Source of the DNA: Sediminispirochaeta bajacaliforniensis DSM 16054
GTDB lineage: Bacteria > Spirochaetota > Spirochaetia > DSM-16054 > Sediminispirochaetaceae
NCBI RefSeq assembly: GCF_000378205.1
Contig: NZ_KB899408.1
Location: 124,001-188,000 of the forward strand
Length of the DNA stretch: 64,000 bases
Reading direction: 5' to 3'
How positions within the stretch are numbered: the first letter of the stretch is position 1; the number at the start of each line of letters is the position of its first letter. Under the pieces are notes generated by a model. That model did not search any database. It was not told where the DNA came from and was given only the letters and a program-made list of their open reading frames with translations. Positions 1-64,000 of this stretch are shown piece by piece. The position numbers and the translations under genes are program-made.

Positions 1-83
1 CTTTTTGGGTGCTTTCCATGAAGAGAATATACGATCTGAGGCCGGAATAAACAAGGGCGCCGGTTACTATCAATATGATATTC

Positions 84-119
84 TTGTTGTTTTGTGGCTT
101 TGACAATACAATGGGTGCA
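84..119 (+). promoter_or_regulatory. Leaderless-type promoter of the histidine kinase gene
   Basis: A TTGTTG box (84-89) and a TACAAT box (107-112) are 17 bases apart. Seven bases after the -10 box comes ATG 120. No ribosome-binding site precedes that ATG, so transcription probably starts at or next to it. The same geometry recurs at ten other genes in this window. Confidence 0.5.
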
Positions 120-1346
120 ATGCATGAAAAAAAGATGGGGCGTGAAAGGCTATTTGCGATTTTTCTCATTGGTGTTTCTCTTTTATCGCATATGGGTGCC
201 GGCCTTTTTTTCGGGGTCCAGGAGCAACATGTTGACTACCTGCGGATTCACTGGCACCTTTCCTTTTATCTCCTTCTTGCCGCTTCTGCCCTGCTTTCAA
301 TCCTTATCAATCTAAAAATCGATAGTGGGAAAAAACAGGTTATTCTTCTTATTGACGTCTTGCTTTTTTTTCTTATCGGATACCCTCTGGGGCCTCATCT
401 CGATATCGAAATTATTCTTGGGATTAATCTCATTACCATCTTGGTTTTTTCCTTTTCAGATCTTTACGGAGAGAAGATCGCCCTGATCATCATTGTCGTT
501 ACCTTAATGCTTCAGGCTCCATACAGCCTCTGGTTTACACAGGTACCGGCCCCTTCGATGGAGAATATGATTTTCGCCGCCTTTATCCTCGTCGTCTTCA
601 CCCTGTTTTTGTCGATTTTGAAGCGTGTGATGAACCGTCTGCATTATGAGGAGATCCGCAGCAGAAAGTACAACAGGGCCCTCGACGAACTGACGAACAA
701 CTCTTTCGACTATCAGCATATCTCACGGCAGAACGCCATGGAACTGATTCAGATCGAAAAGCAATATATCACCAGGGAAGTTCATGATATCATCAGCTAC
801 GCAATGACAAATCAGCTCATGTTGGTGCAGGCGGCCATGAGCATCAAGGATAAGAATTCTCCTGTGGTCGACGAATTACTGGAGAAGGCCAAGAATGAGA
901 TCAACGGTGGAATGTCGAAGACCAGGGCTGCCTTGGGTGAACTTCGGGATCAGGAGTTTGATCAGGAAGATGTCAATCTCCTTGTCGAGCAACTGATTGC
1001 CAAGTTCAAGAATTTTTCGCATATCGATGTCCAGTTTAGGAAGGATGAGTTTTTTTCCCGCTTGCCCAGAAGTTATAATCAGACCATCTTTCATATCATT
1101 CAGCAGTGTATGACCAACACCTATCTTCACAGCAGTGCAGATGCAATAGAGATCCTTTGTGAACATGAGGGCAGATGTGTGGTTGTGGTGGTCAAGGACA
1201 ATGGCACCAATAGCCGGGGCTTCCGTGAAGGGATCGGTATCAAGGGTATGCGGGAACGGATCGAGATGTTTGGCGGTGTGCTGAAAATTTCTGCCTTAAG
1301 CCTGGGCTTTACCGTACGTGCCGAGATTCCCATAACAGAGGATTGA
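120..1346 (+). CDS. Membrane sensor histidine kinase (NarL-partner type)
   Basis: Sensor kinase that should phosphorylate the LuxR-type regulator encoded directly downstream. The first ~170 residues are hydrophobic and look like five or six membrane segments with no large outer domain. A short coiled stretch leads to an H-box (ITREVHDIISYAMTN, His about residue 222). The C-terminal HATPase has a DNG motif and a GIGIKGMRERI glycine box, which is the HisKA_3/HATPase layout of kinases paired with NarL-type regulators. In-frame ATGs lie at 75, 111, 120 and 135; 120 is chosen because a promoter -10 box ends seven bases before it. The stop overlaps the 5' end of the regulator frame, so the two genes are coupled. 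The signal sensed is unknown; the sugar importer downstream is a possible target. Confidence 0.85.
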   Translation: MHEKKMGRERLFAIFLIGVSLLSHMGAGLFFGVQEQHVDYLRIHWHLSFYLLLAASALLSILINLKIDSGKKQVILLIDVLLFFLIGYPLGPHLDIEIILGINLITILVFSFSDLYGEKIALIIIVVTLMLQAPYSLWFTQVPAPSMENMIFAAFILVVFTLFLSILKRVMNRLHYEEIRSRKYNRALDELTNNSFDYQHISRQNAMELIQIEKQYITREVHDIISYAMTNQLMLVQAAMSIKDKNSPVVDELLEKAKNEINGGMSKTRAALGELRDQEFDQEDVNLLVEQLIAKFKNFSHIDVQFRKDEFFSRLPRSYNQTIFHIIQQCMTNTYLHSSADAIEILCEHEGRCVVVVVKDNGTNSRGFREGIGIKGMRERIEMFGGVLKISALSLGFTVRAEIPITED

Positions 1347-1351
1347 TAGTT

Positions 1352-2017
1352 GTGGATAAGGTAAGCGTTTTGTTGGTTGACGATCAGCTCCTTTTTCTGG
1401 AAAGTCTTAAAATCGTTCTGGAGAACCTTTCTGAAGAGATCGAGGTGTGCGGCCTTGCTTCTTCCGGCCTCGAAGCGATCAGCTTGGCGGCAACGTGTCG
1501 ACCCGATGTTATTTTGATGGATGTGAGCATGCCTGAGATGGACGGAATCGAAGCATCGGCGAGAATTAAGGCCGAGCGGCCCGATGTCAACATCATCATG
1601 CTGACCACCTTCGAGGAGAAGGATAAGGTCCAGGAAGCCATCAAGCTGGGGATAAACGGCTATCTGCTCAAGAATCTTAAACCCGAATTGCTTATCCAGT
1701 ATATCCTGCTCTCGGCTGAGGGCGGTGTTTTCCTTTCGACCGAGGTGGCGGACCGCTTATGCCGCCAGGGTGGGGATGAAAAGGCCGAGGATGAGCAAGC
1801 GGAACGCTGCCTGGATGAAGATGATAGTTCCTACAAGTTCCTCACGAGGCGGGAAAAAGAGGTGCTGAAATACCTTGCCATGGATATGACAAACATGGAG
1901 ATCGCCGAAAAAATCCATGTAGGCTATCAGACAATACGTAATTATATCAGCGTGATTTATTCTAAGCTGAACGTGTCGAATCGGATGGAAGTAATCAAGA
2001 AGATACAGGAGCTGTAA
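1352..2017 (+). CDS. LuxR/NarL-family response regulator
   Basis: DNA-binding response regulator and partner of the preceding kinase. The receiver domain is at residues ~3-120, with the acidic pair VDD near the start, the phospho-acceptor Asp about 57 in the string VILMDVSMPEMDG, and the conserved Lys in GYLLKNLKP. A variable acidic linker follows. The C-terminal LuxR helix-turn-helix (LTRREKEVLKYLAMDMTN) covers residues ~155-221. GTG 1352 is preferred because AGAGGA lies nine bases upstream; a TTG at 1343, which overlaps the kinase stop, is possible but has no spacing for a ribosome-binding site. Targets are unknown; the adjacent sugar transport operon is the obvious candidate. Confidence 0.88.
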   Translation: MDKVSVLLVDDQLLFLESLKIVLENLSEEIEVCGLASSGLEAISLAATCRPDVILMDVSMPEMDGIEASARIKAERPDVNIIMLTTFEEKDKVQEAIKLGINGYLLKNLKPELLIQYILLSAEGGVFLSTEVADRLCRQGGDEKAEDEQAERCLDEDDSSYKFLTRREKEVLKYLAMDMTNMEIAEKIHVGYQTIRNYISVIYSKLNVSNRMEVIKKIQEL

Positions 2018-2124
2018 AAAGGGACAGAATTGAGTACATTTTGCTTACATTTGTAACTTGTGGTCAGGCGTTACCCCATCCGATACTATGATAAAATTTT
2101 CGATATGAAAAAGGAGAGGGTACG

Positions 2125-3408
2125 ATGAAAAAACGATGTTTGGCTTTTCTGCTTTTATTGTCCCTTGTCACTGTCGGCGTTTTTGCTTCCGGTGATCAGG
2201 AGAGCGCCGATTCTGGCAAGGAAAAGGTTGTTCTGCGAATGGGGTCGTGGAGGATGGATGACGTCGCCCAGATGGAGGCTGTTTTGGCCGAATTTACCAA
2301 AACCCATCCGGGAATTGAGATTCTCTTTCAGCCGACCAATCCGCCGGACTACAATGCAACCTTGCGGCTGCAGCTGGAATCCGGTACGGGGCCGGATATC
2401 ATGTATGCCCGTTCGTATGCCACCGGGATTCAGCTTTTCGAAGATGGTTATCTAAGCGATCTCACCTCGCTTCCCGGCCTTGATACAACCTACAGCGAAG
2501 GCAATCGGGCTCCCTGGATGACAAAGGACGGCAAGAATTTCGCCATTCCCTTCACCGCAGTATCCCATGGAGTTTTTTACAACAAAGATATTTTTAAGGA
2601 ATTGGGTCTTTCGATTCCCGAAAGCTGGAGCGATTTTCTCTCCGTCTGCAAAAAGATCAAGGCGGCTGGCTATATCCCCGTTGCGAATTCCCTTGGTGAC
2701 GAGTGGGATATCAACGAGGTTGTTTTTATGAATCTCGCCCCCAACTTTATCGGCGGAAGAGAAGGGCGTCTTGCATACGACGAGGGCAAAACCCCTTTCA
2801 ACGACAAGAAAGTAGTTGCCCTTTTTCAGGCCATGGCTTCACTGGCCCCTTACCTGCCGGAAGGTTTTGAGGCTCTGACCTACAACGACAGCAATGCCCT
2901 CTTCGCCACCGGACAGGCCGCCATGTATTTCGATGGCTCCTGGACCCTCGGCACCTTCAGCGATGTGGATTTTGATTGGGGCGTTTTTGCTCCTCCGGCT
3001 CCCGATGGACAGAAAGTGCATTATATCTGTTTCCATCCCGATGCGGGCATGGCCATAAACAGCAGCACAAAGTACCCTGAAGAGGCTAAAATCTTCCTCG
3101 AATGGCTTGGCTCTCCCGAGGGTGCACAGGTTTTGGCAGAAAACCTTCCTATGGGGATGTTTCCGATGAGCAATATCGCCGTCGAGATCGAAGATCTTCA
3201 TGCAAAAGAGTTCCTTTCCCTCAACGAGGGGCGTCAGCTCGATGTCAGATGGGCCTGGCCGGAACTGCTTGGCGGAGATCCCTCCGGCTATAACCTGATG
3301 ATGGAAGGTTCGATCGGTGTCGTTACGGGACGAATCACTCCCAAGCAGGCTGCCGATAATCTCCAGGAAGGCTTGGCTAAATGGTATCCTCCTGCCCAGA
3401 AATGGTAA
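2125..3408 (+). CDS. ABC sugar-binding protein (family 1)
   Basis: Periplasmic solute-binding protein of a carbohydrate ABC importer. It has a basic N-terminus (MKKR), a hydrophobic core and a probable signal-peptidase site at VFA-SG; there is no lipobox Cys. The mature part begins with an acidic/Ser stretch (SGDQESADSGKEK) and has the family-1 fold markers: VVLRMGSW, the target motif GPDIMYARS, and a C-terminal segment rich in Trp. Length 427 aa is normal. AAAAGGAG lies upstream of ATG 2125. Two permease genes follow after a GC-rich hairpin, but no ATPase gene, so it probably uses an ATPase from elsewhere, for example the MalK-type protein at 39703-40812. The sugar cannot be read from the sequence. 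Confidence 0.88.
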   Translation: MKKRCLAFLLLLSLVTVGVFASGDQESADSGKEKVVLRMGSWRMDDVAQMEAVLAEFTKTHPGIEILFQPTNPPDYNATLRLQLESGTGPDIMYARSYATGIQLFEDGYLSDLTSLPGLDTTYSEGNRAPWMTKDGKNFAIPFTAVSHGVFYNKDIFKELGLSIPESWSDFLSVCKKIKAAGYIPVANSLGDEWDINEVVFMNLAPNFIGGREGRLAYDEGKTPFNDKKVVALFQAMASLAPYLPEGFEALTYNDSNALFATGQAAMYFDGSWTLGTFSDVDFDWGVFAPPAPDGQKVHYICFHPDAGMAINSSTKYPEEAKIFLEWLGSPEGAQVLAENLPMGMFPMSNIAVEIEDLHAKEFLSLNEGRQLDVRWAWPELLGGDPSGYNLMMEGSIGVVTGRITPKQAADNLQEGLAKWYPPAQKW

Positions 3409-3429
3409 GGAGCTGTTGCGTTACTTCAG

Positions 3430-3471
3430 CGGCCCGGAGTGGTTGAGTGGTTTGCCTCTCCGGGCCGTTTT
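3430..3471 (+). terminator. GC-rich hairpin with T-run between binding protein and permease
   Basis: A perfect 10-bp stem (CGGCCCGGAG at 3430-3439 with CTCCGGGCCG at 3458-3467) is followed by TTTT. It lies between the binding-protein gene and the first permease. It is probably a partial terminator or mRNA-stabilising stem giving more binding protein than permease, as is common in such operons. Confidence 0.65.
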
Positions 3472-3485
3472 CGAAAGGATCTGTT

Positions 3486-4412
3486 ATGCAGCGATATATT
3501 GAAGGGCGGAGTCAACCCTTTTCCTGGTTTCTTTACATTCTCCCGGCTTTGCTTGTCTATCTTGTATTTCTTGCCTATCCCCTTTTCAGCTCCATGCTGG
3601 CCAGCTTCATGACGGGCAATCATGCTCAGATTCAAACCTTCGTGGGATTTGACAACTATGTTCGTCTCTTTACCGAAGAGGAACTTTCCACGCGTTATTT
3701 CTCGGCCTTCAGAAATACCGTTATCTTTTTCGCCATCCACATGCTGGTTCAGAATGTTCTGGGGATGTTGTTTGCCAACCTCCTGCAAAACAAACATTTG
3801 AAGGGGCGCAAATTCTATCAAACGATCATTTTTATTCCCGCTACCCTGGCCATTATCGTTACAGGCTATCTCTGGAAGCTGATTCTGAATCCACAGTGGG
3901 GTGCCTTTAACCTTGTTCTTAAGGCCCTCGGATCCGAGCACGCAAATTTCCCCTGGCTCGGCACCCCTGGAGTCTCCCTGGTCGTTATTTCGCTGGTTTC
4001 TTCCTGGCAGTGGGTTGGTATCCCGACGATGTTTTTTATTTCCGCCTTGGGGAATATCCCGGATGAATTGTACGAAGCTGCCGCGATAAGCGGAGCTTCA
4101 CCGTGGCAGGTCTTTACCAACATCAAATTGCCTCTCATCATGCCCACAGTGGGGGTCGTCTCGACTCTCACCTTTGTGAACAACTTCAACGCCTTTGATG
4201 TTGTATTTGCCATGGAGAATGTAAATGGTGCTCCCGATTATTCGACGGATATTCTCGGGACCTTCTTTTATCGAACCGGTATTGCGGGACAGCATCCCAT
4301 CGGTATCCCCGATCGGGGAATGGGAGCGGCAGTGGCTACCGTTACCTTTGTGGTACTGATCATTGGGGTGGCCCTGATTCGTCATATCACTGTTAAGCAA
4401 GATGAGGCCTGA
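3486..4412 (+). CDS. Sugar ABC transporter permease (MalF/UgpA type)
   Basis: First inner-membrane subunit of the carbohydrate importer. About six membrane helices are visible, beginning with FLYILPALLVYLVFLAYPLF, which is typical of the MalF/UgpA group. The cytoplasmic EAA loop (ELYEAAAISGASPWQVFTNI), which docks on the ATPase, lies around residues 195-215. Start 3486 is chosen because AAAGGA precedes it by six bases; an ATG 39 bases further upstream would run into the intergenic hairpin. It overlaps nothing, and the next permease gene starts two bases after its stop, so both are translated from one message. Confidence 0.88.
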   Translation: MQRYIEGRSQPFSWFLYILPALLVYLVFLAYPLFSSMLASFMTGNHAQIQTFVGFDNYVRLFTEEELSTRYFSAFRNTVIFFAIHMLVQNVLGMLFANLLQNKHLKGRKFYQTIIFIPATLAIIVTGYLWKLILNPQWGAFNLVLKALGSEHANFPWLGTPGVSLVVISLVSSWQWVGIPTMFFISALGNIPDELYEAAAISGASPWQVFTNIKLPLIMPTVGVVSTLTFVNNFNAFDVVFAMENVNGAPDYSTDILGTFFYRTGIAGQHPIGIPDRGMGAAVATVTFVVLIIGVALIRHITVKQDEA

Positions 4413-4413
4413 C

Positions 4414-5262
4414 ATGAAAAACACAACAAAACATAGACAACTGGGGAGCACCGGACGGGGAATTACCTATCTCGTGCTAAGTCTTTGGTCGTTGATGGTT
4501 ATCTTTCCGGTCTGGACCATGGTAATCAACTCTTTTAAAAAACGGCTCGATATCTATAAAGACCCTTTTGGTTTCCCTTCCTTATGGAGTTTCGACAGCT
4601 ACCTGGCAGTGTTGAAGGGGCACCAGTTCGGGCGCTATTTTTTCAACAGCATATTGATAACCGTTCTCTCACTGATGCTGATTCTGCTTCTCGGCAGTCT
4701 CGCCTCCTATGCCATCGCCCGCTGGAATTCCAAGCTGTCACGATGGTTATATGCCTTCATGATCGCCGGTATGATGATCCCGATTCGGATCGGCAGCATT
4801 CCCCTTTTGCGAATGATCAATGAAATGGGGCTTATGAACAGCCTTTTCAGTCTCTTGCCGATCTATGTGGCGATGGGTATTCCCGTTGCCGTTCTCGTTC
4901 TGACCCAGTTTATTCGCGATATCCCCATCGAGATGACCGAGGCCGCCCTCATTGACGGGGCCAAACCGCGACAGATATATTACAAGATCGTATTGAAGCT
5001 GATTCAGCCTGCCATGGCTTCGGTTGCCATCTACAACCTCGTTCCTATCTGGAACGACCTCTGGTTTCCGCTCATTTTCATCAACAAGGAGAGCCAGAAA
5101 ACGGTCATTTTGGGGGTGACGACCCTTTTCGGCCAGTATCAGACCGATTGGTCGAGAATCCTCGCGGTTTTAACTCTTGCTTCTCTTCCCATTCTTCTCC
5201 TCTATCTTGCGATGTCCAGGCAGTTTGTGGAAGGCCTGACTGCAGGAGCAGTCAAGGGATAG
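4414..5262 (+). CDS. Sugar ABC transporter permease (MalG/UgpE type)
   Basis: Second inner-membrane subunit of the importer. It has about six helices and the EAA-type loop EMTEAALIDGAKPRQIYYKI in the second half, and it closes with the usual MalG-type C-terminus (RQFVEGLTAGAVKG). ATG 4414 is chosen because GAGG sits about six bases upstream; ATG 4402 lies inside the end of the upstream gene. No ATPase gene follows: the operon ends in an imperfect hairpin. The complete importer would therefore be binding protein, two permeases and a shared ATPase. Confidence 0.88.
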   Translation: MKNTTKHRQLGSTGRGITYLVLSLWSLMVIFPVWTMVINSFKKRLDIYKDPFGFPSLWSFDSYLAVLKGHQFGRYFFNSILITVLSLMLILLLGSLASYAIARWNSKLSRWLYAFMIAGMMIPIRIGSIPLLRMINEMGLMNSLFSLLPIYVAMGIPVAVLVLTQFIRDIPIEMTEAALIDGAKPRQIYYKIVLKLIQPAMASVAIYNLVPIWNDLWFPLIFINKESQKTVILGVTTLFGQYQTDWSRILAVLTLASLPILLLYLAMSRQFVEGLTAGAVKG

Positions 5263-5271
5263 CTCTCAGGA

Positions 5272-5308
5272 GGTCCGAATTCTTCCCCTTTTGTTGAAGA
5301 TTCGGGCC
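5272..5308 (+). terminator. Imperfect terminator-like hairpin after the sugar operon
   Basis: GGTCCGAATTCTTC (5272-5285) can pair with GAAGATTCGGGCC (5296-5308) with one mismatch or bulge. The T-run is poor (CTCTCTTATTTATAG), so termination may be leaky or factor-dependent. Confidence 0.4.
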
Positions 5309-5401
5309 ATCCTCTCTTATTTATAGTTGTCATATCATATAATATTTCTCATATACAGATAGGGGTAAAAGCTTTGATTTATCGGCCCTGGGTACTGTTT
5401 A

Positions 5402-5430
5402 TTGTTTGCTTTTTTGATAATATATATGAT
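5402..5430 (+). promoter_or_regulatory. Candidate promoter of the activase-like gene
   Basis: TTGTTT (5402-5407) and TATGAT (5425-5430) are 17 bases apart in an AT-rich stretch, 26 bases before ATG 5457. The -10 box is good and the -35 box is weak. Confidence 0.4.
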
Positions 5431-5456
5431 TCAGATTCCAGTAAAGGAATATGGTA

Positions 5457-8400
5457 ATGAATGACAAGAGTAGTGATATAGTCAAAATAGGCCTGGATAT
5501 TGGCTCTACGACGGTGAAAATCGTCCTTCTGGATCAAGCCAATACCATTTTGTATAAGGAATATGCCCGTCACCGTTCGGATATTAAAGAGAGCCTCATT
5601 GTTCTCCTTGAACGGGCCTACGAGCAATTCGGAGATCGAAACATCACCTTGAAAGCTGCCGGATCGGCGGGAATCAGCATTGCCGAGTGGCTCGGCATTC
5701 CCTTTGTTCAGGAGGTTATTGCTTCCACCGGTGCTATCGAGGCATTTCTTCCTCAGACCGACGTCGCCATTGAGCTCGGCGGTGAGGATGCCAAGATTAC
5801 CTACTTCGAGGGTACCGTCGACCAGCGCATGAATGGTAGCTGTGCCGGAGGTACGGGGGCCTTCATCGATCAGATGGCGGTGCTTTTGAAAACTGATGCC
5901 GACGGCCTGAACGAACTGGCGTCCCGCCACTCACACATTTATCCCATAGCGGCACGGTGCGGTGTCTTTGCAAAGACCGATATTCAGCCCCTTTTGAACG
6001 AGGGCGCGGCCAGGGAAGACATCGCCGCATCGGTGCTTCAGGCGGTGGTCAATCAGACAATCGGTGGCCTTGCACAGGGAAAGCCGATACGGGGCCATGT
6101 CGCCTTTCTCGGAGGACCGCTTTCCTTCATGCCCGAGCTGCGTAAGCGCTTTATCGAGACCCTTAAGCTTACTCCTGAGGAGGTCGTCTTCCCGGAGGAA
6201 CTCGCCCGTTTCGTTGTGGCGATCGGGGCCGCTCTTGCCTCCGATGAAGAAGAACCGTTTCCCTTCCGTGAGTTGAAGGAGAAGCTTCCCGGACTGCGTT
6301 CGGCCACCAGTTTTGAGGTCCATCGTCTTCGTCCCCTGTTCTATGATGAGAAGGAGCTTGCGCAGTTTCGCGCGCGGCATGCGAAGCATAGTGTTGCCAG
6401 GGCGCCTTTGGCCGAGTATCACGGAAAAGCTTATCTGGGTGTCGATGCAGGCAGTACCACCACCAAGGCCGCCCTTATCGACGATGACGGACAACTCCTT
6501 TGGTCCTTTTACAGCGGAAACAACGGCTCTCCCCTGAAAAGCAGCATTGGCATGTTGAGTGACCTTTACGCCCTCTTGCCCGATGATGTGGAGATTTCAT
6601 GTTCCACGGTAACCGGTTACGGCGAGTCCCTTCTCAAAGCGGCCCTCAAAATCGATATCGGCGAGATCGAAACCGTCGCCCATTACAAGGCGGCCGAGCA
6701 TTTTCTCCCGGGTGTCGATTTTATTCTCGATATCGGCGGACAAGATATGAAATGTCTTCGTATCCGTGACGGTGTCATCGATGAGATCCTGCTGAACGAA
6801 GCCTGTTCTTCCGGATGCGGTTCCTTTATTGAAACCTTTGCCATCAGCCTTGGTATGCCGGTGGCGGACTTTGCGAAAGAGGCTCTTCTCGCCGAGCAGC
6901 CCGTGGACCTCGGCAGCCGCTGTACCGTGTTTATGAACAGCCGGGTCAAACAGGCCCAGAAGGAGGGCGTGACCGTCGGCGATATTTCCGCCGGACTCTG
7001 TTATTCGGTCATCAAGAATGCCCTGACCAAGGTGATCAAGATCAAGAATCCCGAGGACCTTGGTGAGAAGATTATTGTCCAAGGTGGAACCTTTTATAAC
7101 GAGGCGGCCCTGCGGGCCTTCGAGCTGATTAGTGCAAGAGAGACCGTGCGCCCCGACATTGCCGGTATCATGGGGGCCTTCGGGGCGGCTCTGATCAGCC
7201 GTGAGCGTTCTGTCCAGGACTGTAAGAGTTCGATGCTTGGAAGAGACGAACTGGAGAGTTTCACCGTTGAAACCAGCATGGATCGATGCGGAAAGTGTGC
7301 AAACAACTGTCGCCTTACCATCTCTCGTTTCTCCGACGGCCGACGTTTCGTTTCAGGTAACCGGTGCGAGCGGGGGGCCGGTGAGGAGCAGGCCTTTGAG
7401 AGAAGCAAAGATCTCCCTAATCTCTACGCCTACAAGGAACAGCGTCTGTTTGCCTATACTCCCATCACCAAGGAAAAGGCGAAAGCTACCGTCGGTATCC
7501 CCCGGGGATTAAATACCTACGAAAACTACCCCTTTTGGTTTACCTTCTTCACAGAACTTGGCTATCGGGTTGAGCTTTCCCGCAGCAGCAACAAGCGGCT
7601 TTTCGAGGAGGGAATGGACACCATCCCTGCGGAATCGGTCTGCTATCCTGCCAAGCTTATGCATGGCCATATCGTCAATCTTGAAAAACGCAAGGTCGAT
7701 TTTATCTGGTATCCGTCGGTTCCCTACGAAAAGAAAGAGGACCCGGAAGCGACTAATCATTATAACTGTCCCATCGTCGCGGGCTACCCGGAGGTGATAA
7801 AAAATAATGTCGGGGGGCTCAACGAAGAAGGGGTTCCCTTTCTGAATCCCTATTTCTCCATGGATCATAAGCATCGCCTCAAGCTCCGGCTCTGGAAGGA
7901 GTTACGTCACCGTGGGCACTCTCTTCGTGCCATTTCCGCTGCGGTTGAGGCTGCCTGGACCGAGAAGGAGCGTACGAAAGAGGATATTCGGAAAGAGGGC
8001 GAACGTGCGTTGCGTTATATCCGGGAACATGACATCCGGGGCATTGTTCTTGCCGGCCGTCCCTATCATGTCGATTCCGAAGTCAATCACGGAATTCCCG
8101 ATCTCATCATCCAGATGGGGATGGCTGTCCTTTCCGAGGATTCCGTGGCGCATCTCGGACGAATCGAGCGCCCGCTGCGGGTTGTCGACCAGTGGGTATA
8201 TCACAACCGGCTTTACGCTGCGGCAACCTTTGTCGGAAAGACCAAGGGGCTTGAACTCGTTCAGCTCAATAGTTTTGGCTGCGGTCTCGATGCGATCACC
8301 ACCGACCAGATACATGAAATTCTCCACGGTTATGGCAAGATCTATACCGTTCTCAAGATCGATGAAGGGAATCAGCTGGGGGCTGCCAGGATAAGGCTTC

Positions 8401-9740
8401 GTAGTCTCAAGGCTGTCATGGACGAGCGGGACAGGGGCGCGATTCCCGTTCTCCACGAGAAGGAAAAACGGGAGAGGGTACTCTTTACCAAGGAGATGCG
8501 GGAGACCTACACTATTCTCGCTCCTCAGATGGCTCCCATGCATTTTGATATCATTCAGGCCGCATTCTCGCATTCCGGCTATAATCTCGTAGTCCTGCCT
8601 GAGGTGGACCACGAAGCCGTGGATGTAGGCCTTAAATATGTGAACAACGACGCCTGCTATCCCTCCATCATTGTGGTGGGGCAGTTGATAAATGCCATCC
8701 AGTCCGGAAAGTATGATCCCAACAGGGTTGCCCTGCTTTTGACGCAGACAGGAGGGGGATGTCGTGCCACAAACTACATCGGCTTCCTGCGAAAGGCTCT
8801 GGAGGATGCTGATCTCGCCCATATTCCGGTTATCAGTCTCAACGCCCTCGGTATGGAGAAGAATCCCGGCTTTACCCTTACGGCGAAACTGGCCAAGCGG
8901 GCCTTTCAGGGGCTTGTCTACGGAGATCTGCTCATGCGTATGCTCCTTCGGACCAGACCCTATGAGGCTGAACCCGGAAGTGCCGAGGCCTTATACCACA
9001 AGTGGAAAGATATCTGTAAGAATTCTCTTAAACGGGCCTCCACCTGGCGCTATCACTCAAACACCAGGAAGATGGTCAGAGAGTTCGACCGTTTGCCGTT
9101 GCTGGATATCAAAAAGCCGAAGGTTGGTCTTGTCGGCGAGATCCTCGTCAAGTTTCATCCAACGGCCAACAACCAGGTGATCAAGGTCGTGGAACATGAG
9201 GGTGCCGAGGCGGTTATGCCCGATCTTTACGACTTCTTCCTCTATACAGCCCATACGGCGCACTTTGCACGCACCCACCTTTCTGGCAGCAGAAAAAAAG
9301 AGTTTTTCTCCGCACTTTTTATCCGTTATCTCGAACGTTTTCGAAAGGTGATGAGACGGGAACTTAAACGCAGTGTTCATTTTCATGCTCCTCCTACGAT
9401 CTATGAGCTTGCCCGCCGAACAAAACCGGTGGTAAGCCTCGGTACTCAGATGGGGGAAGGGTGGTTTTTAACCGGTGAGATGATCGAGCTGATTGAAAGC
9501 GGTGCCGACAATGTGATCTGTATGCAGCCCTTTGCCTGCCTCCCGAACCAGATAACAGGGAAGGGGATGATCAAGGCGCTGAAGAATCGCTATGAGCAGG
9601 CCAATATTGCCGCCATCGATTATGATCCCGGGGCCAGCGAGGTGAATCAGCTCAACCGCATCAAATTGATGCTTTCGGTTGCTTTTAAGAAACTGGAAGC
9701 GGAGAATGTGGCAAGCCAGGAGGATAAAGAGCGGGCCTAA
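5457..9740 (+). CDS. Giant acyl-CoA dehydratase activase-related protein
   Basis: Multi-domain protein of 1427 aa related to the activator (HgdC/BadF) and dehydratase (HgdB) parts of 2-hydroxyacyl-CoA dehydratase systems. Domain order: a first ASKHA ATPase domain ([33 protein letters not shown], residues ~10-260); a second ASKHA domain from ~320 ([34 protein letters not shown]), each with the Cys pair that holds the bridging [4Fe-4S] cluster in known activators; a Cys motif CGKCANNC near 610; a DUF2229-like domain from ~678 ([15 protein letters not shown]); and a long HgdB-like C-terminus. Such fusions are widespread in anaerobes with no assigned substrate. ATG 5457 is preferred because AAAGGA lies eight bases upstream. 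It stands alone between a sugar operon and a convergent gene only six bases away. Confidence 0.85.
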
Positions 9741-9746
9741 AACGGC

Positions 9747-10394
9747 TTATTCTCGTATCAGTATCGAGGGGTAGCCGAGTTCCGAGAGGGTTTTTCGCAT
9801 GGCTTCCAGTTCGCTGTTGGCCACATGTGGAACCACGATCCGATAGTGGCCGGTGGGGGCTGCTTCTATCGAGGCGCTTATTCCGCGGCCTGCTAAGAGC
9901 GTGTGCGTACGTTCTGCGTTTTCCCGCAGTCCGAAACTTGCGACCTGAATGGTGACAGTTGCGTTTTTTTCATGGCGTCGATAGAGGTCCTGGGGTACTC
10001 CCTCGGGAGGTTCTCCGATTACTTCCAGTGAAACCTTCGCGATCCCTCTCCCAACCATGTCTATAGCCTCGGCCGCAGCCCTGGACAGGTCGATGATACG
10101 TCCTTCCACAAAGGGCCCCCGGTCGTTGATTCTCACTTCGACGCTTTTGTCGTTGTCCAGATTTGTCACCCGTACAAGGGTCCCGAATGGCAGGGTCTTA
10201 TGAGCGGCGGTCAACTTGTTGGTATCGAAGACCTCTCCGTTGGCGGTTTTTCGCCCCTGGAATTTCCCTCCGTACCAGGAGGCGAAACCGACCTGTTTCG
10301 CCTCCATATCGGCCACCAGTGGCTGACAAAAGAGATTTCCGGGAAAAAGAAGGAGAGAAAGCAGTAGGGACGAAAAAAAAGCACGCTGCATCAT
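9747..10394 (-). CDS. rlpA: RlpA-like lipoprotein/lytic transglycosylase with SPOR domain
   Basis: Probable exported cell-wall enzyme of the RlpA family, whose characterised members cleave naked glycan strands at the septum. A signal peptide ([14 protein letters not shown]) is followed by the double-psi barrel domain: [19 protein letters not shown], then [16 protein letters not shown], then VRINDRGPF with the catalytic-type Asp, then [13 protein letters not shown]-terminal SPOR domain ([18 protein letters not shown]) binds peptidoglycan. The Cys at the end of the hydrophobic stretch could be lipidated. The start codon overlaps the stop of the upstream permease (ATGA), so it is translated as the fifth gene of the FMN-riboswitch operon. 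Why a septal enzyme sits there is unclear. Confidence 0.85.
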
Positions 10395-11251
10395 GTTTTT
10401 CTCTCGGCATGTTTACGCCTCGACATAAGTGCCGATGCGCCGATAAGGACCAGAAAGGTTATCAGGTAGGGAAAGGCCAGCATGAGCGTCGGCGGAAGCC
10501 AACTCAAGCCCTGGGCATTCCCTGCGACCGCATCGGCAAAGGCGAAAAGCCATGAGGCCAGGAAGATCCCGACGGGAGATTTTCTGCCGAGGAAAACAGC
10601 GACCAGGGCTATCCATCCCTTCCCTGCGGTTATGCCGGGAACAAAGGCCTCGAGGCGGAGGGAGAGAAATGCTCCGGCAATACCGCAAAAAAGCCCTGAA
10701 AGGGTGATGGCCTGAAACTGGACAGCTCCGGGAGAAACACCCCGTCCCTTGAGCACTTCCGGGTCGATACCTGCAGCTCTGGCTCGCAGGCCGAAGGGTG
10801 TCTGGTTGAGCAGATAGATAAGCAGGGGGACAAGCAGCAATCCGACAAGGGGCGCCGGGGTGATGGTTCCTCCCGTCGGAAAGGGGATATGCGGCAGAGA
10901 TGGCATGTTTGCAATGCGTATGACCCCTCTGGTGGAAAAAAACTGACCCGAAAGAAAGGTGACCAGGCCCGTGGCCAGCAGGTTGACCGCAAGACCCGCG
11001 ATGAAGATGTTTGCCTGGAGGCGGACGCCGAAGAAACCGAAGAGCGCTGCCGCCCCGGCGCTTGCCGTCGCTGCGGCAAGCAGCCCCAGTATGATGCTTC
11101 CGCTAAAGCCTGCCACCACTACCGCCGTAAAGGCCCCTATCAGCATAAGTCCTTCCAGGGCGATATTCAGTATCCCTGCCCGTTCGGTTATGACCCCGCC
11201 GAGGGCCGCAATGAGGACCGGTGCCATCAGGTCGAAGATGCTTGCAATCAC
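10391..11251 (-). CDS. rfuD: Riboflavin ABC transporter permease RfuD
   Basis: Second permease of a BMP-type importer (sugar/nucleoside-like family, BPD_transp_2). The N-terminus [21 protein letters not shown] and then [16 protein letters not shown] are family hallmarks, and about eight hydrophobic helices are visible in 286 aa. The riboflavin assignment rests on the FMN riboswitch heading the operon and on the known treponemal riboflavin system RfuABCD, not on residues in this protein. It overlaps the other permease gene and the rlpA-like gene by four bases each (ATGA), so translation is coupled throughout. Confidence 0.8.
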
Positions 11252-12255
11252 TGCTTTTTCCTCCTTCCGATCACAATACGGGCGGTGATAAAGAGGAAGA
11301 CCACCCCCTGAACGATGCTTGATAATTCCATACTTATACTGCTGGAAAGGGTTGCGGTATCCGTCGCTTCCTGAAGAAATGCAAAAACGATACCGGCCGG
11401 GATGATAAGCAAGGGATGGTTGGCTCCGATAAGCGCCACGGCAATGCCGTTCCAGCCCAATCCGGAGCTTGCTCCCTGGATGGCCATGTGAAGATCCCCT
11501 ACAATCGTAAAGGCCCCGACGATACCGTAGAGAGCCCCACTGATAATCATAGGTACTACGAGATGGCGATCCACATCGATGCCTCCGTAGCGGGCGAATT
11601 CACGGTTCAGGCCGCAGAGGCGCAGCTCGTAGCCTCGGTAACTCTTGAACAGATAGAGATACAGAAACCATGCGATCAGCGGTGCGATGAAAATCACCGG
11701 GGTCAGATGGGAGGGGGGGAGGAGTCGGGGCAACCAAAAGCTTTTGGAAATCTCCGGAGTGGAAAGGAGGAAGCTCTTTTGGTCCCGGAGAGGACCTATG
11801 ATCAGATAGTCGATGGTGTAAACCAGGCTCTGGCCCAGGAGAAAAGAGCTTATCAGCTCGTCGGTATTCCAGAACCGCTTGAACAAGCCGCAGAGCCCTG
11901 CCGCCGCTGCTCCTGCCACTGATGCGGCGGACACCATGATTGCGATTCCGAGAAAACCGCTTTCCGGTGGGAGTATGGTACCCAACATGGCCGCAGTAAA
12001 GGCTCCCGCATAGACCTGGCCTTCTCCTCCCAGGTTGAAAACTCCACTGCGGAAGGCAATCGACATTCCGCCTCCGGCGATCATCAGAAGGGCCGCAAGG
12101 GAGAGCATGTTGCCGAAGTAGTATCTGGAAGAGAATGGCCCGGTAAAGAAATTGAGTATCGCCTTTCCCGGATGGGGAGCTGCTATCAGCATGATGAGCA
12201 GGGCGGTAAGGGTTGCGGCAGAAAGAGCCGTTGCTGTTCTGTGACTCCGCTTCAT
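11248..12255 (-). CDS. rfuC: Riboflavin ABC transporter permease RfuC
   Basis: First permease of the BMP-type importer, 335 aa with about eight to ten hydrophobic helices. Family features include SLAALLMIAGGGMSIAFRSG followed by VFNLGGEGQVYAGAF, and the late loop YGGIDVDRHLVVPMIISGAL. It overlaps its neighbours on both sides by four bases. As with RfuD, riboflavin specificity is inferred from the riboswitch and from the operon order: binding protein, ATPase, two permeases. Confidence 0.8.
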   Translation of the reverse strand: MKRSHRTATALSAATLTALLIMLIAAPHPGKAILNFFTGPFSSRYYFGNMLSLAALLMIAGGGMSIAFRSGVFNLGGEGQVYAGAFTAAMLGTILPPESGFLGIAIMVSAASVAGAAAAGLCGLFKRFWNTDELISSFLLGQSLVYTIDYLIIGPLRDQKSFLLSTPEISKSFWLPRLLPPSHLTPVIFIAPLIAWFLYLYLFKSYRGYELRLCGLNREFARYGGIDVDRHLVVPMIISGALYGIVGAFTIVGDLHMAIQGASSGLGWNGIAVALIGANHPLLIIPAGIVFAFLQEATDTATLSSSISMELSSIVQGVVFLFITARIVIGRRKKQ

Positions 12256-13814
12256 AAAGGGTTTCCCTGCAGCATCAATCTTCCAGCTTTTTCTCTATCG
12301 AGCTCTCGTGCCTGCACCGTGGCCACCATCGCCCCTCCGTGAAGAACGACGATACGATCGGCTGCGGAAAGCGCCTCGTCGATATCGGAGGTGAGCAGCA
12401 GGACACCGCTGCCAGCCTGTTTCATTGAATCAATCTTTTCAAGTATGCGCTTTCTGCTTGCTACATCAAGCCCCCAGGAGGGCTCTGCGAAGAGTATGAG
12501 GGAAGGGGAACGGCTAAGCTCCCTTCCGATAATGACTTTCTGAATGTTCCCTCCGGAGAGCGCATCCATGCGGTCGCCTGCTCCTCCTCGTATCCCGTAC
12601 TCCTCAAAGAGGTGTTTTGTGAAGCGTTGGATCTCATCCTCCTTCATGGTGGCCCAGCCGTGAAAGGTCCGGTAGTTCAGAAGAATGAGGTTTTCCGCAA
12701 CCGTGGATGAGATACTGGCACCCCGGACCATTCTGTCTGTCGGTACATAGGCAACCCTTTTTTTACGCAGCAGCTCCGGGCTGAGCCGTTCGAGTCGCTC
12801 TCCAAACAGACATATCTCCCCCGTGTCCGGAGGAGAGAGACCGGCAAGAAGCCGCTCCACGGTTTCAAGCCCCGCTTCCCGCATACCCAGCACGGCTATT
12901 GCTTCTCCGGGCGAGAGGGAGAACGAGAGCCCTTTGAGCGGCGGGTAGCCCTCGCAGTTGCAGGTAAGCCTTTCGACGGAAAGCAAGGGGGATGAGGGCC
13001 CAGCGACCTTTTTGTCTGTCGTCTTGGGCTTTCTGCTTATACTGGTGATATCGGTCCTCTCCTTCTGAGGTTTTCCGTCGATCATGAGATGAGTGAGCTT
13101 TTCCAAACTACACTCCTTGGAACGAAGGGTCCTGATCAATCTTCCCTCACGAAGTACCGCAATCGTATCGGCGTTCCCCAGCGCCTCCCGTAATTTGTGC
13201 GTAACGATAAATATTGTGTGCCCCTCTTCTTTCAGACGTGCAAGAAGCCTGTACAGATATTCGGTTTCCCTATCGTCGAAAATAGTGGTCGGTTCGTCGA
13301 GCACAATCACCTTCACCGAGCGGGAAAGCAGATAGAGAAGGCTCACATTCTGGCGTTCCACCGCATCAAGCCCCCCGGCCTTTCTCGAAAGTTCTATCGG
13401 AATACCGTATCGGTCGGAGACCTTTTGTATCTCTGCAGCAGCCCTTCGCCGTTCTATCCTGCCGGGGAATCGAGTCGGCTCGTTTCCCAAAAGGAGGTTA
13501 TCAAGAACGCTAAAATCGGGAATCAGCCGAACCTGTTGACGGACCATGCCGATGCCCGTTTCAAGAGCATCGGCCGTCGTTGAAAAGTGTTTCGCCTCTC
13601 CGCCGATGAGGATGGTCCCGCTGTCCGGCTTCAGATAACCGCACATGAGCTTCATAAGGGTCGATTTCCCTGAACCGTTTTCTCCAATCAGGGCAACCGT
13701 CTCACCAGCGGCAGCATTGAGAGAGACCGAACGACAGGCATGAATTCCGTTTTCACGATAGGTTTTATCGATTTCCTTCAGCGATACCGCTATCTGTTTC
13801 CGGCCGGGGTCCAT
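12252..13814 (-). CDS. rfuB: Riboflavin ABC transporter duplex ATPase RfuB
   Basis: Two ABC ATPase modules in one 520-aa chain, the normal form for BMP/sugar-type importers. Module 1 has a full Walker A (GENGSGKSTLMKL) and Walker B (VIVLDEPTTIF) but a degenerate signature (GLDAVERQNVSLLY where LSxGxxQ is usual). Module 2 has a broken Walker A (VLGMREAGLETVERLL) but a good signature (LSGGNIQKVIIGREL) and a changed Walker B (LILFAEPSWGLD). The two halves therefore complement each other to give one composite active site, as is typical of this subfamily. It starts four bases after the binding-protein gene. Confidence 0.85.
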   Translation of the reverse strand: MDPGRKQIAVSLKEIDKTYRENGIHACRSVSLNAAAGETVALIGENGSGKSTLMKLMCGYLKPDSGTILIGGEAKHFSTTADALETGIGMVRQQVRLIPDFSVLDNLLLGNEPTRFPGRIERRRAAAEIQKVSDRYGIPIELSRKAGGLDAVERQNVSLLYLLSRSVKVIVLDEPTTIFDDRETEYLYRLLARLKEEGHTIFIVTHKLREALGNADTIAVLREGRLIRTLRSKECSLEKLTHLMIDGKPQKERTDITSISRKPKTTDKKVAGPSSPLLSVERLTCNCEGYPPLKGLSFSLSPGEAIAVLGMREAGLETVERLLAGLSPPDTGEICLFGERLERLSPELLRKKRVAYVPTDRMVRGASISSTVAENLILLNYRTFHGWATMKEDEIQRFTKHLFEEYGIRGGAGDRMDALSGGNIQKVIIGRELSRSPSLILFAEPSWGLDVASRKRILEKIDSMKQAGSGVLLLTSDIDEALSAADRIVVLHGGAMVATVQARELDREKAGRLMLQGNPL

Positions 13815-13818
13815 GGCC

Positions 13819-14877
13819 TTATCGCTCTTCCTCTAAGAGAGGGAGGAGAGGATTGCCTTGCTTCAGATCTTCGAGAAACCGATGTTGTCGTTCCCTCAGC
13901 TCTTTGGGGACCGTTTCCCTGTAGTGTTCGTCGTTTTCGACAAAGGTGATCCACCCGTCTTTGGTCGATGCGACCTCGGCACTGCCGAATGGAAGCGTTC
14001 CGTCGATAGCCGCAAGGCTCTTTTCGTAGGCCGCCCGGTACTGTTCGACGGCGGTACTCCCGATAACCGTACCCGGCGCAACATCGTAGCCCGCCGTATC
14101 GAACCATAGTACGTAGCGGCCCCGTTCCTTGGCGGCGGCCACCACTCCCTGATTTGCCCCTCCCGCAATGGTAAGGATCACGTCTGTTCCGCTGTCGTAG
14201 AGCGATGAGGCCAGTTCGGAGCCCTTTGAGGCATCGAACCAGTTCCCCACGACGCGGAATTCGATCTTTGCCTCCGGTGCCACACGTTTTACCCCGCGCT
14301 CAAAGCCGGGACGTATTGCCTGGTTCATATCCGGATATTCCTGACCGACAATCATTCCCACCGAGAGATGTTCCTTGTCGGCACCACTCATATCCGAGCC
14401 GGTAACAAGAGCTGCGAAGGTTCCTGCAAGATACCCCTGTTCCATCTGGTGGTATCGCAGCGTGTAAATCGACGGATTACCTTCGAGAAATCCGTCGAGT
14501 ATGAGGAATTTCTGCTGCGGGAATTCCCCCGATATTGCTTCACAAATCTTAGGCAGAGCCGGATTTGTCGTAACAATCAGATCCCAGTCGCCCGAGGCTG
14601 CAAGAGCCTTTACCTTTTCGCCCCATTCTCCCTGGTTGAAGCCCCCTTCGATAACCGAAGCCTCGACCTTATCCCGTTCCTTTGCGGCAGCAAGCACCCC
14701 GTCGGCCATTTCGCTGTAGGTCGGGCTTCCCTCGGTAACACCGGGGATGAAGACGGCAATGTCGTATGTATCATCCTTTTGTGAACATCCGGGGAACACA
14801 AGGGTCAAGAACAAAAAAACGGTTATGACGAGAAGATGCATGCCGATTCTTCTCTTTCCTATATTATGAAAAAACAC
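13819..14877 (-). CDS. rfuA: Riboflavin-binding BMP-family lipoprotein RfuA
   Basis: Substrate-binding lipoprotein of the BMP (basic membrane protein) family, first gene after the FMN riboswitch. The N-terminus has a basic n-region (GKRRIG), a hydrophobic core (LLVITVFLFLTLVF) and a Cys in FPGCSQKD that fits a spirochaetal lipobox. The fold is supported by IAVFIPGVTEGSPTYSEMAD and the late motif GSTAVEQYRAAYEKSLAAI. The start is GTG 14877: GGAGGG lies five bases upstream and the codon is in frame with the ATG at 14841, which has no good ribosome-binding site. Treponemal RfuA is the only BMP protein I know to bind riboflavin; here the ligand is inferred from the riboswitch. Confidence 0.82.
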   Translation of the reverse strand: MFFHNIGKRRIGMHLLVITVFLFLTLVFPGCSQKDDTYDIAVFIPGVTEGSPTYSEMADGVLAAAKERDKVEASVIEGGFNQGEWGEKVKALAASGDWDLIVTTNPALPKICEAISGEFPQQKFLILDGFLEGNPSIYTLRYHQMEQGYLAGTFAALVTGSDMSGADKEHLSVGMIVGQEYPDMNQAIRPGFERGVKRVAPEAKIEFRVVGNWFDASKGSELASSLYDSGTDVILTIAGGANQGVVAAAKERGRYVLWFDTAGYDVAPGTVIGSTAVEQYRAAYEKSLAAIDGTLPFGSAEVASTKDGWITFVENDEHYRETVPKELRERQHRFLEDLKQGNPLLPLLEEER

Positions 14878-14920
14878 CGATCCCTCCTTGTGGATCGAAA
14901 CAGCATTTTTCCGGGGGGAG
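14869..14920 (-). promoter_or_regulatory. Expression platform of the FMN riboswitch
   Basis: Between the aptamer and rfuA, CGATCC and GGATCG (14878-14897) form a 6-bp stem whose loop and 3' arm contain the rfuA ribosome-binding site GGAGGG. A run of T follows (14869-14874), and a CTCCCCCC tract (14913-14920) could alternatively pair with GGAGGG. Either a short terminator or ribosome-site masking is possible; masking fits better because the stem lies on the ribosome-binding site. Confidence 0.5.
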
Positions 14921-14956
14921 CTACAGGAAGGTCTATCGTGCGGTAGGCGATCCCAT

Positions 14957-15078
14957 ATTTCTTCTCCCATCCAGACTTTCACTGTCGGTAACGGAATCTC
15001 ACCGTTTCACCCCAAGGCTTTCGGGATTGCGGACTATCACCGCCGGTCGGGACCCGAAGTCCCTCCCTCGAAGAAAAT
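14957..15078 (-). ncRNA. FMN riboswitch (RFN element)
   Basis: On the minus strand the region has the conserved RFN core: GACCGGCGGTGATAGTCCGC, then a GGTGAAACGGTGAGATTCCG segment, then ACCGACAGTGAAAGTCTGG and GATGGGAGAAG. The closing stem P1 pairs ATTTTCTTC (15070-15078) with GAAGAAAT (14957-14964). It is headed by its own promoter and lies about 80 bases before the rfuA start. By family knowledge it binds FMN and lowers expression of the downstream riboflavin genes. Confidence 0.93.
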
Positions 15079-15090
15079 GGTATGAAAAAT

Positions 15091-15119
15091 ATAGTATGAA
15101 TCCGTGAGCTTTTCGTCAA
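15091..15119 (-). promoter_or_regulatory. Promoter of the rfu operon
   Basis: TTGACG (15119-15114) and TACTAT (15096-15091) are 17 bases apart on the minus strand. The predicted start of transcription falls a few bases before the first stem of the FMN riboswitch. Confidence 0.65.
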
Positions 15120-15130
15120 GAGAGCTTTGG

Positions 15131-15160
15131 TTGACCCCTATCCCTCTCTGGTGGTATGCT
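15131..15160 (+). promoter_or_regulatory. Candidate promoter of prs
   Basis: TTGACC (15131-15136) and TATGCT (15155-15160) are 18 bases apart, giving a leader of roughly 40 bases before ATG 15208. It is divergent from the rfu promoter. The 14878-15207 stretch holds only this promoter, the rfu promoter and the riboswitch. Confidence 0.5.
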
Positions 15161-15207
15161 CGGCTACGGTCCAGAAGAGAACTATCGATTCCGAGGTATC
15201 CGTTTCT

Positions 15208-16446
15208 ATGAGTATTATTAAACCCGCCAGTCTGGGGATCATCGCCTGCCCCGGCGCCGAGCAATTTACTTCCGATGTGATTCGGCATCTTAAACGCCAA
15301 TATGTCAAGAAGTATCATAAACTTGCTTCCGATCTTTCGGCAAAGTACAGCATGACAACCGAAGAGGTCTGGAAGAGAATGAACCTCATTGAGGACTTGC
15401 ATCGGCTTGAGGATGATCCGAGAAAGAGACCGGTAGACCGTTTTCGTCCGCCCGAATTTCGGCTGCCTGTACGTTTTACCAGATTTGCCAACGGGGAATT
15501 CAAGTCGGAACTCCTCTCTTCGGTGAAGGGAATGAGTGTTTTCATCATCCAGGATGTGGAAAATCACTACCCTCTATCTTTCTATAATTCCGAGGAATTG
15601 GTGCGTCTTTCGGTAAACGACCATGTGATGATGCTGTTCACCACCATCGATGCCGCCCTGGAAGCGGGTGCGGAAAGCGTTACCCTTGTTCTTCCGACCT
15701 ATCCCTACAGTCGCCAGCATAAGAAGCGGGGAAGGGAAGCTCTCACCGCCCGTTGGTTCGGCCAGATGTGTGAGCACAGCGGTGCCAGCAGGATCATAAC
15801 CGTGGATATCCATTCGAAGGAGATCGAAAACACCTTCAATAAGCTGATCTTGGAGAATCTTCACGGAAGCTATCAGATTATTCGTGCGTTAAAGGATCTT
15901 GTTGATCTCAGCGACCCCGACCTCGTTGTGGTCAGCCCCGATACCGGGGCCGTGGACCGCAATAAATTTTATGCCGGGAATCTGAAAAAGCCTTTGGCCC
16001 TTTTATATAAGGAACGGGATTATTCGCGGGTAAGTCGTGATGCATCGAGTAGTAACATTACCAATATTCGGCTCCTCGGGGACGTAACGGGAAAGATCGT
16101 CTTTATGGCCGATGATATGCTTGGGACGGGCGGCACCTTGATGAAAGCAATGCGGGAGCTGAAACGACTGGGCGCCAGGCAGATCATAGCCGCCGCAAGC
16201 CTTCCTTTTTTTACCGGCGATGCCGTCGACCACTTTGACCAGGCGTATAAAGAGGGAATCTTCTACCGAATCATCGGAACAAACGCAGTCTATCACGACG
16301 CAATGTTACTTGATCGTGAATGGTATATTTCCGCCGACATCACTGATCTTCATGCACGTATCATCAGCAGGCTTCACCACGGGCGCTCTCTTTCTCCTCT
16401 GCTTGAGAATAGCCGCATCATACAAAAGCTGCTGCGTAAGGAGTGA
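15208..16446 (+). CDS. prs: Ribose-phosphate pyrophosphokinase, long form
   Basis: PRPP synthase: ribose 5-phosphate + ATP to PRPP + AMP, for nucleotide, His and Trp synthesis. The N-terminal half carries the FANGEFKSEL and FIIQDVENHYP motifs and the C-terminal half the phosphoribosyl loop VFMADDMLGTGGTLMKAM (around residues 295-310), which replaces the classical VDDMIDTGGT. HSKEIENTF and VVSPDTGAVDR match the catalytic and ribose-binding regions. At 412 aa it is about 100 residues longer than the usual ~315-aa enzyme; the extra sequence lies at the N-terminus and in an insertion around residues 30-80. ATG 15208 is chosen because GAGG precedes it; an ATG at 15127 lies upstream of the promoter. 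Confidence 0.85.
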   Translation: MSIIKPASLGIIACPGAEQFTSDVIRHLKRQYVKKYHKLASDLSAKYSMTTEEVWKRMNLIEDLHRLEDDPRKRPVDRFRPPEFRLPVRFTRFANGEFKSELLSSVKGMSVFIIQDVENHYPLSFYNSEELVRLSVNDHVMMLFTTIDAALEAGAESVTLVLPTYPYSRQHKKRGREALTARWFGQMCEHSGASRIITVDIHSKEIENTFNKLILENLHGSYQIIRALKDLVDLSDPDLVVVSPDTGAVDRNKFYAGNLKKPLALLYKERDYSRVSRDASSSNITNIRLLGDVTGKIVFMADDMLGTGGTLMKAMRELKRLGARQIIAAASLPFFTGDAVDHFDQAYKEGIFYRIIGTNAVYHDAMLLDREWYISADITDLHARIISRLHHGRSLSPLLENSRIIQKLLRKE

Positions 16447-16464
16447 AGAAAAGGAATGGGAAAG

Positions 16465-17925
16465 ATGAGTATCCGCCGGAACGGCAAGGTCCTTGCCGTC
16501 GACATCGGCACCTCTTCCATGAAGGGGGCGGTGATAGACTCCGGCGGGCATGCCTTTTCTCTGGTGCGGGTTCCTTTTCCGGAAATAGCTCCTCCGAAAG
16601 CTGCCGAAAGTGCATTAACGTGGGAAGGGCTCTGGGATCCCGAACTATGGGATGCCGGCTTTCATGAGCTTCTTCATCGGCTCGGACCGGATTGCTGCGG
16701 CAGTATCGATGCTGTGGCGATAAGCGGTAACGGTCCCTCTGTTGTTCCTCTCGGCCGTGACGGCAAGCCCGTTGCCGGCTCACTGCTTTGGCACGACAGG
16801 CGGGAGCGACGGCTCGACGGTGACCCCTCCTTCTTCTTGCCGAAGATGGCCTGGTACCGCCAATATCCCGATCTCTGGAGAACCATAGAAGGATTTATCG
16901 GCTGTCCGGAGTATCTCGGCTATCTTCTTACCGGCGAACGCTTTTTCTATACCCCGTCGGAGGAATTCATCCCCCATCTTTGGAGTCGGAAAAGCGCCGA
17001 TCTCTACGACATCCCGCTGAAGATGCTTCCTCCCCCTGTTAGAACAGGAGCGCCTGCCGGTGTCGTTTCGGCGTCTGCTGCTTCCCGTTTCGGCCTTAGG
17101 GCGGGAATCCCCCTTGCCGCGGGAGGGTCGGATTTTCTTATGGCCCTTCTCGGTAGTGGGGTTGTCCGTCCCGGCATGACCTGCGATCGTGCGGGCACCA
17201 GTGAAGGGATTAATGTTTGCGCCTCGAAACGCCTAAGCCACCCACGGGTGAGACCTTTGCCGCATGCGGTTCCGGGGCTTTACAATATCGCCGGAATTCT
17301 CAGCTCCACAGGGTTGGTCTTTGAGTGGTTTCGGCGTATCTCCGGCCAGGATCGTCGTGATTATGAAGAGATGCTGAAAGAGATTCATACGGCTCCCTTT
17401 TCTTCCCGCCCCCTCTTCTTTCCCAGTATTCATCGAGGTGCTGTCTGGGAGTTTTCCGGTGGAGTCTTTGCTGGACTGTTACCGGACCATGGCCCGGTGG
17501 AGATGGGACAGGCCGTGGTTTCGGCCATCGGCTTCGGGATCAGGGATTGCATCGAAAGTTTAAGCGAGGCTGGTTGCCGGGTGACGGAGATGAGGGTCTG
17601 CGGCGGACAGGGACGCAATCGGATATGGAACAGCATGAAAGCAGATATTGTTGGCGTACCCCTTTTGATTCCGGAGCTTTTGGATTGTGAACTGACAGGT
17701 GCTGCCGCAGCGGCCTTTGCCATGCTCGAAGGCTGTGATGATATCGTTCCGATCAGCGAACGGCTGGTCCGTATTGCCGACCGTTTCGATCCCGATGACG
17801 AAGAACATGGGCGTTGGGGCCGTCGCTACGATTCCTACCGCAGGTCGCGGGACAGGCTTCTCGATGCTTTTTCCCTTTCAGAGGGGGCTGCCAAGGGCGC
17901 TACTCTTCCCGAAAGAGAGCCATAA
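16465..17925 (+). CDS. FGGY-family carbohydrate kinase
   Basis: Sugar or polyol kinase of the FGGY/xylulokinase group, cytoplasmic. The N-terminal ATPase domain opens with VLAVDIGTSSMKGAVIDSGG; later come GTSEGINVC, SSTGLVFEWF and the family C-terminal signature VCGGQGRNRIWNSMKADIVG around residues 375-395. Length 486 aa is normal. AAGGA lies nine bases before ATG 16465, which is preferred over the ATG at 16456. It starts 18 bases after prs and is probably co-transcribed, but the substrate cannot be told. Its 3' end overlaps the convergent metallopeptidase gene by 26 bases. Confidence 0.85.
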   Translation: MSIRRNGKVLAVDIGTSSMKGAVIDSGGHAFSLVRVPFPEIAPPKAAESALTWEGLWDPELWDAGFHELLHRLGPDCCGSIDAVAISGNGPSVVPLGRDGKPVAGSLLWHDRRERRLDGDPSFFLPKMAWYRQYPDLWRTIEGFIGCPEYLGYLLTGERFFYTPSEEFIPHLWSRKSADLYDIPLKMLPPPVRTGAPAGVVSASAASRFGLRAGIPLAAGGSDFLMALLGSGVVRPGMTCDRAGTSEGINVCASKRLSHPRVRPLPHAVPGLYNIAGILSSTGLVFEWFRRISGQDRRDYEEMLKEIHTAPFSSRPLFFPSIHRGAVWEFSGGVFAGLLPDHGPVEMGQAVVSAIGFGIRDCIESLSEAGCRVTEMRVCGGQGRNRIWNSMKADIVGVPLLIPELLDCELTGAAAAAFAMLEGCDDIVPISERLVRIADRFDPDDEEHGRWGRRYDSYRRSRDRLLDAFSLSEGAAKGATLPEREP

Positions 17926-18631
17926 TCCTTCGCAGATTCCTCAGCTGCTTGTCTATCTCTGCATAGTTGGGACACAGCCGTTCCACTTCCTTCCAGTAGA
18001 GCTTGGAGTGGTTGAGGTGGATTTGGTGGCACAATTCATGGATCACCAGGTAGCGTTGGAGCTCCGGTTCAAGCATGATTACCCGCCAGTTGAGGGAGAT
18101 ATTTCCTCCTGAGGAGCTGCTTCCCCATCTGCTGCGCTGATTGCGGATAAAGACCTTATGTACCGGAATGTCCACCTCCGCAGATATCTCTCTAACCAAT
18201 ACCTTAAGCCGGCTTCTGGCTTCGGCCTCCAGCCACTTTTTCAGCGAGGCAATAATCAGGGGTTTGGAACGATCGGGGCCGACGACGGCAACCGCTTTCC
18301 TGTTTTGATCGAGGGTGACTCCGTAGCTTTTCCGCTTTGAAGAGGTCGTGATTTCCACCGGATACTCTTTCCCGTTCAAAAATATCCTCGTGGAAGGGTC
18401 TGTGCGCTTGAGATCCTCTTCTATGCGCCAGAGATGACCTGCTATCCACCGGCGTTTTGTTTCGATGGCCCGTTCTATTTCCGCCTTTGTGGTCGTTACG
18501 GGACAAGAAACGCTGACATTCCCCGAACCTGAAATCTTGATTCGGATATGTTTTTGACGTTTGCGCCGAAGGATGGAAACATCAAAGCTTCCCGTTCCGA
18601 CGCGCAAAGGGATTGATTCCTTACCGCTCAT
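17900..18631 (-). CDS. YgjP-like (DUF45) zinc metallopeptidase
   Basis: Predicted cytoplasmic metalloprotease of the DUF45/WLM-related YgjP family. The key motif is VIHELCHQIHLNHSKLYW, with zinc-binding His about 198 and 202 and the catalytic Glu about 199; upstream come the family strings FIRNQRSRWGSSSS and ISLNWRVIML. The N-terminal ~110 residues (KHIRIKISGSGNVSVSCP) are the usual beta-rich part. Length 243 aa is normal. Physiological substrates of this family are unknown to me. It is convergent with and overlaps the sugar-kinase gene, and is divergent from the transglutaminase gene. Confidence 0.85.
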   Translation of the reverse strand: MSGKESIPLRVGTGSFDVSILRRKRQKHIRIKISGSGNVSVSCPVTTTKAEIERAIETKRRWIAGHLWRIEEDLKRTDPSTRIFLNGKEYPVEITTSSKRKSYGVTLDQNRKAVAVVGPDRSKPLIIASLKKWLEAEARSRLKVLVREISAEVDIPVHKVFIRNQRSRWGSSSSGGNISLNWRVIMLEPELQRYLVIHELCHQIHLNHSKLYWKEVERLCPNYAEIDKQLRNLRRIMALFREE

Positions 18632-18690
18632 ACTTCATCCGATTTGCCCTCTTTCAAGGGATTGTAGTATCCTGAATTAGGGGGGTAAAG

Positions 18691-20598
18691 ATGAAGGAAT
18701 CCAAGAAGGGAGAAATTCTTCTTTTTTTTGTTTTGATGGTTTCGATTTTGTCGGAAGCACTTCATGCAGGAACCATGGTTGTGAGTGGCAGCATGGTCTT
18801 TCGCTTTGCCGTTCTTTCCGATGATGCCGCCTTGTTGAATGAATTTCCCCAATATGAAAATGAATCCAACAGCCAGCAGGTGGTGGCAAGAGCAGCAGGA
18901 AGAATCGTTGTGGAGAATCGTGCCGACCTTAGGCCCTTCACAAGCGATGTCCCCTTTCCCCCTGGAGATCGTTACCGTAAAAGAGAGGACCTTGCTCCCT
19001 GGCTGGAATATGCAACTCGCCGGACCGGGGTCCGGATAACTGTTGTAAATGGGCAACGCAGCGAAAAGCCCATTGAAGAGGTTAATCCCGTTTCCGAGGC
19101 CAATATGCGTTGGATGTCCGCCCGGGCTCTGGCTGCGGCATCGGGGGCGGAACGTCAGGATCAGGCCGTTGAGCAGATACTTCTATCGGTTCGAACGTCG
19201 GTTTCCTATCTGCTTAATGCTTCCGAGGATCCCGCTCAGGTGCTGCGAAGCGGGCGAGCCGACTGCGACGGCTATTCCAACGCAGCAGCGATCCTTTTGC
19301 GGAGTCTCGGTATTCCGGCGAAAGTGGTGGACTCCTATATCCCTCCCGGCCATATGTGGGGCTACGGACCGGAAGGTTCCGGAGGCTATCATGCCCATAT
19401 CGAGGTGTATTACGAGGATGCGGGCTGGGTCAGCTACGATGTGCAGGCGACCCTCCATTTCGTCGACCCCTTTCACGTTGTAGGCTATCCCCGATCGGGG
19501 GTACGTATAGAAGAACGTGCCGTGGAGGATAAACGCTCTATTGTAGGAATGGAAGCGGAGCCCGCCGGCGAGATCCATATGTTTCGCCGTAAGGTCGCCG
19601 GGGAGCTTTCGGCACCCCTTTTTGTCGGTACCCTTAGGGATGCAACCGGTGCCCTCCTTCGGGATTCCCCCCGTTCCAATCGGTGGATTTTTTTGCGAAA
19701 CAACCGGGGAGAGGGAAACGGTCTGCTTATTCTTCCCGGCGGAGAGTTCGCCTTATCCACCGATACCCTGGGACCGGATGCCTCCGGTCGGATCTTCTAT
19801 CCCGGAGGGGGCGGTGGCTATTTCGAGCAGAACATCGATCTTTCCGGTCTTGAGAAGGGAGCCGTGCTTCGCGAGAATTTCGATATCGGAAAGGATCCGG
19901 GAACAGTCATCTCCGGTCCGAAAGGAGCACGTGAATTGTATCGTTGGCACCTTCTTGCCGGAGGGAGATGGAATCTTGAGCCTGTTCCCCTGGGCGCAGA
20001 TGATAGTATAAAAATTGTCTCGAACCTGAGACAGTGGATCATCTCCTTTTCTCGAAACCAGGCCGATCCTCGTTACCTTGTGGATCTTTCCCGTGCGGTA
20101 CAGCCCGATCCCCTTCCCGTCTATCTTGAGCCGGGAAAAGCCTATCTCAAACTGCAGCCCTCTCTTGCCGATGTTCCCCTGGTACTTTTTGATGCTTCGG
20201 GCAGACGCTATGAGCCGGAGATCACGGCGGGGAAAGGAGAAGCGTCCCTCCCCCTGCTGGTCCCCGACAAGGGCTTTGACAGAGTGCTGCTCTATCGTGA
20301 TGGGGAGGATAAGCTGTTCTTCGGGAGCCTCGGCGGCGGAGAAGACAGGGGTGGGGCATTGCTTTACACCATTGATTCGAGTCGTTTCGATCTCGGCCTT
20401 TCCATTGCGGTCAAGCGCCCCGGTTCTCCTCTTCTTCTGTTGGAGCGGGATGGCGGACGTTGGCGGCAACTGCTCAGGATAGCACGCCCAGGGGCTTCGT
20501 TGACTATTGCCTATCCCTCGGAAGATGCCGAACTCCTCCGCAATTTGGCACTTCTACCCGCAGGGGCCTCTGTTCCCGAGCCTTTGCCTTCAAGTTGA
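18691..20598 (+). CDS. Exported transglutaminase-like protein
   Basis: A 635-aa protein with an N-terminal signal sequence (EILLFFVLMVSILSEALHAG) and a transglutaminase-like core. The catalytic triad can be read as Cys ~190 (GRADCDGYSNAAAILL), His ~234 (GGYHAHIEVYY) and Asp ~250 (WVSYDVQA). After the core come ~380 residues of beta-rich sequence with repeated GG/DxxG turns and no motif I recognise; it may bind ligands or cell-surface material. In bacteria such proteins are usually proteases or peptide ligases acting outside the cytoplasm. GGGGGG lies seven bases before ATG 18691. The promoter of the next gene is embedded in its last codons. Confidence 0.75.
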   Translation: MKESKKGEILLFFVLMVSILSEALHAGTMVVSGSMVFRFAVLSDDAALLNEFPQYENESNSQQVVARAAGRIVVENRADLRPFTSDVPFPPGDRYRKREDLAPWLEYATRRTGVRITVVNGQRSEKPIEEVNPVSEANMRWMSARALAAASGAERQDQAVEQILLSVRTSVSYLLNASEDPAQVLRSGRADCDGYSNAAAILLRSLGIPAKVVDSYIPPGHMWGYGPEGSGGYHAHIEVYYEDAGWVSYDVQATLHFVDPFHVVGYPRSGVRIEERAVEDKRSIVGMEAEPAGEIHMFRRKVAGELSAPLFVGTLRDATGALLRDSPRSNRWIFLRNNRGEGNGLLILPGGEFALSTDTLGPDASGRIFYPGGGGGYFEQNIDLSGLEKGAVLRENFDIGKDPGTVISGPKGARELYRWHLLAGGRWNLEPVPLGADDSIKIVSNLRQWIISFSRNQADPRYLVDLSRAVQPDPLPVYLEPGKAYLKLQPSLADVPLVLFDASGRRYEPEITAGKGEASLPLLVPDKGFDRVLLYRDGEDKLFFGSLGGGEDRGGALLYTIDSSRFDLGLSIAVKRPGSPLLLLERDGGRWRQLLRIARPGASLTIAYPSEDAELLRNLALLPAGASVPEPLPSS

Positions 20599-20629
20599 CG
20601 ACTCTTTCCTAAGCCTCTATGATGGTAGG
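20595..20629 (+). promoter_or_regulatory. Leaderless-type promoter of the first IclR gene
   Basis: TTGACG (20595-20600) and TATGAT (20618-20623) are 17 bases apart, and GTG 20630 follows the -10 box after six bases. The -35 box overlaps the stop of the transglutaminase gene. Confidence 0.6.
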
Positions 20630-21385
20630 GTGGCTGACCATGGCGTTATTCATACAGTCGTAACTGCGTCGGAAATTCTCGAGTATATTGCGGAGAAGGG
20701 AGGCGCTCAACCCGCCGAAATTGCCAAGGATCTTGGGCTCGCACGCGCGAATGTCCATCGGCATATTGCCACCTTATACAACCTCGGCTTTGTTGAAAAG
20801 AGAAGCGACGGCAGATGTGTTCTCACCTTCAGGCTCTTTGAGCTGGGCAACACGGTTCCTCATACCAGAAATCTCATCGACCCCGCCCGCCCTGCAATGC
20901 TGCGACTTAGCCAGGAGACCGGCCATACCGTAAACCACGGTATTCTCCATGAGGCTTCTGTTCTGTTTATCGACAAAGTCGATGCCAACGCCTATCTCAT
21001 GCTTGAACGGCCGATCGGTACCTGTCAGCCGCTTTACTGTACCAGTCTTGGAAAGGTGCTTCTTGCCTTTCAGCCAGAGGCTGAACGCGAACGGCTGATC
21101 TCCTCTCTTGACCTTATCTGCCATACCGAGCACACGATTACCGATCGGGATCGTCTTCGCGAGGCCCTGAACCGGATCCGGGAAGAAGGCTTCGGTTGTG
21201 ACTTCCAGGAGATGACCAATGAGCTCAACTGCGTTGCCGCTCCTGTATTCGGCAGCGGGGGAAAGATCGTTTCCGCCATCAGCATTTCTGCGCCTGTCGA
21301 TCATTTCGATCGGGCCGCCATTGAGTCGGTCGTAGCCTCCCTGACGGCAATAGCCGACGAAGTATCGAGACACATGACCCGCTAA
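20630..21385 (+). CDS. IclR-family regulator, ectoine island (1)
   Basis: DNA-binding regulator of 251 aa with an N-terminal winged helix (ASEILEYIAEKGGAQPAEIA, then LGLARANVHRHIATLYNLGF) and a C-terminal IclR ligand domain (GHTVNHGILHEASVLFIDKV, CTSLGKVLLAF, ELNCVAAPVFGSGGKIVSAI). GTG 20630 is taken as start because a promoter -10 box ends six bases before it and it aligns with the start of the second IclR paralogue; no ATG gives a sensible N-terminus. It heads the ectoine gene island and most likely responds to ectoine or one of its breakdown products, but that is inference. Confidence 0.82.
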   Translation: MADHGVIHTVVTASEILEYIAEKGGAQPAEIAKDLGLARANVHRHIATLYNLGFVEKRSDGRCVLTFRLFELGNTVPHTRNLIDPARPAMLRLSQETGHTVNHGILHEASVLFIDKVDANAYLMLERPIGTCQPLYCTSLGKVLLAFQPEAERERLISSLDLICHTEHTITDRDRLREALNRIREEGFGCDFQEMTNELNCVAAPVFGSGGKIVSAISISAPVDHFDRAAIESVVASLTAIADEVSRHMTR

Positions 21386-21430
21386 GCGGGAGCTTGCCTT
21401 CAAATTACCCTAAATGATTGATTCTTGTTC

Positions 21431-21459
21431 TTGACAGATAAAAGGAGTGGCTTTACACT
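21431..21459 (+). promoter_or_regulatory. Promoter of the second IclR gene
   Basis: A perfect TTGACA (21431-21436) and TACACT (21454-21459) are 17 bases apart. Transcription would begin near 21466, which rules out ATG 21460 on this transcript and favours ATG 21484. Confidence 0.65.
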
Positions 21460-21483
21460 ATGACCGTGTTGCACAATATAAAC

Positions 21484-22260
21484 ATGAGTTCAAATATTGA
21501 TACAAAAAGCTACGCACCTGCAACTACGGTGATTAAGGCTTTTCGGCTGCTGGAATACATAGGTTATTCTCAGCCTGTTCAGCCGGCCCAGATGGTGCGT
21601 GCTTTGGGGCTTACACGGGCAAATGTCTACCGGCTTCTGACGACGCTGATGAAAATCGGCTACGTTATCCGGGAGGATGAGGGGTATATGCTCTCCTTTA
21701 AGCTTTTTAAGCTGGGAAGCACGGTTCCTTTAAGCCGGAATTTGCGTGATGTGGCGAAACCGATGATGACGGCCCTCATGAAAGAGGTCGGGGAGAATAT
21801 CTATCTCACGGTTCTTTGCGAGGATACGGTTATTGCCATCGAAGAGGTGAAGAGTTCGAATCACCTCACCCTTAATCCCGATGTTACCTACACGTATCCA
21901 CTCAATACCTGTGCAAGCGGCAAGCTTTTTTTCGCGGCCATGGGAGAGGATACCAAACAGCGGATGCTATCTTCTCTCACCTTTGAAAAGCGTACGGAGC
22001 ACACGCTTGTGACGCCCGAGGCCTTTATCGAGGCTTCTCGTCTTGCTTCGGCCAGAGGTTATGCCCTTGAGCTTCAGGAGTTCAGCGACGACCTTAACAG
22101 CATGGCCTCTCCAATCGTGGATTATCGTGGTCAAATGGTCGCTTCCATAGCGATTTCCGGTCCTTCAATGCGTTTGACCGAGGACCGTCTTTCGGCCTGG
22201 ATCGGCCCCCTCAAAAAAACAGCACAATTAATTAGCGAAGAACTGGGCAGAGAAAATTAG
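21484..22260 (+). CDS. IclR-family regulator, ectoine island (2)
   Basis: Second IclR paralogue, 258 aa: winged helix (LLEYIGYSQPVQPAQMVRAL, then GLTRANVYRLLTTLMKIGY) and IclR effector domain (ENIYLTVLCEDTVIAIEEV, NTCASGKLFFAAMGE, DLNSMASPIVDYRGQMVASI). It resembles its neighbour closely in layout, suggesting an old duplication with different ligands or a heteromeric pair. ATG 21484 is chosen because a strong promoter ends at 21459; ATG 21460 has AAGGAG 12 bases upstream and remains possible. It lies directly before the transaminase gene. Ectoine catabolic clusters that I know of are controlled by MocR-type EnuR and AsnC-type DoeX rather than by IclR proteins. Confidence 0.82.
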   Translation: MSSNIDTKSYAPATTVIKAFRLLEYIGYSQPVQPAQMVRALGLTRANVYRLLTTLMKIGYVIREDEGYMLSFKLFKLGSTVPLSRNLRDVAKPMMTALMKEVGENIYLTVLCEDTVIAIEEVKSSNHLTLNPDVTYTYPLNTCASGKLFFAAMGEDTKQRMLSSLTFEKRTEHTLVTPEAFIEASRLASARGYALELQEFSDDLNSMASPIVDYRGQMVASIAISGPSMRLTEDRLSAWIGPLKKTAQLISEELGREN

Positions 22261-22312
22261 GCGTAGCGCTTTCTCTGCTCATGGTTGATAGGATTTTCTG
22301 TTAAGGAGAAAG

Positions 22313-23701
22313 ATGATGGAAGATGACAAAATTTTCGAACCGCTTTCGTTGAAGCATGCCCCGGATATAAAGGTGACGCCCCCGGGACCAAAGTCTCAAG
22401 CGATTCTGAAGTATCAGAGCGAACACGAGAGCTCCGCGGTCTCCTATTCCAAGGGGATGCCCATGGCCCTGAAGCTGGGCAAGGGTGCGACCCTTGTGGA
22501 CGTTGACGATAATGTTTTCATCGATATGTTTGGCGGCGCAGGGGTTATGGCCCTCGGAAGCAGCCATCCCGAGATTCTGAAGGTTGCCCACGAACAGATC
22601 GATCAGGTTACACACAGTCTCGACATTCCCACGCCTACACGGCAGAAAATGGTCGAAACCCTGATGAAAATTCTTCCCGATGAGCTTACAAGGGTTTTCT
22701 TCGGCGGCCCTACCGGAAGCGATGCCGTGGAGCAAGCTATTAAATTGGCACGCTACAATACCGGCCGCTATGAGGTCATCGCCTTTGAGGGGGCCTATCA
22801 CGGTATGACCGGAACCGCCCTGGCCCTTACCTCCGATGAGGGCCACAGAGAGGGGCTGGGTCCCCTAACACCGGGTGTCCGTTTTATTCCCTTCCCCTAT
22901 ACCTACCGAAATCCGTTCGGCTGCCCCGATGAGAATGTCGATCTTCAGGCTGCAGAGACCCTTGAACGAGTATTGAGCGATAGCCACTCCGGTTATTCTA
23001 AACCGGCCGCCGTCATCCTTGAATCGGTCCAGGGTGAGGGAGGAACCATCATTCCCACCACCCGTTTTATGAAACGGGTTCGGGAGATCTGCGATAAGCA
23101 TGATGTATTACTGATTTGTGATGAGATCCAGGCAGGTCTCGGCCGTACAGGTAAGATGTTTGCCTTCCAGCACTTCGATATCGTTCCAGACATCATCACC
23201 ATGAGCAAGGCCCTTGGCGGTATGGGCTTCCCAATCAGTGCCATTGCCTATAAAGAGAAGCTGAACACCTGGCCGACGGGAAAGACCATCGGAACCTTCC
23301 GGGGAAATATGATTGCTTTTGCTGCCGGTGCCGCAGGTTTGAACTGGATGCTCGATAATAAGGTGTGTGAACATGCAGCCGAACTTGGCAAGAAATGCAT
23401 GGTTAAACTGAAAGAGCTTGAGGCCGGCTGTTCCATCGTTGGCGAAGCACGGGGAATCGGTCTCATGATGGCCATTGAGATGGTAAAGGACAAGAAAACC
23501 AAGGAACCCGCCCCCGATTTTGCCAAAAAGGTGAGGACCTATGCCCATCGTCGCGGTGTCATGATCGAGGTCGGTGGCCACTACAACAACGTTGCCCGCC
23601 TTCTTCCGCCGCTTATCATAACCGAAGAGCTTGCCATGACCGCCATAGGCATTATCTCCGATGTCATTCGCGATATCGAAAAAGAAGCAAAGGAGGGGTG
23701 A
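22313..23701 (+). CDS. doeD: Class III aminotransferase, probable L-2,4-diaminobutyrate transaminase
   Basis: PLP-dependent class III (omega) aminotransferase of 462 aa. Recognisable parts are VDVDDNVFIDMFGGAGVMAL, the Thr/Gly phosphate site GPTGSDAVEQAIKLAR, YHGMTGTAL, the Asp in LLICDEIQAGLGRTGKMFAF, and the PLP Lys in MSKALGGMGFP (about residue 299). In the ectoine catabolic route DoeD moves the gamma-amino group of L-2,4-diaminobutyrate to 2-oxoglutarate or pyruvate and makes L-aspartate 4-semialdehyde. That role fits the neighbours: an aspartate-semialdehyde enzyme follows directly, with its TTG start five bases downstream. A GABA-type transaminase cannot be excluded from sequence alone. 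Confidence 0.8.
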   Translation: MMEDDKIFEPLSLKHAPDIKVTPPGPKSQAILKYQSEHESSAVSYSKGMPMALKLGKGATLVDVDDNVFIDMFGGAGVMALGSSHPEILKVAHEQIDQVTHSLDIPTPTRQKMVETLMKILPDELTRVFFGGPTGSDAVEQAIKLARYNTGRYEVIAFEGAYHGMTGTALALTSDEGHREGLGPLTPGVRFIPFPYTYRNPFGCPDENVDLQAAETLERVLSDSHSGYSKPAAVILESVQGEGGTIIPTTRFMKRVREICDKHDVLLICDEIQAGLGRTGKMFAFQHFDIVPDIITMSKALGGMGFPISAIAYKEKLNTWPTGKTIGTFRGNMIAFAAGAAGLNWMLDNKVCEHAAELGKKCMVKLKELEAGCSIVGEARGIGLMMAIEMVKDKKTKEPAPDFAKKVRTYAHRRGVMIEVGGHYNNVARLLPPLIITEELAMTAIGIISDVIRDIEKEAKEG

Positions 23702-23705
23702 TTAT

Positions 23706-24731
23706 TTGGCAAAGAAAGCACAATACAATGTAGCCGTCGTAGGAGCCATGGGTATGGTCGGCGGAGAAATGATCAGAACCCTTGAGCGGAGAAACTTCCC
23801 CGTTGCAGAGCTTCGCCCTCTCGATATTGCAGCTAACGCCGGCAAAGAGGTCTCTTTTCGCGGAAAGAACTGGAAGGTACAGGAAGCCAAGGGTGAAAAT
23901 TTCGAGGGCATAGATATCGCCATCTTTTCCGCCGGCGGAGATGCAAGCCTCGATCTTGCGCCAAAGGCTGCGGAGCGGGGCGCCGTTGTTGTGGATAATT
24001 CATCGGCATGGCGGATGGATCCCAAATGTCCTTTGGTCGTGCCTGAGGTAAACCCGGCCGATCTCAAATGGCACAACGGGATCATCGCAAATCCGAACTG
24101 CTCCACCATACAGATGGTGGTGGCTTTGAAACCTCTCCACGATTATGCAAAGATAAAGCGTGTTGTTGTATCGACTTACCAGGCGGTAAGCGGGGCCGGA
24201 AAAGCGGGTACCGATTCCCTTACGAATGAGGCAAAGAGCTATCTTGAGACCGGAAAGGTTCAGACAACCGGCAAATTCCAGTACCAGATTGCCTTCAACT
24301 GTATTCCCCACATCGATGTTTTCCAGGAAGGGGGAAATACCAAAGAAGAGAACAAGATGATCTTCGAAACCTGCAAGATCATGGGAGACGACTCCGTCAA
24401 GGTGTCGGCAACCTGTGTTCGTGTTCCTGTCTGGTACGGTCACAGTGAATCGGTGAATATCGAAACCGAACGGCCTCTGAGCCCTGAGAAGGCCAGAGAG
24501 CTACTTGCCGCTGCCCCAAGTATAAAGGTGGTGGACGAACCGGCGAAGAACGGTTACCCGATGCCGCTTTTTTCAAATGACGAAGACCTCACCATGGTCG
24601 GCCGCATCCGCAAGGATGAAAGCATCACCAACGGCCTTAACATGTGGGTTGTTTCCAATAATGTTAGAAAAGGGGCCGCCCTGAATGCTGTTCAGGTGGC
24701 CGAGTCCCTGCTTGAGCAGAATATTCTCTAA
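23706..24731 (+). CDS. asd: Aspartate-semialdehyde dehydrogenase
   Basis: NADP-type phosphorylating aspartate-semialdehyde dehydrogenase, 341 aa. N-terminal nucleotide motif VAVVGAMGMVGGEMIRTLER, active-site Cys about 131 in IIANPNCSTIQMV, then YQAVSGAGKAG and the substrate-binding region CVRVPVWYGHSESVNIE. In biosynthesis it reduces aspartyl phosphate; here it sits in a catabolic island, between a DABA transaminase and an amidohydrolase, with an aspartokinase at the far end, so it may run backwards. TTG 23706 is chosen: AGGAGGGG lies about six bases upstream and the protein then starts MAKKAQYNVAVV. It may also serve lysine/threonine synthesis if it is the only copy in the genome. Confidence 0.9.
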   Translation: MAKKAQYNVAVVGAMGMVGGEMIRTLERRNFPVAELRPLDIAANAGKEVSFRGKNWKVQEAKGENFEGIDIAIFSAGGDASLDLAPKAAERGAVVVDNSSAWRMDPKCPLVVPEVNPADLKWHNGIIANPNCSTIQMVVALKPLHDYAKIKRVVVSTYQAVSGAGKAGTDSLTNEAKSYLETGKVQTTGKFQYQIAFNCIPHIDVFQEGGNTKEENKMIFETCKIMGDDSVKVSATCVRVPVWYGHSESVNIETERPLSPEKARELLAAAPSIKVVDEPAKNGYPMPLFSNDEDLTMVGRIRKDESITNGLNMWVVSNNVRKGAALNAVQVAESLLEQNIL

Positions 24732-24745
24732 ACTGGAGGGGGAAC

Positions 24746-25924
24746 ATGGAGTTCAAGGCCCGGATTGCCGAGTTGAAAGAGGAGCTTATCGCTCTTCGGC
24801 GTGATTTTCACATGCATCCCGAGCTCGGTTTTCAGGAGTATCGTACCGCCGAAAAGGTGGAAACGTTTCTGGAAGGGCTTGGCCTTTTCCCCAAAAGGAT
24901 AGCGGATACGGGGGTCGTTGCTCTCATCGAGGGGCGCACTCCCGGTCCTGTGCTGATGCTGCGGGCGGATATCGATGCTCTTCCCATCAAAGAAGAGAAC
25001 GATCTGCCCTACGCATCGGTCAACGATGGTGTGATGCATGCCTGCGGTCATGATGCCCACACGGCCATGCTTCTAATTGCGGCAAAGGTCCTGACAGAGT
25101 ACCGGAACCGCATTCCTGGAACCGTGAAGCTTGTCTTTCAGCCGAACGAAGAGATCGCCGGTGCCGAAAAGCTGGTGGAGCAGGGGCTTATGAAGAATCC
25201 GGATGTAAACGCGGCGTTGGGAATACACATCTGGACTCCCCTTCCCAGTGGCCAGATCGGCATTCAGAGCGGTGCCGTTATGGCAAGCATGGACATCTTC
25301 AAAATCGTTATCCAGGGACGCGGGGGGCACACCGGTTATCCGGAAGGTGCCGTCGACCCTGTTATCGCGGCCTCAGCCATTGTAATGGAAGCACAACGAA
25401 TTCAGACCCGTGAAATCAGTCTCATGAAGCCTACGGTACTTATGTTCGGAAAAATCGAGGGAGGCACAAAAAACAATATCATTCCCGATACCGTAACCCT
25501 CGAAGGATCCATGCGCTATCTCTATGCCGGCGGCTCCGGCAGCGAAGAGGATCCTCCTGCCAGACTAAAGCGGCTTGCCGAAGCGGTTTGCGCCGTACAC
25601 GGCTGCAGCTGCGAAGTTCATGTGGAACGGGAGAATTCGGCGGTCGTCAACGATCGGGATATGGTCGAACTTGTGCACAAGACAGCTTCCCTGATCGTTG
25701 GAGCCGATAAGGTTGTCGGCCATGCTTCAATGGCAGGGGAGGATTTTTCCGCCTATGCCTCACGGGTTCCTTCCGCCTTTGTTTTTCTGGGGACAGGCAA
25801 TCCGTCGAAAGAAAGCACCTATCCGCATCACAATCCCCGGTTCAATATCGATGAGGATACCATGGCCACCGGGGTGGAACTTTTTGTGCAAAGCGTTTTT
25901 GCCTATTTCGGCAATACAACGTGA
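24746..25924 (+). CDS. M20 amidohydrolase, candidate N-acetyl-DABA deacetylase
   Basis: M20D-type zinc amidohydrolase (IAA-amino-acid/hippurate hydrolase group), 392 aa, cytoplasmic. It shows LRADIDALPIKEEND, the metal site MHACGHDAHTAMLL, the acid pair QPNEEIAGAEKL, a dimerisation-domain segment (HTGYPEGAVDPVIAASAIV) and the last ligand region GHASMAGEDFSAYA. In known ectoine breakdown the step after ring opening is removal of the acetyl group from N-acetyl-L-2,4-diaminobutyrate by DoeB/EutE, a different fold. No DoeB-like gene is present here, and this enzyme fills the gap in the pathway, so I infer that it is the deacetylase. GGAGGGGG precedes its ATG. Confidence 0.78.
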   Translation: MEFKARIAELKEELIALRRDFHMHPELGFQEYRTAEKVETFLEGLGLFPKRIADTGVVALIEGRTPGPVLMLRADIDALPIKEENDLPYASVNDGVMHACGHDAHTAMLLIAAKVLTEYRNRIPGTVKLVFQPNEEIAGAEKLVEQGLMKNPDVNAALGIHIWTPLPSGQIGIQSGAVMASMDIFKIVIQGRGGHTGYPEGAVDPVIAASAIVMEAQRIQTREISLMKPTVLMFGKIEGGTKNNIIPDTVTLEGSMRYLYAGGSGSEEDPPARLKRLAEAVCAVHGCSCEVHVERENSAVVNDRDMVELVHKTASLIVGADKVVGHASMAGEDFSAYASRVPSAFVFLGTGNPSKESTYPHHNPRFNIDEDTMATGVELFVQSVFAYFGNTT

Positions 25925-25933
25925 AGGAGGTAG

Positions 25934-25990
25934 ATGGAAAGACACTACTGCGGAGATGCTCCGCATAAGAGCGTACGTACTGTTAAATGA
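25934..25990 (+). CDS. Possible 18-codon leader peptide before the TRAP genes
   Basis: ATG 25934 opens an 18-codon frame, MERHYCGDAPHKSVRTVK, with AAGGAGG just upstream (spacing only three bases). It contains a perfect 7-bp hairpin (TGCGGAG/CTCCGCA, 25949-25965) and stops 19 bases before the TRAP binding-protein ATG. It could be a translated leader that tunes TRAP expression, or merely chance. Confidence 0.25.
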   Translation: MERHYCGDAPHKSVRTVK

Positions 25991-26009
25991 ATACTTTAGG
26001 AGGTATTAG

Positions 26010-27083
26010 ATGAAGAAAAGAGTTCTTATCTCTGTGTTGATGATTACCCTTATCACCTTCGGTGGTCTTTTTGCACAGGGCGGTCAGGAAGCGGCTGGTG
26101 GCGCTTCCGGTAAGGTTATCAATGCCAAGCTCGCTTCCGAGGAGATCGAAGGCGACTTTATGACGGTATGGGCAAATAACTTTGCCGATTATATGAAAGA
26201 GCAGACCGATGGACAGTTCGATCTCGAGGTATATCCCTACGGAACCCTTGGGGATACCAGGGATATCAACGAGCTGGCCCAGATTGGTGTTGTCGAGTTC
26301 GTCTTTACCGATTTTGCATGGATCAGCGCCTTTGTTCCCGAGGTTCAGGTTTTAAGCCTTCATTATCTCTGGCCCAAGGACCGAATGCCGGAAGTCCTTG
26401 AATGGGTTGTGGAGAATGGAGAGATCATGCCCTTCCTCGATAAGGCGTTTCGAAAAAACGGGCTTGTTCCCCTTGGTATTGTCTATGAAGGGTGGCAGTG
26501 GCTTACCGCCAAGCCAAAGGCCGTCACCCTCGATGATCTTCAGGGTATGAAAACCCGGGTCATGGGTTCCAAACTCCTTGTTGAGGATTACCGTGCTTAC
26601 GGTATGAGTCCTACCCCCATGAGCTACGGCGAGGTCTACAGCGGGCTCCAGACCGGGCTGATCGATGCACAGGTCAATCCACTTTTTGCCGATTACAGCA
26701 TGAAGTTCTATGAGGTAACTAACTACTTTACTCAGATGTGGGCCGAACCCTTTCTCGGCATCCCTACGGTCAACATGCAGTTTTACGATCAGTTGCCCGA
26801 GGATATGCAGAAAATGATGAAGAAGTTCTTTTTGGAGAACATCATCAATGCTGCCGAGTGGATTGATGCCAGAAATGCCGGCGACCGGAAAAAGATCGAA
26901 GAAGAGAAACCCGACATCGTCTGGACCGAATGGGACAAAGAAGAGATCTCCAAGGCAAAGAAGATGGCGGAGAGTGTGTGGAACGATAAATATCCTGGTA
27001 TTGCCGGAGATGGTGCCGTTGAGGCCCTCAAAATCCTTCTTCGGGATATCGAGAATGCAAAGGCTGCCCTTGGAGTTGAATAA
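26010..27083 (+). CDS. TRAP transporter binding protein, probable ectoine/hydroxyectoine uptake
   Basis: Periplasmic DctP-family substrate-binding protein of 357 aa with a signal peptide ending near LFAQG. Typical TRAP binding-protein segments are LGDTRDINELAQIGVVEFVF, the carboxylate-binding Arg region GMKTRVMGSKLLVEDYRAYG, and MSYGEVYSGLQTGLIDAQVN. Known TRAP importers for ectoines are TeaABC and UehABC; the setting between ectoine catabolic genes suggests the same substrate. AGGAGG lies seven bases before the ATG. A strong hairpin separates it from the small permease gene, as expected when more binding protein is needed than membrane protein. Confidence 0.83.
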   Translation: MKKRVLISVLMITLITFGGLFAQGGQEAAGGASGKVINAKLASEEIEGDFMTVWANNFADYMKEQTDGQFDLEVYPYGTLGDTRDINELAQIGVVEFVFTDFAWISAFVPEVQVLSLHYLWPKDRMPEVLEWVVENGEIMPFLDKAFRKNGLVPLGIVYEGWQWLTAKPKAVTLDDLQGMKTRVMGSKLLVEDYRAYGMSPTPMSYGEVYSGLQTGLIDAQVNPLFADYSMKFYEVTNYFTQMWAEPFLGIPTVNMQFYDQLPEDMQKMMKKFFLENIINAAEWIDARNAGDRKKIEEEKPDIVWTEWDKEEISKAKKMAESVWNDKYPGIAGDGAVEALKILLRDIENAKAALGVE

Positions 27084-27099
27084 TTCCAGGTGTGGACGG

Positions 27100-27128
27100 G
27101 TGCGGTGCGAACGTATTTCGCACCGCAC
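27100..27128 (+). repeat. Hairpin between TRAP binding protein and small permease
   Basis: A perfect 11-bp inverted repeat (GTGCGGTGCGA at 27100-27110 with TCGCACCGCAC at 27118-27128, 7-base loop) lies just after the binding-protein gene. No T-run follows, so an RNA-stabilising or partial-stop role is more likely than full termination. Confidence 0.6.
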
Positions 27129-27148
27129 ATTGTATTACCGGAGAAGAA

Positions 27149-27742
27149 ATGCGTATGAATCAGGAACAGGATAGAGAGACGAAAGAAAAACTGAAAGAAA
27201 ACACCAAGAACGTTGGGAGAATCATTGCACTGGTGATCGACTGGTTTGAGGTTGCGGTTCTTTCCATTGGAATAGCAGCCCTGGCGATCCTGTTGATTGC
27301 CAATGTTGTTGCGAGAACCTTTTTCCAGAGCATCTACTACGCCGATGAGGTTTCAAAGTTTCTTATTATTCTCATCTCCTTTGTCGGAGTCAGTTATGCG
27401 GCGAGAAAGGCCCGTCATATTCGTATGGGCGCCTTCCTCGATCTTATGCCGCCCAAACTTGAAAAGATTTTTATCTTTGTTATTTCCGCAATAAACGCGG
27501 TGGTCCTTTTGATTATGGCATGGTACGGCTTCCAGTACATGAATCAGATGCGAATTCTGGGGCAGCTGACATCGGCCCTTCAGGTCCCCTACTGGACCTT
27601 TATGATTATAGTCCCCATCGGCTTTGCCTCTGCGGGAATCCAATACATCAGAACCATCATCAAGAACATTGCCGAGAAGGATGTGTGGCTCTCCCCGGAA
27701 CAGCAGAGTGAATACGAGGAAGAGGGAACCATCGGTTATTAA
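27149..27742 (+). CDS. TRAP transporter small permease (DctQ type)
   Basis: Small membrane subunit, 197 aa, with four hydrophobic helices: VLSIGIAALAILLIANVVAR, SKFLIILISFVGVSYAARKA, IFIFVISAINAVVLLIMAWY, and the last around LQVPYWTFMIIVPIGFASAG. The RTFF and ARHIRMG strings after the first and second helices are typical of DctQ. ATG 27149 is chosen because GGAG lies five bases upstream; the earlier in-frame ATG would sit inside the hairpin region. It is translated just ahead of the large permease, 21 bases away. Confidence 0.85.
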   Translation: MRMNQEQDRETKEKLKENTKNVGRIIALVIDWFEVAVLSIGIAALAILLIANVVARTFFQSIYYADEVSKFLIILISFVGVSYAARKARHIRMGAFLDLMPPKLEKIFIFVISAINAVVLLIMAWYGFQYMNQMRILGQLTSALQVPYWTFMIIVPIGFASAGIQYIRTIIKNIAEKDVWLSPEQQSEYEEEGTIGY

Positions 27743-27763
27743 GTCCGACGAAAGGAGAAATAG

Positions 27764-29044
27764 ATGACACTTTTATGGGTAAGTATGATCAGCATGTTGC
27801 TCCTGGGGTTCCCTTTTATGGTGGTTATCCTCGGATCCTTGCTGCTGTATATAGGTACTGCGTATCCGTCCTTTAATTTTACCGTGCTGGTTCAGCAGGT
27901 CATCAACGGAATGACCCCGCCGGCATTGGTTTGTGTTCCGATGTTTATTCTCGGTGCCAATATTATTACGTCGGGAGAGGCTGCTCCCCGACTCATCAAT
28001 ATGGTTAAAAGTTTTGTTGGTCATATTCCGGGAGGTTTACCGATAACGACCAACGCAAGTTGCACCCTTTTTGGTGCGGTATCCGGTTCGACCCAGGCTA
28101 CGGTAGCGGCAATTGGGGGGACCATGAGACCGATGCTTCTAAAGGCTGGCTACAATAGCCCTTTTACCCTCGGTTTGATCATTAATTCGAGTGATATCGC
28201 ACTCCTTATTCCGCCAAGCATCGGTTTTATCGTGTACGGTGTTGTTACCAGCACCTCAATCGGTAAACTTTTTCTTGCCGGTATCATTCCTGGAATTTTG
28301 ATTTTTCTCATGTTCTCAATCTATTCCTATGCCTATTCGAAGATAAAGCACGTTGGGGTGCTGCCGAAGGCAAGCTGGAAAGAACGAAAAGAAGCGGTTA
28401 GAAAAGGAGTTCTCGTTCTTGGTTTTCCGCTGATTATCGTCGGTGGAATCTATGCCGGAATATTCAGTCCTACCGAGGCGGCCGCAGCGGCCGTTGCCTA
28501 TGCCCTTCTTCTCGAAGGCCTCGTTTTTCGAACCCTTACCTGGAAAAAGCTGGTCACAGCCTTCCTTGATACGGGCATTATCACCGGAGTTGTTTTTATC
28601 CTCGTCGGAGCAGGACAAGCCTTCAGTTGGTTTATCAGTTTTTTGCGGCTTCCTCAGGAGATTATGCCTGTCATTATCGGCGCTGATCCAACCCAGTTAA
28701 AGGTGATATTGATTGTCGTTATCTCCTACTTTGTTGCCTGCATGTTTGTGGATCCCATCGTCGCAATCTACGTGCTGAGCCCAATTTTCCAGCCCTATGT
28801 GACAAGCCTGGGAATCGATCCCGTTTTTCTCGGTACCCTGGTAACCCTGCAGGCCGCCATCGGTTCGGCAACGCCTCCCTTCGGTTGTGATATCTTTACC
28901 GCTCAGCTGATATTCAGACGTCCATATTGGGAGGTTATACGTCATACGCCGCCTTTTATTCTGATGCTGATCCTGACGACGCTTTTGATCATCATTTTTC
29001 CCGAGCTGGCGACCTTCCTGCCGAATTCGGCACTTATCAACTAG
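27764..29044 (+). CDS. TRAP transporter large permease (DctM type)
   Basis: Large membrane subunit of the TRAP importer, 426 aa with about twelve helices; it carries the ion-driven transport path. Family segments: TPPALVCVPMFILGANIITS, SGSTQATVAAIGGTMRPML, LLIPPSIGFIVYGVVTSTSI, GIFSPTEAAAAAVAYALLLE, and the closing ATPPFGCDIFTAQLIF. AAAGGAG lies six bases upstream of its ATG. With the binding protein and small permease it forms a complete Na+-dependent uptake system, most likely for ectoine or hydroxyectoine given the flanking catabolic enzymes. Confidence 0.87.
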   Translation: MTLLWVSMISMLLLGFPFMVVILGSLLLYIGTAYPSFNFTVLVQQVINGMTPPALVCVPMFILGANIITSGEAAPRLINMVKSFVGHIPGGLPITTNASCTLFGAVSGSTQATVAAIGGTMRPMLLKAGYNSPFTLGLIINSSDIALLIPPSIGFIVYGVVTSTSIGKLFLAGIIPGILIFLMFSIYSYAYSKIKHVGVLPKASWKERKEAVRKGVLVLGFPLIIVGGIYAGIFSPTEAAAAAVAYALLLEGLVFRTLTWKKLVTAFLDTGIITGVVFILVGAGQAFSWFISFLRLPQEIMPVIIGADPTQLKVILIVVISYFVACMFVDPIVAIYVLSPIFQPYVTSLGIDPVFLGTLVTLQAAIGSATPPFGCDIFTAQLIFRRPYWEVIRHTPPFILMLILTTLLIIIFPELATFLPNSALIN

Positions 29045-29062
29045 GGAGAGGGGAAGCGATCA

Positions 29063-29794
29063 ATGCTCTATCGTGGAAAACCGGACCAAGTAAGTTATGG
29101 TGAGGCCATCGGTATCATCCTTTTGGAAAACTACGTGCCATTTATTCCCGGTGATGTGGCAAACGCCACCAGCTATAATTTCCCGGTTCGTTTTCAAAGG
29201 GTTCCCGGTTTTACGGTAGAGCGTATTTTCGCCCATGATATGAGCCTGGTCGATGCTCTCATCCGGGCCGCGCTGGATCTTGAAGGCAACGGGGTCCGGG
29301 CAATTACCGGGGACTGTGGTTTTATGGCCCTCTATCAGAAAGCCATTAAAGCTGCAGTATCGGTTCCTGTCTGCATGTCTTCTCTTTCCCAGATCGCATT
29401 TATGCGAACGATGTTGGGAAAGGGCGAGAAAATCGGGATTATCACTGCAAATTCGGAAAGTCTCGATGATCAGGTACTCGGGGCTGCCGGAATCGCTTCC
29501 GGACCTGATCTTGTGATAGCGGGGTTGGAAAAGGCGGACCATTTCGTCTCAGCGGTGTTTCGAGAAGAGGGGGAGCTTGATTCCGAGCGGATCAAGGCCG
29601 AGGTTGTTGCTGTTGCAAAAGCGATGACTCGCAGCCATACCGATATTGGTTTGATCTTACTTGAATGTAGTCTTCTGCCCCCTTATGCCGCCGCCGTGAG
29701 AGAGTCGACTGGCCTGCCGGTGTTCGACTATCTTACCATGATCCACCAGCTTTACGACGCGGTTGTTCCCCGATCCTATTCCGGTTATCTCTAA
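29063..29794 (+). CDS. eutA: EutA-like Asp/Glu racemase-superfamily protein
   Basis: A 243-aa protein of the aspartate/glutamate/hydantoin racemase and maleate isomerase superfamily. Two Cys residues lie where the catalytic pair is expected: TGDCGFMALYQKA and LLECSLLPPYAAAV. Central strings are SSLSQIAFMRTMLGKGEKIG and PVFDYLTMIHQLYDAVV. EutA accompanies EutB and EutC in hydroxyectoine-using clusters and is thought to take part in converting hydroxyectoine to ectoine; the exact reaction was never fully settled to my knowledge. GGGAGAGGGGA precedes the ATG. It lies between the TRAP genes and the ectoine hydrolase, matching the known synteny. Confidence 0.75.
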   Translation: MLYRGKPDQVSYGEAIGIILLENYVPFIPGDVANATSYNFPVRFQRVPGFTVERIFAHDMSLVDALIRAALDLEGNGVRAITGDCGFMALYQKAIKAAVSVPVCMSSLSQIAFMRTMLGKGEKIGIITANSESLDDQVLGAAGIASGPDLVIAGLEKADHFVSAVFREEGELDSERIKAEVVAVAKAMTRSHTDIGLILLECSLLPPYAAAVRESTGLPVFDYLTMIHQLYDAVVPRSYSGYL

Positions 29795-29863
29795 ACTGTT
29801 TGCAATTCCCGGCGCCGCTGCCGAAACATAGTCTCTTCGCTTAAAAACCATAGGAGGAATAGT

Positions 29864-31036
29864 ATGGCTGCATTTACCAAAGAAGAGTATGAACAAAGAA
29901 TAGAAAGGACCAAAGCTGCGATGAACGAGCGGGGGATCGACCTGCTGTTTATCAGCCAGCCAGCCAACATGAATTATCTAACCGGCTACGATGGATGGAG
30001 TTTTTACGTTCATCAGTGTGTACTGGTTTCCCTCGATCAGAAGGAACCCATGTGGATCGGTCGTGGGATGGACGCCAATGGTGCCCGCATTACCACCTAT
30101 CTTCCCGATGATTGTATCAGGCAATATGCCGACGACTACGTACAGTCCACGGTCAAACATCCGATGCACTTCATTGCCGATGTCATCAAGGAAAAGGGCT
30201 GGGACAAAAAGCGGATCGGTGTTGAGATGGACCAGTTCTATTTTACCCACCGAAACTATGTTGAACTGGAAAAAAGCCTGCCTGACGCCGCTTTTGTCGA
30301 TGCGAATACCCTGGTGAACTGGGTCAGAATCATCAAATCCGAGGCAGAACTTGAATTTATGCGGGCCGCCGGAAAGGTCGCGGTCAAGGTGATGGATGCC
30401 GCCGTTGCCAATATCAATGTCGGATCCAGAGAGTGTGATGCCGCAGCAGCCATTGCCGCCGCCCAGTACAGCGGGACCGAAGAGTATGCAGGGGATTATC
30501 CCGCCATCGTTCCCCTTATGATGGCAGGGGAGGCTACCAAAACGCCCCACCTTACCTGGTCGGGGAAGCGTTATACCGCAGATGAAGCGGTGCTGTTGGA
30601 GCTGTCAGGGGTCTATAAACACTACCATGCCCCCATCGCGCGGACTATTTTTCTCGGAAAGAACCCTCCGAAACTGATGCAGGATACTGCCCGAACCGTC
30701 ATCGACGGATTGAAAGCCACCCTGGATTTCATCAAACCTGGGGTAACCGGTGAGGAGGTCGAGGCGGAATGGCGCCGGGCCATCAGCCACTCCACGGTGG
30801 TGAAAGAGGCCCGTCTCGGATATTCCATCGGACTCAACTATCCGCCGGACTGGGGAGAACAGACCATCAGTCTTCGTCCCGGAGATAAGACGGTGGTCAA
30901 GCCCAACATGGCTCTTCACCTCATTCCCGGCATTTGGTACGACGATGTAGGTTTTGAGGTGGATGCAAGCATTCGTATTACGGAAACAGGATATGAGAGC
31001 CTTTACGAATATCCTGTGGAAATCTTCCTGAAATAG
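29864..31036 (+). CDS. doeA: Ectoine hydrolase (DoeA/EutD), copy 1
   Basis: M24/creatinase-fold hydrolase, 390 aa, that opens the ectoine ring to N-acetyl-L-2,4-diaminobutyrate. The N-terminal string PANMNYLTGYDGWSFYVHQ is characteristic of ectoine hydrolases. In the C-terminal pita-bread domain the Asp metal ligands of true M24 aminopeptidases are replaced (LLELSGVYKHYHAPIARTI), so it is creatinase-like and probably metal-free. It ends with GYSIGLNYPPDWGEQTISL and MALHLIPGIWYDD. TAGGAGG lies upstream of the ATG. A second copy lies 2 kb downstream; the two share the diagnostic strings but differ elsewhere. Confidence 0.85.
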   Translation: MAAFTKEEYEQRIERTKAAMNERGIDLLFISQPANMNYLTGYDGWSFYVHQCVLVSLDQKEPMWIGRGMDANGARITTYLPDDCIRQYADDYVQSTVKHPMHFIADVIKEKGWDKKRIGVEMDQFYFTHRNYVELEKSLPDAAFVDANTLVNWVRIIKSEAELEFMRAAGKVAVKVMDAAVANINVGSRECDAAAAIAAAQYSGTEEYAGDYPAIVPLMMAGEATKTPHLTWSGKRYTADEAVLLELSGVYKHYHAPIARTIFLGKNPPKLMQDTARTVIDGLKATLDFIKPGVTGEEVEAEWRRAISHSTVVKEARLGYSIGLNYPPDWGEQTISLRPGDKTVVKPNMALHLIPGIWYDDVGFEVDASIRITETGYESLYEYPVEIFLK

Positions 31037-31060
31037 GCCCACGTTGCAGGGTGTTGTTGT

Positions 31061-32050
31061 ATGAATACTATGCCGAATCTGCGGGACGTTTATACGGCCC
31101 GCAACAGAATCAAAGGCTATGCGATCCGAACCCCCTTTATTGCCTCTCCCGCTTTGGAGGAAGAGGCAGGGGCTGCAGCCGTCTATCTGAAGTTGGAATC
31201 CCTGCAAAATACCGGGGCCTTCAAGGTCAGGGGCGCTGCGAACAAGATCCTCGGCCTCTCTGAAGAAGAGCGACGACGGGGGGTTGTTACCTTTTCCACC
31301 GGAAATCATGGCAAGGCTGTTGCCTTTGTAGCGGGGAAAAGTGGTATTCCCGCCACCGTCTGCCTTTCCGAACACGTTCCCGCCTATCGTGCCGAGCTGA
31401 TTCGTAGTTTTGGGGCCTCGGTTCACATCGAGGGACAGAGCCAGGATGAGGCTGAGGCTGCCTACGAGCGAATGAGGAAGGAGAAGGGTCTTGTTCCCGT
31501 TGTTCCATTTGACGACCCAGCCATCGTGGCGGGGCAGGGGACCATCGCCCTTGAGATGCTGGAAGAGCGGCCGGACCTCGATGTACTGCTGGTACCCCTT
31601 TCCGGTGGCGGCCTTTTGGCAGGAGTGGCCCTCTGTGCCAAATCTGTCAACCCGACAATAAAGGTGGTCGGTGTCTCCATTGAGCGATCTCCAGCCATGC
31701 TCGAGAGTCTGAAAGCCGGCCACCCGGTAGCCGTGGAAGAAAAGGACACCCTTGCCGATTCTCTTTTGGGAGGAATCGGTACGGAAAACCATTATACCCT
31801 GCCCCTGATTTCCCGCTATGTCGACGACCATATTGTGGTAGGCGAGGAAGAGATCAGGAAGGGGCTCTATTATGCCTTAAAAAAACACTCCCTAGTTATA
31901 GAGGGTGCGGCGGCCGTGGGGATCGCTGCGATCCTCGCCGGTAAGGTTTCCGCCTCCGGAGGGAACGTGGGGCTTGTGGTAAGCGGAAGCAGCGTGGAGC
32001 TGGACCGCTATATCGAAGTAGTAAGGAGAGAGGCAGATGCAGAAAGCTGA
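31061..32050 (+). CDS. eutB: EutB-like threonine/serine dehydratase-family protein
   Basis: PLP enzyme of the serine/threonine dehydratase group (fold II), 329 aa. PLP Lys in GAFKVRGAANKIL (about residue 53), the Asn loop STGNHGKAVAFVAG, the glycine loop VPLSGGGLLAGVALCA, and a late Ser in LVVSGSSVELDRY. There is no C-terminal ACT regulatory domain. EutB is thought to act with EutC on hydroxyectoine, removing the hydroxyl group by a dehydratase-like step. An ordinary threonine deaminase would be hard to distinguish by sequence; the order eutA-doeA-eutB-eutC decides. Its end overlaps the next gene by 14 bases. Confidence 0.78.
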   Translation: MNTMPNLRDVYTARNRIKGYAIRTPFIASPALEEEAGAAAVYLKLESLQNTGAFKVRGAANKILGLSEEERRRGVVTFSTGNHGKAVAFVAGKSGIPATVCLSEHVPAYRAELIRSFGASVHIEGQSQDEAEAAYERMRKEKGLVPVVPFDDPAIVAGQGTIALEMLEERPDLDVLLVPLSGGGLLAGVALCAKSVNPTIKVVGVSIERSPAMLESLKAGHPVAVEEKDTLADSLLGGIGTENHYTLPLISRYVDDHIVVGEEEIRKGLYYALKKHSLVIEGAAAVGIAAILAGKVSASGGNVGLVVSGSSVELDRYIEVVRREADAES

Positions 32051-33038
32051 AATATATGTTGTTAATGAGGATGAACTTGTCGAAAGCGTGAAGCTTGACG
32101 GAAGTATCATCGAGGCCGTTGAGCATGCATTCGGCGAATTGCAGAAGGGAAATGCGACGGTCCCCCCCATCATGATGATTCCCGTTCCCGAACGGACCGG
32201 AGAGGTTGATGTAAAAAGCGCTTTTATCAAAGGCTTGGACAGTCTTGCTATAAAGGTCGCCTCGGGATTCTTCGAAAACGGTAAGCTCGGTCTTCCCTCT
32301 GCCAGCGGTCAGATGCTGGTGCTCAGTGCCGTGACCGGTTTTCTGGAGGCTGTACTTTTGGATAACGGCTACCTCACCCAGGTGCGCACCGGTGCGGCCG
32401 GGGCGATTGCCGCCAAGTATCTTGCCCCCTCCGTGGTAGAGAATGCCGGAGTTATCGGCGCCGGTACCCAGGCCCGTTTCCAGATGCGCGGCCTTTATCA
32501 CATGCGCCCCTTTAAACGTATTTTCACCTGGAGCCCCGATTCCGATGAGATTCGCGATGCCTATGTTGAAGATATGTCCAGGGCACTGGGCGTGGAGGTC
32601 ATCAAGGCAGAAGACGCCGAAGAGGTCGTGCGTAATTGCCAGTCCGTCACCACAACAACGCCGGCACGTTCTCCCTTTATTCGGGCTTCCTGGCTCCATT
32701 CAGGGCTCCACATCACCGCCATGGGAAGCGACACCGAGGAAAAACAGGAAATAGAGGCAGATGTTTTTGCAAAGGCAGATATCGTTGCCTGCGATCTAAA
32801 AAGTCAGTGCTTTCGCCTCGGAGAGCTGCGCAGTGCCAAGGCCGCCGGAAGCATAAGCGATGAGACGGTGATCGAACTCGGAGAGCTGGTGAACGGTGTC
32901 AAAAAAAGGAGAGACAACGACAAGCAGATAACGGTATGCGACCTCACCGGCGTCGGCATTCAGGATACCGCCATAGCCCTCGAGGCCCTGGCACGGGTAA
33001 AAGCCGCCGATAAGGGTTTAAAGATTGGAGGCCGCTGA
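32037..33038 (+). CDS. eutC: EutC-like ornithine cyclodeaminase/mu-crystallin family protein
   Basis: NAD(P)-dependent protein of 333 aa in the ornithine cyclodeaminase/mu-crystallin family. The Rossmann motif is VIGAGTQARFQMRGLY; upstream are VKSAFIKGLDSLAIKVASGF and VLLDNGYLTQVRTGAAGAIA, both typical. In known clusters EutC works with EutB to turn hydroxyectoine into ectoine, probably by reducing an unsaturated or imine intermediate; this is the prevailing model and not shown here. It overlaps eutB by 14 bases and the second hydrolase by one base (TGATG), so all three are translationally coupled. Confidence 0.8.
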   Translation: MQKAEIYVVNEDELVESVKLDGSIIEAVEHAFGELQKGNATVPPIMMIPVPERTGEVDVKSAFIKGLDSLAIKVASGFFENGKLGLPSASGQMLVLSAVTGFLEAVLLDNGYLTQVRTGAAGAIAAKYLAPSVVENAGVIGAGTQARFQMRGLYHMRPFKRIFTWSPDSDEIRDAYVEDMSRALGVEVIKAEDAEEVVRNCQSVTTTTPARSPFIRASWLHSGLHITAMGSDTEEKQEIEADVFAKADIVACDLKSQCFRLGELRSAKAAGSISDETVIELGELVNGVKKRRDNDKQITVCDLTGVGIQDTAIALEALARVKAADKGLKIGGR

Positions 33039-34228
33039 TGTTGGAGCGTGAACTGCGTTTCTCCGAAGAGGAATATCATCGTAGGCTCAGGAAGGTCAAG
33101 GCTTCCATGGACCGGCAGGGGATGGAAGTCCTGGTTGTTGTGGATCCGGCAAACATGAACTATCTTACCGGATACGACGGCTGGAGTTTTTATGTCCATC
33201 AGGGACTTATTATCGCACTCGATCGGGATGAACCCTTTTGGTTCGGCAGGGCACAGGATTCCAATGGTGCGCGGCTTACCACCTGGCTTTCGGAAGAGAG
33301 CATTCTCGGCTATCCCGACCACTATGTGCAAAGCCGCTACACCCACACCATGCGCTATGTTGCGGATAAAATTGCCGAAGAGGGCTGGGACAGGCGACGG
33401 ATCGGGGTGGAGATGGACAATTACTGGTTCAGCGCCAGGATGTACAGAGAGCTTACCGAACAACTTCCTTCCGCACGCTTTGCCGATGCAACAAGCCTTG
33501 TGGCGTGGGTTAAAAGTGTAAAAAGCGATGTCGAGGTGACGATGATCAGGCAGGCCGCCAAAATCACCGAAAAAGCAATGGACCTTGCGGTCAAGATGAT
33601 CGAACCCGGTGTTGCCGAGCGTGAGGTTGCCGCCGCGGTATCTGCGGCCCAGATCGCCGGGGTCGACGGCTATGGGGGAGACAGCCCCGCCATCTTTCCC
33701 ATCATTCCCTCCGGTCAGCGGACAAGCACGGCCCATCTCACCTTTCACCCCGAACGTTCCTATCAAAGCGGTGATGTGGTGCTCCTTGAGTTGGGATCGG
33801 CCCGTTGTCATTACCATGCACCTCTCTCCCGGACCGTTTACCTTGGAAAGGTCCCGGACGATCTGAAAAAGGTTGCGGATGTGGTGGTCGCTGGGCTCAG
33901 TAAGACCCTGGAGTTTATCGTCCCCGGTGTTACCGCCGAAGAGGTAGAGGCCTACTGGCGGAGCTGCCTGGCAGGTACCGGGGTGGAAAAGCCGAGCAGG
34001 GTCGGTTATTCCTTCGGCCTCGCCTACGTCCCTGATTGGGGCGAGCATACCGTAAGCCTTCGCCCGGGAGACAAGAGTGTTCTTGAGCCGGGGATGACTA
34101 TTCACTTTATGCCCGGTATCTGGCTGGATACCTACGGCTTCGAATGCTCGGAACCCTTCCTGGTTACCGATTCCGGCTGCGAGAAATTGGTGAACTTTCC
34201 CGAGAGGCTCTTTACAAAGGAAGGGTGA
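33038..34228 (+). CDS. doeA: Ectoine hydrolase (DoeA/EutD), copy 2
   Basis: Second ectoine-hydrolase paralogue, 396 aa. Shared with copy 1: PANMNYLTGYDGWSFYVHQ, CHYHAPLSRTVYLGK (again without the Asp ligands of M24 metallopeptidases), GYSFGLAYVPDWGEHTVSL and RPGDK. Different: the pocket-side region around ASRVGYS and SSARC, an N-terminus six residues longer, and the C-terminal tail LFTKEG. The two copies may split ectoine and hydroxyectoine, or the alpha- and gamma-acetyl products, or form a heteromer. The start codon overlaps the eutC stop. Aspartokinase follows 10 bases later. Confidence 0.83.
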   Translation: MLERELRFSEEEYHRRLRKVKASMDRQGMEVLVVVDPANMNYLTGYDGWSFYVHQGLIIALDRDEPFWFGRAQDSNGARLTTWLSEESILGYPDHYVQSRYTHTMRYVADKIAEEGWDRRRIGVEMDNYWFSARMYRELTEQLPSARFADATSLVAWVKSVKSDVEVTMIRQAAKITEKAMDLAVKMIEPGVAEREVAAAVSAAQIAGVDGYGGDSPAIFPIIPSGQRTSTAHLTFHPERSYQSGDVVLLELGSARCHYHAPLSRTVYLGKVPDDLKKVADVVVAGLSKTLEFIVPGVTAEEVEAYWRSCLAGTGVEKPSRVGYSFGLAYVPDWGEHTVSLRPGDKSVLEPGMTIHFMPGIWLDTYGFECSEPFLVTDSGCEKLVNFPERLFTKEG

Positions 34229-34238
34229 TTGTATACAT

Positions 34239-35543
34239 ATGCAGAATATGATTGTGTGTAAATTCGGCGGAACATCCATGGCGGATGCCGCTCAGATGAG
34301 AAAGGTTAAATCGATTATCGATCTTGATCAGGACCGGCGGGTTGTGGTCGTGTCTGCCCCGGGAAAGCGCAGCAAAGATGATGAGAAAATCACCGATCTG
34401 CTCTATTCCTGCCATAAGGCCGCTTCCGATGGAAAGGCGATTACCCCCTATTTTTCCGTAATACGGGAGCGAATTCTTGCTATCTGTAAGGATCTTTCGG
34501 TTGTTTCCGACATGGCCTCCCGTCTTGATGAGATCGAAGAGAAGATAAGCTCCGGTGCGAGTGCGGATTATGCGGCAAGCCGGGGAGAGTATCTTTCGGG
34601 TTTGATGATGGCAGGTGTTCTGGATGCCACCTTTGTCGATCCTGAAGAGGTGGTGCGTCTGACCGCCGACGGCAGGGTTGACGATGACACCTACCCAATG
34701 GTTGCCGAGGCGATGAAGGGGCCCGGTCGCTATGTCATGCCCGGTTTCTTCGGATCGACTTCCGATGGTAAGGTGAAGACCTTCAGCCGGGGCGGCTCGG
34801 ATATCTCCGGTGCCATTGCCGCCCGGGCGGTGGATGCAACGCGCTACGAGAACTGGACCGATGTTTCGGGTATTCTCATGGCCGATCCCAGGATCGTTGA
34901 TACGCCTCCTGGCATCAAGGAGATCACCTATCGGGAGGTTCGTGAGCTTGCAAGTATCGGAGCCTCGGTCTTTCATGAAGAGGCGATCGCTCCGGTGCGC
35001 AGCGTCGGTGTTCCCATAAATGTTCGCAATACCAACAATCCCGAAGCCCCCGGCACCATGATCCTCCCTTCCCGGGATACTGCAAAGCGGGCCGTTGTCG
35101 GGGTTTCCGGTAAAAAGCCCTACCTTAACCTCTATATTGAAAAGCTCATGCTCGGCCGCTATCCCGGCTTTCGGCAAGAGCTCCTTACACTTCTTCAGGA
35201 GCGGGGCATTGTTCCCGAGTTTGAGGCCAAGGGTTTTGATAGCCTTAGCTTCCTTATCCCCGAGGCCTACGTAGAAGACGCCAATGCGGTGCTCGAGGCA
35301 ATCAGGGCAAATCTTGACCCCGATGAGGTTGTTTTCAGGCCTTCGCTTGCCCTTATCGGTGTCGTCGGCGAGGGTATCCTGGGAAAAGCAGGCGTTGCCG
35401 CATCCTATTTCCTTGCTTTGCAGAAGGCGGATATCAATGTGCGTTTCATCAGCTTTGGTGGTTCGGAGATAACCCTTTTGATCGGTGTCGATACCGATCG
35501 TTATCGGGATGCCCTTCGGGCTTTGGTCGAAGTCGCCGTATAG
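34239..35543 (+). CDS. lysC: Aspartate kinase in the ectoine island
   Basis: Aspartokinase, 434 aa: IVCKFGGTSMADAAQMRKV at the N-terminus, the substrate segment FSRGGSDISGAIAARAV, and two C-terminal ACT domains (AVVGVSGKKPYLNLYIEKL and ALIGVVGEGILGKAGVAASY). Normally it phosphorylates aspartate for Lys/Thr/Met synthesis. Here it is the last gene of an ectoine catabolic island that also has asd, and no biosynthetic partner (dapA, hom, ectABC) is near. I infer it may work in reverse, passing phosphate from aspartyl phosphate to ADP. AAAGGAAGGG lies about 13 bases upstream of ATG 34239. Confidence 0.9.
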   Translation: MQNMIVCKFGGTSMADAAQMRKVKSIIDLDQDRRVVVVSAPGKRSKDDEKITDLLYSCHKAASDGKAITPYFSVIRERILAICKDLSVVSDMASRLDEIEEKISSGASADYAASRGEYLSGLMMAGVLDATFVDPEEVVRLTADGRVDDDTYPMVAEAMKGPGRYVMPGFFGSTSDGKVKTFSRGGSDISGAIAARAVDATRYENWTDVSGILMADPRIVDTPPGIKEITYREVRELASIGASVFHEEAIAPVRSVGVPINVRNTNNPEAPGTMILPSRDTAKRAVVGVSGKKPYLNLYIEKLMLGRYPGFRQELLTLLQERGIVPEFEAKGFDSLSFLIPEAYVEDANAVLEAIRANLDPDEVVFRPSLALIGVVGEGILGKAGVAASYFLALQKADINVRFISFGGSEITLLIGVDTDRYRDALRALVEVAV

Positions 35544-35590
35544 GAAGCGCGTATCACATAAGCGGGGCGTGGAGCGCTTGCATCTGGACC

Positions 35591-36412
35591 TTACAGGTAG
35601 CGCTTTACGTCCCTGCCGATGACGTTGGCAATCAGCTCGATTTGGTCTTTAACGGGACTGGAATTGATCTTGCTGAAAAGGACCTCTTCAATCTGAAAGA
35701 AACCGACTGAGGCGCTCATCTCCACTGCAATTCTGATCGGCTTTTCTTCTCCCTTTTGGATTTTCACTTTCTCAATTGCAGAGGCGCTGTATTTGTGGAT
35801 GTCCCCGACATGACTTTCGGTGTTCATGCTCATGGGGATTCTCGCCCGACCCTTTTCCATATCGCATCCGTCGGCTATGAGAATAATACCAGCCTCTTTT
35901 GAGTGAATTTTTTGCTGAGCCATGTGTCCGACGATTCCCTCAAGGGCAACCGACTTGGTTATCACCTTTCGTACCGGATCGTTTGGGTAGAGCTTTTGGG
36001 TGATGGCATCGATATACGGCGCAGCGATAATCATTGAAGAGTGTTCATGGTCCTGCCGCCCGATGGTCATGCCGACATCATGGAGAAAGGCCGCCAGCAG
36101 TACCCCTACGCTGCTTTCTTCAAAGCTTCCGACCTCATCCTCTTCGAGGGAAAGCTTTACATTCGCTTCCTTAAGCAGACTCATCATGGTTAGGGCATTT
36201 AAAGCCACTTTTCGCATGTGGACCGGACCGTGGTCATTGAAGTGGAGCCTTCGAATCGAAACTGTATTTGCGTATTCCTGCATGGCATGGATTTCCTCAT
36301 CCTCGATAAGCAGTTGTAGCGTTTCTTTTGCCTTTCCTTCCGTCATGGCAAGAAGCTTTCGGTCGAGGGCACGCTCCTTTGGTGATTTTTCATTTCGTTT
36401 AATATCGTTCAT
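35591..36412 (-). CDS. HD-domain metal-dependent phosphohydrolase
   Basis: A 273-aa protein with an HD-type metal site: His ~61 in FNDHGPVHMRKVALNAL, the HD pair 111-112 in AAFLHDVGMTIGRQDHEHSS, a further His in GIVGHMAQQK and Asp in LIADGCDMEKGRARIPMS. The C-terminus (MSASVGFFQIEEVLFSKI) probably contacts the ligand or a partner. Substrate unknown; nucleotide or nucleotide second-messenger hydrolysis is the family norm. ATG 36412 directly follows a promoter -10 box at six bases. It lies convergent to the ectoine island, with no obvious terminator between. Confidence 0.83.
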   Translation of the reverse strand: MNDIKRNEKSPKERALDRKLLAMTEGKAKETLQLLIEDEEIHAMQEYANTVSIRRLHFNDHGPVHMRKVALNALTMMSLLKEANVKLSLEEDEVGSFEESSVGVLLAAFLHDVGMTIGRQDHEHSSMIIAAPYIDAITQKLYPNDPVRKVITKSVALEGIVGHMAQQKIHSKEAGIILIADGCDMEKGRARIPMSMNTESHVGDIHKYSASAIEKVKIQKGEEKPIRIAVEMSASVGFFQIEEVLFSKINSSPVKDQIELIANVIGRDVKRYL

Positions 36413-36448
36413 GATGCTAATATAATCAATTCAGAGTAGATCCGTCAG
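36413..36448 (-). promoter_or_regulatory. Leaderless-type promoter of the HD-domain gene
   Basis: CTGACG (36448-36443) and TATATT (36424-36419) are 18 bases apart on the minus strand; ATG 36412 begins after six more bases (AGCATC). No ribosome-binding site is present. Confidence 0.6.
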
Positions 36449-36461
36449 GAAAAGGGGACGA

Positions 36462-37211
36462 TTACACAGATTTTAAACGTTGGCGAAGTTGTCGCTGAAG
36501 CGAGGCATGGATATAGCGATGAAGACGCATATTCGTCTCATGATCGGGAGAATCAAACATTGCTACAAGGAGGATCGTGCCGTCCGGGAGTTTCCTTCTT
36601 AGGGAAATCGTTCCCTTCAATCCCTCGATGGCTTCTCCGATTTCCATGGTAAAAGAGTCGATCCTGGAGCCGGCAGGCAGGAGCCTTCCTTCTTCCAGGA
36701 CAAAGGAGACTCCTGCCGCACTGATGTCGGAAATCGTTCCTGTGTATATTTTTCCCCCGGAAGTAATGCGTAAGGGGGAAATTGACTGGCTGTTTGTTCC
36801 AAAACGAACGTATCTGCGTTGGCCTTTTGCTCCGCTTTCTTCAAGAAAGGCGAGAAAGGTTGAGACTGCCTTTGCTGGTGTCTCGGAAAGTGCGATCCTA
36901 TCAAATTGTGCAGGGGAATGGTGTTTTGTATGAGGGTTGAGAAGAAAAATTTCAATCTGCTGCTGGTGTAAAATCGTTTGTTGTCGGTGAGCTTCTTGCT
37001 CCAAAGCCGAGAATTCCTCGGTAAGGACGGTATCTTCGTGGATAAACACAAGAGAGTTTGGATATCCGGTAATTAGACGAATACCCTCCCTCCCCTTCGA
37101 AAGGGTATAAATTTCGTATTCCGCAACAATCGCAGCTTCGACAAGACGTTGATGAAAGATCCCTTCCGGGAAAAAATAGAAAATCTTGCGTCCTGTTCCT
37201 ATTCCTGTCAT
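36462..37211 (-). CDS. PilZ-domain protein
   Basis: A 249-aa cytoplasmic protein whose C-terminal half is a PilZ domain: the arginine motif QRRYVRFG (about residues 131-138) and DISAAGVSF (about 158-166) are the two parts that hold cyclic di-GMP in characterised PilZ proteins. The N-terminal ~100 residues include a Gln-rich helix (EQEAHRQQTILHQQQ) and resemble the YcgR-type partner domain only loosely. Its start overlaps the end of cheD by four bases (ATGA). With cheD and the soluble MCP-like gene upstream it suggests a link between cyclic di-GMP and motility. Confidence 0.82.
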   Translation of the reverse strand: MTGIGTGRKIFYFFPEGIFHQRLVEAAIVAEYEIYTLSKGREGIRLITGYPNSLVFIHEDTVLTEEFSALEQEAHRQQTILHQQQIEIFLLNPHTKHHSPAQFDRIALSETPAKAVSTFLAFLEESGAKGQRRYVRFGTNSQSISPLRITSGGKIYTGTISDISAAGVSFVLEEGRLLPAGSRIDSFTMEIGEAIEGLKGTISLRRKLPDGTILLVAMFDSPDHETNMRLHRYIHASLQRQLRQRLKSV

Positions 37212-37819
37212 TGCCTCACCTCGTTTTTACTCTCTTGGAAAAAGGAAACCACCGCTCCGTTCTTTTCCTGCTGTTTGAGCCGATCGAGATAGCCACTCTC
37301 TTCGCTTCTGATTTCCGTATCCCGTACATGCGGAAGCCTCTTCAAAAGTACTTTTCCCGTCGTCGGATCCATAATGATCTTTCTCGCCTGATTTCCCCCC
37401 ACATCGGAACTGATGATTCGTATCTTCTCCAATTCAAGATAATTAAAGGCAAAATCGATATTAGCCCTGCTGATGGAGAGGGCCTCGCTTCTGGTCGTGG
37501 CAAGCACCATTGCACCGCCGAAAACTTTGGCGACCAGCTGATTCTTCGCCGATCCCATTTTCATCAACATGTTGATCAAGAGCTCCATGGCATTCATGCC
37601 GTATTTGCCGTTCTCATCGAGATAGAAAACCCTTTTCGGCTCACCCGGAAGCATGAAATGGTTCATCCCTGCCTGCCTCTTTTGGACATCCCAGAGCACG
37701 ACCGAAACGCAGGAACCAAGGACCGTCGATATTAGAATCGATTCGCCTGTTGCATGGAAGTCGCCGGGATGAAGAAAGGCAACGTCCTTTCCTAAGCTAT
37801 GGTTATGAAGCAGATGCAC
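37208..37819 (-). CDS. cheD: Chemoreceptor glutamine deamidase CheD
   Basis: CheD deamidates glutamines of chemoreceptors and can modulate CheC phosphatase. The catalytic Cys (about 37) is in ISTVLGSCVSVVLWD and the His (about 54) in GMNHFMLPGE; the later QLVAKVFGGAMVL is also conserved. At 203 aa it has a C-terminal extension of ~40 residues (YLDRLKQQEKNGAVVSFFQE) beyond the common length. The start is GTG 37819, with AAGGGAG eight bases upstream. It follows the MCP-like gene after 11 bases, so its substrate may be that protein. Confidence 0.9.
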   Translation of the reverse strand: MHLLHNHSLGKDVAFLHPGDFHATGESILISTVLGSCVSVVLWDVQKRQAGMNHFMLPGEPKRVFYLDENGKYGMNAMELLINMLMKMGSAKNQLVAKVFGGAMVLATTRSEALSISRANIDFAFNYLELEKIRIISSDVGGNQARKIIMDPTTGKVLLKRLPHVRDTEIRSEESGYLDRLKQQEKNGAVVSFFQESKNEVRQ

Positions 37820-37830
37820 AAAGTGCTCCC

Positions 37831-39603
37831 TTAAAAAAAGGTAATCTCTCCGCCGGCGCTTCCCTCTTCAACTTCAAAACCTCCGATCTTACCGGCTACT
37901 TTTTTATGTTCGAGAATGGTGAACCGCTTGATGATGTTCTGAAAACGTTCGCTTTGAATGTTCCAGTCCTTAAGCCCATTTTGTGCCAGTTCTTTTTTGA
38001 ATTGCCTATCAAAAAGTTCTTCAATTTTGCCAAGCAAATCGGTGCTTTGTGCCAGCTCCTGTCGACATTCCGAAAGCTTTTCAAGAAGCTCTTCTGTTTC
38101 CCGGTACGTTTGAATGAACCCACTTCCAAAGGCCGAGAAATTTTCTATAACTGCTTCGATTCCATGAACCGTTGAGTTGGCATTTTCAGCGATAAGTGCC
38201 ATGTCATGCTGGAAATTGTCGGCAAAGCTTGCCTCACTTTTATACATTTCCCGATAGAAAAGAAGTGACTCCTGGGTCCGTTTAAAGAATTTATGGATGC
38301 TTTGAAGTGCATTTTCAACGGTCGAGTCGATAAAATGGGTAAGATTGGACATCTCTTCGACTGTTGCTTCCATCGATTCGAGGGCCTGCTGTTTCGCTAT
38401 TTCTATTTTTGACGCCACATTGACATTCTGGAATTGTCCGACAAGCTCGGAGAAATCGATAAAACTCTGCTGAAGAGCCCCGACTTTTTGCATGAGATTT
38501 TCACTTCGCGAGGTGATTTCCACCTTCATATCAAGAGAGGAGGCAACACTCTTACGGATTTTTGCTATGGATGCTTCCGCTTCGTTGAAGTAGGAAGAGA
38601 GCGAGGCCCCGTGGCGATAATCCCGCACATTTTGTTCAATGGAGGACATGACTCCGCCTATTCTTTCCGTCTCTCCCTTGAAAAGATTATAGCTTTGTCG
38701 AATCTGCTCAGATACATCATTAATAAGATCGGAGCAGAGACGCGGAATGGTCCTGAGAAAGACCAACTCGTCCAAAAGTTCCTCAATGCTCTCTTGTCCG
38801 CTAGGCTCTCCTTCTGTTTTCAACTCCTTGAGAGCAAGAACAACATGATCGAGAGACTGACGGATGATGTCCTGATGTTGGACCTGCTGCATGATGGTAG
38901 TAAGAGGGGCCCCTATGGTTTTCGATTCTTCGATAATATCCTTGAGAAAATCGATTGCCCCATCTGTTGCATTTCCCGCCTTCTGAAAACCCGTATCGAC
39001 AAAGTTGCCGAAATCCTGCAGCAGCTTTGTTTGTACCTCTTCAACCTTCTCCATTGCGGAAAGAAAGTTTGAAAATGCTTCGTCTATCTCCTTGCCCTCG
39101 GCGGTAAGTTCTTCGGTATATACGATTGAACGGGCCGAAATGCGTTTAAGCTCTTCAGTGATGAAGCTGAAGGCTCCTCCCGCCTTCCCCGCTTTGATTG
39201 CAACGGTCATCGCATTTAAACTAATCAGCTCCATCGACTCCGAACTTTCCCGAATATCCGAAATTCGATAGTCCAGCTCCTTGACCACCTCGATCTCTTT
39301 GCGAAGACTCTCCAGCAGCTGATCGTCCCGCAGGTGCAGGGTATTGAAAGAATCCGATGCCTCACGAAGTACCGCTTTTGTTTTTGCCAGAAGAGATGAT
39401 GCCGAGGTTGTGTTGCGAAAAGTCGCCGTCTTGGTTTTGAGGTTTTCCACCTGCAGCTCCGAGGCATTTCTTCCCTTTTCAAGCTCAGAAGAAAGCTTCG
39501 GAAAGATTCCGGCAATACCGTCGAATATGATCTCGGTATTCTTGATCACTCCGTCTATCTGTGCTGCGATATCCGTAGGAGATGTTTCGATACTCTGTTC
39601 CAT
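37831..39603 (-). CDS. Soluble MCP-like chemotaxis protein
   Basis: A 590-aa, almost wholly helical protein without a membrane segment or recognisable sensor domain. Residues ~119-158 (SMELISLNAMTVAIKAGKAG, then GAFSFITEELKRISARS) match a diverged chemoreceptor region, where NLLALNAAIEAARAGE and FAVVAEEVRKLA are usual. Here it lies near the N-terminus, followed by ~400 residues of long coiled coil. That is an inverted architecture for a receptor, so it may be an adaptor or a distant relative. ATG 39603 is chosen: a promoter -10 box ends seven bases before it. CheD and the PilZ protein follow in the same operon. Confidence 0.65.
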   Translation of the reverse strand: MEQSIETSPTDIAAQIDGVIKNTEIIFDGIAGIFPKLSSELEKGRNASELQVENLKTKTATFRNTTSASSLLAKTKAVLREASDSFNTLHLRDDQLLESLRKEIEVVKELDYRISDIRESSESMELISLNAMTVAIKAGKAGGAFSFITEELKRISARSIVYTEELTAEGKEIDEAFSNFLSAMEKVEEVQTKLLQDFGNFVDTGFQKAGNATDGAIDFLKDIIEESKTIGAPLTTIMQQVQHQDIIRQSLDHVVLALKELKTEGEPSGQESIEELLDELVFLRTIPRLCSDLINDVSEQIRQSYNLFKGETERIGGVMSSIEQNVRDYRHGASLSSYFNEAEASIAKIRKSVASSLDMKVEITSRSENLMQKVGALQQSFIDFSELVGQFQNVNVASKIEIAKQQALESMEATVEEMSNLTHFIDSTVENALQSIHKFFKRTQESLLFYREMYKSEASFADNFQHDMALIAENANSTVHGIEAVIENFSAFGSGFIQTYRETEELLEKLSECRQELAQSTDLLGKIEELFDRQFKKELAQNGLKDWNIQSERFQNIIKRFTILEHKKVAGKIGGFEVEEGSAGGEITFF

Positions 39604-39639
39604 TGCCTTTAGTATAGTTAAGCTCTTACGCGTGTGCAA
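39604..39639 (-). promoter_or_regulatory. Leaderless-type promoter of the MCP-like gene
   Basis: TTGCAC (39639-39634) and TATACT (39616-39611) are 17 bases apart; ATG 39603 follows after seven bases. An AAAGG lies only two bases from the ATG, too close to act as a normal ribosome-binding site. Confidence 0.55.
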
Positions 39640-39641
39640 GA

Positions 39642-39677
39642 AAAACGGCCGTCGCGGTGGTTCGTGACGGCCGTTTT
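39642..39677 (-). terminator. Rho-independent terminator after the MalK-type ATPase gene
   Basis: A perfect 12-bp stem (AAAACGGCCGTC at 39642-39653 with GACGGCCGTTTT at 39666-39677) continues on the minus strand into TTTTTCTT. It insulates the ATPase gene from the MCP-like promoter just beyond. Confidence 0.85.
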
Positions 39678-39702
39678 ATTTCGGATTTCAGAAAGTTTTT
39701 CC

Positions 39703-40812
39703 CTATTCTTCCTTTCTGATGGTGTTTTCGGTTTCAAGATCAAAAAAGTTGGCTTTTTCATAATTGGGAGTAAAGAATATTTGCTGGCCAACCTTAACAT
39801 TAACGTCCGGATCAAGCTTTGCAATCAGCTGATGTTTCTGTGTGTTGACCCATACCTGGGTTTCAGCGCCAAGGGGTTCTATAACACCGATTTCGCCCTT
39901 GATCGTTACGCCCTCTTTTCCCTCTGTTTCATAGGCAAGATCTTCCGGCCTGATTCCGAAAATGACCTCTTTTCCGATGTATCCCTTTTCTCTGAGAAGA
40001 TCGGCATAGACCCCTTTGATCTCAGCCTTGAAATCGGCTTCTTCCATCAGCAGTTTCTTGCCTTCTTCCACAACCTTGACAGTCATGAAGTTCATGGGAG
40101 GTGATCCGATAAAGCCTGCGACAAACCTGTTTGCGGGTTTGTTGTAAAGGGTCAGCGGATTTCCAATCTGCTGGATGATACCATTTTTCATGACAACGAT
40201 CTTGTCCGCCATGGTCATTGCTTCGACCTGGTCGTGGGTAACATAAATCATCGTTGCCTTCAGCCTGTGGTGAAGACTTGAAATCTCCGCCCTCATCTGA
40301 ACCCTCAACTTGGCATCGAGGTTTGAAAGGGGTTCGTCGAAAAGGAAAACCTTAGGCTGGCGAACAATTGCGCGTCCGACGGCGACACGCTGCCTCTGGC
40401 CACCGGAAAGGGCCTTTGGTTTTCTGTCAAGCAGTTCCTCGATGTCGAGAATTCTGGCCGCTTCCTTAACACGTTTTTCGATCTCGGCTTTATCAAATTT
40501 TCTGATTTTGAGACCGAAGGCCATGTTGTCGTATACGCTCATATGGGGATAAAGCGCGTAGTTCTGGAATACCATCGCGATGTCCCGATCTTTCGGCGGC
40601 ACATCATTTACCAGTTTACCGTCGATATAGAGTTCACCCTCGGTGATATCCTCCAAACCGGCAACCATTCGGAGCGTTGTTGATTTTCCGCAACCGGATG
40701 GTCCTACGAGAACGACAAATTCTCTGTCTTGAATGTCGATATTGGCATTGTCGACGGCCCTGACGCCGCCTTCGTAGACCTTGCCGATACCCTTCAGCTG
40801 TACTGTAGCCAT
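39703..40812 (-). CDS. ugpC: MalK/UgpC-type sugar ABC ATPase (possible shared subunit)
   Basis: Nucleotide-binding subunit for carbohydrate ABC importers of the CUT1 group, 369 aa. Walker [21 protein letters not shown]-loop [20 protein letters not shown], signature [17 protein letters not shown], Walker [13 protein letters not shown], switch His in [15 protein letters not shown], and a C-terminal regulatory OB domain ([11 protein letters not shown]). It is a single gene with its own promoter and terminator and no permease beside it. Such orphan MsmX/UgpC-type ATPases commonly energise several sugar importers; the ATPase-less system at 2125-5262 is a good candidate partner. TTGGAGG precedes the ATG. 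Confidence 0.9.
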
Positions 40813-40842
40813 AGAATACCTCCAAATTATCTTATGGCTAAC

Positions 40843-40871
40843 AGAGTATTATGCTTTTAGCGAGCTGTCAA
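40843..40871 (-). promoter_or_regulatory. Candidate promoter of the MalK-type ATPase gene
   Basis: A perfect TTGACA (40871-40866) is followed at 17 bases by TACTCT (40848-40843). The -35 box is strong and the -10 box weak. The leader would be about 25 bases and includes a good ribosome-binding site. Confidence 0.45.
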
Positions 40872-40889
40872 TGAAACTTTCCCCTTTAC

Positions 40890-42239
40890 TCACTGTAACG
40901 GCTTTTGGCGATACCAGGTCTCCAGCCGTTCGGAAAGATCGGGGACTTGGTTCGGATCGTCGGCCGAGGCCTTTTCCAGGAGCCAGGGAATGATGACATC
41001 TTTTCTCATGGCGTTCCACCTGGAAGGAAGGGGCAGGGGAAAACTGAGATAGTTTTCGGGGGGGATGTGCCCTACCAGAGAAGGAAAGTACTGGGGAATG
41101 ATCTCTTCATTAATAGACGGCAATGAGGAGAAGCCGTCGGCGATGCCAAACGTCCTCATTCGCTTAAACTGGCTGGATTCGAGGAGTTTTTTCTGTGTAT
41201 CACTTTGAAAAAACCAGAGAAGAAAGGCACCTGCAGCCGGCCGGGCATCTGCGGCATTGGGAATTCCAATGAAAAGGAGATCGTCGTTGACCGGTATAAG
41301 GTCGTTCTTGGCCATCCACCGGAAATCAAGGGCACTTCGTTTTTCCGGGGCCAGGTGGAAGAAATTCCGCAGGGTCGAATAGGTAAAAAGGATTCGACCG
41401 TCGGACAATAGTTTAACCGGCGGATCGTAAAGAAAGGTGTCGATGAATTGCTGTTCCAGGTCTCGCCCCTGGTTGACGGTAGTGATCCATTCTCTGATGA
41501 AGGAGATCGCCTGATCCAGGGCCTCCTGATTCCACGTCACCTGTCCCGTTTTTTCTGCTTCTGTAAAATTGGTCCGGAAAAGAGCGGTTTTCTCATACAG
41601 CACTTCGGGGTTCCATCGCGGGGAGAATCCCATGCGGTTGAATCGACCGTCTCTGATGACGTTATATGCGGCACTTTCTTCCTGGATACTTTCCAAATTG
41701 AGGCTGAACTGCTGGTTGCCGCTTCTGGAACTCTTCAAAAAAGCGAGAGCGGGAAGATCGAAACTCACCGGGAGCAGTATGTGCTGCCCTGCTGAATTTT
41801 CCCCACGCGAAAGAAAATCTTGGTAGAAAAGGGATTGGTCCAAAAGAGGAAGGTTCGTCCGCCTCTCCACATCCCTTTCCCCCGTTGCAAAAAGGGATGC
41901 AAGGGAAGAGAACCGCTGTATGGTTTTTTCGTTGTTGAGATAGGCACCGGCAACCAGATCGGGAACCAGTTCCTGCTTATTGGTATCGATCTTCCCTTCT
42001 TCAATTTCCCGTGCGGGCTCGTTTTTGTAGACCACCTCGATTTGGTAGAGCTCCTGCGATGCGTTAAAGAGCTCGGCATAGGCGGCGAATTCGGGGCGGT
42101 TTGTCCAGAGTATCGCCGTAGAAGGGAAGCGACCGGGGTTCTTATACCAGAGAAAGAAAATCGCCGAGGCCAAAAGCAGAAACACAAGGGGCAGCATGAT
42201 GATGATAAGACGTTTACGTAAGTTTCCCGAGAATCCCAT
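40890..42239 (-). CDS. Membrane-anchored solute-binding-like protein
   Basis: A 449-aa protein with one N-terminal membrane segment (LIIIMLPLVFLLLASAIFFL) in place of a cleavable signal, then a family-1 solute-binding-like fold: ILWTNRPEFAAYAELFNASQ, VPDLVAGAY, and GRILFTYSTLRNFF. Compared with real importer proteins the sequence is diverged and it is not next to a permease. It may act as a sensor or anchored binding protein. ATG 42239 is chosen because a TTGACA/TAGAGT promoter ends seven bases before it; an upstream in-frame ATG lies beyond the promoter. It is divergent from the radical SAM gene. Confidence 0.7.
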   Translation of the reverse strand: MGFSGNLRKRLIIIMLPLVFLLLASAIFFLWYKNPGRFPSTAILWTNRPEFAAYAELFNASQELYQIEVVYKNEPAREIEEGKIDTNKQELVPDLVAGAYLNNEKTIQRFSSLASLFATGERDVERRTNLPLLDQSLFYQDFLSRGENSAGQHILLPVSFDLPALAFLKSSRSGNQQFSLNLESIQEESAAYNVIRDGRFNRMGFSPRWNPEVLYEKTALFRTNFTEAEKTGQVTWNQEALDQAISFIREWITTVNQGRDLEQQFIDTFLYDPPVKLLSDGRILFTYSTLRNFFHLAPEKRSALDFRWMAKNDLIPVNDDLLFIGIPNAADARPAAGAFLLWFFQSDTQKKLLESSQFKRMRTFGIADGFSSLPSINEEIIPQYFPSLVGHIPPENYLSFPLPLPSRWNAMRKDVIIPWLLEKASADDPNQVPDLSERLETWYRQKPLQ

Positions 42240-42306
42240 GAAGGCAACTCTACGTGGAGGCGGACGCCTTGTCAATTGCCGACGCTCCTGTGATAATGAA
42301 TCGGTG
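42237..42306. promoter_or_regulatory. Back-to-back leaderless promoters sharing one -35 heptamer
   Basis: The heptamer TTGTCAA (42269-42275) reads as TTGTCA on the plus strand and TTGACA on the minus strand. Plus: -10 GATAAT at 42292-42297, then six bases to GTG 42304. Minus: -10 TAGAGT at 42252-42247, then seven bases to ATG 42239. Both spacers are 17 bases, so polymerases on the two promoters would exclude each other. Confidence 0.65.
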
Positions 42307-43302
42307 ACCAAAAGATTTTATCGCTATAGTTCCTATCTGAAAGACCGTTACAAAGAACCTGTCTACAGGATCGGTATTGATGCGGGATTCGGATGCCCCA
42401 ACAGAAATCCGGACGGTCGGGGGGGCTGCTATTATTGTGACGAAGCTGGTTCACGGGCCGCCTACCAGGAAGCTAATGGACCGCATTCCTTCTTGCGTTC
42501 CTCATCAGGGCCGGACCCCGATGATCCTTATTGGCAAACATGGATGAAGAGACAGATCGATGAAGGAGGGACCTTCCTTTCGAATCGCTACGGAGTGCAC
42601 TCCTTTATTCTCTACGTACAGGCCTTTTCCGGAACCTGGGCACCGGTGCCGAGACTGAAGCATATCTATGATTATCTCCTCTCCCTCGCATCTTTTCGGG
42701 AGCTCATCGTCGGTACCCGTCCCGATTGTGTGGACGAAGAGGTGGTGAAGCTGCTTTCCTCTTATGCTTCCTCCCTCGATATGGATGTGTGGCTGGAGTT
42801 GGGATTGCAGAGTTATCATGATCAGACCCTTCGGCATATCGGCCGGGGGCACGACACCTCTGCCTTTGAAAGGGCCTATGAAACGGCCAGGGCCGGGGGG
42901 CTGAAATGTTCCGTTCATCTGATATTCGGGCTTCCCGGGGAAGACGACGCAATGATGGAAGAGAGTGTTTGTCGCCTGGCCCGCCTGCGGCCCGACGGGG
43001 TGAAAATTCACAATCTGCACATTGCCGAAGGAACACGGTTTGCGCAATGGTGGCGGGAAGGCCGACTGCAGGTGCCCGATACCACACACCATCTGCGGCT
43101 GGTGGCCGACGCCCTGGAGCTCTTACCCGAGACGACTGTCGTTCAGAGGGTAACCTGTGACACGCCCAAGGCCCGGCTCCTTGCTCCCGTCGATTTTGCC
43201 TCCAAAGCCCATTTCTATCGCCTTTTGGATGAAGAGCTTGAAAAACGGAATAGTTATCAGGGAAGACGATTCGCCGAATGTGAGAGAAACGCGCCGGATT
43301 GA
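42304..43302 (+). CDS. TIGR01212-family radical SAM protein
   Basis: Radical SAM protein of the TIGR01212/YhcC group, 332 aa, cytoplasmic. The cluster motif appears as FGCPNRNPDGRGGCYYC with the wide Cys spacing of the Elp3-like radical SAM group, then the family strings FILYVQAFSGTWAPV, VGTRPDCVD, LELGLQSYHDQTLRHIGRGH and CSVHLIFGLPGEDDAMM. Function of the family is not known to me. GTG 42304 is chosen because the -10 box GATAAT ends six bases before it and the ATG at 42238 lacks a ribosome-binding site. The stop overlaps the promoter of the next gene. Confidence 0.85.
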   Translation: MTKRFYRYSSYLKDRYKEPVYRIGIDAGFGCPNRNPDGRGGCYYCDEAGSRAAYQEANGPHSFLRSSSGPDPDDPYWQTWMKRQIDEGGTFLSNRYGVHSFILYVQAFSGTWAPVPRLKHIYDYLLSLASFRELIVGTRPDCVDEEVVKLLSSYASSLDMDVWLELGLQSYHDQTLRHIGRGHDTSAFERAYETARAGGLKCSVHLIFGLPGEDDAMMEESVCRLARLRPDGVKIHNLHIAEGTRFAQWWREGRLQVPDTTHHLRLVADALELLPETTVVQRVTCDTPKARLLAPVDFASKAHFYRLLDEELEKRNSYQGRRFAECERNAPD

Positions 43303-43334
43303 CAGCCCCCCTGTTTTGGCCTACAGTTAGCCTT
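43299..43334 (+). promoter_or_regulatory. Leaderless-type promoter of the unknown 522-aa gene
   Basis: A perfect TTGACA (43299-43304), which covers the stop codon of the radical SAM gene, is followed at 17 bases by TACAGT (43322-43327). ATG 43335 begins after seven more bases. Confidence 0.6.
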
Positions 43335-44903
43335 ATGCGGGGACAGTTCTGGGCAACCGGTGATCCGGGCTCCTCTTCCGGTGGGCTTTCCGGTTTGATT
43401 GATCGTATTCTTTCTATTTTTCTCGGGGCTTCCGATCCGGAACGGGAAAAACGGCGCTTACTGAAAGAGATTGAAAAACAAGTAAAACACCAGAAGTACA
43501 AGTATCTGAAGACCAAGGGGGCCGAAGCGCTGCCCGGCCTTGCGAAGCTTTTTTACGACATGTATAAGGTTATTGCCCCCGCTCAAGTGCTTTTGCAGAA
43601 TGCCCATTCATCGGGGGTTTTGAAGACCATTCTTATCGAAAGTACCCTGACCGGTGAACAGCTGAAGATTCTTGAAACCGTTGATGAGGCGGCGATTAGG
43701 AAGGCCGCCGAGAGTAAGGACACAAAGGTCCTTGCCTCTGAGCTGAAGGACAAGCTCGTTACCTTCTTTTCGGCCTTTAACGGCGACAAAATAAAAGAGA
43801 TCAACAATCGCTACAATCTCCTGCTTCTCTTTTTTCAGCTGATCAATTTCGACTACTATTTCTTTCTTAAGAAGTTCGATTCCGCTCTTCCCGAACGGGA
43901 TTTTGTGTATCATCCTAAATTCGAGACAATCAACGGCAGCTATATCAGCGATGATCTTAAGGATTTTCTGGAGATCATGCTTCAATTCAATAAGGACCAG
44001 AACTGGAATGCCTTGTTTGATATTCTCGCCTCGTATAAACAGACGGAAGTCATAAATCGTGACGATTTTCGTAAGGTGATAAAAAACCTTCTTGATGTTC
44101 AACGCAGTTCGATCCTTACACTGATCGTTCAGCTCATCGACCAGGACCCCTATTATCAACCAAAGAGCTACTATCACGATGAGCATATCGTTGAGGAGTA
44201 TCTGAACAAGATCAAGACCGGTACCGAGATGACGATTCAGAAGATTCTCATTGAACGGCAAAACAAAAAAATCGACACCCTTCTGAACACTATTTTCGGG
44301 ACAACGGCGATCAGCCGCATGAAATACTATACCGAGAAGAATAATATGGCCTTTTCCAAGAAGATGCTTGGGGGCTATATCTACGTTCGTCCTCTCAACT
44401 ATTTGAAAGCCTTTCTCCTCGACTTCTATAAGCGTGATATCAAAACGGTTGTGGATATCTTGTTGATAAGGGGCAAATGGTCGACAAATCTCTCCAGTCA
44501 GCAACTCTCCGAAGCCTTTCATGCGATCATGCAGGTTTCCGAGGATTTGATTGTCTTCGACGAGGGGCTTTCGGAAGAAGGCGGTTCCGGAGTCAAGCTG
44601 AAGGCCTTTCTCCATAAGGGGGACAGAGATAAAAACAGCATCGTTATCTTGCGAAAAATGCTGAAAGATATAAATGATGAGGCGCTGCGGATGATAAATG
44701 AGACCGCAAGCAACCTTATCATGGTCGGAAAAAGCCTGAAATTGGTATTGGAAGACTATGAGAAGAAACCCCACGAACTTATCCTCAACTGGAAGGAGGT
44801 TGAGGGGGCCTTCGAGCATGATGTAAAGGAAACTCTTACCGGTCTCTATAAAAAGATCTACTATTTTATCCAATTGATGCAATTTTATGTAAAGAAGAAA
44901 TAA
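43335..44903 (+). CDS. Uncharacterised 522-aa protein, possibly spirochaete-specific
   Basis: I do not recognise this protein; a match to the Pfam family DUF5312 is possible but unchecked. It is hydrophilic and helical with many Lys and aromatic residues and no membrane segment. A short Gly/Ser N-terminus leads to a charged helix (KRRLLKEIEKQVKHQKYKYL), then long alpha-rich sequence with NRYNLLLLFFQLINFDYYFF and repeated Lys-Asp patterns; the C-terminus ends in aromatic, basic residues (FIQLMQFYVKKK). It does not resemble known enzymes in conserved His/Cys/Asp clusters. ATG 43335 follows a leaderless-type promoter. Neighbours give no functional hint. Confidence 0.65.
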   Translation: MRGQFWATGDPGSSSGGLSGLIDRILSIFLGASDPEREKRRLLKEIEKQVKHQKYKYLKTKGAEALPGLAKLFYDMYKVIAPAQVLLQNAHSSGVLKTILIESTLTGEQLKILETVDEAAIRKAAESKDTKVLASELKDKLVTFFSAFNGDKIKEINNRYNLLLLFFQLINFDYYFFLKKFDSALPERDFVYHPKFETINGSYISDDLKDFLEIMLQFNKDQNWNALFDILASYKQTEVINRDDFRKVIKNLLDVQRSSILTLIVQLIDQDPYYQPKSYYHDEHIVEEYLNKIKTGTEMTIQKILIERQNKKIDTLLNTIFGTTAISRMKYYTEKNNMAFSKKMLGGYIYVRPLNYLKAFLLDFYKRDIKTVVDILLIRGKWSTNLSSQQLSEAFHAIMQVSEDLIVFDEGLSEEGGSGVKLKAFLHKGDRDKNSIVILRKMLKDINDEALRMINETASNLIMVGKSLKLVLEDYEKKPHELILNWKEVEGAFEHDVKETLTGLYKKIYYFIQLMQFYVKKK

Positions 44904-44994
44904 AAGAGACCTTCCCCCTTGTCTATGACTATCTACAACCCCCTGTGGATAAACGGTGGGTAATTCTACAGAAGACGCACAATTTGCGCACAAA

Positions 44995-45525
44995 CTATTC
45001 GCAGCTTGTTCCATATAGCCGTTTTTCCAATGCGATAAGCTCTCCTTTTTTCCTTGTCCCGTCCCGATAGTTTCCCACTCCTCCACTCGATGGTACACCC
45101 CTGTGGCAGGGAATGATGATCAGCAGTGTATTGGCGGCCAAAGCCCCTGCCACGGCTCGGGCTGCTGTGGGTTTTCCGATGGCTTCTGCAATTTGGCGAT
45201 ACGTTCTCGTTTCTCCCGGGGGGATACGAGATACTTCGCTATATACCTTTTTCGCAAAGGGCCCGCCCGTATGATGATAGGCAAGATCAAAACCGCTTCG
45301 CTTACCGGCAAAATATTCTCTCAGTTGGTCTACGGTGGAGGAGAGCACCCGTTCTGCCTCTTCGGGCAACGGTGGATACGGAGATGCCTGCTGAGTTGGC
45401 CTCTGTTCCTCCGTCACTGGGGAGTTCCGGTCGACAAACCTGAGAGAAAAGAGTTCTCCAGACTCGGTTACTTGCATTCTCATTGTTCCAAGGGAAAAAT
45501 CGCGGTCGAGTTGCCATGCTTGCAT
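44995..45525 (-). CDS. ogt: Methylated-DNA-protein-cysteine methyltransferase
   Basis: Suicide DNA-repair protein that removes O6-methyl groups from guanine. The acceptor Cys is in LIIIPCHRGVPSSGGVGNYR (about residue 138), the Arg finger and helix-turn-helix region in GETRTYRQIAEAIGKPTAARAV. The N-terminal ~75 residues are a diverged ribonuclease-H-like part. At 176 aa it is near the usual length. ATG 45525 is chosen: TTGTTT-17-TACACT ends seven bases before it, with no ribosome-binding site. The intergenic 44904-44994 stretch to the convergent gene holds a lone DnaA-box-like 9-mer and nothing else I can assign. Confidence 0.88.
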   Translation of the reverse strand: MQAWQLDRDFSLGTMRMQVTESGELFSLRFVDRNSPVTEEQRPTQQASPYPPLPEEAERVLSSTVDQLREYFAGKRSGFDLAYHHTGGPFAKKVYSEVSRIPPGETRTYRQIAEAIGKPTAARAVAGALAANTLLIIIPCHRGVPSSGGVGNYRDGTRKKGELIALEKRLYGTSCE

Positions 45526-45561
45526 GATCATGAGTGTACACGTGATGTTCCCTATAAACAA
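45526..45561 (-). promoter_or_regulatory. Leaderless-type promoter of ogt
   Basis: TTGTTT (45561-45556) and TACACT (45538-45533) are 17 bases apart; ATG 45525 follows after seven bases. Confidence 0.5.
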
Positions 45562-45581
45562 CAACGGGAAATTTATGATTA

Positions 45582-45635
45582 TTGATTTTCATGCCGATAC
45601 ATTTTATGATACTATAGCAGTTAAGAGCAGTTAAG
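45582..45635 (+). promoter_or_regulatory. Promoter with tandem 10-bp repeat upstream of a small membrane protein
   Basis: TTGATT (45582-45587) and TATGAT (45605-45610) are 17 bases apart. Directly after, AGCAGTTAAG is repeated twice head to tail (45616-45625 and 45626-45635), covering the expected transcription start. The repeat could be an operator. Confidence 0.55.
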
Positions 45636-45668
45636 AAATGTAAGGATATTGAGAAAAAGGAGTCTCCG

Positions 45669-45818
45669 ATGATCAATCCGACCGACACGGCAATGTCCGT
45701 GGCTCATGCGTTGATTTTCTTTTCTACGGTGGGCTGTATCGTGTATGGGCTTCTGCACTGGAACAGGCAGGACCAGACCGAGACGGTCCCTCTGGAGAGA
45801 GAGAAGGAGACACATTAA
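45669..45818 (+). CDS. 49-aa membrane protein, symporter small accessory protein-like
   Basis: Short gene: ATG 45669 has AAAGGAG six bases upstream, its own promoter and a strong terminator. The product has one membrane helix (HALIFFSTVGCIVYGLLHWN) followed by a charged tail rich in Glu and Arg. The CIVYGLLHWNR string resembles the small accessory proteins found next to some sodium:solute symporters. No symporter gene is beside it here; it stands alone between ogt and a convergent gene. It may act on a symporter encoded elsewhere or be left over from a lost operon. The resemblance is from memory. Confidence 0.65.
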   Translation: MINPTDTAMSVAHALIFFSTVGCIVYGLLHWNRQDQTETVPLEREKETH

Positions 45819-45847
45819 GCATGTACATTGAAATGTGAAGACAAGAG

Positions 45848-45892
45848 AAGAGGCATACCGGATGATCACGTTATCCGGTATGCCTCTTTTTA
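45848..45892 (+). terminator. Strong rho-independent terminator after the small membrane gene
   Basis: A perfect 16-bp stem (AAGAGGCATACCGGAT at 45848-45863 with ATCCGGTATGCCTCTT at 45873-45888, 9-base loop) is followed by TTTTATTTT on the plus strand. It may also stop the convergent NYN transcript, but there the T-run is poor. Confidence 0.92.
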
Positions 45893-45901
45893 TTTTGTTG
45901 A

Positions 45902-46654
45902 TCAGTTCTTTTTGCGTTTGTCTCGAAAGTAGAGGAGCTCTCCCGGGGCGTTCTTGATGGTTCTTGTGTCCTTTTCGAAAAGGGTCGTCGCCTCCATCAA
46001 TTCTCCCAACTTCTTGAAACCGTAGTTTCTGGAATCGAAATCGGGCATTTTCTTGGCGATATTTTGACCGACGTTGCCGAGATAGGCCCATCCCGAGTCG
46101 TCCGCCGAATCTTCCACCGCCGTTCTCAGCAGATTGACCAATTTTGAATCCCGTTTAAGTTCTCCTCCGCTTTTCTTTGTGGAATGGACCTCTTCCGCAT
46201 CTTCCCGAAGGATTTCCGTGTAAATGAATTTGTCACAAGCGGACACAAAGGCCCTGGGCGTCTTTTTTTCTCCGAAGCCGTATACCGTCAGCCCCTCTTC
46301 CCTGATCCTTGCCGCAAGGCGGGTAAAGTCGCTGTCGCTCGATACGATGCAAAAGCCGTCGAATCGTTCGGTATAGAGAAGGTCCATGGCGTCTATGATC
46401 ATTGCGCTGTCGGTGGCATTCTTCCCGCTGGTGTAACCGAACTGCTGGATCGGTATGATCGAATGCTCGAGGAGCACCTCCTTCCAGCTTCGCAAATTGG
46501 GGCTTGTCCAGTCGCCATAGATTCGTTTTACGCTGGCAATGCCGTATTTAGCCACCTCGGCCAAAAGGCCTTCCACAATAGAACCTTGAGTATTATCGGC
46601 ATCAATGAGTACCGCCAGTTTCTGCTGGCTTTGTTCTTCAATATCTCTTTGCAT
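45902..46654 (-). CDS. NYN-domain (LabA-like) protein with C-terminal LOTUS-like domain
   Basis: A predicted RNase/regulator of the NYN (DUF88/LabA) family, 250 aa. The PIN-like fold is marked by KLAVLIDADNTQGSIVEGLL at the N-terminus and GFCIVSSDSDFTRLAARIRE with the acidic residues expected of the metal site. The C-terminal ~70 residues (DSGWAYLGNVGQNIAKKMPD, FDSRNYGFKKLGELMEA) match an OST-HTH/LOTUS RNA-binding domain. ATG 46654 is chosen because GGAG lies about nine bases upstream; ATG 46669 and further upstream ATGs lack one. It lies 19 bases after rlmKL on the same strand. Confidence 0.83.
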   Translation of the reverse strand: MQRDIEEQSQQKLAVLIDADNTQGSIVEGLLAEVAKYGIASVKRIYGDWTSPNLRSWKEVLLEHSIIPIQQFGYTSGKNATDSAMIIDAMDLLYTERFDGFCIVSSDSDFTRLAARIREEGLTVYGFGEKKTPRAFVSACDKFIYTEILREDAEEVHSTKKSGGELKRDSKLVNLLRTAVEDSADDSGWAYLGNVGQNIAKKMPDFDSRNYGFKKLGELMEATTLFEKDTRTIKNAPGELLYFRDKRKKN

Positions 46655-46673
46655 GAGTGTTATCTCCATATGA

Positions 46674-48818
46674 TTATTTTTGTAAGGTCCAGCATAGGTG
46701 CGGGGCCTTTCTGGTGAGAAAGTCAGGATCGATGGTCTCGTCGGTAATTTCCCGAGCATCCTGATCCTTTAGCTCAAGGACGAACCCTTTTCTGTTTGTC
46801 GAAAAGAGCAGCAGGCCGCCTGGGGCGAGCAGTTCCATGCACCATTCGATGAGCTTCGGATGATCGCGCTGAACATCGAAGGTGTCGTCCATATTTTTCG
46901 AATTCGAGAACGTGGGCGGATCGAGAAAGATGAGATCATAGGCCCCGTGCTCTTGTTTCGCCGCAGTTTCAAGCCATGTCAGGCAGTCCGCTTTTATCAG
47001 CCGGTGCTTTGCCTTCTTATCGCCGAACTGCGTCTGAAAGCCGTTGAGGGCCATGTTCCGCCCTGCCCAGTTAAGGTAGGTGTTGGAATTATCGACACTC
47101 GTGGTACGTGCCGCACTCCCTGCGGCGGCATGAACCGATACCGTTCCCGTATAACAAAAAAGGTTTAAGAAACGCTTATCCTGGGCTGTTTCCATGATGG
47201 TTCGTCGCAAGGGGCGATGGTCTAGGAAGATGCCTGTATCGAGGTAGTCGTGGAGGTTGACCAAAAAACGAAGGCCGTTTTCGAAGACCTCGAACTCCCG
47301 TCCCGTTTCGGAAAACTTCGCGTACTGATTCGTGCCGCGCTGCCGTCTTCTTCTCTTTACGACGATATGACTCCGGGCTATCCCAAGGGCGTCGGATGTC
47401 GCATCCACCAGCTCGCCGAGCCTTCTGGCCGCCGCTGCCGGATCAATGGAAGCCGGTGGAACGTATTCCTGGAGGTGTATCCATCGGTCGTTGTCCACGC
47501 TCTCGTAGAGGTCTATGGCAGCGGCGTACTCGGGCATATCGGCATCGTAGAGACGGAAACAGGTTATCCCCTCGTCGAGGAGCCACCGTTTCAGCCGTTT
47601 CATGTTCTTCTTCAAACGGTTTGCCGCCATTGCGCCGCCCGGGCTTTGTTCCCGTTCACGGATCTGATAGAGCCCCAGACTGCATTCCACCGGTCCGTTG
47701 AAAAGGGTGTTGACCTTTTCCGGCTTCAGACCAATGTGATAGTTCCTTGCTTCGTCTCCGGCGACGACTCCGATCTTCCATCCCCCGAAATGGAGTTTCA
47801 GGTTTTCTCCGAAACTGCGATAGAGCCCTTCCAGCGCCTTACCTTTCAGGTCGCTTCGCTTTCCGTACGGGGGATCGCAGAGCAGCAGGCCCGGCTCACG
47901 CAACGCTCCGGGATCAAGAAACCTGGCATCTGCGACCTTTACCTCAATCCTTTCCCGAAGTCCGGCTGCGGCAATATTTTTTGCTGCAGCGGCGACAGCC
48001 GCCGGATCGATATCGTAGCCTTTGATGACGGGAATCCGTTTCAGCCCCTTGTGGCGGATCTCCTCCGCCTCTTTTTTCATCCTTTCCCAGAGCTGGGAAT
48101 CATGGCCCTTCAAACTTTCGAACCCGAATCGTCTGCGAAAGAGCCCCGGTGCTATATCTCCGGCTGCCAGAGCCGCTTCAATGAGAAGTGTTCCGCTTCC
48201 ACAGAATGGATCGACAAAGGGTTTCCCTTCACCGGCCATGCCCTTCCAGCCCGCCCTCACCAGAGCCGCTGCTGCCACGGTCTCCCGAAGGACGACCTCT
48301 CCCCGCTCTTTTCTGTAACCGCGCCTGTGCAGGGCCTCTCCTGCAAGGTCGATTCCGATACTGACCGCTTTTCGCTCTATGAAAAGATTGATGGTGATAT
48401 CCGGGTGGGCGGTGTCCACACTGGGGCGGGCGCCGCAGGCGTCTCGAAATCTGTCGGCGATAGCGTCCTTCACCACCCGTGCGGCATAGCCTGTATGCTC
48501 CACAGCCCTATCCCGTTTTCCTGCTGCATCAACGGCAAAGCTTGCCCGAACCGGAAACAGGGAGGGCCAGTCGATACTGTTTGCGGCCCGATAGAGGTCT
48601 GTAGCTTCTTCGACGGCAAATCGGCCAAGGCTCAGAATCAGCGAGGAAGCAACCCGCGCGTTGAGACAAAAACGGTACATGGTTTCAAGATTTCCCCGAA
48701 AGGAGACACCTCCGGGGAGAATGGCAAGAACCTCCCCTCCGGCAAGGGCGGCTTCGTCGGCGACAATGTCGCTGCAATGCTTTGCCGAAGGAGCAAAAAG
48801 GGTATGGGAAACGATCAT
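46674..48818 (-). CDS. rlmL: 23S rRNA methyltransferase RlmKL
   Basis: Fused rRNA methyltransferase, 714 aa, acting on 23S rRNA at guanines 2445 (N2, RlmL part) and 2069 (N7, RlmK part) in E. coli numbering. The N-terminus has a THUMP-type RNA-binding region, then the RlmL catalytic motif FVDPFCGSGTLLIEAAL and LLCDPPYGKRSDLKG; the RlmK part has FLNLFCYTGTVSVHAA and LIFLDPPTFSNSKNMDD. Length is normal for the fusion. ATG 48818 is chosen: the -10 box TATACT ends seven bases before it. The initiation region sits in a perfect 14-bp inverted repeat. The NYN gene follows after 19 bases. Confidence 0.88.
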   Translation of the reverse strand: MIVSHTLFAPSAKHCSDIVADEAALAGGEVLAILPGGVSFRGNLETMYRFCLNARVASSLILSLGRFAVEEATDLYRAANSIDWPSLFPVRASFAVDAAGKRDRAVEHTGYAARVVKDAIADRFRDACGARPSVDTAHPDITINLFIERKAVSIGIDLAGEALHRRGYRKERGEVVLRETVAAAALVRAGWKGMAGEGKPFVDPFCGSGTLLIEAALAAGDIAPGLFRRRFGFESLKGHDSQLWERMKKEAEEIRHKGLKRIPVIKGYDIDPAAVAAAAKNIAAAGLRERIEVKVADARFLDPGALREPGLLLCDPPYGKRSDLKGKALEGLYRSFGENLKLHFGGWKIGVVAGDEARNYHIGLKPEKVNTLFNGPVECSLGLYQIREREQSPGGAMAANRLKKNMKRLKRWLLDEGITCFRLYDADMPEYAAAIDLYESVDNDRWIHLQEYVPPASIDPAAAARRLGELVDATSDALGIARSHIVVKRRRRQRGTNQYAKFSETGREFEVFENGLRFLVNLHDYLDTGIFLDHRPLRRTIMETAQDKRFLNLFCYTGTVSVHAAAGSAARTTSVDNSNTYLNWAGRNMALNGFQTQFGDKKAKHRLIKADCLTWLETAAKQEHGAYDLIFLDPPTFSNSKNMDDTFDVQRDHPKLIEWCMELLAPGGLLLFSTNRKGFVLELKDQDAREITDETIDPDFLTRKAPHLCWTLQK

Positions 48819-48854
48819 CCCCTTCAGTATAGCCGAAGGGGATGATCGATACAA
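48812..48854 (-). promoter_or_regulatory. Leaderless-type rlmKL promoter inside a perfect 14-bp inverted repeat
   Basis: CGATCATCCCCTTC (48812-48825) pairs perfectly with GAAGGGGATGATCG (48835-48848), with a 9-base loop AGTATAGCC. On the minus strand the loop holds the -10 box TATACT (48831-48826); TTGTAT (48854-48849) lies 17 bases upstream and ATG 48818 seven bases downstream. The repeat could be an operator, a terminator for tpx, or both. Confidence 0.6.
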
Positions 48855-48859
48855 TCGCG

Positions 48860-49378
48860 TTATTCGCGGATCTTTTTCAACGCTGCAACCGCCGCGTCAT
48901 AATCGGGATGATCGTGGTTTTCTTTTACAAGTTCGATATAACGGATGGTATCGGCCTTATCCACAATAAAAATGGAACGGTTGAGGAGCCTCAGCTCTTC
49001 GATGAGCACGCCGTAGGCCGTACCGAAGTCTGCATCCTTATGATCCGAAAGGGTAACGACCCGGTCGACGCCGGCTGCTCCGCACCAACGCTTCTGTGCG
49101 AAGGGCAGGTCCATACTGATGGTAAGAATCACCACATCGTCGCCGAGGGAGGATGCCATTTCGTTGAATTTCCTGGTCTGCCTGTCGCAGACTCCGGTGT
49201 CCAGGGATGGAACGACGCTGATGAGCTTATACTTGCCCTCGTAGTCCTCAAGACTTTTAGGCATCAGATCGGTATCGAGGACAGTGAAATCGGGGGCTTT
49301 GTCCCCAACAGAAGGTTCCGGTCCCAGAAGGGTGATACTGTTTCCGCCCATTTTCGTCACTTGACGCTTTTCCATCAT
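48860..49378 (-). CDS. tpx: Thiol peroxidase Tpx
   Basis: 2-Cys peroxiredoxin of the Tpx group, 172 aa, reduces H2O2 and organic hydroperoxides with thioredoxin. The peroxidatic Cys (about 64) is in VVPSLDTGVCDRQTRKFNE and the resolving Cys (about 99) in DLPFAQKRWCGAAGV, with the usual GDKAPDFTVLDTDL at the N-terminus. AAGGAG precedes the double ATG. It is downstream of lpd by 35 bases on the same strand and fits the other oxygen-defence genes in the window. Confidence 0.92.
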   Translation of the reverse strand: MMEKRQVTKMGGNSITLLGPEPSVGDKAPDFTVLDTDLMPKSLEDYEGKYKLISVVPSLDTGVCDRQTRKFNEMASSLGDDVVILTISMDLPFAQKRWCGAAGVDRVVTLSDHKDADFGTAYGVLIEELRLLNRSIFIVDKADTIRYIELVKENHDHPDYDAAVAALKKIRE

Positions 49379-49413
49379 TTACTCCTTATATAACATCATA
49401 TAAAATCGCTGTT

Positions 49414-50799
49414 CTAAGCCTGGATGGTCCACCCATCCACCCCTCGTGCGGCCTCCATAACCGCTTCGGAGAGGGTTGGGTGGGCATGCACCGTGTTTGC
49501 AATATCTTCGGGCAAGAGCTCCGCCGATCGTGCAAGCAACAATTCATGGATTAGCTCGGTTGCATGGTCACCCACTATTCTTCCGCCGAGGATCTCCCGG
49601 CTTTTTTCATCGTACAAGATCTTTACGAAGCCATCCGGACGTTCGATTGCCACGGATTTTCCGGCTCCCCGATAGGGAAACTGTACACTTTTGGCGCTGT
49701 ATCCGGCCTCTTTCGCTTCTGTCTCGCTCATTCCGAAGCCGGCGATCTCCGGTTCGGTATAGACCGCTGTGGGAATAAGGGTTCGGTCGATTGCTGCCGG
49801 GACCTCCTTTCCTGCAATGTGCTCGACGACAAGTTCGGCCTCTTTGCTCGCTGCGTGGGCAAGGAGTATTCCTCCGACCATGTCGCCTACGGCATAGACC
49901 CCTTCCGCCGCCTTATAATGGTCTGCGACGCGCACAAAGCCTTTCTCATCGGTACCGACTCCCGCCTTCTCAAGACCAAGCTCTTCGGTATTGGGCGAGC
50001 GGCCGACGACCACGAGGAGCTGATCGGCCTGCACCGTTTCCTGCTTTCCTCCGCTCTCGACACTCAGCGAAACCCCTTTTTCGGAAGTCTCTACTCCTGA
50101 GGCCTTGGCGCCAACCAACATCTTGATCTTCCGCTTTTTGAAGCTCCTGGCAAGGATGGCGGTGGTGTCGGGGTCTTCGGTTGGAAGGATCTTCCCCATC
50201 GCCTCGATCAGGGTTACCTCAACACCGAAACTGGCCATGATATGGGCGAACTCGCAACCGATGGCCCCTGCTCCTAAAATGGCAAGGCTCGATGGAAGCG
50301 TTTCCATCATCAAGGCTTGGTCGCTTGAAAGGATCCTTTTTCCGTCGAAGGGGAAGGGGGGAAGTTCTCTTGGCCGGCTTCCCGTGGCAAGGAGGATGTT
50401 TTTCGCCGTATACCGTTTTTCACCGTTTACAAGGACCACGCCCCCGCCTTCCAGCGTGGCCCGTCCCTCTATCAGCGCTATCTTGTTCTTTTTTAGAAGA
50501 AACTGCACCCCCTTTGAGAGGCTTGCACTTGCCTTCCTCGACTTCTTCCATGCCTTTTGGTAATCGAAGCCGCTTTTATCCACGGTTACACCGAGGCCTT
50601 CGAGTTCATCGGCGCTTCGAAAGATTTCTGCCTGTCGAATCAGGGCCTTGGATGGAATACATCCTATGTTTAGACATACGCCGCCCACATCGCCCTTTTC
50701 GATAACGGCGCAGGATAGGCCAAGTTGAGTGGCACGGATTGCTCCAACATATCCGGCCGGTCCCGAGCCAATGACGATCAGATCATAATTATCACTCAT
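49414..50799 (-). CDS. lpdA: Dihydrolipoamide dehydrogenase (E3)
   Basis: FAD-dependent E3 subunit, 461 aa, oxidises dihydrolipoamide and passes electrons to NAD+. FAD motif DLIVIGSGPAGYVGAIRAT, redox Cys 42 and 47 in GGVCLNIGCIPSKALIR, the second nucleotide motif LAILGAGAIGCEFAHIMAS, and the active-site His in VHAHPTLSEAVMEA. There is no N-terminal lipoyl domain. It is the last of the four pyruvate dehydrogenase genes in the order E1alpha, E1beta, E2, E3. AAGGAG lies upstream. Confidence 0.93.
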   Translation of the reverse strand: MSDNYDLIVIGSGPAGYVGAIRATQLGLSCAVIEKGDVGGVCLNIGCIPSKALIRQAEIFRSADELEGLGVTVDKSGFDYQKAWKKSRKASASLSKGVQFLLKKNKIALIEGRATLEGGGVVLVNGEKRYTAKNILLATGSRPRELPPFPFDGKRILSSDQALMMETLPSSLAILGAGAIGCEFAHIMASFGVEVTLIEAMGKILPTEDPDTTAILARSFKKRKIKMLVGAKASGVETSEKGVSLSVESGGKQETVQADQLLVVVGRSPNTEELGLEKAGVGTDEKGFVRVADHYKAAEGVYAVGDMVGGILLAHAASKEAELVVEHIAGKEVPAAIDRTLIPTAVYTEPEIAGFGMSETEAKEAGYSAKSVQFPYRGAGKSVAIERPDGFVKILYDEKSREILGGRIVGDHATELIHELLLARSAELLPEDIANTVHAHPTLSEAVMEAARGVDGWTIQA

Positions 50800-50832
50800 A
50801 TCTACTCCTTGGGGAAATGGCCCCGCCCGAGA

Positions 50833-52125
50833 TTATAACAGGACCATGCCCGGCTCTTCCATCATTGATTTCAAATCCGCCATAAAAGCGGCACCGACGG
50901 CTCCATCTATCACCCGGTGATCACAACCGAGGGTGAGGGTCATGGTGTCCACAAAACGAAAACCGAGCTCTTCGTCCGGAACAGGAACCTGCCGCAAAGC
51001 ACCGACAGCGAGAATCGCCGATGCCGGGGGATTGATAACCGCTGTGAAACGGGATATTCCCCAGCTGCCGAGGTTCGTTATGGAAAAGCTTGCTCCCTCA
51101 TACTCTTCGGGAGTAAGCCGTCCCGCCTGTGCCCGGGGGATAAGCTCTTTCAATTCTTCATCGATGGCGGCAATTCCCTTTGCTTCGCAGTTGCGTACCA
51201 CCGGTGTAATGAGGCCCTCTTTTTGCGCCACCGCCAGCCCGATATCGACAGAACCGTAGTAGCGTATCGAATCGCCTTCCCAGGATGCATTGATGTTTTG
51301 GTTCCGGGTAATCGCTTCGGCCACGAGCTTTATGAGAAAGGCGTTGAAAGAGAGTTTTTCTTCCCCTCGCTTTTGCCTCGGACGATTGAGAGAATCACGC
51401 AAGCGTGCCAGACGGGAGGCTTCCACATCGATATCCAGATAGAAATGGGGGGCCTGTCTCATCGATTCACTTAACCGCTTGGCAATGATGGCCCGTTTCC
51501 CGCTTACCGGCTCGACCCTATCCTGCATGCGCCCCGGCACCCTGCTCTGTACGGGAGAAGGGGCGTAGGCCCCTGCCGTCTTTGCCGTTTCGATATCCTT
51601 TTTTACGATCCTTCCTCCGGGGCCGCTGCCGGTGAGGGCGTCAAGACGTATTCCTGCCTCTTGTGCAAGACGCCGCGCCAGGGGACTCGCCTTTAGCCTG
51701 CCGTCGTCACTCCCTGCCGGCCCTGCATGTGATTCTCTATGTGCCGGTGGTGAAGCTGCCGCCGAGGCTTGTTTTGCCTTTTCTTGAGCAGGAGACGATG
51801 TCTCCTTTGGGGTAGTAGCCTTTTCGTCGCCTTCCGAAGAGGCAAGTTGTTTCTTCAGCTTTGCTTCGAGCTCTGCAATATCCTCGCCTTCCTTGCCGAC
51901 GATTGCTATGGGATCACCAACCTTTGCGCTGCCCCCTTGATCGACAAGAATCGAAAGAAGTGTTCCTTCCTGCGTTGACTCGTAATCCATGGTGGCCTTG
52001 TCTGTTTCCACCTCACAGATGAGATCTCCTGTGGTTATGGAATCACCAACTGCCTTCTGCCAACCTGCTATGGTGCCCTTCTCCATAGTTGGAGAGAGGG
52101 ATATCATTAATATCGCTTCGGCCAT
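50833..52125 (-). CDS. pdhC: Dihydrolipoamide acetyltransferase (E2)
   Basis: E2 core of the pyruvate dehydrogenase complex, 430 aa. One N-terminal lipoyl domain with the lipoylated Lys about 43 (ICEVETDKATMDYEST), an acidic Ala/Pro-rich linker, a peripheral subunit-binding domain (LKASPLARRLAQEAGIRLDA, then LTGSGPGGRIVKKDIE) and the C-terminal catalytic domain ending in LTLGCDHRVIDGAVGA with the active-site His. Whether it accepts pyruvate or another 2-oxo acid cannot be fixed from sequence, but the E1 subunits and Tpx neighbour favour pyruvate. Confidence 0.9.
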   Translation of the reverse strand: MAEAILMISLSPTMEKGTIAGWQKAVGDSITTGDLICEVETDKATMDYESTQEGTLLSILVDQGGSAKVGDPIAIVGKEGEDIAELEAKLKKQLASSEGDEKATTPKETSSPAQEKAKQASAAASPPAHRESHAGPAGSDDGRLKASPLARRLAQEAGIRLDALTGSGPGGRIVKKDIETAKTAGAYAPSPVQSRVPGRMQDRVEPVSGKRAIIAKRLSESMRQAPHFYLDIDVEASRLARLRDSLNRPRQKRGEEKLSFNAFLIKLVAEAITRNQNINASWEGDSIRYYGSVDIGLAVAQKEGLITPVVRNCEAKGIAAIDEELKELIPRAQAGRLTPEEYEGASFSITNLGSWGISRFTAVINPPASAILAVGALRQVPVPDEELGFRFVDTMTLTLGCDHRVIDGAVGAAFMADLKSMMEEPGMVLL

Positions 52126-52149
52126 GGGGCCTCCTTCCTTATCGATTTT

Positions 52150-53130
52150 TCAATCGACATACAATACAGACTTCGCGGCGCGAACCACCTTCTCGACCGA
52201 AGGTTGCGCTGCGAGTTCCAGCCTATGGTTGTAGGGCATGGGCACATCCTCTCCGCTGACCAGTTGGACCGGCGCATCGAGATAATCGAAACAGTCCCGC
52301 CCCACAAGAAACCCGATGTGACTGCCCACCGATGCTACAGGCCAAGCCTCATCGACGACCACACAGCGATTTGTTTTCCGCACCGATTTATAGATGGTTT
52401 CGGTATCGATGGGGCGTAGGCTCCGCAGGTCGATCACCTCTGCCTCTATTCCCTCTTCTGCGAGTTTTTCTGCCGCCTGCAGCATCATGCGTACCGGCTT
52501 CGAATGGGCGATAAGGGTCACATCCTTTCCCGCCCTCTTTACGTCGGCCTTGTCGAGGTCGATGAGATACTCCTCTGCGGGAACCTCTCCCTCCCAGGAA
52601 TACATCAACTCCGCCTCGAGAAAGATTACGGGGTTATCGTCACGTATGGCACTTTTCAAAAGCCCTTTGGCATCGTAGGGAGTCGATGGTGCAACAACCT
52701 TCAGGCCGGGAATATGGGCATAAAAGGATTGGAGTGCCTGGCTGTGCTGGCTTGCCAGAAACTCGGCCGGCCCATTGGGTCCCCGTATCACCATGGGGAT
52801 CTTGAACTGCCCCCCTGACATGTAACGGGTTTTCGCCGCGTTGCTGATCACCTGGTCGATGGCCATGAGGGAGAAGTTGAAGGTCATCCACTCGACGATG
52901 GGGCGCAGGCCAGCCATTGCTGCACCTATTCCCATGCCGGTAAAACCCTCTTCTGTAATGGGGGTATCGATGACCCTCTTGGAGCCGAATGTTTCCAGCA
53001 AGCCCTGGGTTACCTTGTAGGCCCCATTATATTGGGCCACCTCTTCACCCATAAGCAGTACCGAATCGTCCCTCCTCATCTCCTCTTCTATTGCCTGTCG
53101 TATTGCTTCACGAAATGCTATTTTCGCCAC
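52150..53130 (-). CDS. pdhB: Pyruvate dehydrogenase E1 component, beta subunit
   Basis: Beta chain of the thiamine-diphosphate E1, 326 aa: FREAIRQAIEEEMRRDDSVL, then GEEVAQYNGAYKVTQGL, the catalytic-side TEEGFTGMGIGAAMAGLRPI, and the C-terminal VVVDEAWPVASVGSHIG. It forms an alpha2-beta2 enzyme with PdhA that decarboxylates pyruvate and acetylates the E2 lipoyl group. It begins 16 bases after pdhA. Confidence 0.9.
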   Translation of the reverse strand: MAKIAFREAIRQAIEEEMRRDDSVLLMGEEVAQYNGAYKVTQGLLETFGSKRVIDTPITEEGFTGMGIGAAMAGLRPIVEWMTFNFSLMAIDQVISNAAKTRYMSGGQFKIPMVIRGPNGPAEFLASQHSQALQSFYAHIPGLKVVAPSTPYDAKGLLKSAIRDDNPVIFLEAELMYSWEGEVPAEEYLIDLDKADVKRAGKDVTLIAHSKPVRMMLQAAEKLAEEGIEAEVIDLRSLRPIDTETIYKSVRKTNRCVVVDEAWPVASVGSHIGFLVGRDCFDYLDAPVQLVSGEDVPMPYNHRLELAAQPSVEKVVRAAKSVLYVD

Positions 53131-53146
53131 AGTGTCCTCCCTTCTC

Positions 53147-54103
53147 TTAGGCCAGTATGTCGCTGTAAAGCGCTTCTATTTCCGGCTCCGGACTTTCTTC
53201 CGCAAAGCTTGCAGCCTCTTCGCTGAGTTTCTTTGCCTCTTTGTCCCATGCCTCGAGATCGGAGGCCTGAACGCCATCCTCCAGAAGTCCTTTCTTGAGA
53301 ATCAGAATTGGGTCGCGTTCTTTGTAGTCCTCAAGCTCCTCCCGTGTTCGATACTTTGCCGGGTCGCTCATGGAATGGCCCTTGTAACGGTAGGTTTTTA
53401 TTTCCAGGAGGGAAGGAAGATGCTCCGTTCGTGCTTTTTCCACAATCTCTTTTACATTTTCATGGACCGTAATCACATCCATCCCATCGATCTGACGCCC
53501 TTCGATGCCGTAACTTGCGGCCATGACCGAAAAGTCGTCGACTGCCGAAACACGTCTGAAATCGGTGCCCATACCGTACTGATTATTTTCGCAGATATAG
53601 ACAACCGGCAGGCCGTATATCTTTGCAAGGTTCAGGCTCTCATGGAATGCTCCCTGATGGATAGCTCCGTCGCCGAAAAAGCAGAGAACAACCCCGTCCT
53701 CTTCCCGGTAACGAATCTTTAGCCCTACCCCTGTGGCTACCGGAATTTGGCTGCCGACGATTCCATTTCCGCCAAACATATGTTTCTCGATGTCGAACAT
53801 GTGCATGGAACCACCCTTTCCCTTGCTGCAACCGGTAACCTTTCCGTAGAGTTCCGCCATCACCGCCTTTGGATCCATCCCCGAGGCCAAGGCATGGCCA
53901 TGGTCGCGATAGGCGGCCACAATATAATCTCTTTTTAAATCAAGGGCCCCGATGGCCCCGGTCGCGACAGCCTCCTGGCCAATGTAGAGATGGCAGAAAC
54001 CTCCGATCTTTCGCAGACCGTACATCTGAGCGGCCTTTTCTTCAAATCTGCGAATAAGCAGCATCCTTTTATACAGCGCTGTTTTTTGTTTTGTATCTGT
54101 CAT
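53147..54103 (-). CDS. pdhA: Pyruvate dehydrogenase E1 component, alpha subunit
   Basis: Alpha chain of E1, 318 aa. It holds the thiamine-diphosphate signature CFFGDGAIHQGAFHESLNLA and then VVYICENNQYGMGTDFRR, plus GGSMHMFDIEKHMFGGNGIV and the phosphorylation-loop-like YRYKGHSMSDPAKYR. Pyruvate specificity is the likeliest, branched-chain or acetoin dehydrogenase being alternatives. It starts nine bases after the PPOX-like gene and leads the complex genes. Confidence 0.9.
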   Translation of the reverse strand: MTDTKQKTALYKRMLLIRRFEEKAAQMYGLRKIGGFCHLYIGQEAVATGAIGALDLKRDYIVAAYRDHGHALASGMDPKAVMAELYGKVTGCSKGKGGSMHMFDIEKHMFGGNGIVGSQIPVATGVGLKIRYREEDGVVLCFFGDGAIHQGAFHESLNLAKIYGLPVVYICENNQYGMGTDFRRVSAVDDFSVMAASYGIEGRQIDGMDVITVHENVKEIVEKARTEHLPSLLEIKTYRYKGHSMSDPAKYRTREELEDYKERDPILILKKGLLEDGVQASDLEAWDKEAKKLSEEAASFAEESPEPEIEALYSDILA

Positions 54104-54112
54104 AATGACCTC

Positions 54113-54553
54113 TTAATTAAAATCGACGATTCTCGATTCTCCCGTCATGGGCAGGAAACTGCGCCCCCGCTCTATGATGGTCTCGACAACGACTAAGCTT
54201 CCTGCATCCGAGTTCAACTTCCAGAAAACACCAAGTTTGCTGCCGATCTCTTCGAGGACTTCGGCTCGCATTGAAGCATTTTCGATCAGGTTTGCTTTTC
54301 CATCGGCATAGGCGATACGATCGAGCCCCTTGTTTTGAAACATCCACTGAACTGAAGCGTTCGCCTCCAGCTGACGCCGTTTATCGAAGTCCAGTGAGGT
54401 AACCGCATAGATGGCGCCGGCGCGATCTTTCAAAATCGCCGGTGTCATCCAGCGCATTCGCGGGCTTCCGTCCCGATCGACCGTTGCAAGGATAGCCGTT
54501 TTTGCATTCTCAAGGAGTGATTCGATCTCAATAAGGAATTGCGATTTTGTCAT
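54113..54553 (-). CDS. Pyridoxamine 5'-phosphate oxidase-like flavin protein
   Basis: Small FMN-binding split-barrel protein of the pyridoxamine-phosphate-oxidase-like group (general stress protein 26 type), 146 aa: LLENAKTAILATVDRDGSPR, then MRWMTPAILKDRAGAIYAV, and the late GRSFLPMTGESRIVDF. The family includes flavin reductases, haem-degrading and stress proteins; substrate unknown here. GGAGGAAA precedes its ATG. It is the first gene of the minus-strand run that contains the pyruvate dehydrogenase complex, nine bases before pdhA. Confidence 0.82.
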   Translation of the reverse strand: MTKSQFLIEIESLLENAKTAILATVDRDGSPRMRWMTPAILKDRAGAIYAVTSLDFDKRRQLEANASVQWMFQNKGLDRIAYADGKANLIENASMRAEVLEEIGSKLGVFWKLNSDAGSLVVVETIIERGRSFLPMTGESRIVDFN

Positions 54554-54575
54554 AGATGTTTCCTCCGTTGTTATT

Positions 54576-54604
54576 AATATGGTAAAACAAACAACAGAAG
54601 TGAA
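54576..54604 (-). promoter_or_regulatory. Candidate promoter of the PPOX-pdh run
   Basis: TTCACT (54604-54599) and CATATT (54581-54576) are 17 bases apart, followed by a leader of about 20 bases with a good ribosome-binding site. Both boxes match only four of six consensus positions. Confidence 0.35.
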
Positions 54605-54647
54605 GGATTGTGAGCAAAAAAGTCGGAAAAGGAATCGAAGAGAGAGG

Positions 54648-55046
54648 TTACTCCTCGTCTAAATTGCGCTCGAGTTCCCGTATGGCATTCATATGATTCT
54701 GAAGATACTCTTTTATTGAAGGGGTTTTTATTTCCCGATATCGAAGCACCAGTTTCCGTTCGTCCTGGCTGACCCGTAGGAAGTCATCGTCAGTTTTGGG
54801 TGAATAGGCAGGTGGTGGTTCGGCGCCGCTTTCCGCATCAAGATGAAAGAAACAGTTGATAGGTACGGCCAGAATCTCCGCTATACGTCCCAATTGAAAA
54901 GCCGAGATCGAAGATGCCCCGTTCTCATATTTCTGGATTTGTTGATATGAAACGCCAACCTTCTCTCCGAGGCTTGCCTGACTGAGGCCGCATGCTTTGC
55001 GATAGGAGCGTATGTTACGCCCAATCGTCGATTTATCGAGGACCAT
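54648..55046 (-). CDS. XRE-family transcriptional regulator
   Basis: Cro/CI-type DNA-binding protein, 132 aa. The helix-turn-helix covers residues ~8-62: IGRNIRSYRKACGLSQASLG, then EKVGVSYQQIQKYENGASSI and AFQLGRIAEILAVPI. The rest is a short acidic tail (KTDDDFLRVSQDERKLVLRY), perhaps for ligand binding or dimerisation. ATG 55046 is chosen because GATAAT ends six bases upstream; a GGAAAGGA about ten bases upstream could also serve as a ribosome-binding site. It lies between the pdh run and the divergent nqr operon and may control either. Confidence 0.8.
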   Translation of the reverse strand: MVLDKSTIGRNIRSYRKACGLSQASLGEKVGVSYQQIQKYENGASSISAFQLGRIAEILAVPINCFFHLDAESGAEPPPAYSPKTDDDFLRVSQDERKLVLRYREIKTPSIKEYLQNHMNAIRELERNLDEE

Positions 55047-55081
55047 AGGTTCATTATCCTTTCCTCGTGTACGGCACACAA
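55047..55081 (-). promoter_or_regulatory. Leaderless-type promoter of the XRE gene
   Basis: TTGTGT (55081-55076) and GATAAT (55058-55053) are 17 bases apart; ATG 55046 follows after six bases. Confidence 0.45.
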
Positions 55082-55453
55082 CAAACCTTTGGTTGTGTCA
55101 TAAATAAAATGATGCTACCATTATGTGTGTCTGTATTGCATCGTCCAGCCATCTTTTTCCTCTGCCGGGACCGTTTATATGCGGATATTCTGTTCGACGT
55201 CTGTCCGTTCCGCTCCGTTTCCGTTGCCTCCGCCGAACGGGCGCTTATCATTTCTTCCCTTCGGTTTTGCGGTGAGGACTATCCGCTTGCGAGGAAAATT
55301 TCCACATTGATGCCCGTATTTTTCGCCTCTCCCTTACCCGATTTTCTTTTTACATCTTTCGACACCGAGGGCGATGAAGAGCGTTTTTGTTACCATCCCT
55401 TTCCGATTTCTGCCGACGAAATCATAGCTTTCCTTTCAATAACCGCTTCCTGA
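55082..55453. other. 372-base stretch with no convincing gene
   Basis: Between the XRE promoter and the nqr promoter. A plus-strand frame of 128 codons (55067-55453) is open here but has no ribosome-binding site, an odd composition at its start, and overlaps the nqr -35 region. I see no RNA element, repeat or operator-like palindrome. It may be a decayed gene or a long control region. Confidence 0.4.
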
Positions 55454-55489
55454 TTGACAACGAAGGCTTCGCGTTTGATACTATTTGAC
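55454..55489 (+). promoter_or_regulatory. Leaderless-type promoter of the nqr operon
   Basis: A perfect TTGACA (55454-55459) and GATACT (55477-55482) are 17 bases apart; ATG 55490 follows after seven bases. There is no ribosome-binding site upstream of the ATG. Confidence 0.65.
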
Positions 55490-56452
55490 ATGAGCAATAA
55501 TGAAAAGCGAAAACCATTCATGCAAAAACAGCCGCCGATGATCAGTGTCGTTCAGGCACTGGTTCCTCTCTGCCTCGCAGCAGTCTATTTTTTCGGGTGG
55601 CGTTTTCTCTTGGTGCTGGCTCTGGTGAACGGAGCAGGGATCCTTGCCGAATATCTGCTTGCCAGGGCCTATGGTATGAAGGTGACAAGCTCGGTACTCG
55701 TTACCTCCTTTCTTTTCGCCCTTTCCCTGCCGCCGACCGTTCCCCTGTGGATTGCCGTTGTTGGAATCGTTTTTGGAGTTGTTTTCGGAAAGATGGTCTT
55801 TGGCGGATTCGGACGAAATGTTTTTAACCCCGCTATCAGCGGCCGTGCTTTTATCTACATTAGTTTCGGTGTTCCAATGACCGGACGCTTTGTTCCTCCC
55901 GTCGGAGGACCAGTCGGCGGTTTTGCTCATTGGCTTACCAAAACCGATGCCCTTTCGAGCGCCACTCCCCTGGTAAGTCAGACGGCCGGAACGAAGATTC
56001 CTTTGTCAAACCTCTTCTTCGGTAACGTTGCCGGAAGTTTCGGTGAGACTTGTGCTCTGCTTATCATTCTCGGGGGAGTCTACATCGTCTGGAAAAAGGT
56101 GGCGAATTGGCGCCTGATCCTCTCTTCGATGCTTGCTTTTCTTCTTCTTGACGGCGCTCTTTACGTTTCCGGCGTTACCGGGGCCATTGATCCCCTCTCT
56201 TCGCTTCTTTCCGGCAGCTTCCTGTTCGCCGCGGTCTTTATGATCACCGATCCCGTTTCCGCAAGCCAGACAACCAATACCGGTCGCTGGCTTTATGGGG
56301 CCATCTTCGGTTTTCTCACCGTGCTTATCCGGGTCTTTGCCGGCTGGCCCGAGGGGGTGACCTTTGCGATTCTCTTTGCGAACATGTTCGCACCTCTGAT
56401 CGACTATCTCCTCAAGGAACATAACAAGAGGGTGAAGGAGGCGAAGGCATGA
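55490..56452 (+). CDS. nqrB: Na+-NQR/Rnf-type subunit NqrB (RnfD family)
   Basis: Membrane subunit of an NQR/Rnf-type pump, 320 aa with about nine helices. The covalent-FMN site is TDALSSATPLV (Thr of SAT), as in NqrB/RnfD. Other family strings: GFGRNVFNPAISGRAFIYIS and DPVSASQTTNTGRWLYGAIF. It is shorter than classical NqrB (~410 aa), lacking the long N-terminus, and so is closer to RnfD in length. ATG 55490 directly follows a promoter. It overlaps nqrC by four bases (ATGA) and is the first gene of the operon; the usual first gene nqrA is not present. Confidence 0.85.
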   Translation: MSNNEKRKPFMQKQPPMISVVQALVPLCLAAVYFFGWRFLLVLALVNGAGILAEYLLARAYGMKVTSSVLVTSFLFALSLPPTVPLWIAVVGIVFGVVFGKMVFGGFGRNVFNPAISGRAFIYISFGVPMTGRFVPPVGGPVGGFAHWLTKTDALSSATPLVSQTAGTKIPLSNLFFGNVAGSFGETCALLIILGGVYIVWKKVANWRLILSSMLAFLLLDGALYVSGVTGAIDPLSSLLSGSFLFAAVFMITDPVSASQTTNTGRWLYGAIFGFLTVLIRVFAGWPEGVTFAILFANMFAPLIDYLLKEHNKRVKEAKA

Positions 56453-57075
56453 AAAAAGAAGGAACCTTTGCCTTACGAATCTATCCGGTACTTTTTATGG
56501 CCCTTTTGACAGTGCTTTTTATCACCGTCGTCAGCGGTATCTATCTTTCGACAAAAGACCTTGTGGAGATGAACGAGACCCTAAGTCGAAAAAAGGCGGT
56601 CCTCTATGCCGCAGGTATCGATTTCCCGGACGGAAATCCGGAGGGAATTCAGGAAATCTACACAAATCGTGTTCGTGAAATCGGAACTGCCGACGGCAGA
56701 CCAGCCTATTTCGAGATCCTTACCGACGGCTCGGTAAGCGGCTATGCCGCCTACGTTTCCGGTGCAGGCCTCTGGGGACAGATCGTTGCCATTTTCGGCT
56801 TCGGAAAGGATCTAAAACAGTTTACAGGCGTGGAATTCATCGAACAAAACGAAACTCCGGGCCTTGGTGCGCGTATTACCGAGCCCTGGTTCAAGGAGCA
56901 GTTTCGGGGAAAAACCGGGCCCTTTACCCTTGTCGATGAAGGGACCGCCACCGGACCTGGGCAACTTGATGCCATTACCGGGGCGACAAGAACCAGCACG
57001 GCCATCTTGAGGATTTCCAACAAAGCCCCGGAAGTGGCCGAAGAGGTCATCGCTTCGAACGGAGGGGAGCATTAA
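56449..57075 (+). CDS. nqrC: Na+-NQR/Rnf-type subunit NqrC (RnfG family)
   Basis: Subunit with one N-terminal membrane helix (LFMALLTVLFITVVSGIYLS) and an extracytoplasmic FMN domain, 208 aa. The FMN-attachment site is LDAITGATRTSTA (the second Thr of TGAT). Also present are VSGAGLWGQIVAIFGFGKD and the ETPGLGARITEPWFKEQF string. FMN is added to such sites by ApbE-type transferases; no apbE gene is in the window. It overlaps nqrB by four bases and precedes nqrD by one base. Confidence 0.87.
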   Translation: MKKEGTFALRIYPVLFMALLTVLFITVVSGIYLSTKDLVEMNETLSRKKAVLYAAGIDFPDGNPEGIQEIYTNRVREIGTADGRPAYFEILTDGSVSGYAAYVSGAGLWGQIVAIFGFGKDLKQFTGVEFIEQNETPGLGARITEPWFKEQFRGKTGPFTLVDEGTATGPGQLDAITGATRTSTAILRISNKAPEVAEEVIASNGGEH

Positions 57076-57076
57076 T

Positions 57077-57694
57077 ATGGTAAAAGGAAAACTAAAAAAA
57101 ACATTCACCGACCCTCTCGGAAAGAACAATCCCGTATTTGCCCAGATTCTGGGTATCTGTTCGACCCTCGCGGTTACGAACAAGCTGGAGAATACCGTGG
57201 TTATGACCCTCGGGGTCGTCTTTACCACAACCCTTTCCAGTTTTGTGATTTCGCTTATCAGGAAGTGGATACCTTCCAGGGTCAGGATGATGGCGGAGAC
57301 CCTCATCATTGCAAGCTTTGTTATCATCGTTGATATTACCCTGCGAGCCTATATGCCTGATATTTGGAAGCAGCTTGGTCCATACGTCGGGCTGATTATT
57401 ACCAACTGTATCATCATGGGGAGGGCGGAAGCCTTCGCCTTAAACAACACTCCGGGGCTGAGTCTCATCGATGGTTTGGCTTCGGGGATCGGTTACTCAT
57501 ATGTTTTGATCATTGTTGCGATTTTTAGAGAGCTTTTGGGAACGGGATCGCTTTGGGGAATCAAGATTCTCGGTTCATGGTGGACAAACTGGTCCATCAT
57601 GATCATGCCTCCCGGTGCCTTTTTCATGCTTGCGATTTTTATCTGGATCGTAAAGGGGGCAATTATTCCCGAGAAAGAGGAGGCTAAAAAATGA
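57077..57694 (+). CDS. nqrD: Na+-NQR/Rnf-type subunit NqrD (RnfE family)
   Basis: Membrane subunit of 205 aa with about six helices: NPVFAQILGICSTLAVTNKL, then ENTVVMTLGVVFTTTLSSFV, and YVGLIITNCIIMGRAEAFAL, the last being an NqrD-type signature. With NqrE it forms the central ion-channel pair, which also coordinates an iron or Fe-S centre within the membrane in Rnf/NQR structures. It overlaps nqrE by four bases. Confidence 0.88.
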   Translation: MVKGKLKKTFTDPLGKNNPVFAQILGICSTLAVTNKLENTVVMTLGVVFTTTLSSFVISLIRKWIPSRVRMMAETLIIASFVIIVDITLRAYMPDIWKQLGPYVGLIITNCIIMGRAEAFALNNTPGLSLIDGLASGIGYSYVLIIVAIFRELLGTGSLWGIKILGSWWTNWSIMIMPPGAFFMLAIFIWIVKGAIIPEKEEAKK

Positions 57695-58284
57695 ACGGTT
57701 CCCTGTATCCTGTGGCGATCCTCTTTGCAGCGATCTTCACCAACAATATTCTCCTTACCAACTATCTCGGTATGTGCAGCTTCCTCTCGGTCTCCCGGGA
57801 GCTGAAGACCAGTGTGGGACTAGGAGTCGCCGTTACCTTTGTAATGGCTACCACCAGCGTTCTGAACTGGCTTGTGTACAATAAGATCCTGGTTCCTCTT
57901 GAGTTGGAATATCTTCGCTTCATCGTCTTCATCATCGTGATCGCCGCATTTGTTCAGATTGTCGAGATGGTGATCGAGCGCGTTTCCGAAACCCTCTATG
58001 CTGCCCTCGGCATTTTCCTTCCTCTGATCACCGTCAACTGTGCAATTCTCGGAGTCAGTCTTTTTATGGTAATCAGAGAATACTCGTTCATCGAAAGCTT
58101 CACCTTTGGTTTGGGCAGTGGAATCGGCTGGTTTCTGGCGATTCTCGCCATGGCCGGTATCAGACAGAAACTGAAAAAAGCACGCCTTCCGAAGGGGCTT
58201 GAGGGTGCCGGTATTACCCTGGTCATCACCGGTATGATGGCAATGGCCTTTATGGGTTTCAGTGGTATGATCAATATCGGCTAA
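57691..58284 (+). CDS. nqrE: Na+-NQR/Rnf-type subunit NqrE (RnfA family)
   Basis: Membrane subunit, 197 aa, about six helices. FTNNILLTNYLGMCSFLSVS holds the conserved Cys near the start, and ITVNCAILGVSLFMVIREY the second one, as expected for the NqrE/RnfA half of the inverted-topology pair; GLGSGIGWFLAILAMAGIRQ and GLEGAGITLVITGMMAMAFM follow, as in NqrE. Ten bases later nqrF begins. Confidence 0.9.
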   Translation: MNGSLYPVAILFAAIFTNNILLTNYLGMCSFLSVSRELKTSVGLGVAVTFVMATTSVLNWLVYNKILVPLELEYLRFIVFIIVIAAFVQIVEMVIERVSETLYAALGIFLPLITVNCAILGVSLFMVIREYSFIESFTFGLGSGIGWFLAILAMAGIRQKLKKARLPKGLEGAGITLVITGMMAMAFMGFSGMINIG

Positions 58285-58293
58285 GGAGGAAGC

Positions 58294-59397
58294 ATGTTAC
58301 CCGCACTGATTACCAGCGTCGGCGCAATTACCGGAATTTCCGCATTTCTGGCTGTTTTGATGGTGATTGCCGATGCAACGATAGCCAACTATGGTGAGGT
58401 AAAAATCACCATAAACGATGAGAAGGAGTTTGTCGTAAAGGGAGGAAAACCCCTCCTCGGCACCCTCATGGAGCAGGAAATTTTTATTCCCTCGGCCTGT
58501 GGCGGTCGAGGTTCCTGCGGCCTCTGTAAGGTAAAGGTGGAAAAGGGCGCAGGCCAATATCTACCTACGGAGCTGCCCTGGATCAGCGAGGAAGAAAAGG
58601 CCGAGAATGTCCGCCTTTCTTGTCAGCTTAAAGTCAAAGAGGATTTGTCGATCCGGATTCCCGACGAACTCTTTAACGTCAAGGAGTTCCAGGCAACGGT
58701 GGCGAAGATCCGTGATCTGACCCACGACATCAAAGAAGTGACCTTTGACCTTAACGAGCCTTCGGAGATTTCCATTAGGGCCGGGCAATTTGTTCAGCTT
58801 CGGGTCCCCGAATATGAACTTACCGACGAGCCTGTTTACCGGGCCTATTCGGCGGCATCGGTACCCAGCGACAAACGCCATGTAGAGCTTGAAATACGCT
58901 ATGTACCAAACGGTATCTGTACCACCTTTGTCCACAAGTATCTGAAGGAGGGAGATCCCGTGGTCTTCAACGGCCCCTATGGGGAGTTCTTCCTCCGTGA
59001 CACCGAACGGGAGATCATTTGTATAGCCGGCGGGAGCGGTATGGCACCGATTAAGTCTATCCTTCTTGATATGGCTGAGAAGGGAAGCAATCGAAGGACC
59101 CGCTACTTCTTTGGCGCACGCTCCAAGCGCGATCTGTTTCTGCTCGATGAGATGAAGGAACTGGAAGAGCGGATGCCGAATTTTCGTTTTATTCCCGCCT
59201 TAAGTGCCCCCGAACCGGAGGACGACTGGGATGGAGAGATCGGGCTCATTACCGATGTGGTGGCCAAACATATGGAGAGCGGCGATAACACCGAAGCCTA
59301 CCTTTGCGGGAGCCCCGGTATGATCGACGCATGCGTGAAGGTTCTTACCGACAAAGGGGTGCCGGAAGAGTTGATCTACTACGATAAGTTCGGTTGA
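58294..59397 (+). CDS. nqrF: NADH-oxidising subunit NqrF
   Basis: Electron-input subunit, 367 aa. One N-terminal membrane helix, a plant-type [2Fe-2S] domain (CGGRGSCGLCKVKVE with three Cys and the fourth in NVRLSCQLKV), an FAD domain (RAYSAASVPSDKRHVELEIR) and an NAD(P) domain (IICIAGGSGMAPIKSILLDM and YLCGSPGMIDACVKVL). NADH-derived electrons would pass FAD to [2Fe-2S] to the membrane subunits. Classical NqrF is about 40 residues longer. It replaces RnfB/RnfC, so the complex is of NQR type. Its presence without NqrA, which carries the quinone site, is unusual. Confidence 0.9.
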   Translation: MLPALITSVGAITGISAFLAVLMVIADATIANYGEVKITINDEKEFVVKGGKPLLGTLMEQEIFIPSACGGRGSCGLCKVKVEKGAGQYLPTELPWISEEEKAENVRLSCQLKVKEDLSIRIPDELFNVKEFQATVAKIRDLTHDIKEVTFDLNEPSEISIRAGQFVQLRVPEYELTDEPVYRAYSAASVPSDKRHVELEIRYVPNGICTTFVHKYLKEGDPVVFNGPYGEFFLRDTEREIICIAGGSGMAPIKSILLDMAEKGSNRRTRYFFGARSKRDLFLLDEMKELEERMPNFRFIPALSAPEPEDDWDGEIGLITDVVAKHMESGDNTEAYLCGSPGMIDACVKVLTDKGVPEELIYYDKFG

Positions 59398-59411
59398 TCC
59401 GGGAGGAAGAT

Positions 59412-59900
59412 ATGAAACAGTCACCGCAGATGAAAGTGATCCAAGAGCAGATGAAACCGGGGGTGCTCACGCTCCATGGCTTTCTTGGAAACGATAGCCG
59501 TTCTTTATCAGAAATTCTCGACGCCGATGCCGCGGAGGTACGACGTCTGGGAACAACACATCAGGCAATTGCCGATCGCATGCGCTATTTCCGGAAGGAG
59601 GGTGAGGCGGGCCTCGGGGAGTTCACTACCGTCGACAGCTATTTCGATGTCAAGGTAGAATCGGTTCGGGGGAAAATTCCCAGCCCCTTTGGAGGTCCGG
59701 GGCTTTATGCGAAAACCAATACAACCGTCTTGAACAAGCAGCTTAATAGATCGTTGGTCTTTACCGATATCAATATCCACCTGATAGGCGAGCACGGTTT
59801 TTACGAAGGAAAGGGGAGTCCCTTTCGTCTCGAACCACGGGCCCTTGTTGAGATACTTGAAATTCCCCGGGAGGCTCAGCAGGTCGAAATCCCCCGCTGA
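59412..59900 (+). CDS. Uncharacterised protein at the end of the nqr operon
   Basis: A soluble 162-aa protein I do not recognise. It has no Cys, no membrane segment and no cofactor motif. Noticeable strings: LTLHGFLGNDSRSLSEILDA, an acidic/basic helix (TTHQAIADRMRYFRKEGEAG), then beta-rich sequence with SVRGKIPSPFGGPGLYAKTN and FTDINIHLIGEHGFYEGKGS. GGGAGGAAG lies just upstream of its ATG, 14 bases after nqrF, and a hairpin follows, so it is a true operon member and may be an accessory or assembly factor. That is inference. Confidence 0.7.
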   Translation: MKQSPQMKVIQEQMKPGVLTLHGFLGNDSRSLSEILDADAAEVRRLGTTHQAIADRMRYFRKEGEAGLGEFTTVDSYFDVKVESVRGKIPSPFGGPGLYAKTNTTVLNKQLNRSLVFTDINIHLIGEHGFYEGKGSPFRLEPRALVEILEIPREAQQVEIPR

Positions 59901-59916
59901 CCATCTACCCTTTCAA

Positions 59917-59944
59917 TCCCTCCGCATCCATGGTGTCGGAGGGA
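59917..59944 (+). terminator. Terminator-like hairpin after the nqr operon
   Basis: TCCCTCCG (59917-59924) pairs with CGGAGGGA (59937-59944) over a 12-base loop, followed by ATTTCAACACC. The T-run is short, so termination may be weak. Confidence 0.5.
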
Positions 59945-59974
59945 ATTTCAACACCATTTGCCTTTGCCTCGTTC

Positions 59975-60034
59975 TTGTTGCAGAAAAAGGTTGTTTTTTT
60001 TACATTTTGCACATACACTAACGAGATGCAACAA
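59975..60034. promoter_or_regulatory. Operator-like inverted TTGTTGCA repeats upstream of the WYL gene
   Basis: TTGTTGCA (59975-59982) and its exact inverse TGCAACAA (60027-60034) flank a further TTGCA (60007-60011). This spacing and position, just before ATG 60060, would suit autoregulation by the WYL protein. Confidence 0.3.
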
Positions 60035-60059
60035 ATAGCAACGATAAGGGCATAAGGCA

Positions 60060-61049
60060 ATGGGAAAGAGTGAACGATTGATGCAGCTTGAGCTGCTGCT
60101 GCTCAGCCATCCCGAGGGGATGCGCAGGGCTGAAATTGCCCGAAGGTTGGGAGTCCATCGTTCCACCGTCGGACGTTATGTGGATGAATTGAAGAAGAAA
60201 GTCGACCTCTGGGAAGACGAGTATGTCGTCGGTATTTCCAACGACGAGCCCATGAATATGATGAAGCTTTCGGTCTATGAAAGCCTTGCCTTTCACCTGT
60301 CGGCAGAACTGCTTGCAAACCATACGGAATATCACAATCCCCATATGTCGAGTGCTCTTCGGAAGCTCGCAGAAAACCTTCGCCGCAACGCTCCTTCCAT
60401 GAGTGCCAGTATCGATGCCATGGCGGAGGCGATTGAGACCGGCTCAAAATTGCAGAATCCCGATTATATTAAGGTCCTGGAGACCATGACCGATTCCTGG
60501 GTGTCAGGAAAGATCGTTCGCATCAGACATGTAAACGAGAAAACAGGGAAAGAAGAAGAGACAGAGTTTGCTCCCTATTTTATCGGATTTTACGATCAGA
60601 ACGGTGCGCGAAGGCCTATCAGCGTGACGGGACGTCTTCGCCATACCGCCGCTATTCAAACCATCGATATTCGGAAAATTCACAGTGCAGAAATTCTTGA
60701 TGAGACCTATACCATTCCTGACAACCTAAAACCTTTCGGCAAAAATGAGTTCAACGCTCCCTTTGAGTCCGAAGATCTCATTCCGTTAAAGCTGAGAATT
60801 CGTGAGCGGTCGGTGCTGAATGTCTTCCATAATCTCTACGTTAATCGTTTAAAAGTACACGATCCGGAGTCTGACGGATGGATTATCTGCGACATCGAAG
60901 CCGAAAATTCCATCGAGCTTTTTCTCAAGCTTGTGCAGTGCGGCCCTTCGGTGGAAATCCTGGAACCCAGCTCGTATCGCCAGAAGTTTATCCGGGAAAT
61001 TCAAAAAATAGCTTCTGTGTATCACCTGTCCGGTACTTCTCCTGTGTAA
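60060..61049 (+). CDS. WYL-domain transcriptional regulator
   Basis: A 329-aa regulator with an N-terminal helix-turn-helix (LLSHPEGMRRAEIARRLGVH, then RSTVGRYVDELKKKVDLWED) and a WYL domain: FAPYFIGFYDQNGARRPISV contains the conserved aromatic strand, and IPLKLRIRERSVLNVFHNLY the C-terminal extension. WYL proteins usually bind nucleic acids or small ligands to control stress or phage-defence genes; no defence gene is near. A GATAAGGG lies nine bases before ATG 60060. It precedes the TIGR02757 and oxygen-defence genes. Confidence 0.83.
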   Translation: MGKSERLMQLELLLLSHPEGMRRAEIARRLGVHRSTVGRYVDELKKKVDLWEDEYVVGISNDEPMNMMKLSVYESLAFHLSAELLANHTEYHNPHMSSALRKLAENLRRNAPSMSASIDAMAEAIETGSKLQNPDYIKVLETMTDSWVSGKIVRIRHVNEKTGKEEETEFAPYFIGFYDQNGARRPISVTGRLRHTAAIQTIDIRKIHSAEILDETYTIPDNLKPFGKNEFNAPFESEDLIPLKLRIRERSVLNVFHNLYVNRLKVHDPESDGWIICDIEAENSIELFLKLVQCGPSVEILEPSSYRQKFIREIQKIASVYHLSGTSPV

Positions 61050-61136
61050 TTTTTCCGGGAAGCCCTTGATCTTTTTTTGCGTCTAATTGATAATAGTTCT
61101 TGTTATTGATTAGGGAGGGCGGAAATCGAGCTCAAA

Positions 61137-61919
61137 ATGTTTCTTGAAGATATTTATCGCCGGTATCACCGGCGGGTATTGATCGAGCCCGATCCCCTTC
61201 AAACGGTATACTATTTTTCGTCTGATGCGGATCGGGAACTCTTCGGCTTGATAGCGGCTGCATTTTCCGTCGGTAGGGTTGGTTCCATATTACGGGCACT
61301 TGAAGAGGTGCGTTGCCGACTGGCTAATCCCGTATCCCCTGCCGCTTCATTGCTGCATAGCACGGCGGAAGATTTAGCAGGGGATTTTTCCAGTATGCGA
61401 TACCGCTTTTTTTCAGGTGATTCGATTGCGTTGTTGATGATAGGTCTGTCGAACCTTCTGAAAACCTATGGATCGCTTCAAGCCGCCTTCATGTGCAACG
61501 ATGATGCCGGCCCGGATATTCACGGCCGTCTTGCCGGGTTTGTACGCATGTTGTACGACTCTGCCGGGGGCTATGATACCGGGGCACGGCGGATCTTACC
61601 GAATCCGGATGCGGGAAGTGCCTGCAAACGGCTTCATCTTTTTCTCCGGTGGATGATCCGGAGGGATGAGATTGATCCGGGTTGCTGGAGTGATCGTTTT
61701 TCTCCTGCAACGCTGCTTGTGCCGCTTGATACCCATATGCTGCAGGTTTCCCGTCGCCTGGGGCTGACGATTCGAAAGGACGGGAGTCTTAGGACCGCCC
61801 GGGAGATTACCGGAGCGTTCAGGGAGTTTGCGTATTCGGATCCTGTCCGTTATGATTTCAGTGTAACGAGGATCGGAATACGTGGAGAGATAGTGCAATG
61901 GCCGGTCTTGACGGCTTAA
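61137..61919 (+). CDS. TIGR02757-family protein
   Basis: A 260-aa protein matching TIGR02757/DUF2400, a helix-hairpin-helix/HhH-GPD-like family of unknown function: FLEDIYRRYHRRVLIEPDPL, SSDADRELFGLIAAAFSVGR, YRFFSGDSIALLMIGLSNL, RLHLFLRWMIRRDEIDPGCW, PLDTHMLQVSRRLGLTIRKD. ATG 61137 has no ribosome-binding site at normal distance; GGAGG lies 17 bases away. It would suit an in-frame ATC at 61125, giving MELKMFLEDIY, which looks like a real family N-terminus, so initiation at ATC is possible. It lies 27 bases before rubrerythrin. Confidence 0.78.
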   Translation: MFLEDIYRRYHRRVLIEPDPLQTVYYFSSDADRELFGLIAAAFSVGRVGSILRALEEVRCRLANPVSPAASLLHSTAEDLAGDFSSMRYRFFSGDSIALLMIGLSNLLKTYGSLQAAFMCNDDAGPDIHGRLAGFVRMLYDSAGGYDTGARRILPNPDAGSACKRLHLFLRWMIRRDEIDPGCWSDRFSPATLLVPLDTHMLQVSRRLGLTIRKDGSLRTAREITGAFREFAYSDPVRYDFSVTRIGIRGEIVQWPVLTA

Positions 61920-61946
61920 AATATTTTGTTGAAAGGGGAATAGAAA

Positions 61947-62522
61947 ATGAAGAGTCTGAAGGGCACTGAAACCGAAAAAAACTTATTGAAAGGCTTTTCT
62001 GGTGAAAGTCAGGCGAGAAATCGCTATACATACTTTGCCGGAAAGGCAAAGAAAGAGGGATATGTTCAGATCGCCGATGTTTTCGAAGAGACGGCAAATC
62101 AGGAAAAAGAACATGCGAAGCGTTTGTTCAAATTTCTTGAAGGCGGAGAGTTGGAGATCACCGCATCATTTCCGGCCGGAGTAATCGGCACCACCGAAGA
62201 AAACCTTGCCGAGGCTGCCGGCGGAGAGAATTATGAATGGACCGATATGTATCCCTCTTTTGCCGCAAAAGCAAAGGAAGAGGGGTTCAATGAGATCGCC
62301 GCTGTTTTTACCGCCATCGCTGTTGCCGAGAAACAGCATGAAAAGCGTTACAAAGAGCTTCGCGAGAATATTCTGAAAGATCGTGTGTTCAAACGGGATA
62401 AGCCTGTTGTCTGGCGCTGCCGCAACTGTGGTTATATCATTGAAGCGGTTGAAGCTCCGAAGAATTGCCCTGCCTGTGCCCATCCTCAGGCCCACTTTGA
62501 GCTATTAGGCGAAAACTGGTAA
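61947..62522 (+). CDS. rbr: Rubrerythrin
   Basis: Peroxide-reducing diiron protein, 191 aa. The four-helix domain has the Glu/His ligand strings [35 protein letters not shown] and [16 protein letters not shown]. The C-terminal rubredoxin-like domain is [12 protein letters not shown] and [12 protein letters not shown] with the four Cys. In anaerobes it removes H2O2 with electrons from rubredoxin, encoded 1 kb downstream. GGGGAAT lies upstream of its ATG. Confidence 0.95.
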
Positions 62523-62576
62523 TATAGAAACGCGAGATATAACATACAAATACCATCAAGTCATAAGGAGGACAAA

Positions 62577-62951
62577 ATGGCTACATTGTACGGGATTTAC
62601 AAGTGCGAGGTGTGTGGGAATATCGTTGAGGTGCTCCATGAGGGAGCAGGTGAACTTGTCTGCTGTGGTCAGCCTATGACCTTTTTTGAAGAGAAAACAG
62701 CCGACAGCACCACAGAAAAACATGTTCCTGTCATCGAGAAGACGGCAAATGGTTATAAGGTAACCGTCGGAAGCACTCTCCATCCCATGGAAGAGAAACA
62801 CTACATCGAGTGGATCGAACTTATTGCAGACGGTGTGTCCTATCGTTCCTTCCTCAAACCCGGAGATAAGCCGGAAGCCGAGTTCTGCATTTCCGCATCG
62901 AAGGTCAGTGCTCGGGAATACTGCAACGTGCATGGACTCTGGAAAGGTTGA
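62577..62951 (+). CDS. dfx: Desulfoferrodoxin (superoxide reductase)
   Basis: Two-iron superoxide reductase, 124 aa. Centre I near the N-terminus is CEVCGN with [10 protein letters not shown] (four Cys); centre II has the His ligands in [22 protein letters not shown] and the Cys/His ligands in EYCNVHGLW. It reduces superoxide to H2O2 without making O2, suiting an anaerobe. AAGGAGG lies upstream of the ATG. It is followed four bases later by ferritin. Confidence 0.95.
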
Positions 62952-62955
62952 TCGT

Positions 62956-63447
62956 ATGATACAAGAGAAGATGGAAGCTGCTTTAAACAAGCAGATTGCC
63001 GAAGAACTGGGCTCCGCCTACCTTTATCAGGCCATGAGTGCCGACTTTGCAGCAAAAAACCGCCTCGGTATGGCTGCCTGGATGCAGGCACAGGCCGGAG
63101 AGGAGATGGAGCATGCCAGGAAGATCTATCACTATATCCTCGGCAGGGGCGGACGAATTGAATTGATGGCCCTTGCCGCCCCACAGCAATCCTGGGAGAG
63201 CCCCCTTGCGGTTTTTAAGGCTTCCTACAAGCATGAACAGCATATTAGCGCTTGTATCCATGATCTTGTAAAACTTGCCAGAGAACTCGACGACACGGCG
63301 ACTGAGGTCTTCCTTTCCTGGTTCGTAACGGAGCAAGTTGAAGAAGAAGCCAGCGTCGATGAGGTCGTACAGAAGTTGAATCAGCTTGGCGATGCACCTC
63401 ATGCACTTTATATGCTTGACAAAGAGCTCGGCGCACGTCAGGCTTGA
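62956..63447 (+). CDS. ftnA: Ferritin-like iron-storage protein
   Basis: A 163-aa ferritin of the bacterial (H-type) group: NKQIAEELGSAYLYQAMSAD, FAAKNRLGMAAWMQAQAGEE, MEHARKIYHYILGRGG and VTEQVEEEASVDEVVQKL carry the ferroxidase-centre Glu/His pattern. It would store Fe and limit Fenton chemistry alongside the reductases. The start at ATG 62956 has GGAAAGG upstream, and the gene begins four bases after the desulfoferrodoxin stop. Confidence 0.93.
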   Translation: MIQEKMEAALNKQIAEELGSAYLYQAMSADFAAKNRLGMAAWMQAQAGEEMEHARKIYHYILGRGGRIELMALAAPQQSWESPLAVFKASYKHEQHISACIHDLVKLARELDDTATEVFLSWFVTEQVEEEASVDEVVQKLNQLGDAPHALYMLDKELGARQA

Positions 63448-63473
63448 TCATAACCTAATACGGAGGAACAGTT

Positions 63474-63635
63474 ATGCAGAAGTACGTTTGTGATGTTTGC
63501 GGCTATATCTACGATCCGGCTGAGGGTGACCCCGATAACGGTGTAGACCCCGGAACGCCCTTTGAGAAGCTCCCGGAAGACTGGGTTTGCCCCCTTTGCG
63601 GTGCTTCGAAAGAAGACTTTTCTCCTGCCGACTGA
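63474..63635 (+). CDS. Rubredoxin
   Basis: A 53-aa one-iron electron carrier: [16 protein letters not shown] with the first two Cys, then [13 protein letters not shown] with the second two. GGAGG lies six bases before the ATG, 26 bases after ferritin. It likely donates electrons to the rubrerythrin and desulfoferrodoxin encoded just upstream. Its 3' part overlaps the antisense 3' end of a histidine-kinase gene. Confidence 0.95.
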
Positions 63636-64000
63636 TTCTCGTCGGGACGTGGAAAAAAGGCTGCTTCGGACTTGTTGTCCGGGCGGCCTTTTTTGTTGTG
63701 ATGAGCCATTGGCAGACGAATTCTAAAGACGGTTGCATCTGCCGCAGGATAATCGATAACACCCTGATGCGCTTCTATAATATGCTGGCAAATGGATAAT
63801 CCAAGCCCCGTGTTGTGCTTTTCCCGTTTCGTCGTGAAAAAAGGATTAAAAATCTGATTGCGTATTTCCGGAAGGATGCCGGGGCCGCTGTCTCGAATTT
63901 GAATCTCAACATAGCGGTCATGTTTGTTTTCCAGAATTGATATTCCGATCGTGCCGAATGAATCAACAGCTTCGAGACTGTTGACAAGTAAGTTGATGAA
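63509..64000 (-). CDS. Sensor histidine kinase, C-terminal part (cut by window end)
   Basis: Only the 3' portion lies in the window; the gene continues past base 64000. The visible part is an HATPase: the N-box [16 protein letters not shown], the G1 box [14 protein letters not shown], the F box [10 protein letters not shown] and the G2 box [18 protein letters not shown], ending around FRIRLPM. The frame then stays open for about 66 further codons to a stop at 63509-63511, running antisense through the terminator and most of the rubredoxin gene. That tail is low in complexity and may be a non-conserved extension. No regulator gene is visible. Confidence 0.85.
63653..63694 (+). terminator. Terminator of the oxygen-defence genes
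   Basis: AAAAAAGGC-T-GC-TT-CGGAC pairs with GTCCG-G-GC-G-GCCTTTTTT across 63653-63694, with two interruptions, followed by T residues. It is symmetrical (A-run before, T-run after), yet lies inside the open frame of the antisense histidine kinase. Confidence 0.75.

Follow-up and report, generated by a model that had tools for sequence, protein, structure and literature searches.

A predicted divergent promoter pair sharing one −35 heptamer is conserved between a tRNA-modification gene and a solute-binding-like gene in Spirochaetia

Main

We describe a 70-base region of the Sediminispirochaeta bajacaliforniensis genome in which a single heptamer, TTGTCAA, is predicted to serve as the −35 element of two divergent promoters, one for an mnmL/ytqA-type tRNA-modification gene and one for a gene encoding a membrane-anchored, solute-binding-like protein. 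A conserved divergent promoter with a shared −35 is well supported by sequence comparison, and we place the probability of the whole model, in which one −35 is used in two orientations with transcription starting on each start codon or immediately beside it, at roughly 0.8. Positions below refer to the window, the whole 64,000-nucleotide stretch of DNA that was analysed, in which the relevant features are as follows.

42269–42275, both strands: shared −35 heptamer TTGTCAA, from direct sequence reading (TTGTCA on the plus strand, TTGACA on the minus strand)
42292–42297, plus strand: mnmL −10 box GATAAT, spacer 17, preceded by TGT (extended −10), from a consensus scan
42247–42252, minus strand: −10 box TAGAGT of the solute-binding-like gene, spacer 17, from a consensus scan
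42304–43302, plus strand: mnmL/ytqA-type tRNA-modification radical SAM gene (TIGR01212), GTG start backed by relatives, predicted leaderless
40890–42239, minus strand: membrane-anchored solute-binding-like gene, ATG start, predicted leaderless
39703–40812, minus strand: leadered gene for a UgpC/MalK-type ABC ATPase, downstream of the solute-binding-like gene; Shine–Dalgarno sequence GGAGG
43299–43327, plus strand: promoter TTGACA-17-TACAGT of the next gene (DUF5312), whose leaderless-spaced ATG at 43335 lies 7 nt after the −10

Results

Promoter geometry and gene identities

An earlier note on this DNA had read the heptamer as a −35 on both strands, with 17-nt spacers, −10 boxes and start codons 6 or 7 nt further on. 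That reading is exact, and the consensus scan recovers both promoters, TTGTCA-17-GATAAT on the plus strand (42269–42297) and TTGACA-17-TAGAGT on the minus strand (42275–42247), each matching 10 of 12 consensus positions. The mnmL GTG at 42304 lies 6 nt past GATAAT and the solute-binding-like ATG (42239–42237) 7 nt past TAGAGT, leaving 64 nt between the two start codons; both genes thus have a −10 about 6–8 nt ahead of the start codon without a Shine–Dalgarno sequence. A further in-frame ATG at 42238, upstream of the mnmL GTG, is a point against the predicted start. The scan of the neighbourhood is not significant by itself (3 promoters found in 5 kb versus 4.4 expected), so the case rests on comparison.

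The plus-strand gene had been called a radical SAM gene, and its product indeed matches TIGR01212 (MnmL/YtqA) at 261.6 bits against a curated cut-off of 180. The product of the minus-strand gene matches no family at cut-off and has no Pfam match, placing it below the SBP_bac_1/8 gathering score, and its relatives match SBP_bac_1/8 weakly (13–22 bits versus a gathering score of 26–27). Its predicted structure (pLDDT 74), however, resembles MalE-type binding proteins in a Foldseek search (E = 9e-10, TM 0.5–0.6), and on this model the protein has a periplasmic binding protein fold. Together with a membrane anchor, which in the window species lacks a cysteine, unlike its lipoprotein-type relatives, this agrees with its earlier description as an anchored solute-binding-like protein. 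The ATPase gene, with its normal Shine–Dalgarno sequence and leader, provides a within-locus contrast to the predicted leaderless genes. From their sequences, three adjoining genes look leaderless (solute-binding-like, mnmL and DUF5312); the DUF5312 promoter overlaps the end of mnmL, and a comparable layout occurs in L007, L008, L009/L046 and L042.

Close relatives retain the arrangement

The order of the source organism is represented by four genomes in the comparison set. In G003, a member of the same genus in which both proteins are ~94% identical, one base differs between the start codons (42284). G002, with proteins 38–50% identical, keeps TTGTCAA together with AATAAT at spacer 17; its minus gene retains a leaderless-spaced ATG, and its mnmL is not leaderless. 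In this mnmL (L008, 1450–1510), the stretch from the upstream stop to the conserved FYRYS contains no in-frame ATG, GTG or TTG, and the best candidate start is an ATT after GGGG, or else the draft contains an error.

The 1.6 Mb of G003 contain 225 copies of TTGTCAA, six of which have a −10 on both sides and one of which also has both start codons, this being the present locus. A genome-wide class of shared −35 promoters in this sister genome was rejected on that basis, and a chance match was rejected from the single full arrangement in G003 combined with shuffle tests across families. Over the same 1.6 Mb, TTGACA-like promoters lie 6, 7, 8 and 9 nt before start codons in 10, 9, 9 and 6 cases, an excess over the average of ~3.5 per gap at longer gaps, and leaderless-type promoters look, by sequence, like a genome-wide class in G003.

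The minus promoter is widespread in Spirochaetia

The solute-binding-like gene is present in 242 of 395 Spirochaetia genomes. We modelled its promoter as an exact TTGACA, a spacer of 16–18, a −10 of the form NANNNT (A2, T6) and an in-frame ATG or GTG 5–11 nt further on. This model fits 64 of 86 loci examined, from 20 of 24 Spirochaetia families, many of the relatives being draft genomes, compared with an average of 0.01 and a maximum of 1 in shuffled upstream regions. As an independent check, the starts that it predicts lead into lipoprotein-type signal peptides in most relatives. Compared with its plus counterpart, the minus promoter occurs more widely and varies less, and it is probably the older half of the pair. 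The comparison also points to a leaderless promoter deeply conserved in spirochaetes.

The plus promoter is predicted to share the heptamer

Among the 39 loci that combine the minus model with a divergent mnmL, the heptamer is followed by ATAAT at spacer 16 in one locus, 17 in 11 and 18 in one (13 of 39); the remaining ATAAT occurrences are at spacer 19 in two loci and 29 in one, with none elsewhere within 60 nt. The occurrences at spacer 16–18 span six families, whereas shuffles average 0.2 families and 0 of 20,000 reach six. TTGTCAA is invariant in all 13 of these dual loci with mnmL, from the six families; the earlier note had staked its reading on conservation of the heptamer in relatives, and at the sequence level the comparison bears out one −35 shared by two divergent promoters. 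At the first position of the heptamer, which lies outside the minus hexamer, T is present in 15 of 15 dual loci versus 25 of 49 others (Fisher p = 4e-4) and, considering mnmL-paired loci only, in 13 of 13 versus 14 of 26 (p = 0.003); as the first-T and position tests count related loci as independent, these p-values are optimistic, and family spread is the stronger argument. The elements themselves, their spacing and their conservation are directly visible in the sequence and its comparison.

Leaderless spacing of both genes, also proposed earlier, extends from the 6 and 7 nt of the window to families f1, f23 and f24, in which the starts are 64–67 nt apart; the leaderless dual loci are all devoid of Shine–Dalgarno-like motifs. 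Families f5, f17 and f30, like G002, retain the promoter of a plus gene that is not leaderless. On a tree of solute-binding-like proteins, dual loci fall in f42 and, within a single large section of the tree, on several branches.

Were the heptamer used by the minus promoter only, the extended −10 would suffice to drive mnmL and the resemblance to a plus −35 would be incidental. Such an arrangement would fit the TG that precedes the window's plus −10 and the retention of GATAAT in L018, L020 and L026, where it is displaced from the heptamer, but loci with a correctly placed plus −10 always carry the first T, compared with ~34% (family-weighted) of the others, and the plus spacing is held at 17. 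We therefore consider minus-only use unlikely and favour a −35 that is read in both orientations.

Natural breaks show how far the two genes depend on this sharing. The plus −35 and −10 are separated by additional sequence in L018 and L020 and by a shorter stretch in L026, and L034, L125 and L127 have a heptamer without the first T; both genes are retained in each. Since both genes are kept despite broken plus promoters, the shared arrangement is favoured rather than essential, and coupling of the genes is likewise not essential, as L018, L020, L026 and L034 keep both genes with a broken plus −35/−10 pair. In three g37 relatives, the plus −35 and −10 are pulled apart, indicating that the plus −35 is dispensable there. 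The intergenic insert of L018 and L020, between the plus −35 and the mnmL −10, is ~70–150 nt long and contains short inverted repeats.

A second partner gene and flanking conservation

In family f42 (and, at other spacings, in f40, f14 and L094 of f28), a gene unrelated to mnmL takes the divergent position and encodes a protein of ~160 aa with no Pfam family at cut-off. Its ATG lies 34–38 nt from the heptamer in six f42 loci (L091, L092, L120, L144, L145 and L150), a position that matches the mnmL start in the window (35 nt), and the f42 plus −10s are weaker (TAGTAT, TATGAT, TATCAT and TACTAT). The ~160-aa protein (MQIRDxxIIRLIERIGEHYRxNI...) is conserved in spirochaetes, divergent from the solute-binding-like gene, and also occurs in L027 and L097.

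Dual loci share a longer conserved segment, GGG-TTGTCAAT-CCCG, which could be an operator lying over the −35 through which one regulator acts on both genes. In dual loci, conservation at positions 7–11 (TCCCG) and −3 to −1 (GGG) exceeds what a −35 would call for, with little such conservation in non-dual loci. Yet TTGTCAATCCCG is nearly locus-specific, at 0–4 copies per genome, it is absent from the window species, and GGG...CCC is off-centre relative to the heptamer, making a regulator site improbable. The heptamer motif as a regulon operator was rejected, more than half of these few TTGTCAATCCCG copies being at the present locus.

Discussion

Under our model, the 70 bases would form a compact divergent promoter for the housekeeping (sigma-70 type) RNA polymerase, with sigma region 4 reading one pseudo-symmetric −35 heptamer in either orientation. 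A polymerase facing the minus strand would melt TAGAGT and start at ~42239, on the A of the solute-binding-like ATG, whereas one facing the plus strand would melt GATAAT and start at ~42304, the first base of the mnmL GTG; both mRNAs would be leaderless or nearly so and would not need a Shine–Dalgarno sequence. The plus gene would thereby exploit the back of the minus −35 by retaining an additional T together with a correctly spaced −10. Because the −35 is shared, simultaneous binding of two polymerases is predicted to be sterically excluded; even with one polymerase at a time on the heptamer, both genes would be expected to be transcribed in the same cell at ordinary firing rates. We infer where transcription starts, that both promoters draw on a single −35 in vivo, that translation is leaderless and that competition is weak; the pair is compact and probably constitutive.

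The earlier note had gone further and proposed that the two genes are mutually exclusive. A shared −35 maintained as a steric switch, keeping mnmL and solute-binding-like transcription exclusive or anti-correlated, would agree with a heptamer that cannot hold two polymerases at once and with an arrangement that is conserved and also occurs with a second partner gene. However, five bidirectional promoters tested in E. coli showed negligible basal competition: basal firing there is too rare for a cross-effect, and competition emerges only upon strong activation of one side (PMC12825309). Both genes also persist in relatives with broken plus promoters, and no functional opposition is known between MnmL and the solute-binding-like products; mutual exclusion is thus unsupported, and we regard a switch as very unlikely. 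A broader conjecture is that selection maintains back-to-back shared −35 promoters as a class throughout Spirochaetia, re-using them with two unrelated partner genes, and that competition for one site of sigma region 4 sets the ratio of a tRNA-modification enzyme to a surface binding protein; this strikes us as quite unlikely.

Overlapping divergent promoters are familiar from classical operons such as tetR/tetA and ilvY/ilvC, which are regulated pairs with known regulators. The present locus resembles them in its short divergent intergenic region and overlapping polymerase footprints, and differs from them in lacking a known regulator and in its two predicted leaderless mRNAs. The bidirectional promoters of Warman et al. 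2021, as cited in PMC12825309, share a −10 and have starts typically 10, 18 or 23 bp apart, and separate divergent promoters are not classed as bidirectional in PMC12825309. As in those promoters, one pseudo-symmetric core element would be read both ways and binding one way is predicted to block the other, but here the −35 is shared, the −10s are separate (42247–42252 and 42292–42297) rather than one symmetric element, and the predicted starts are ~65 bp apart. We read the shared −35 pair as a variant related to, and distinct from, shared −10 bidirectional promoters. Leaderless mRNAs have been measured in Leptospira and are common there (PMC5243855); as in that genus, the −10 spacing is predicted to place the start at the start codon with no Shine–Dalgarno sequence, whereas here two such genes are coupled back to back via one −35.

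Recent studies of bacterial bidirectional promoters have focused on sharing of the −10; a conserved shared −35 pair represents a second geometry, one that leaves almost no spare sequence when both genes are leaderless. The requirements of the plus and minus promoters differ at single bases, 42269 and 42275, making shared use and competition directly testable. A literature search with partial coverage (most subscription journals lay outside it) found neither a described shared −35 pair nor papers on MnmL.

Wider searches

A scan of the 395 genomes for TTGTCAA-GATAAT-RTG returned 38 matches, compared with ~10 for a reversed control pattern. Ten of the 38 resemble the present locus in sequence or place, about nine represent one recurrent site in family f20 and the others are scattered. 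In f20 genus g77 (L237–L244), the TTGTCAA-GATAAT-ATG site AGGAGATAATAAAAACATG recurs in eight genomes.
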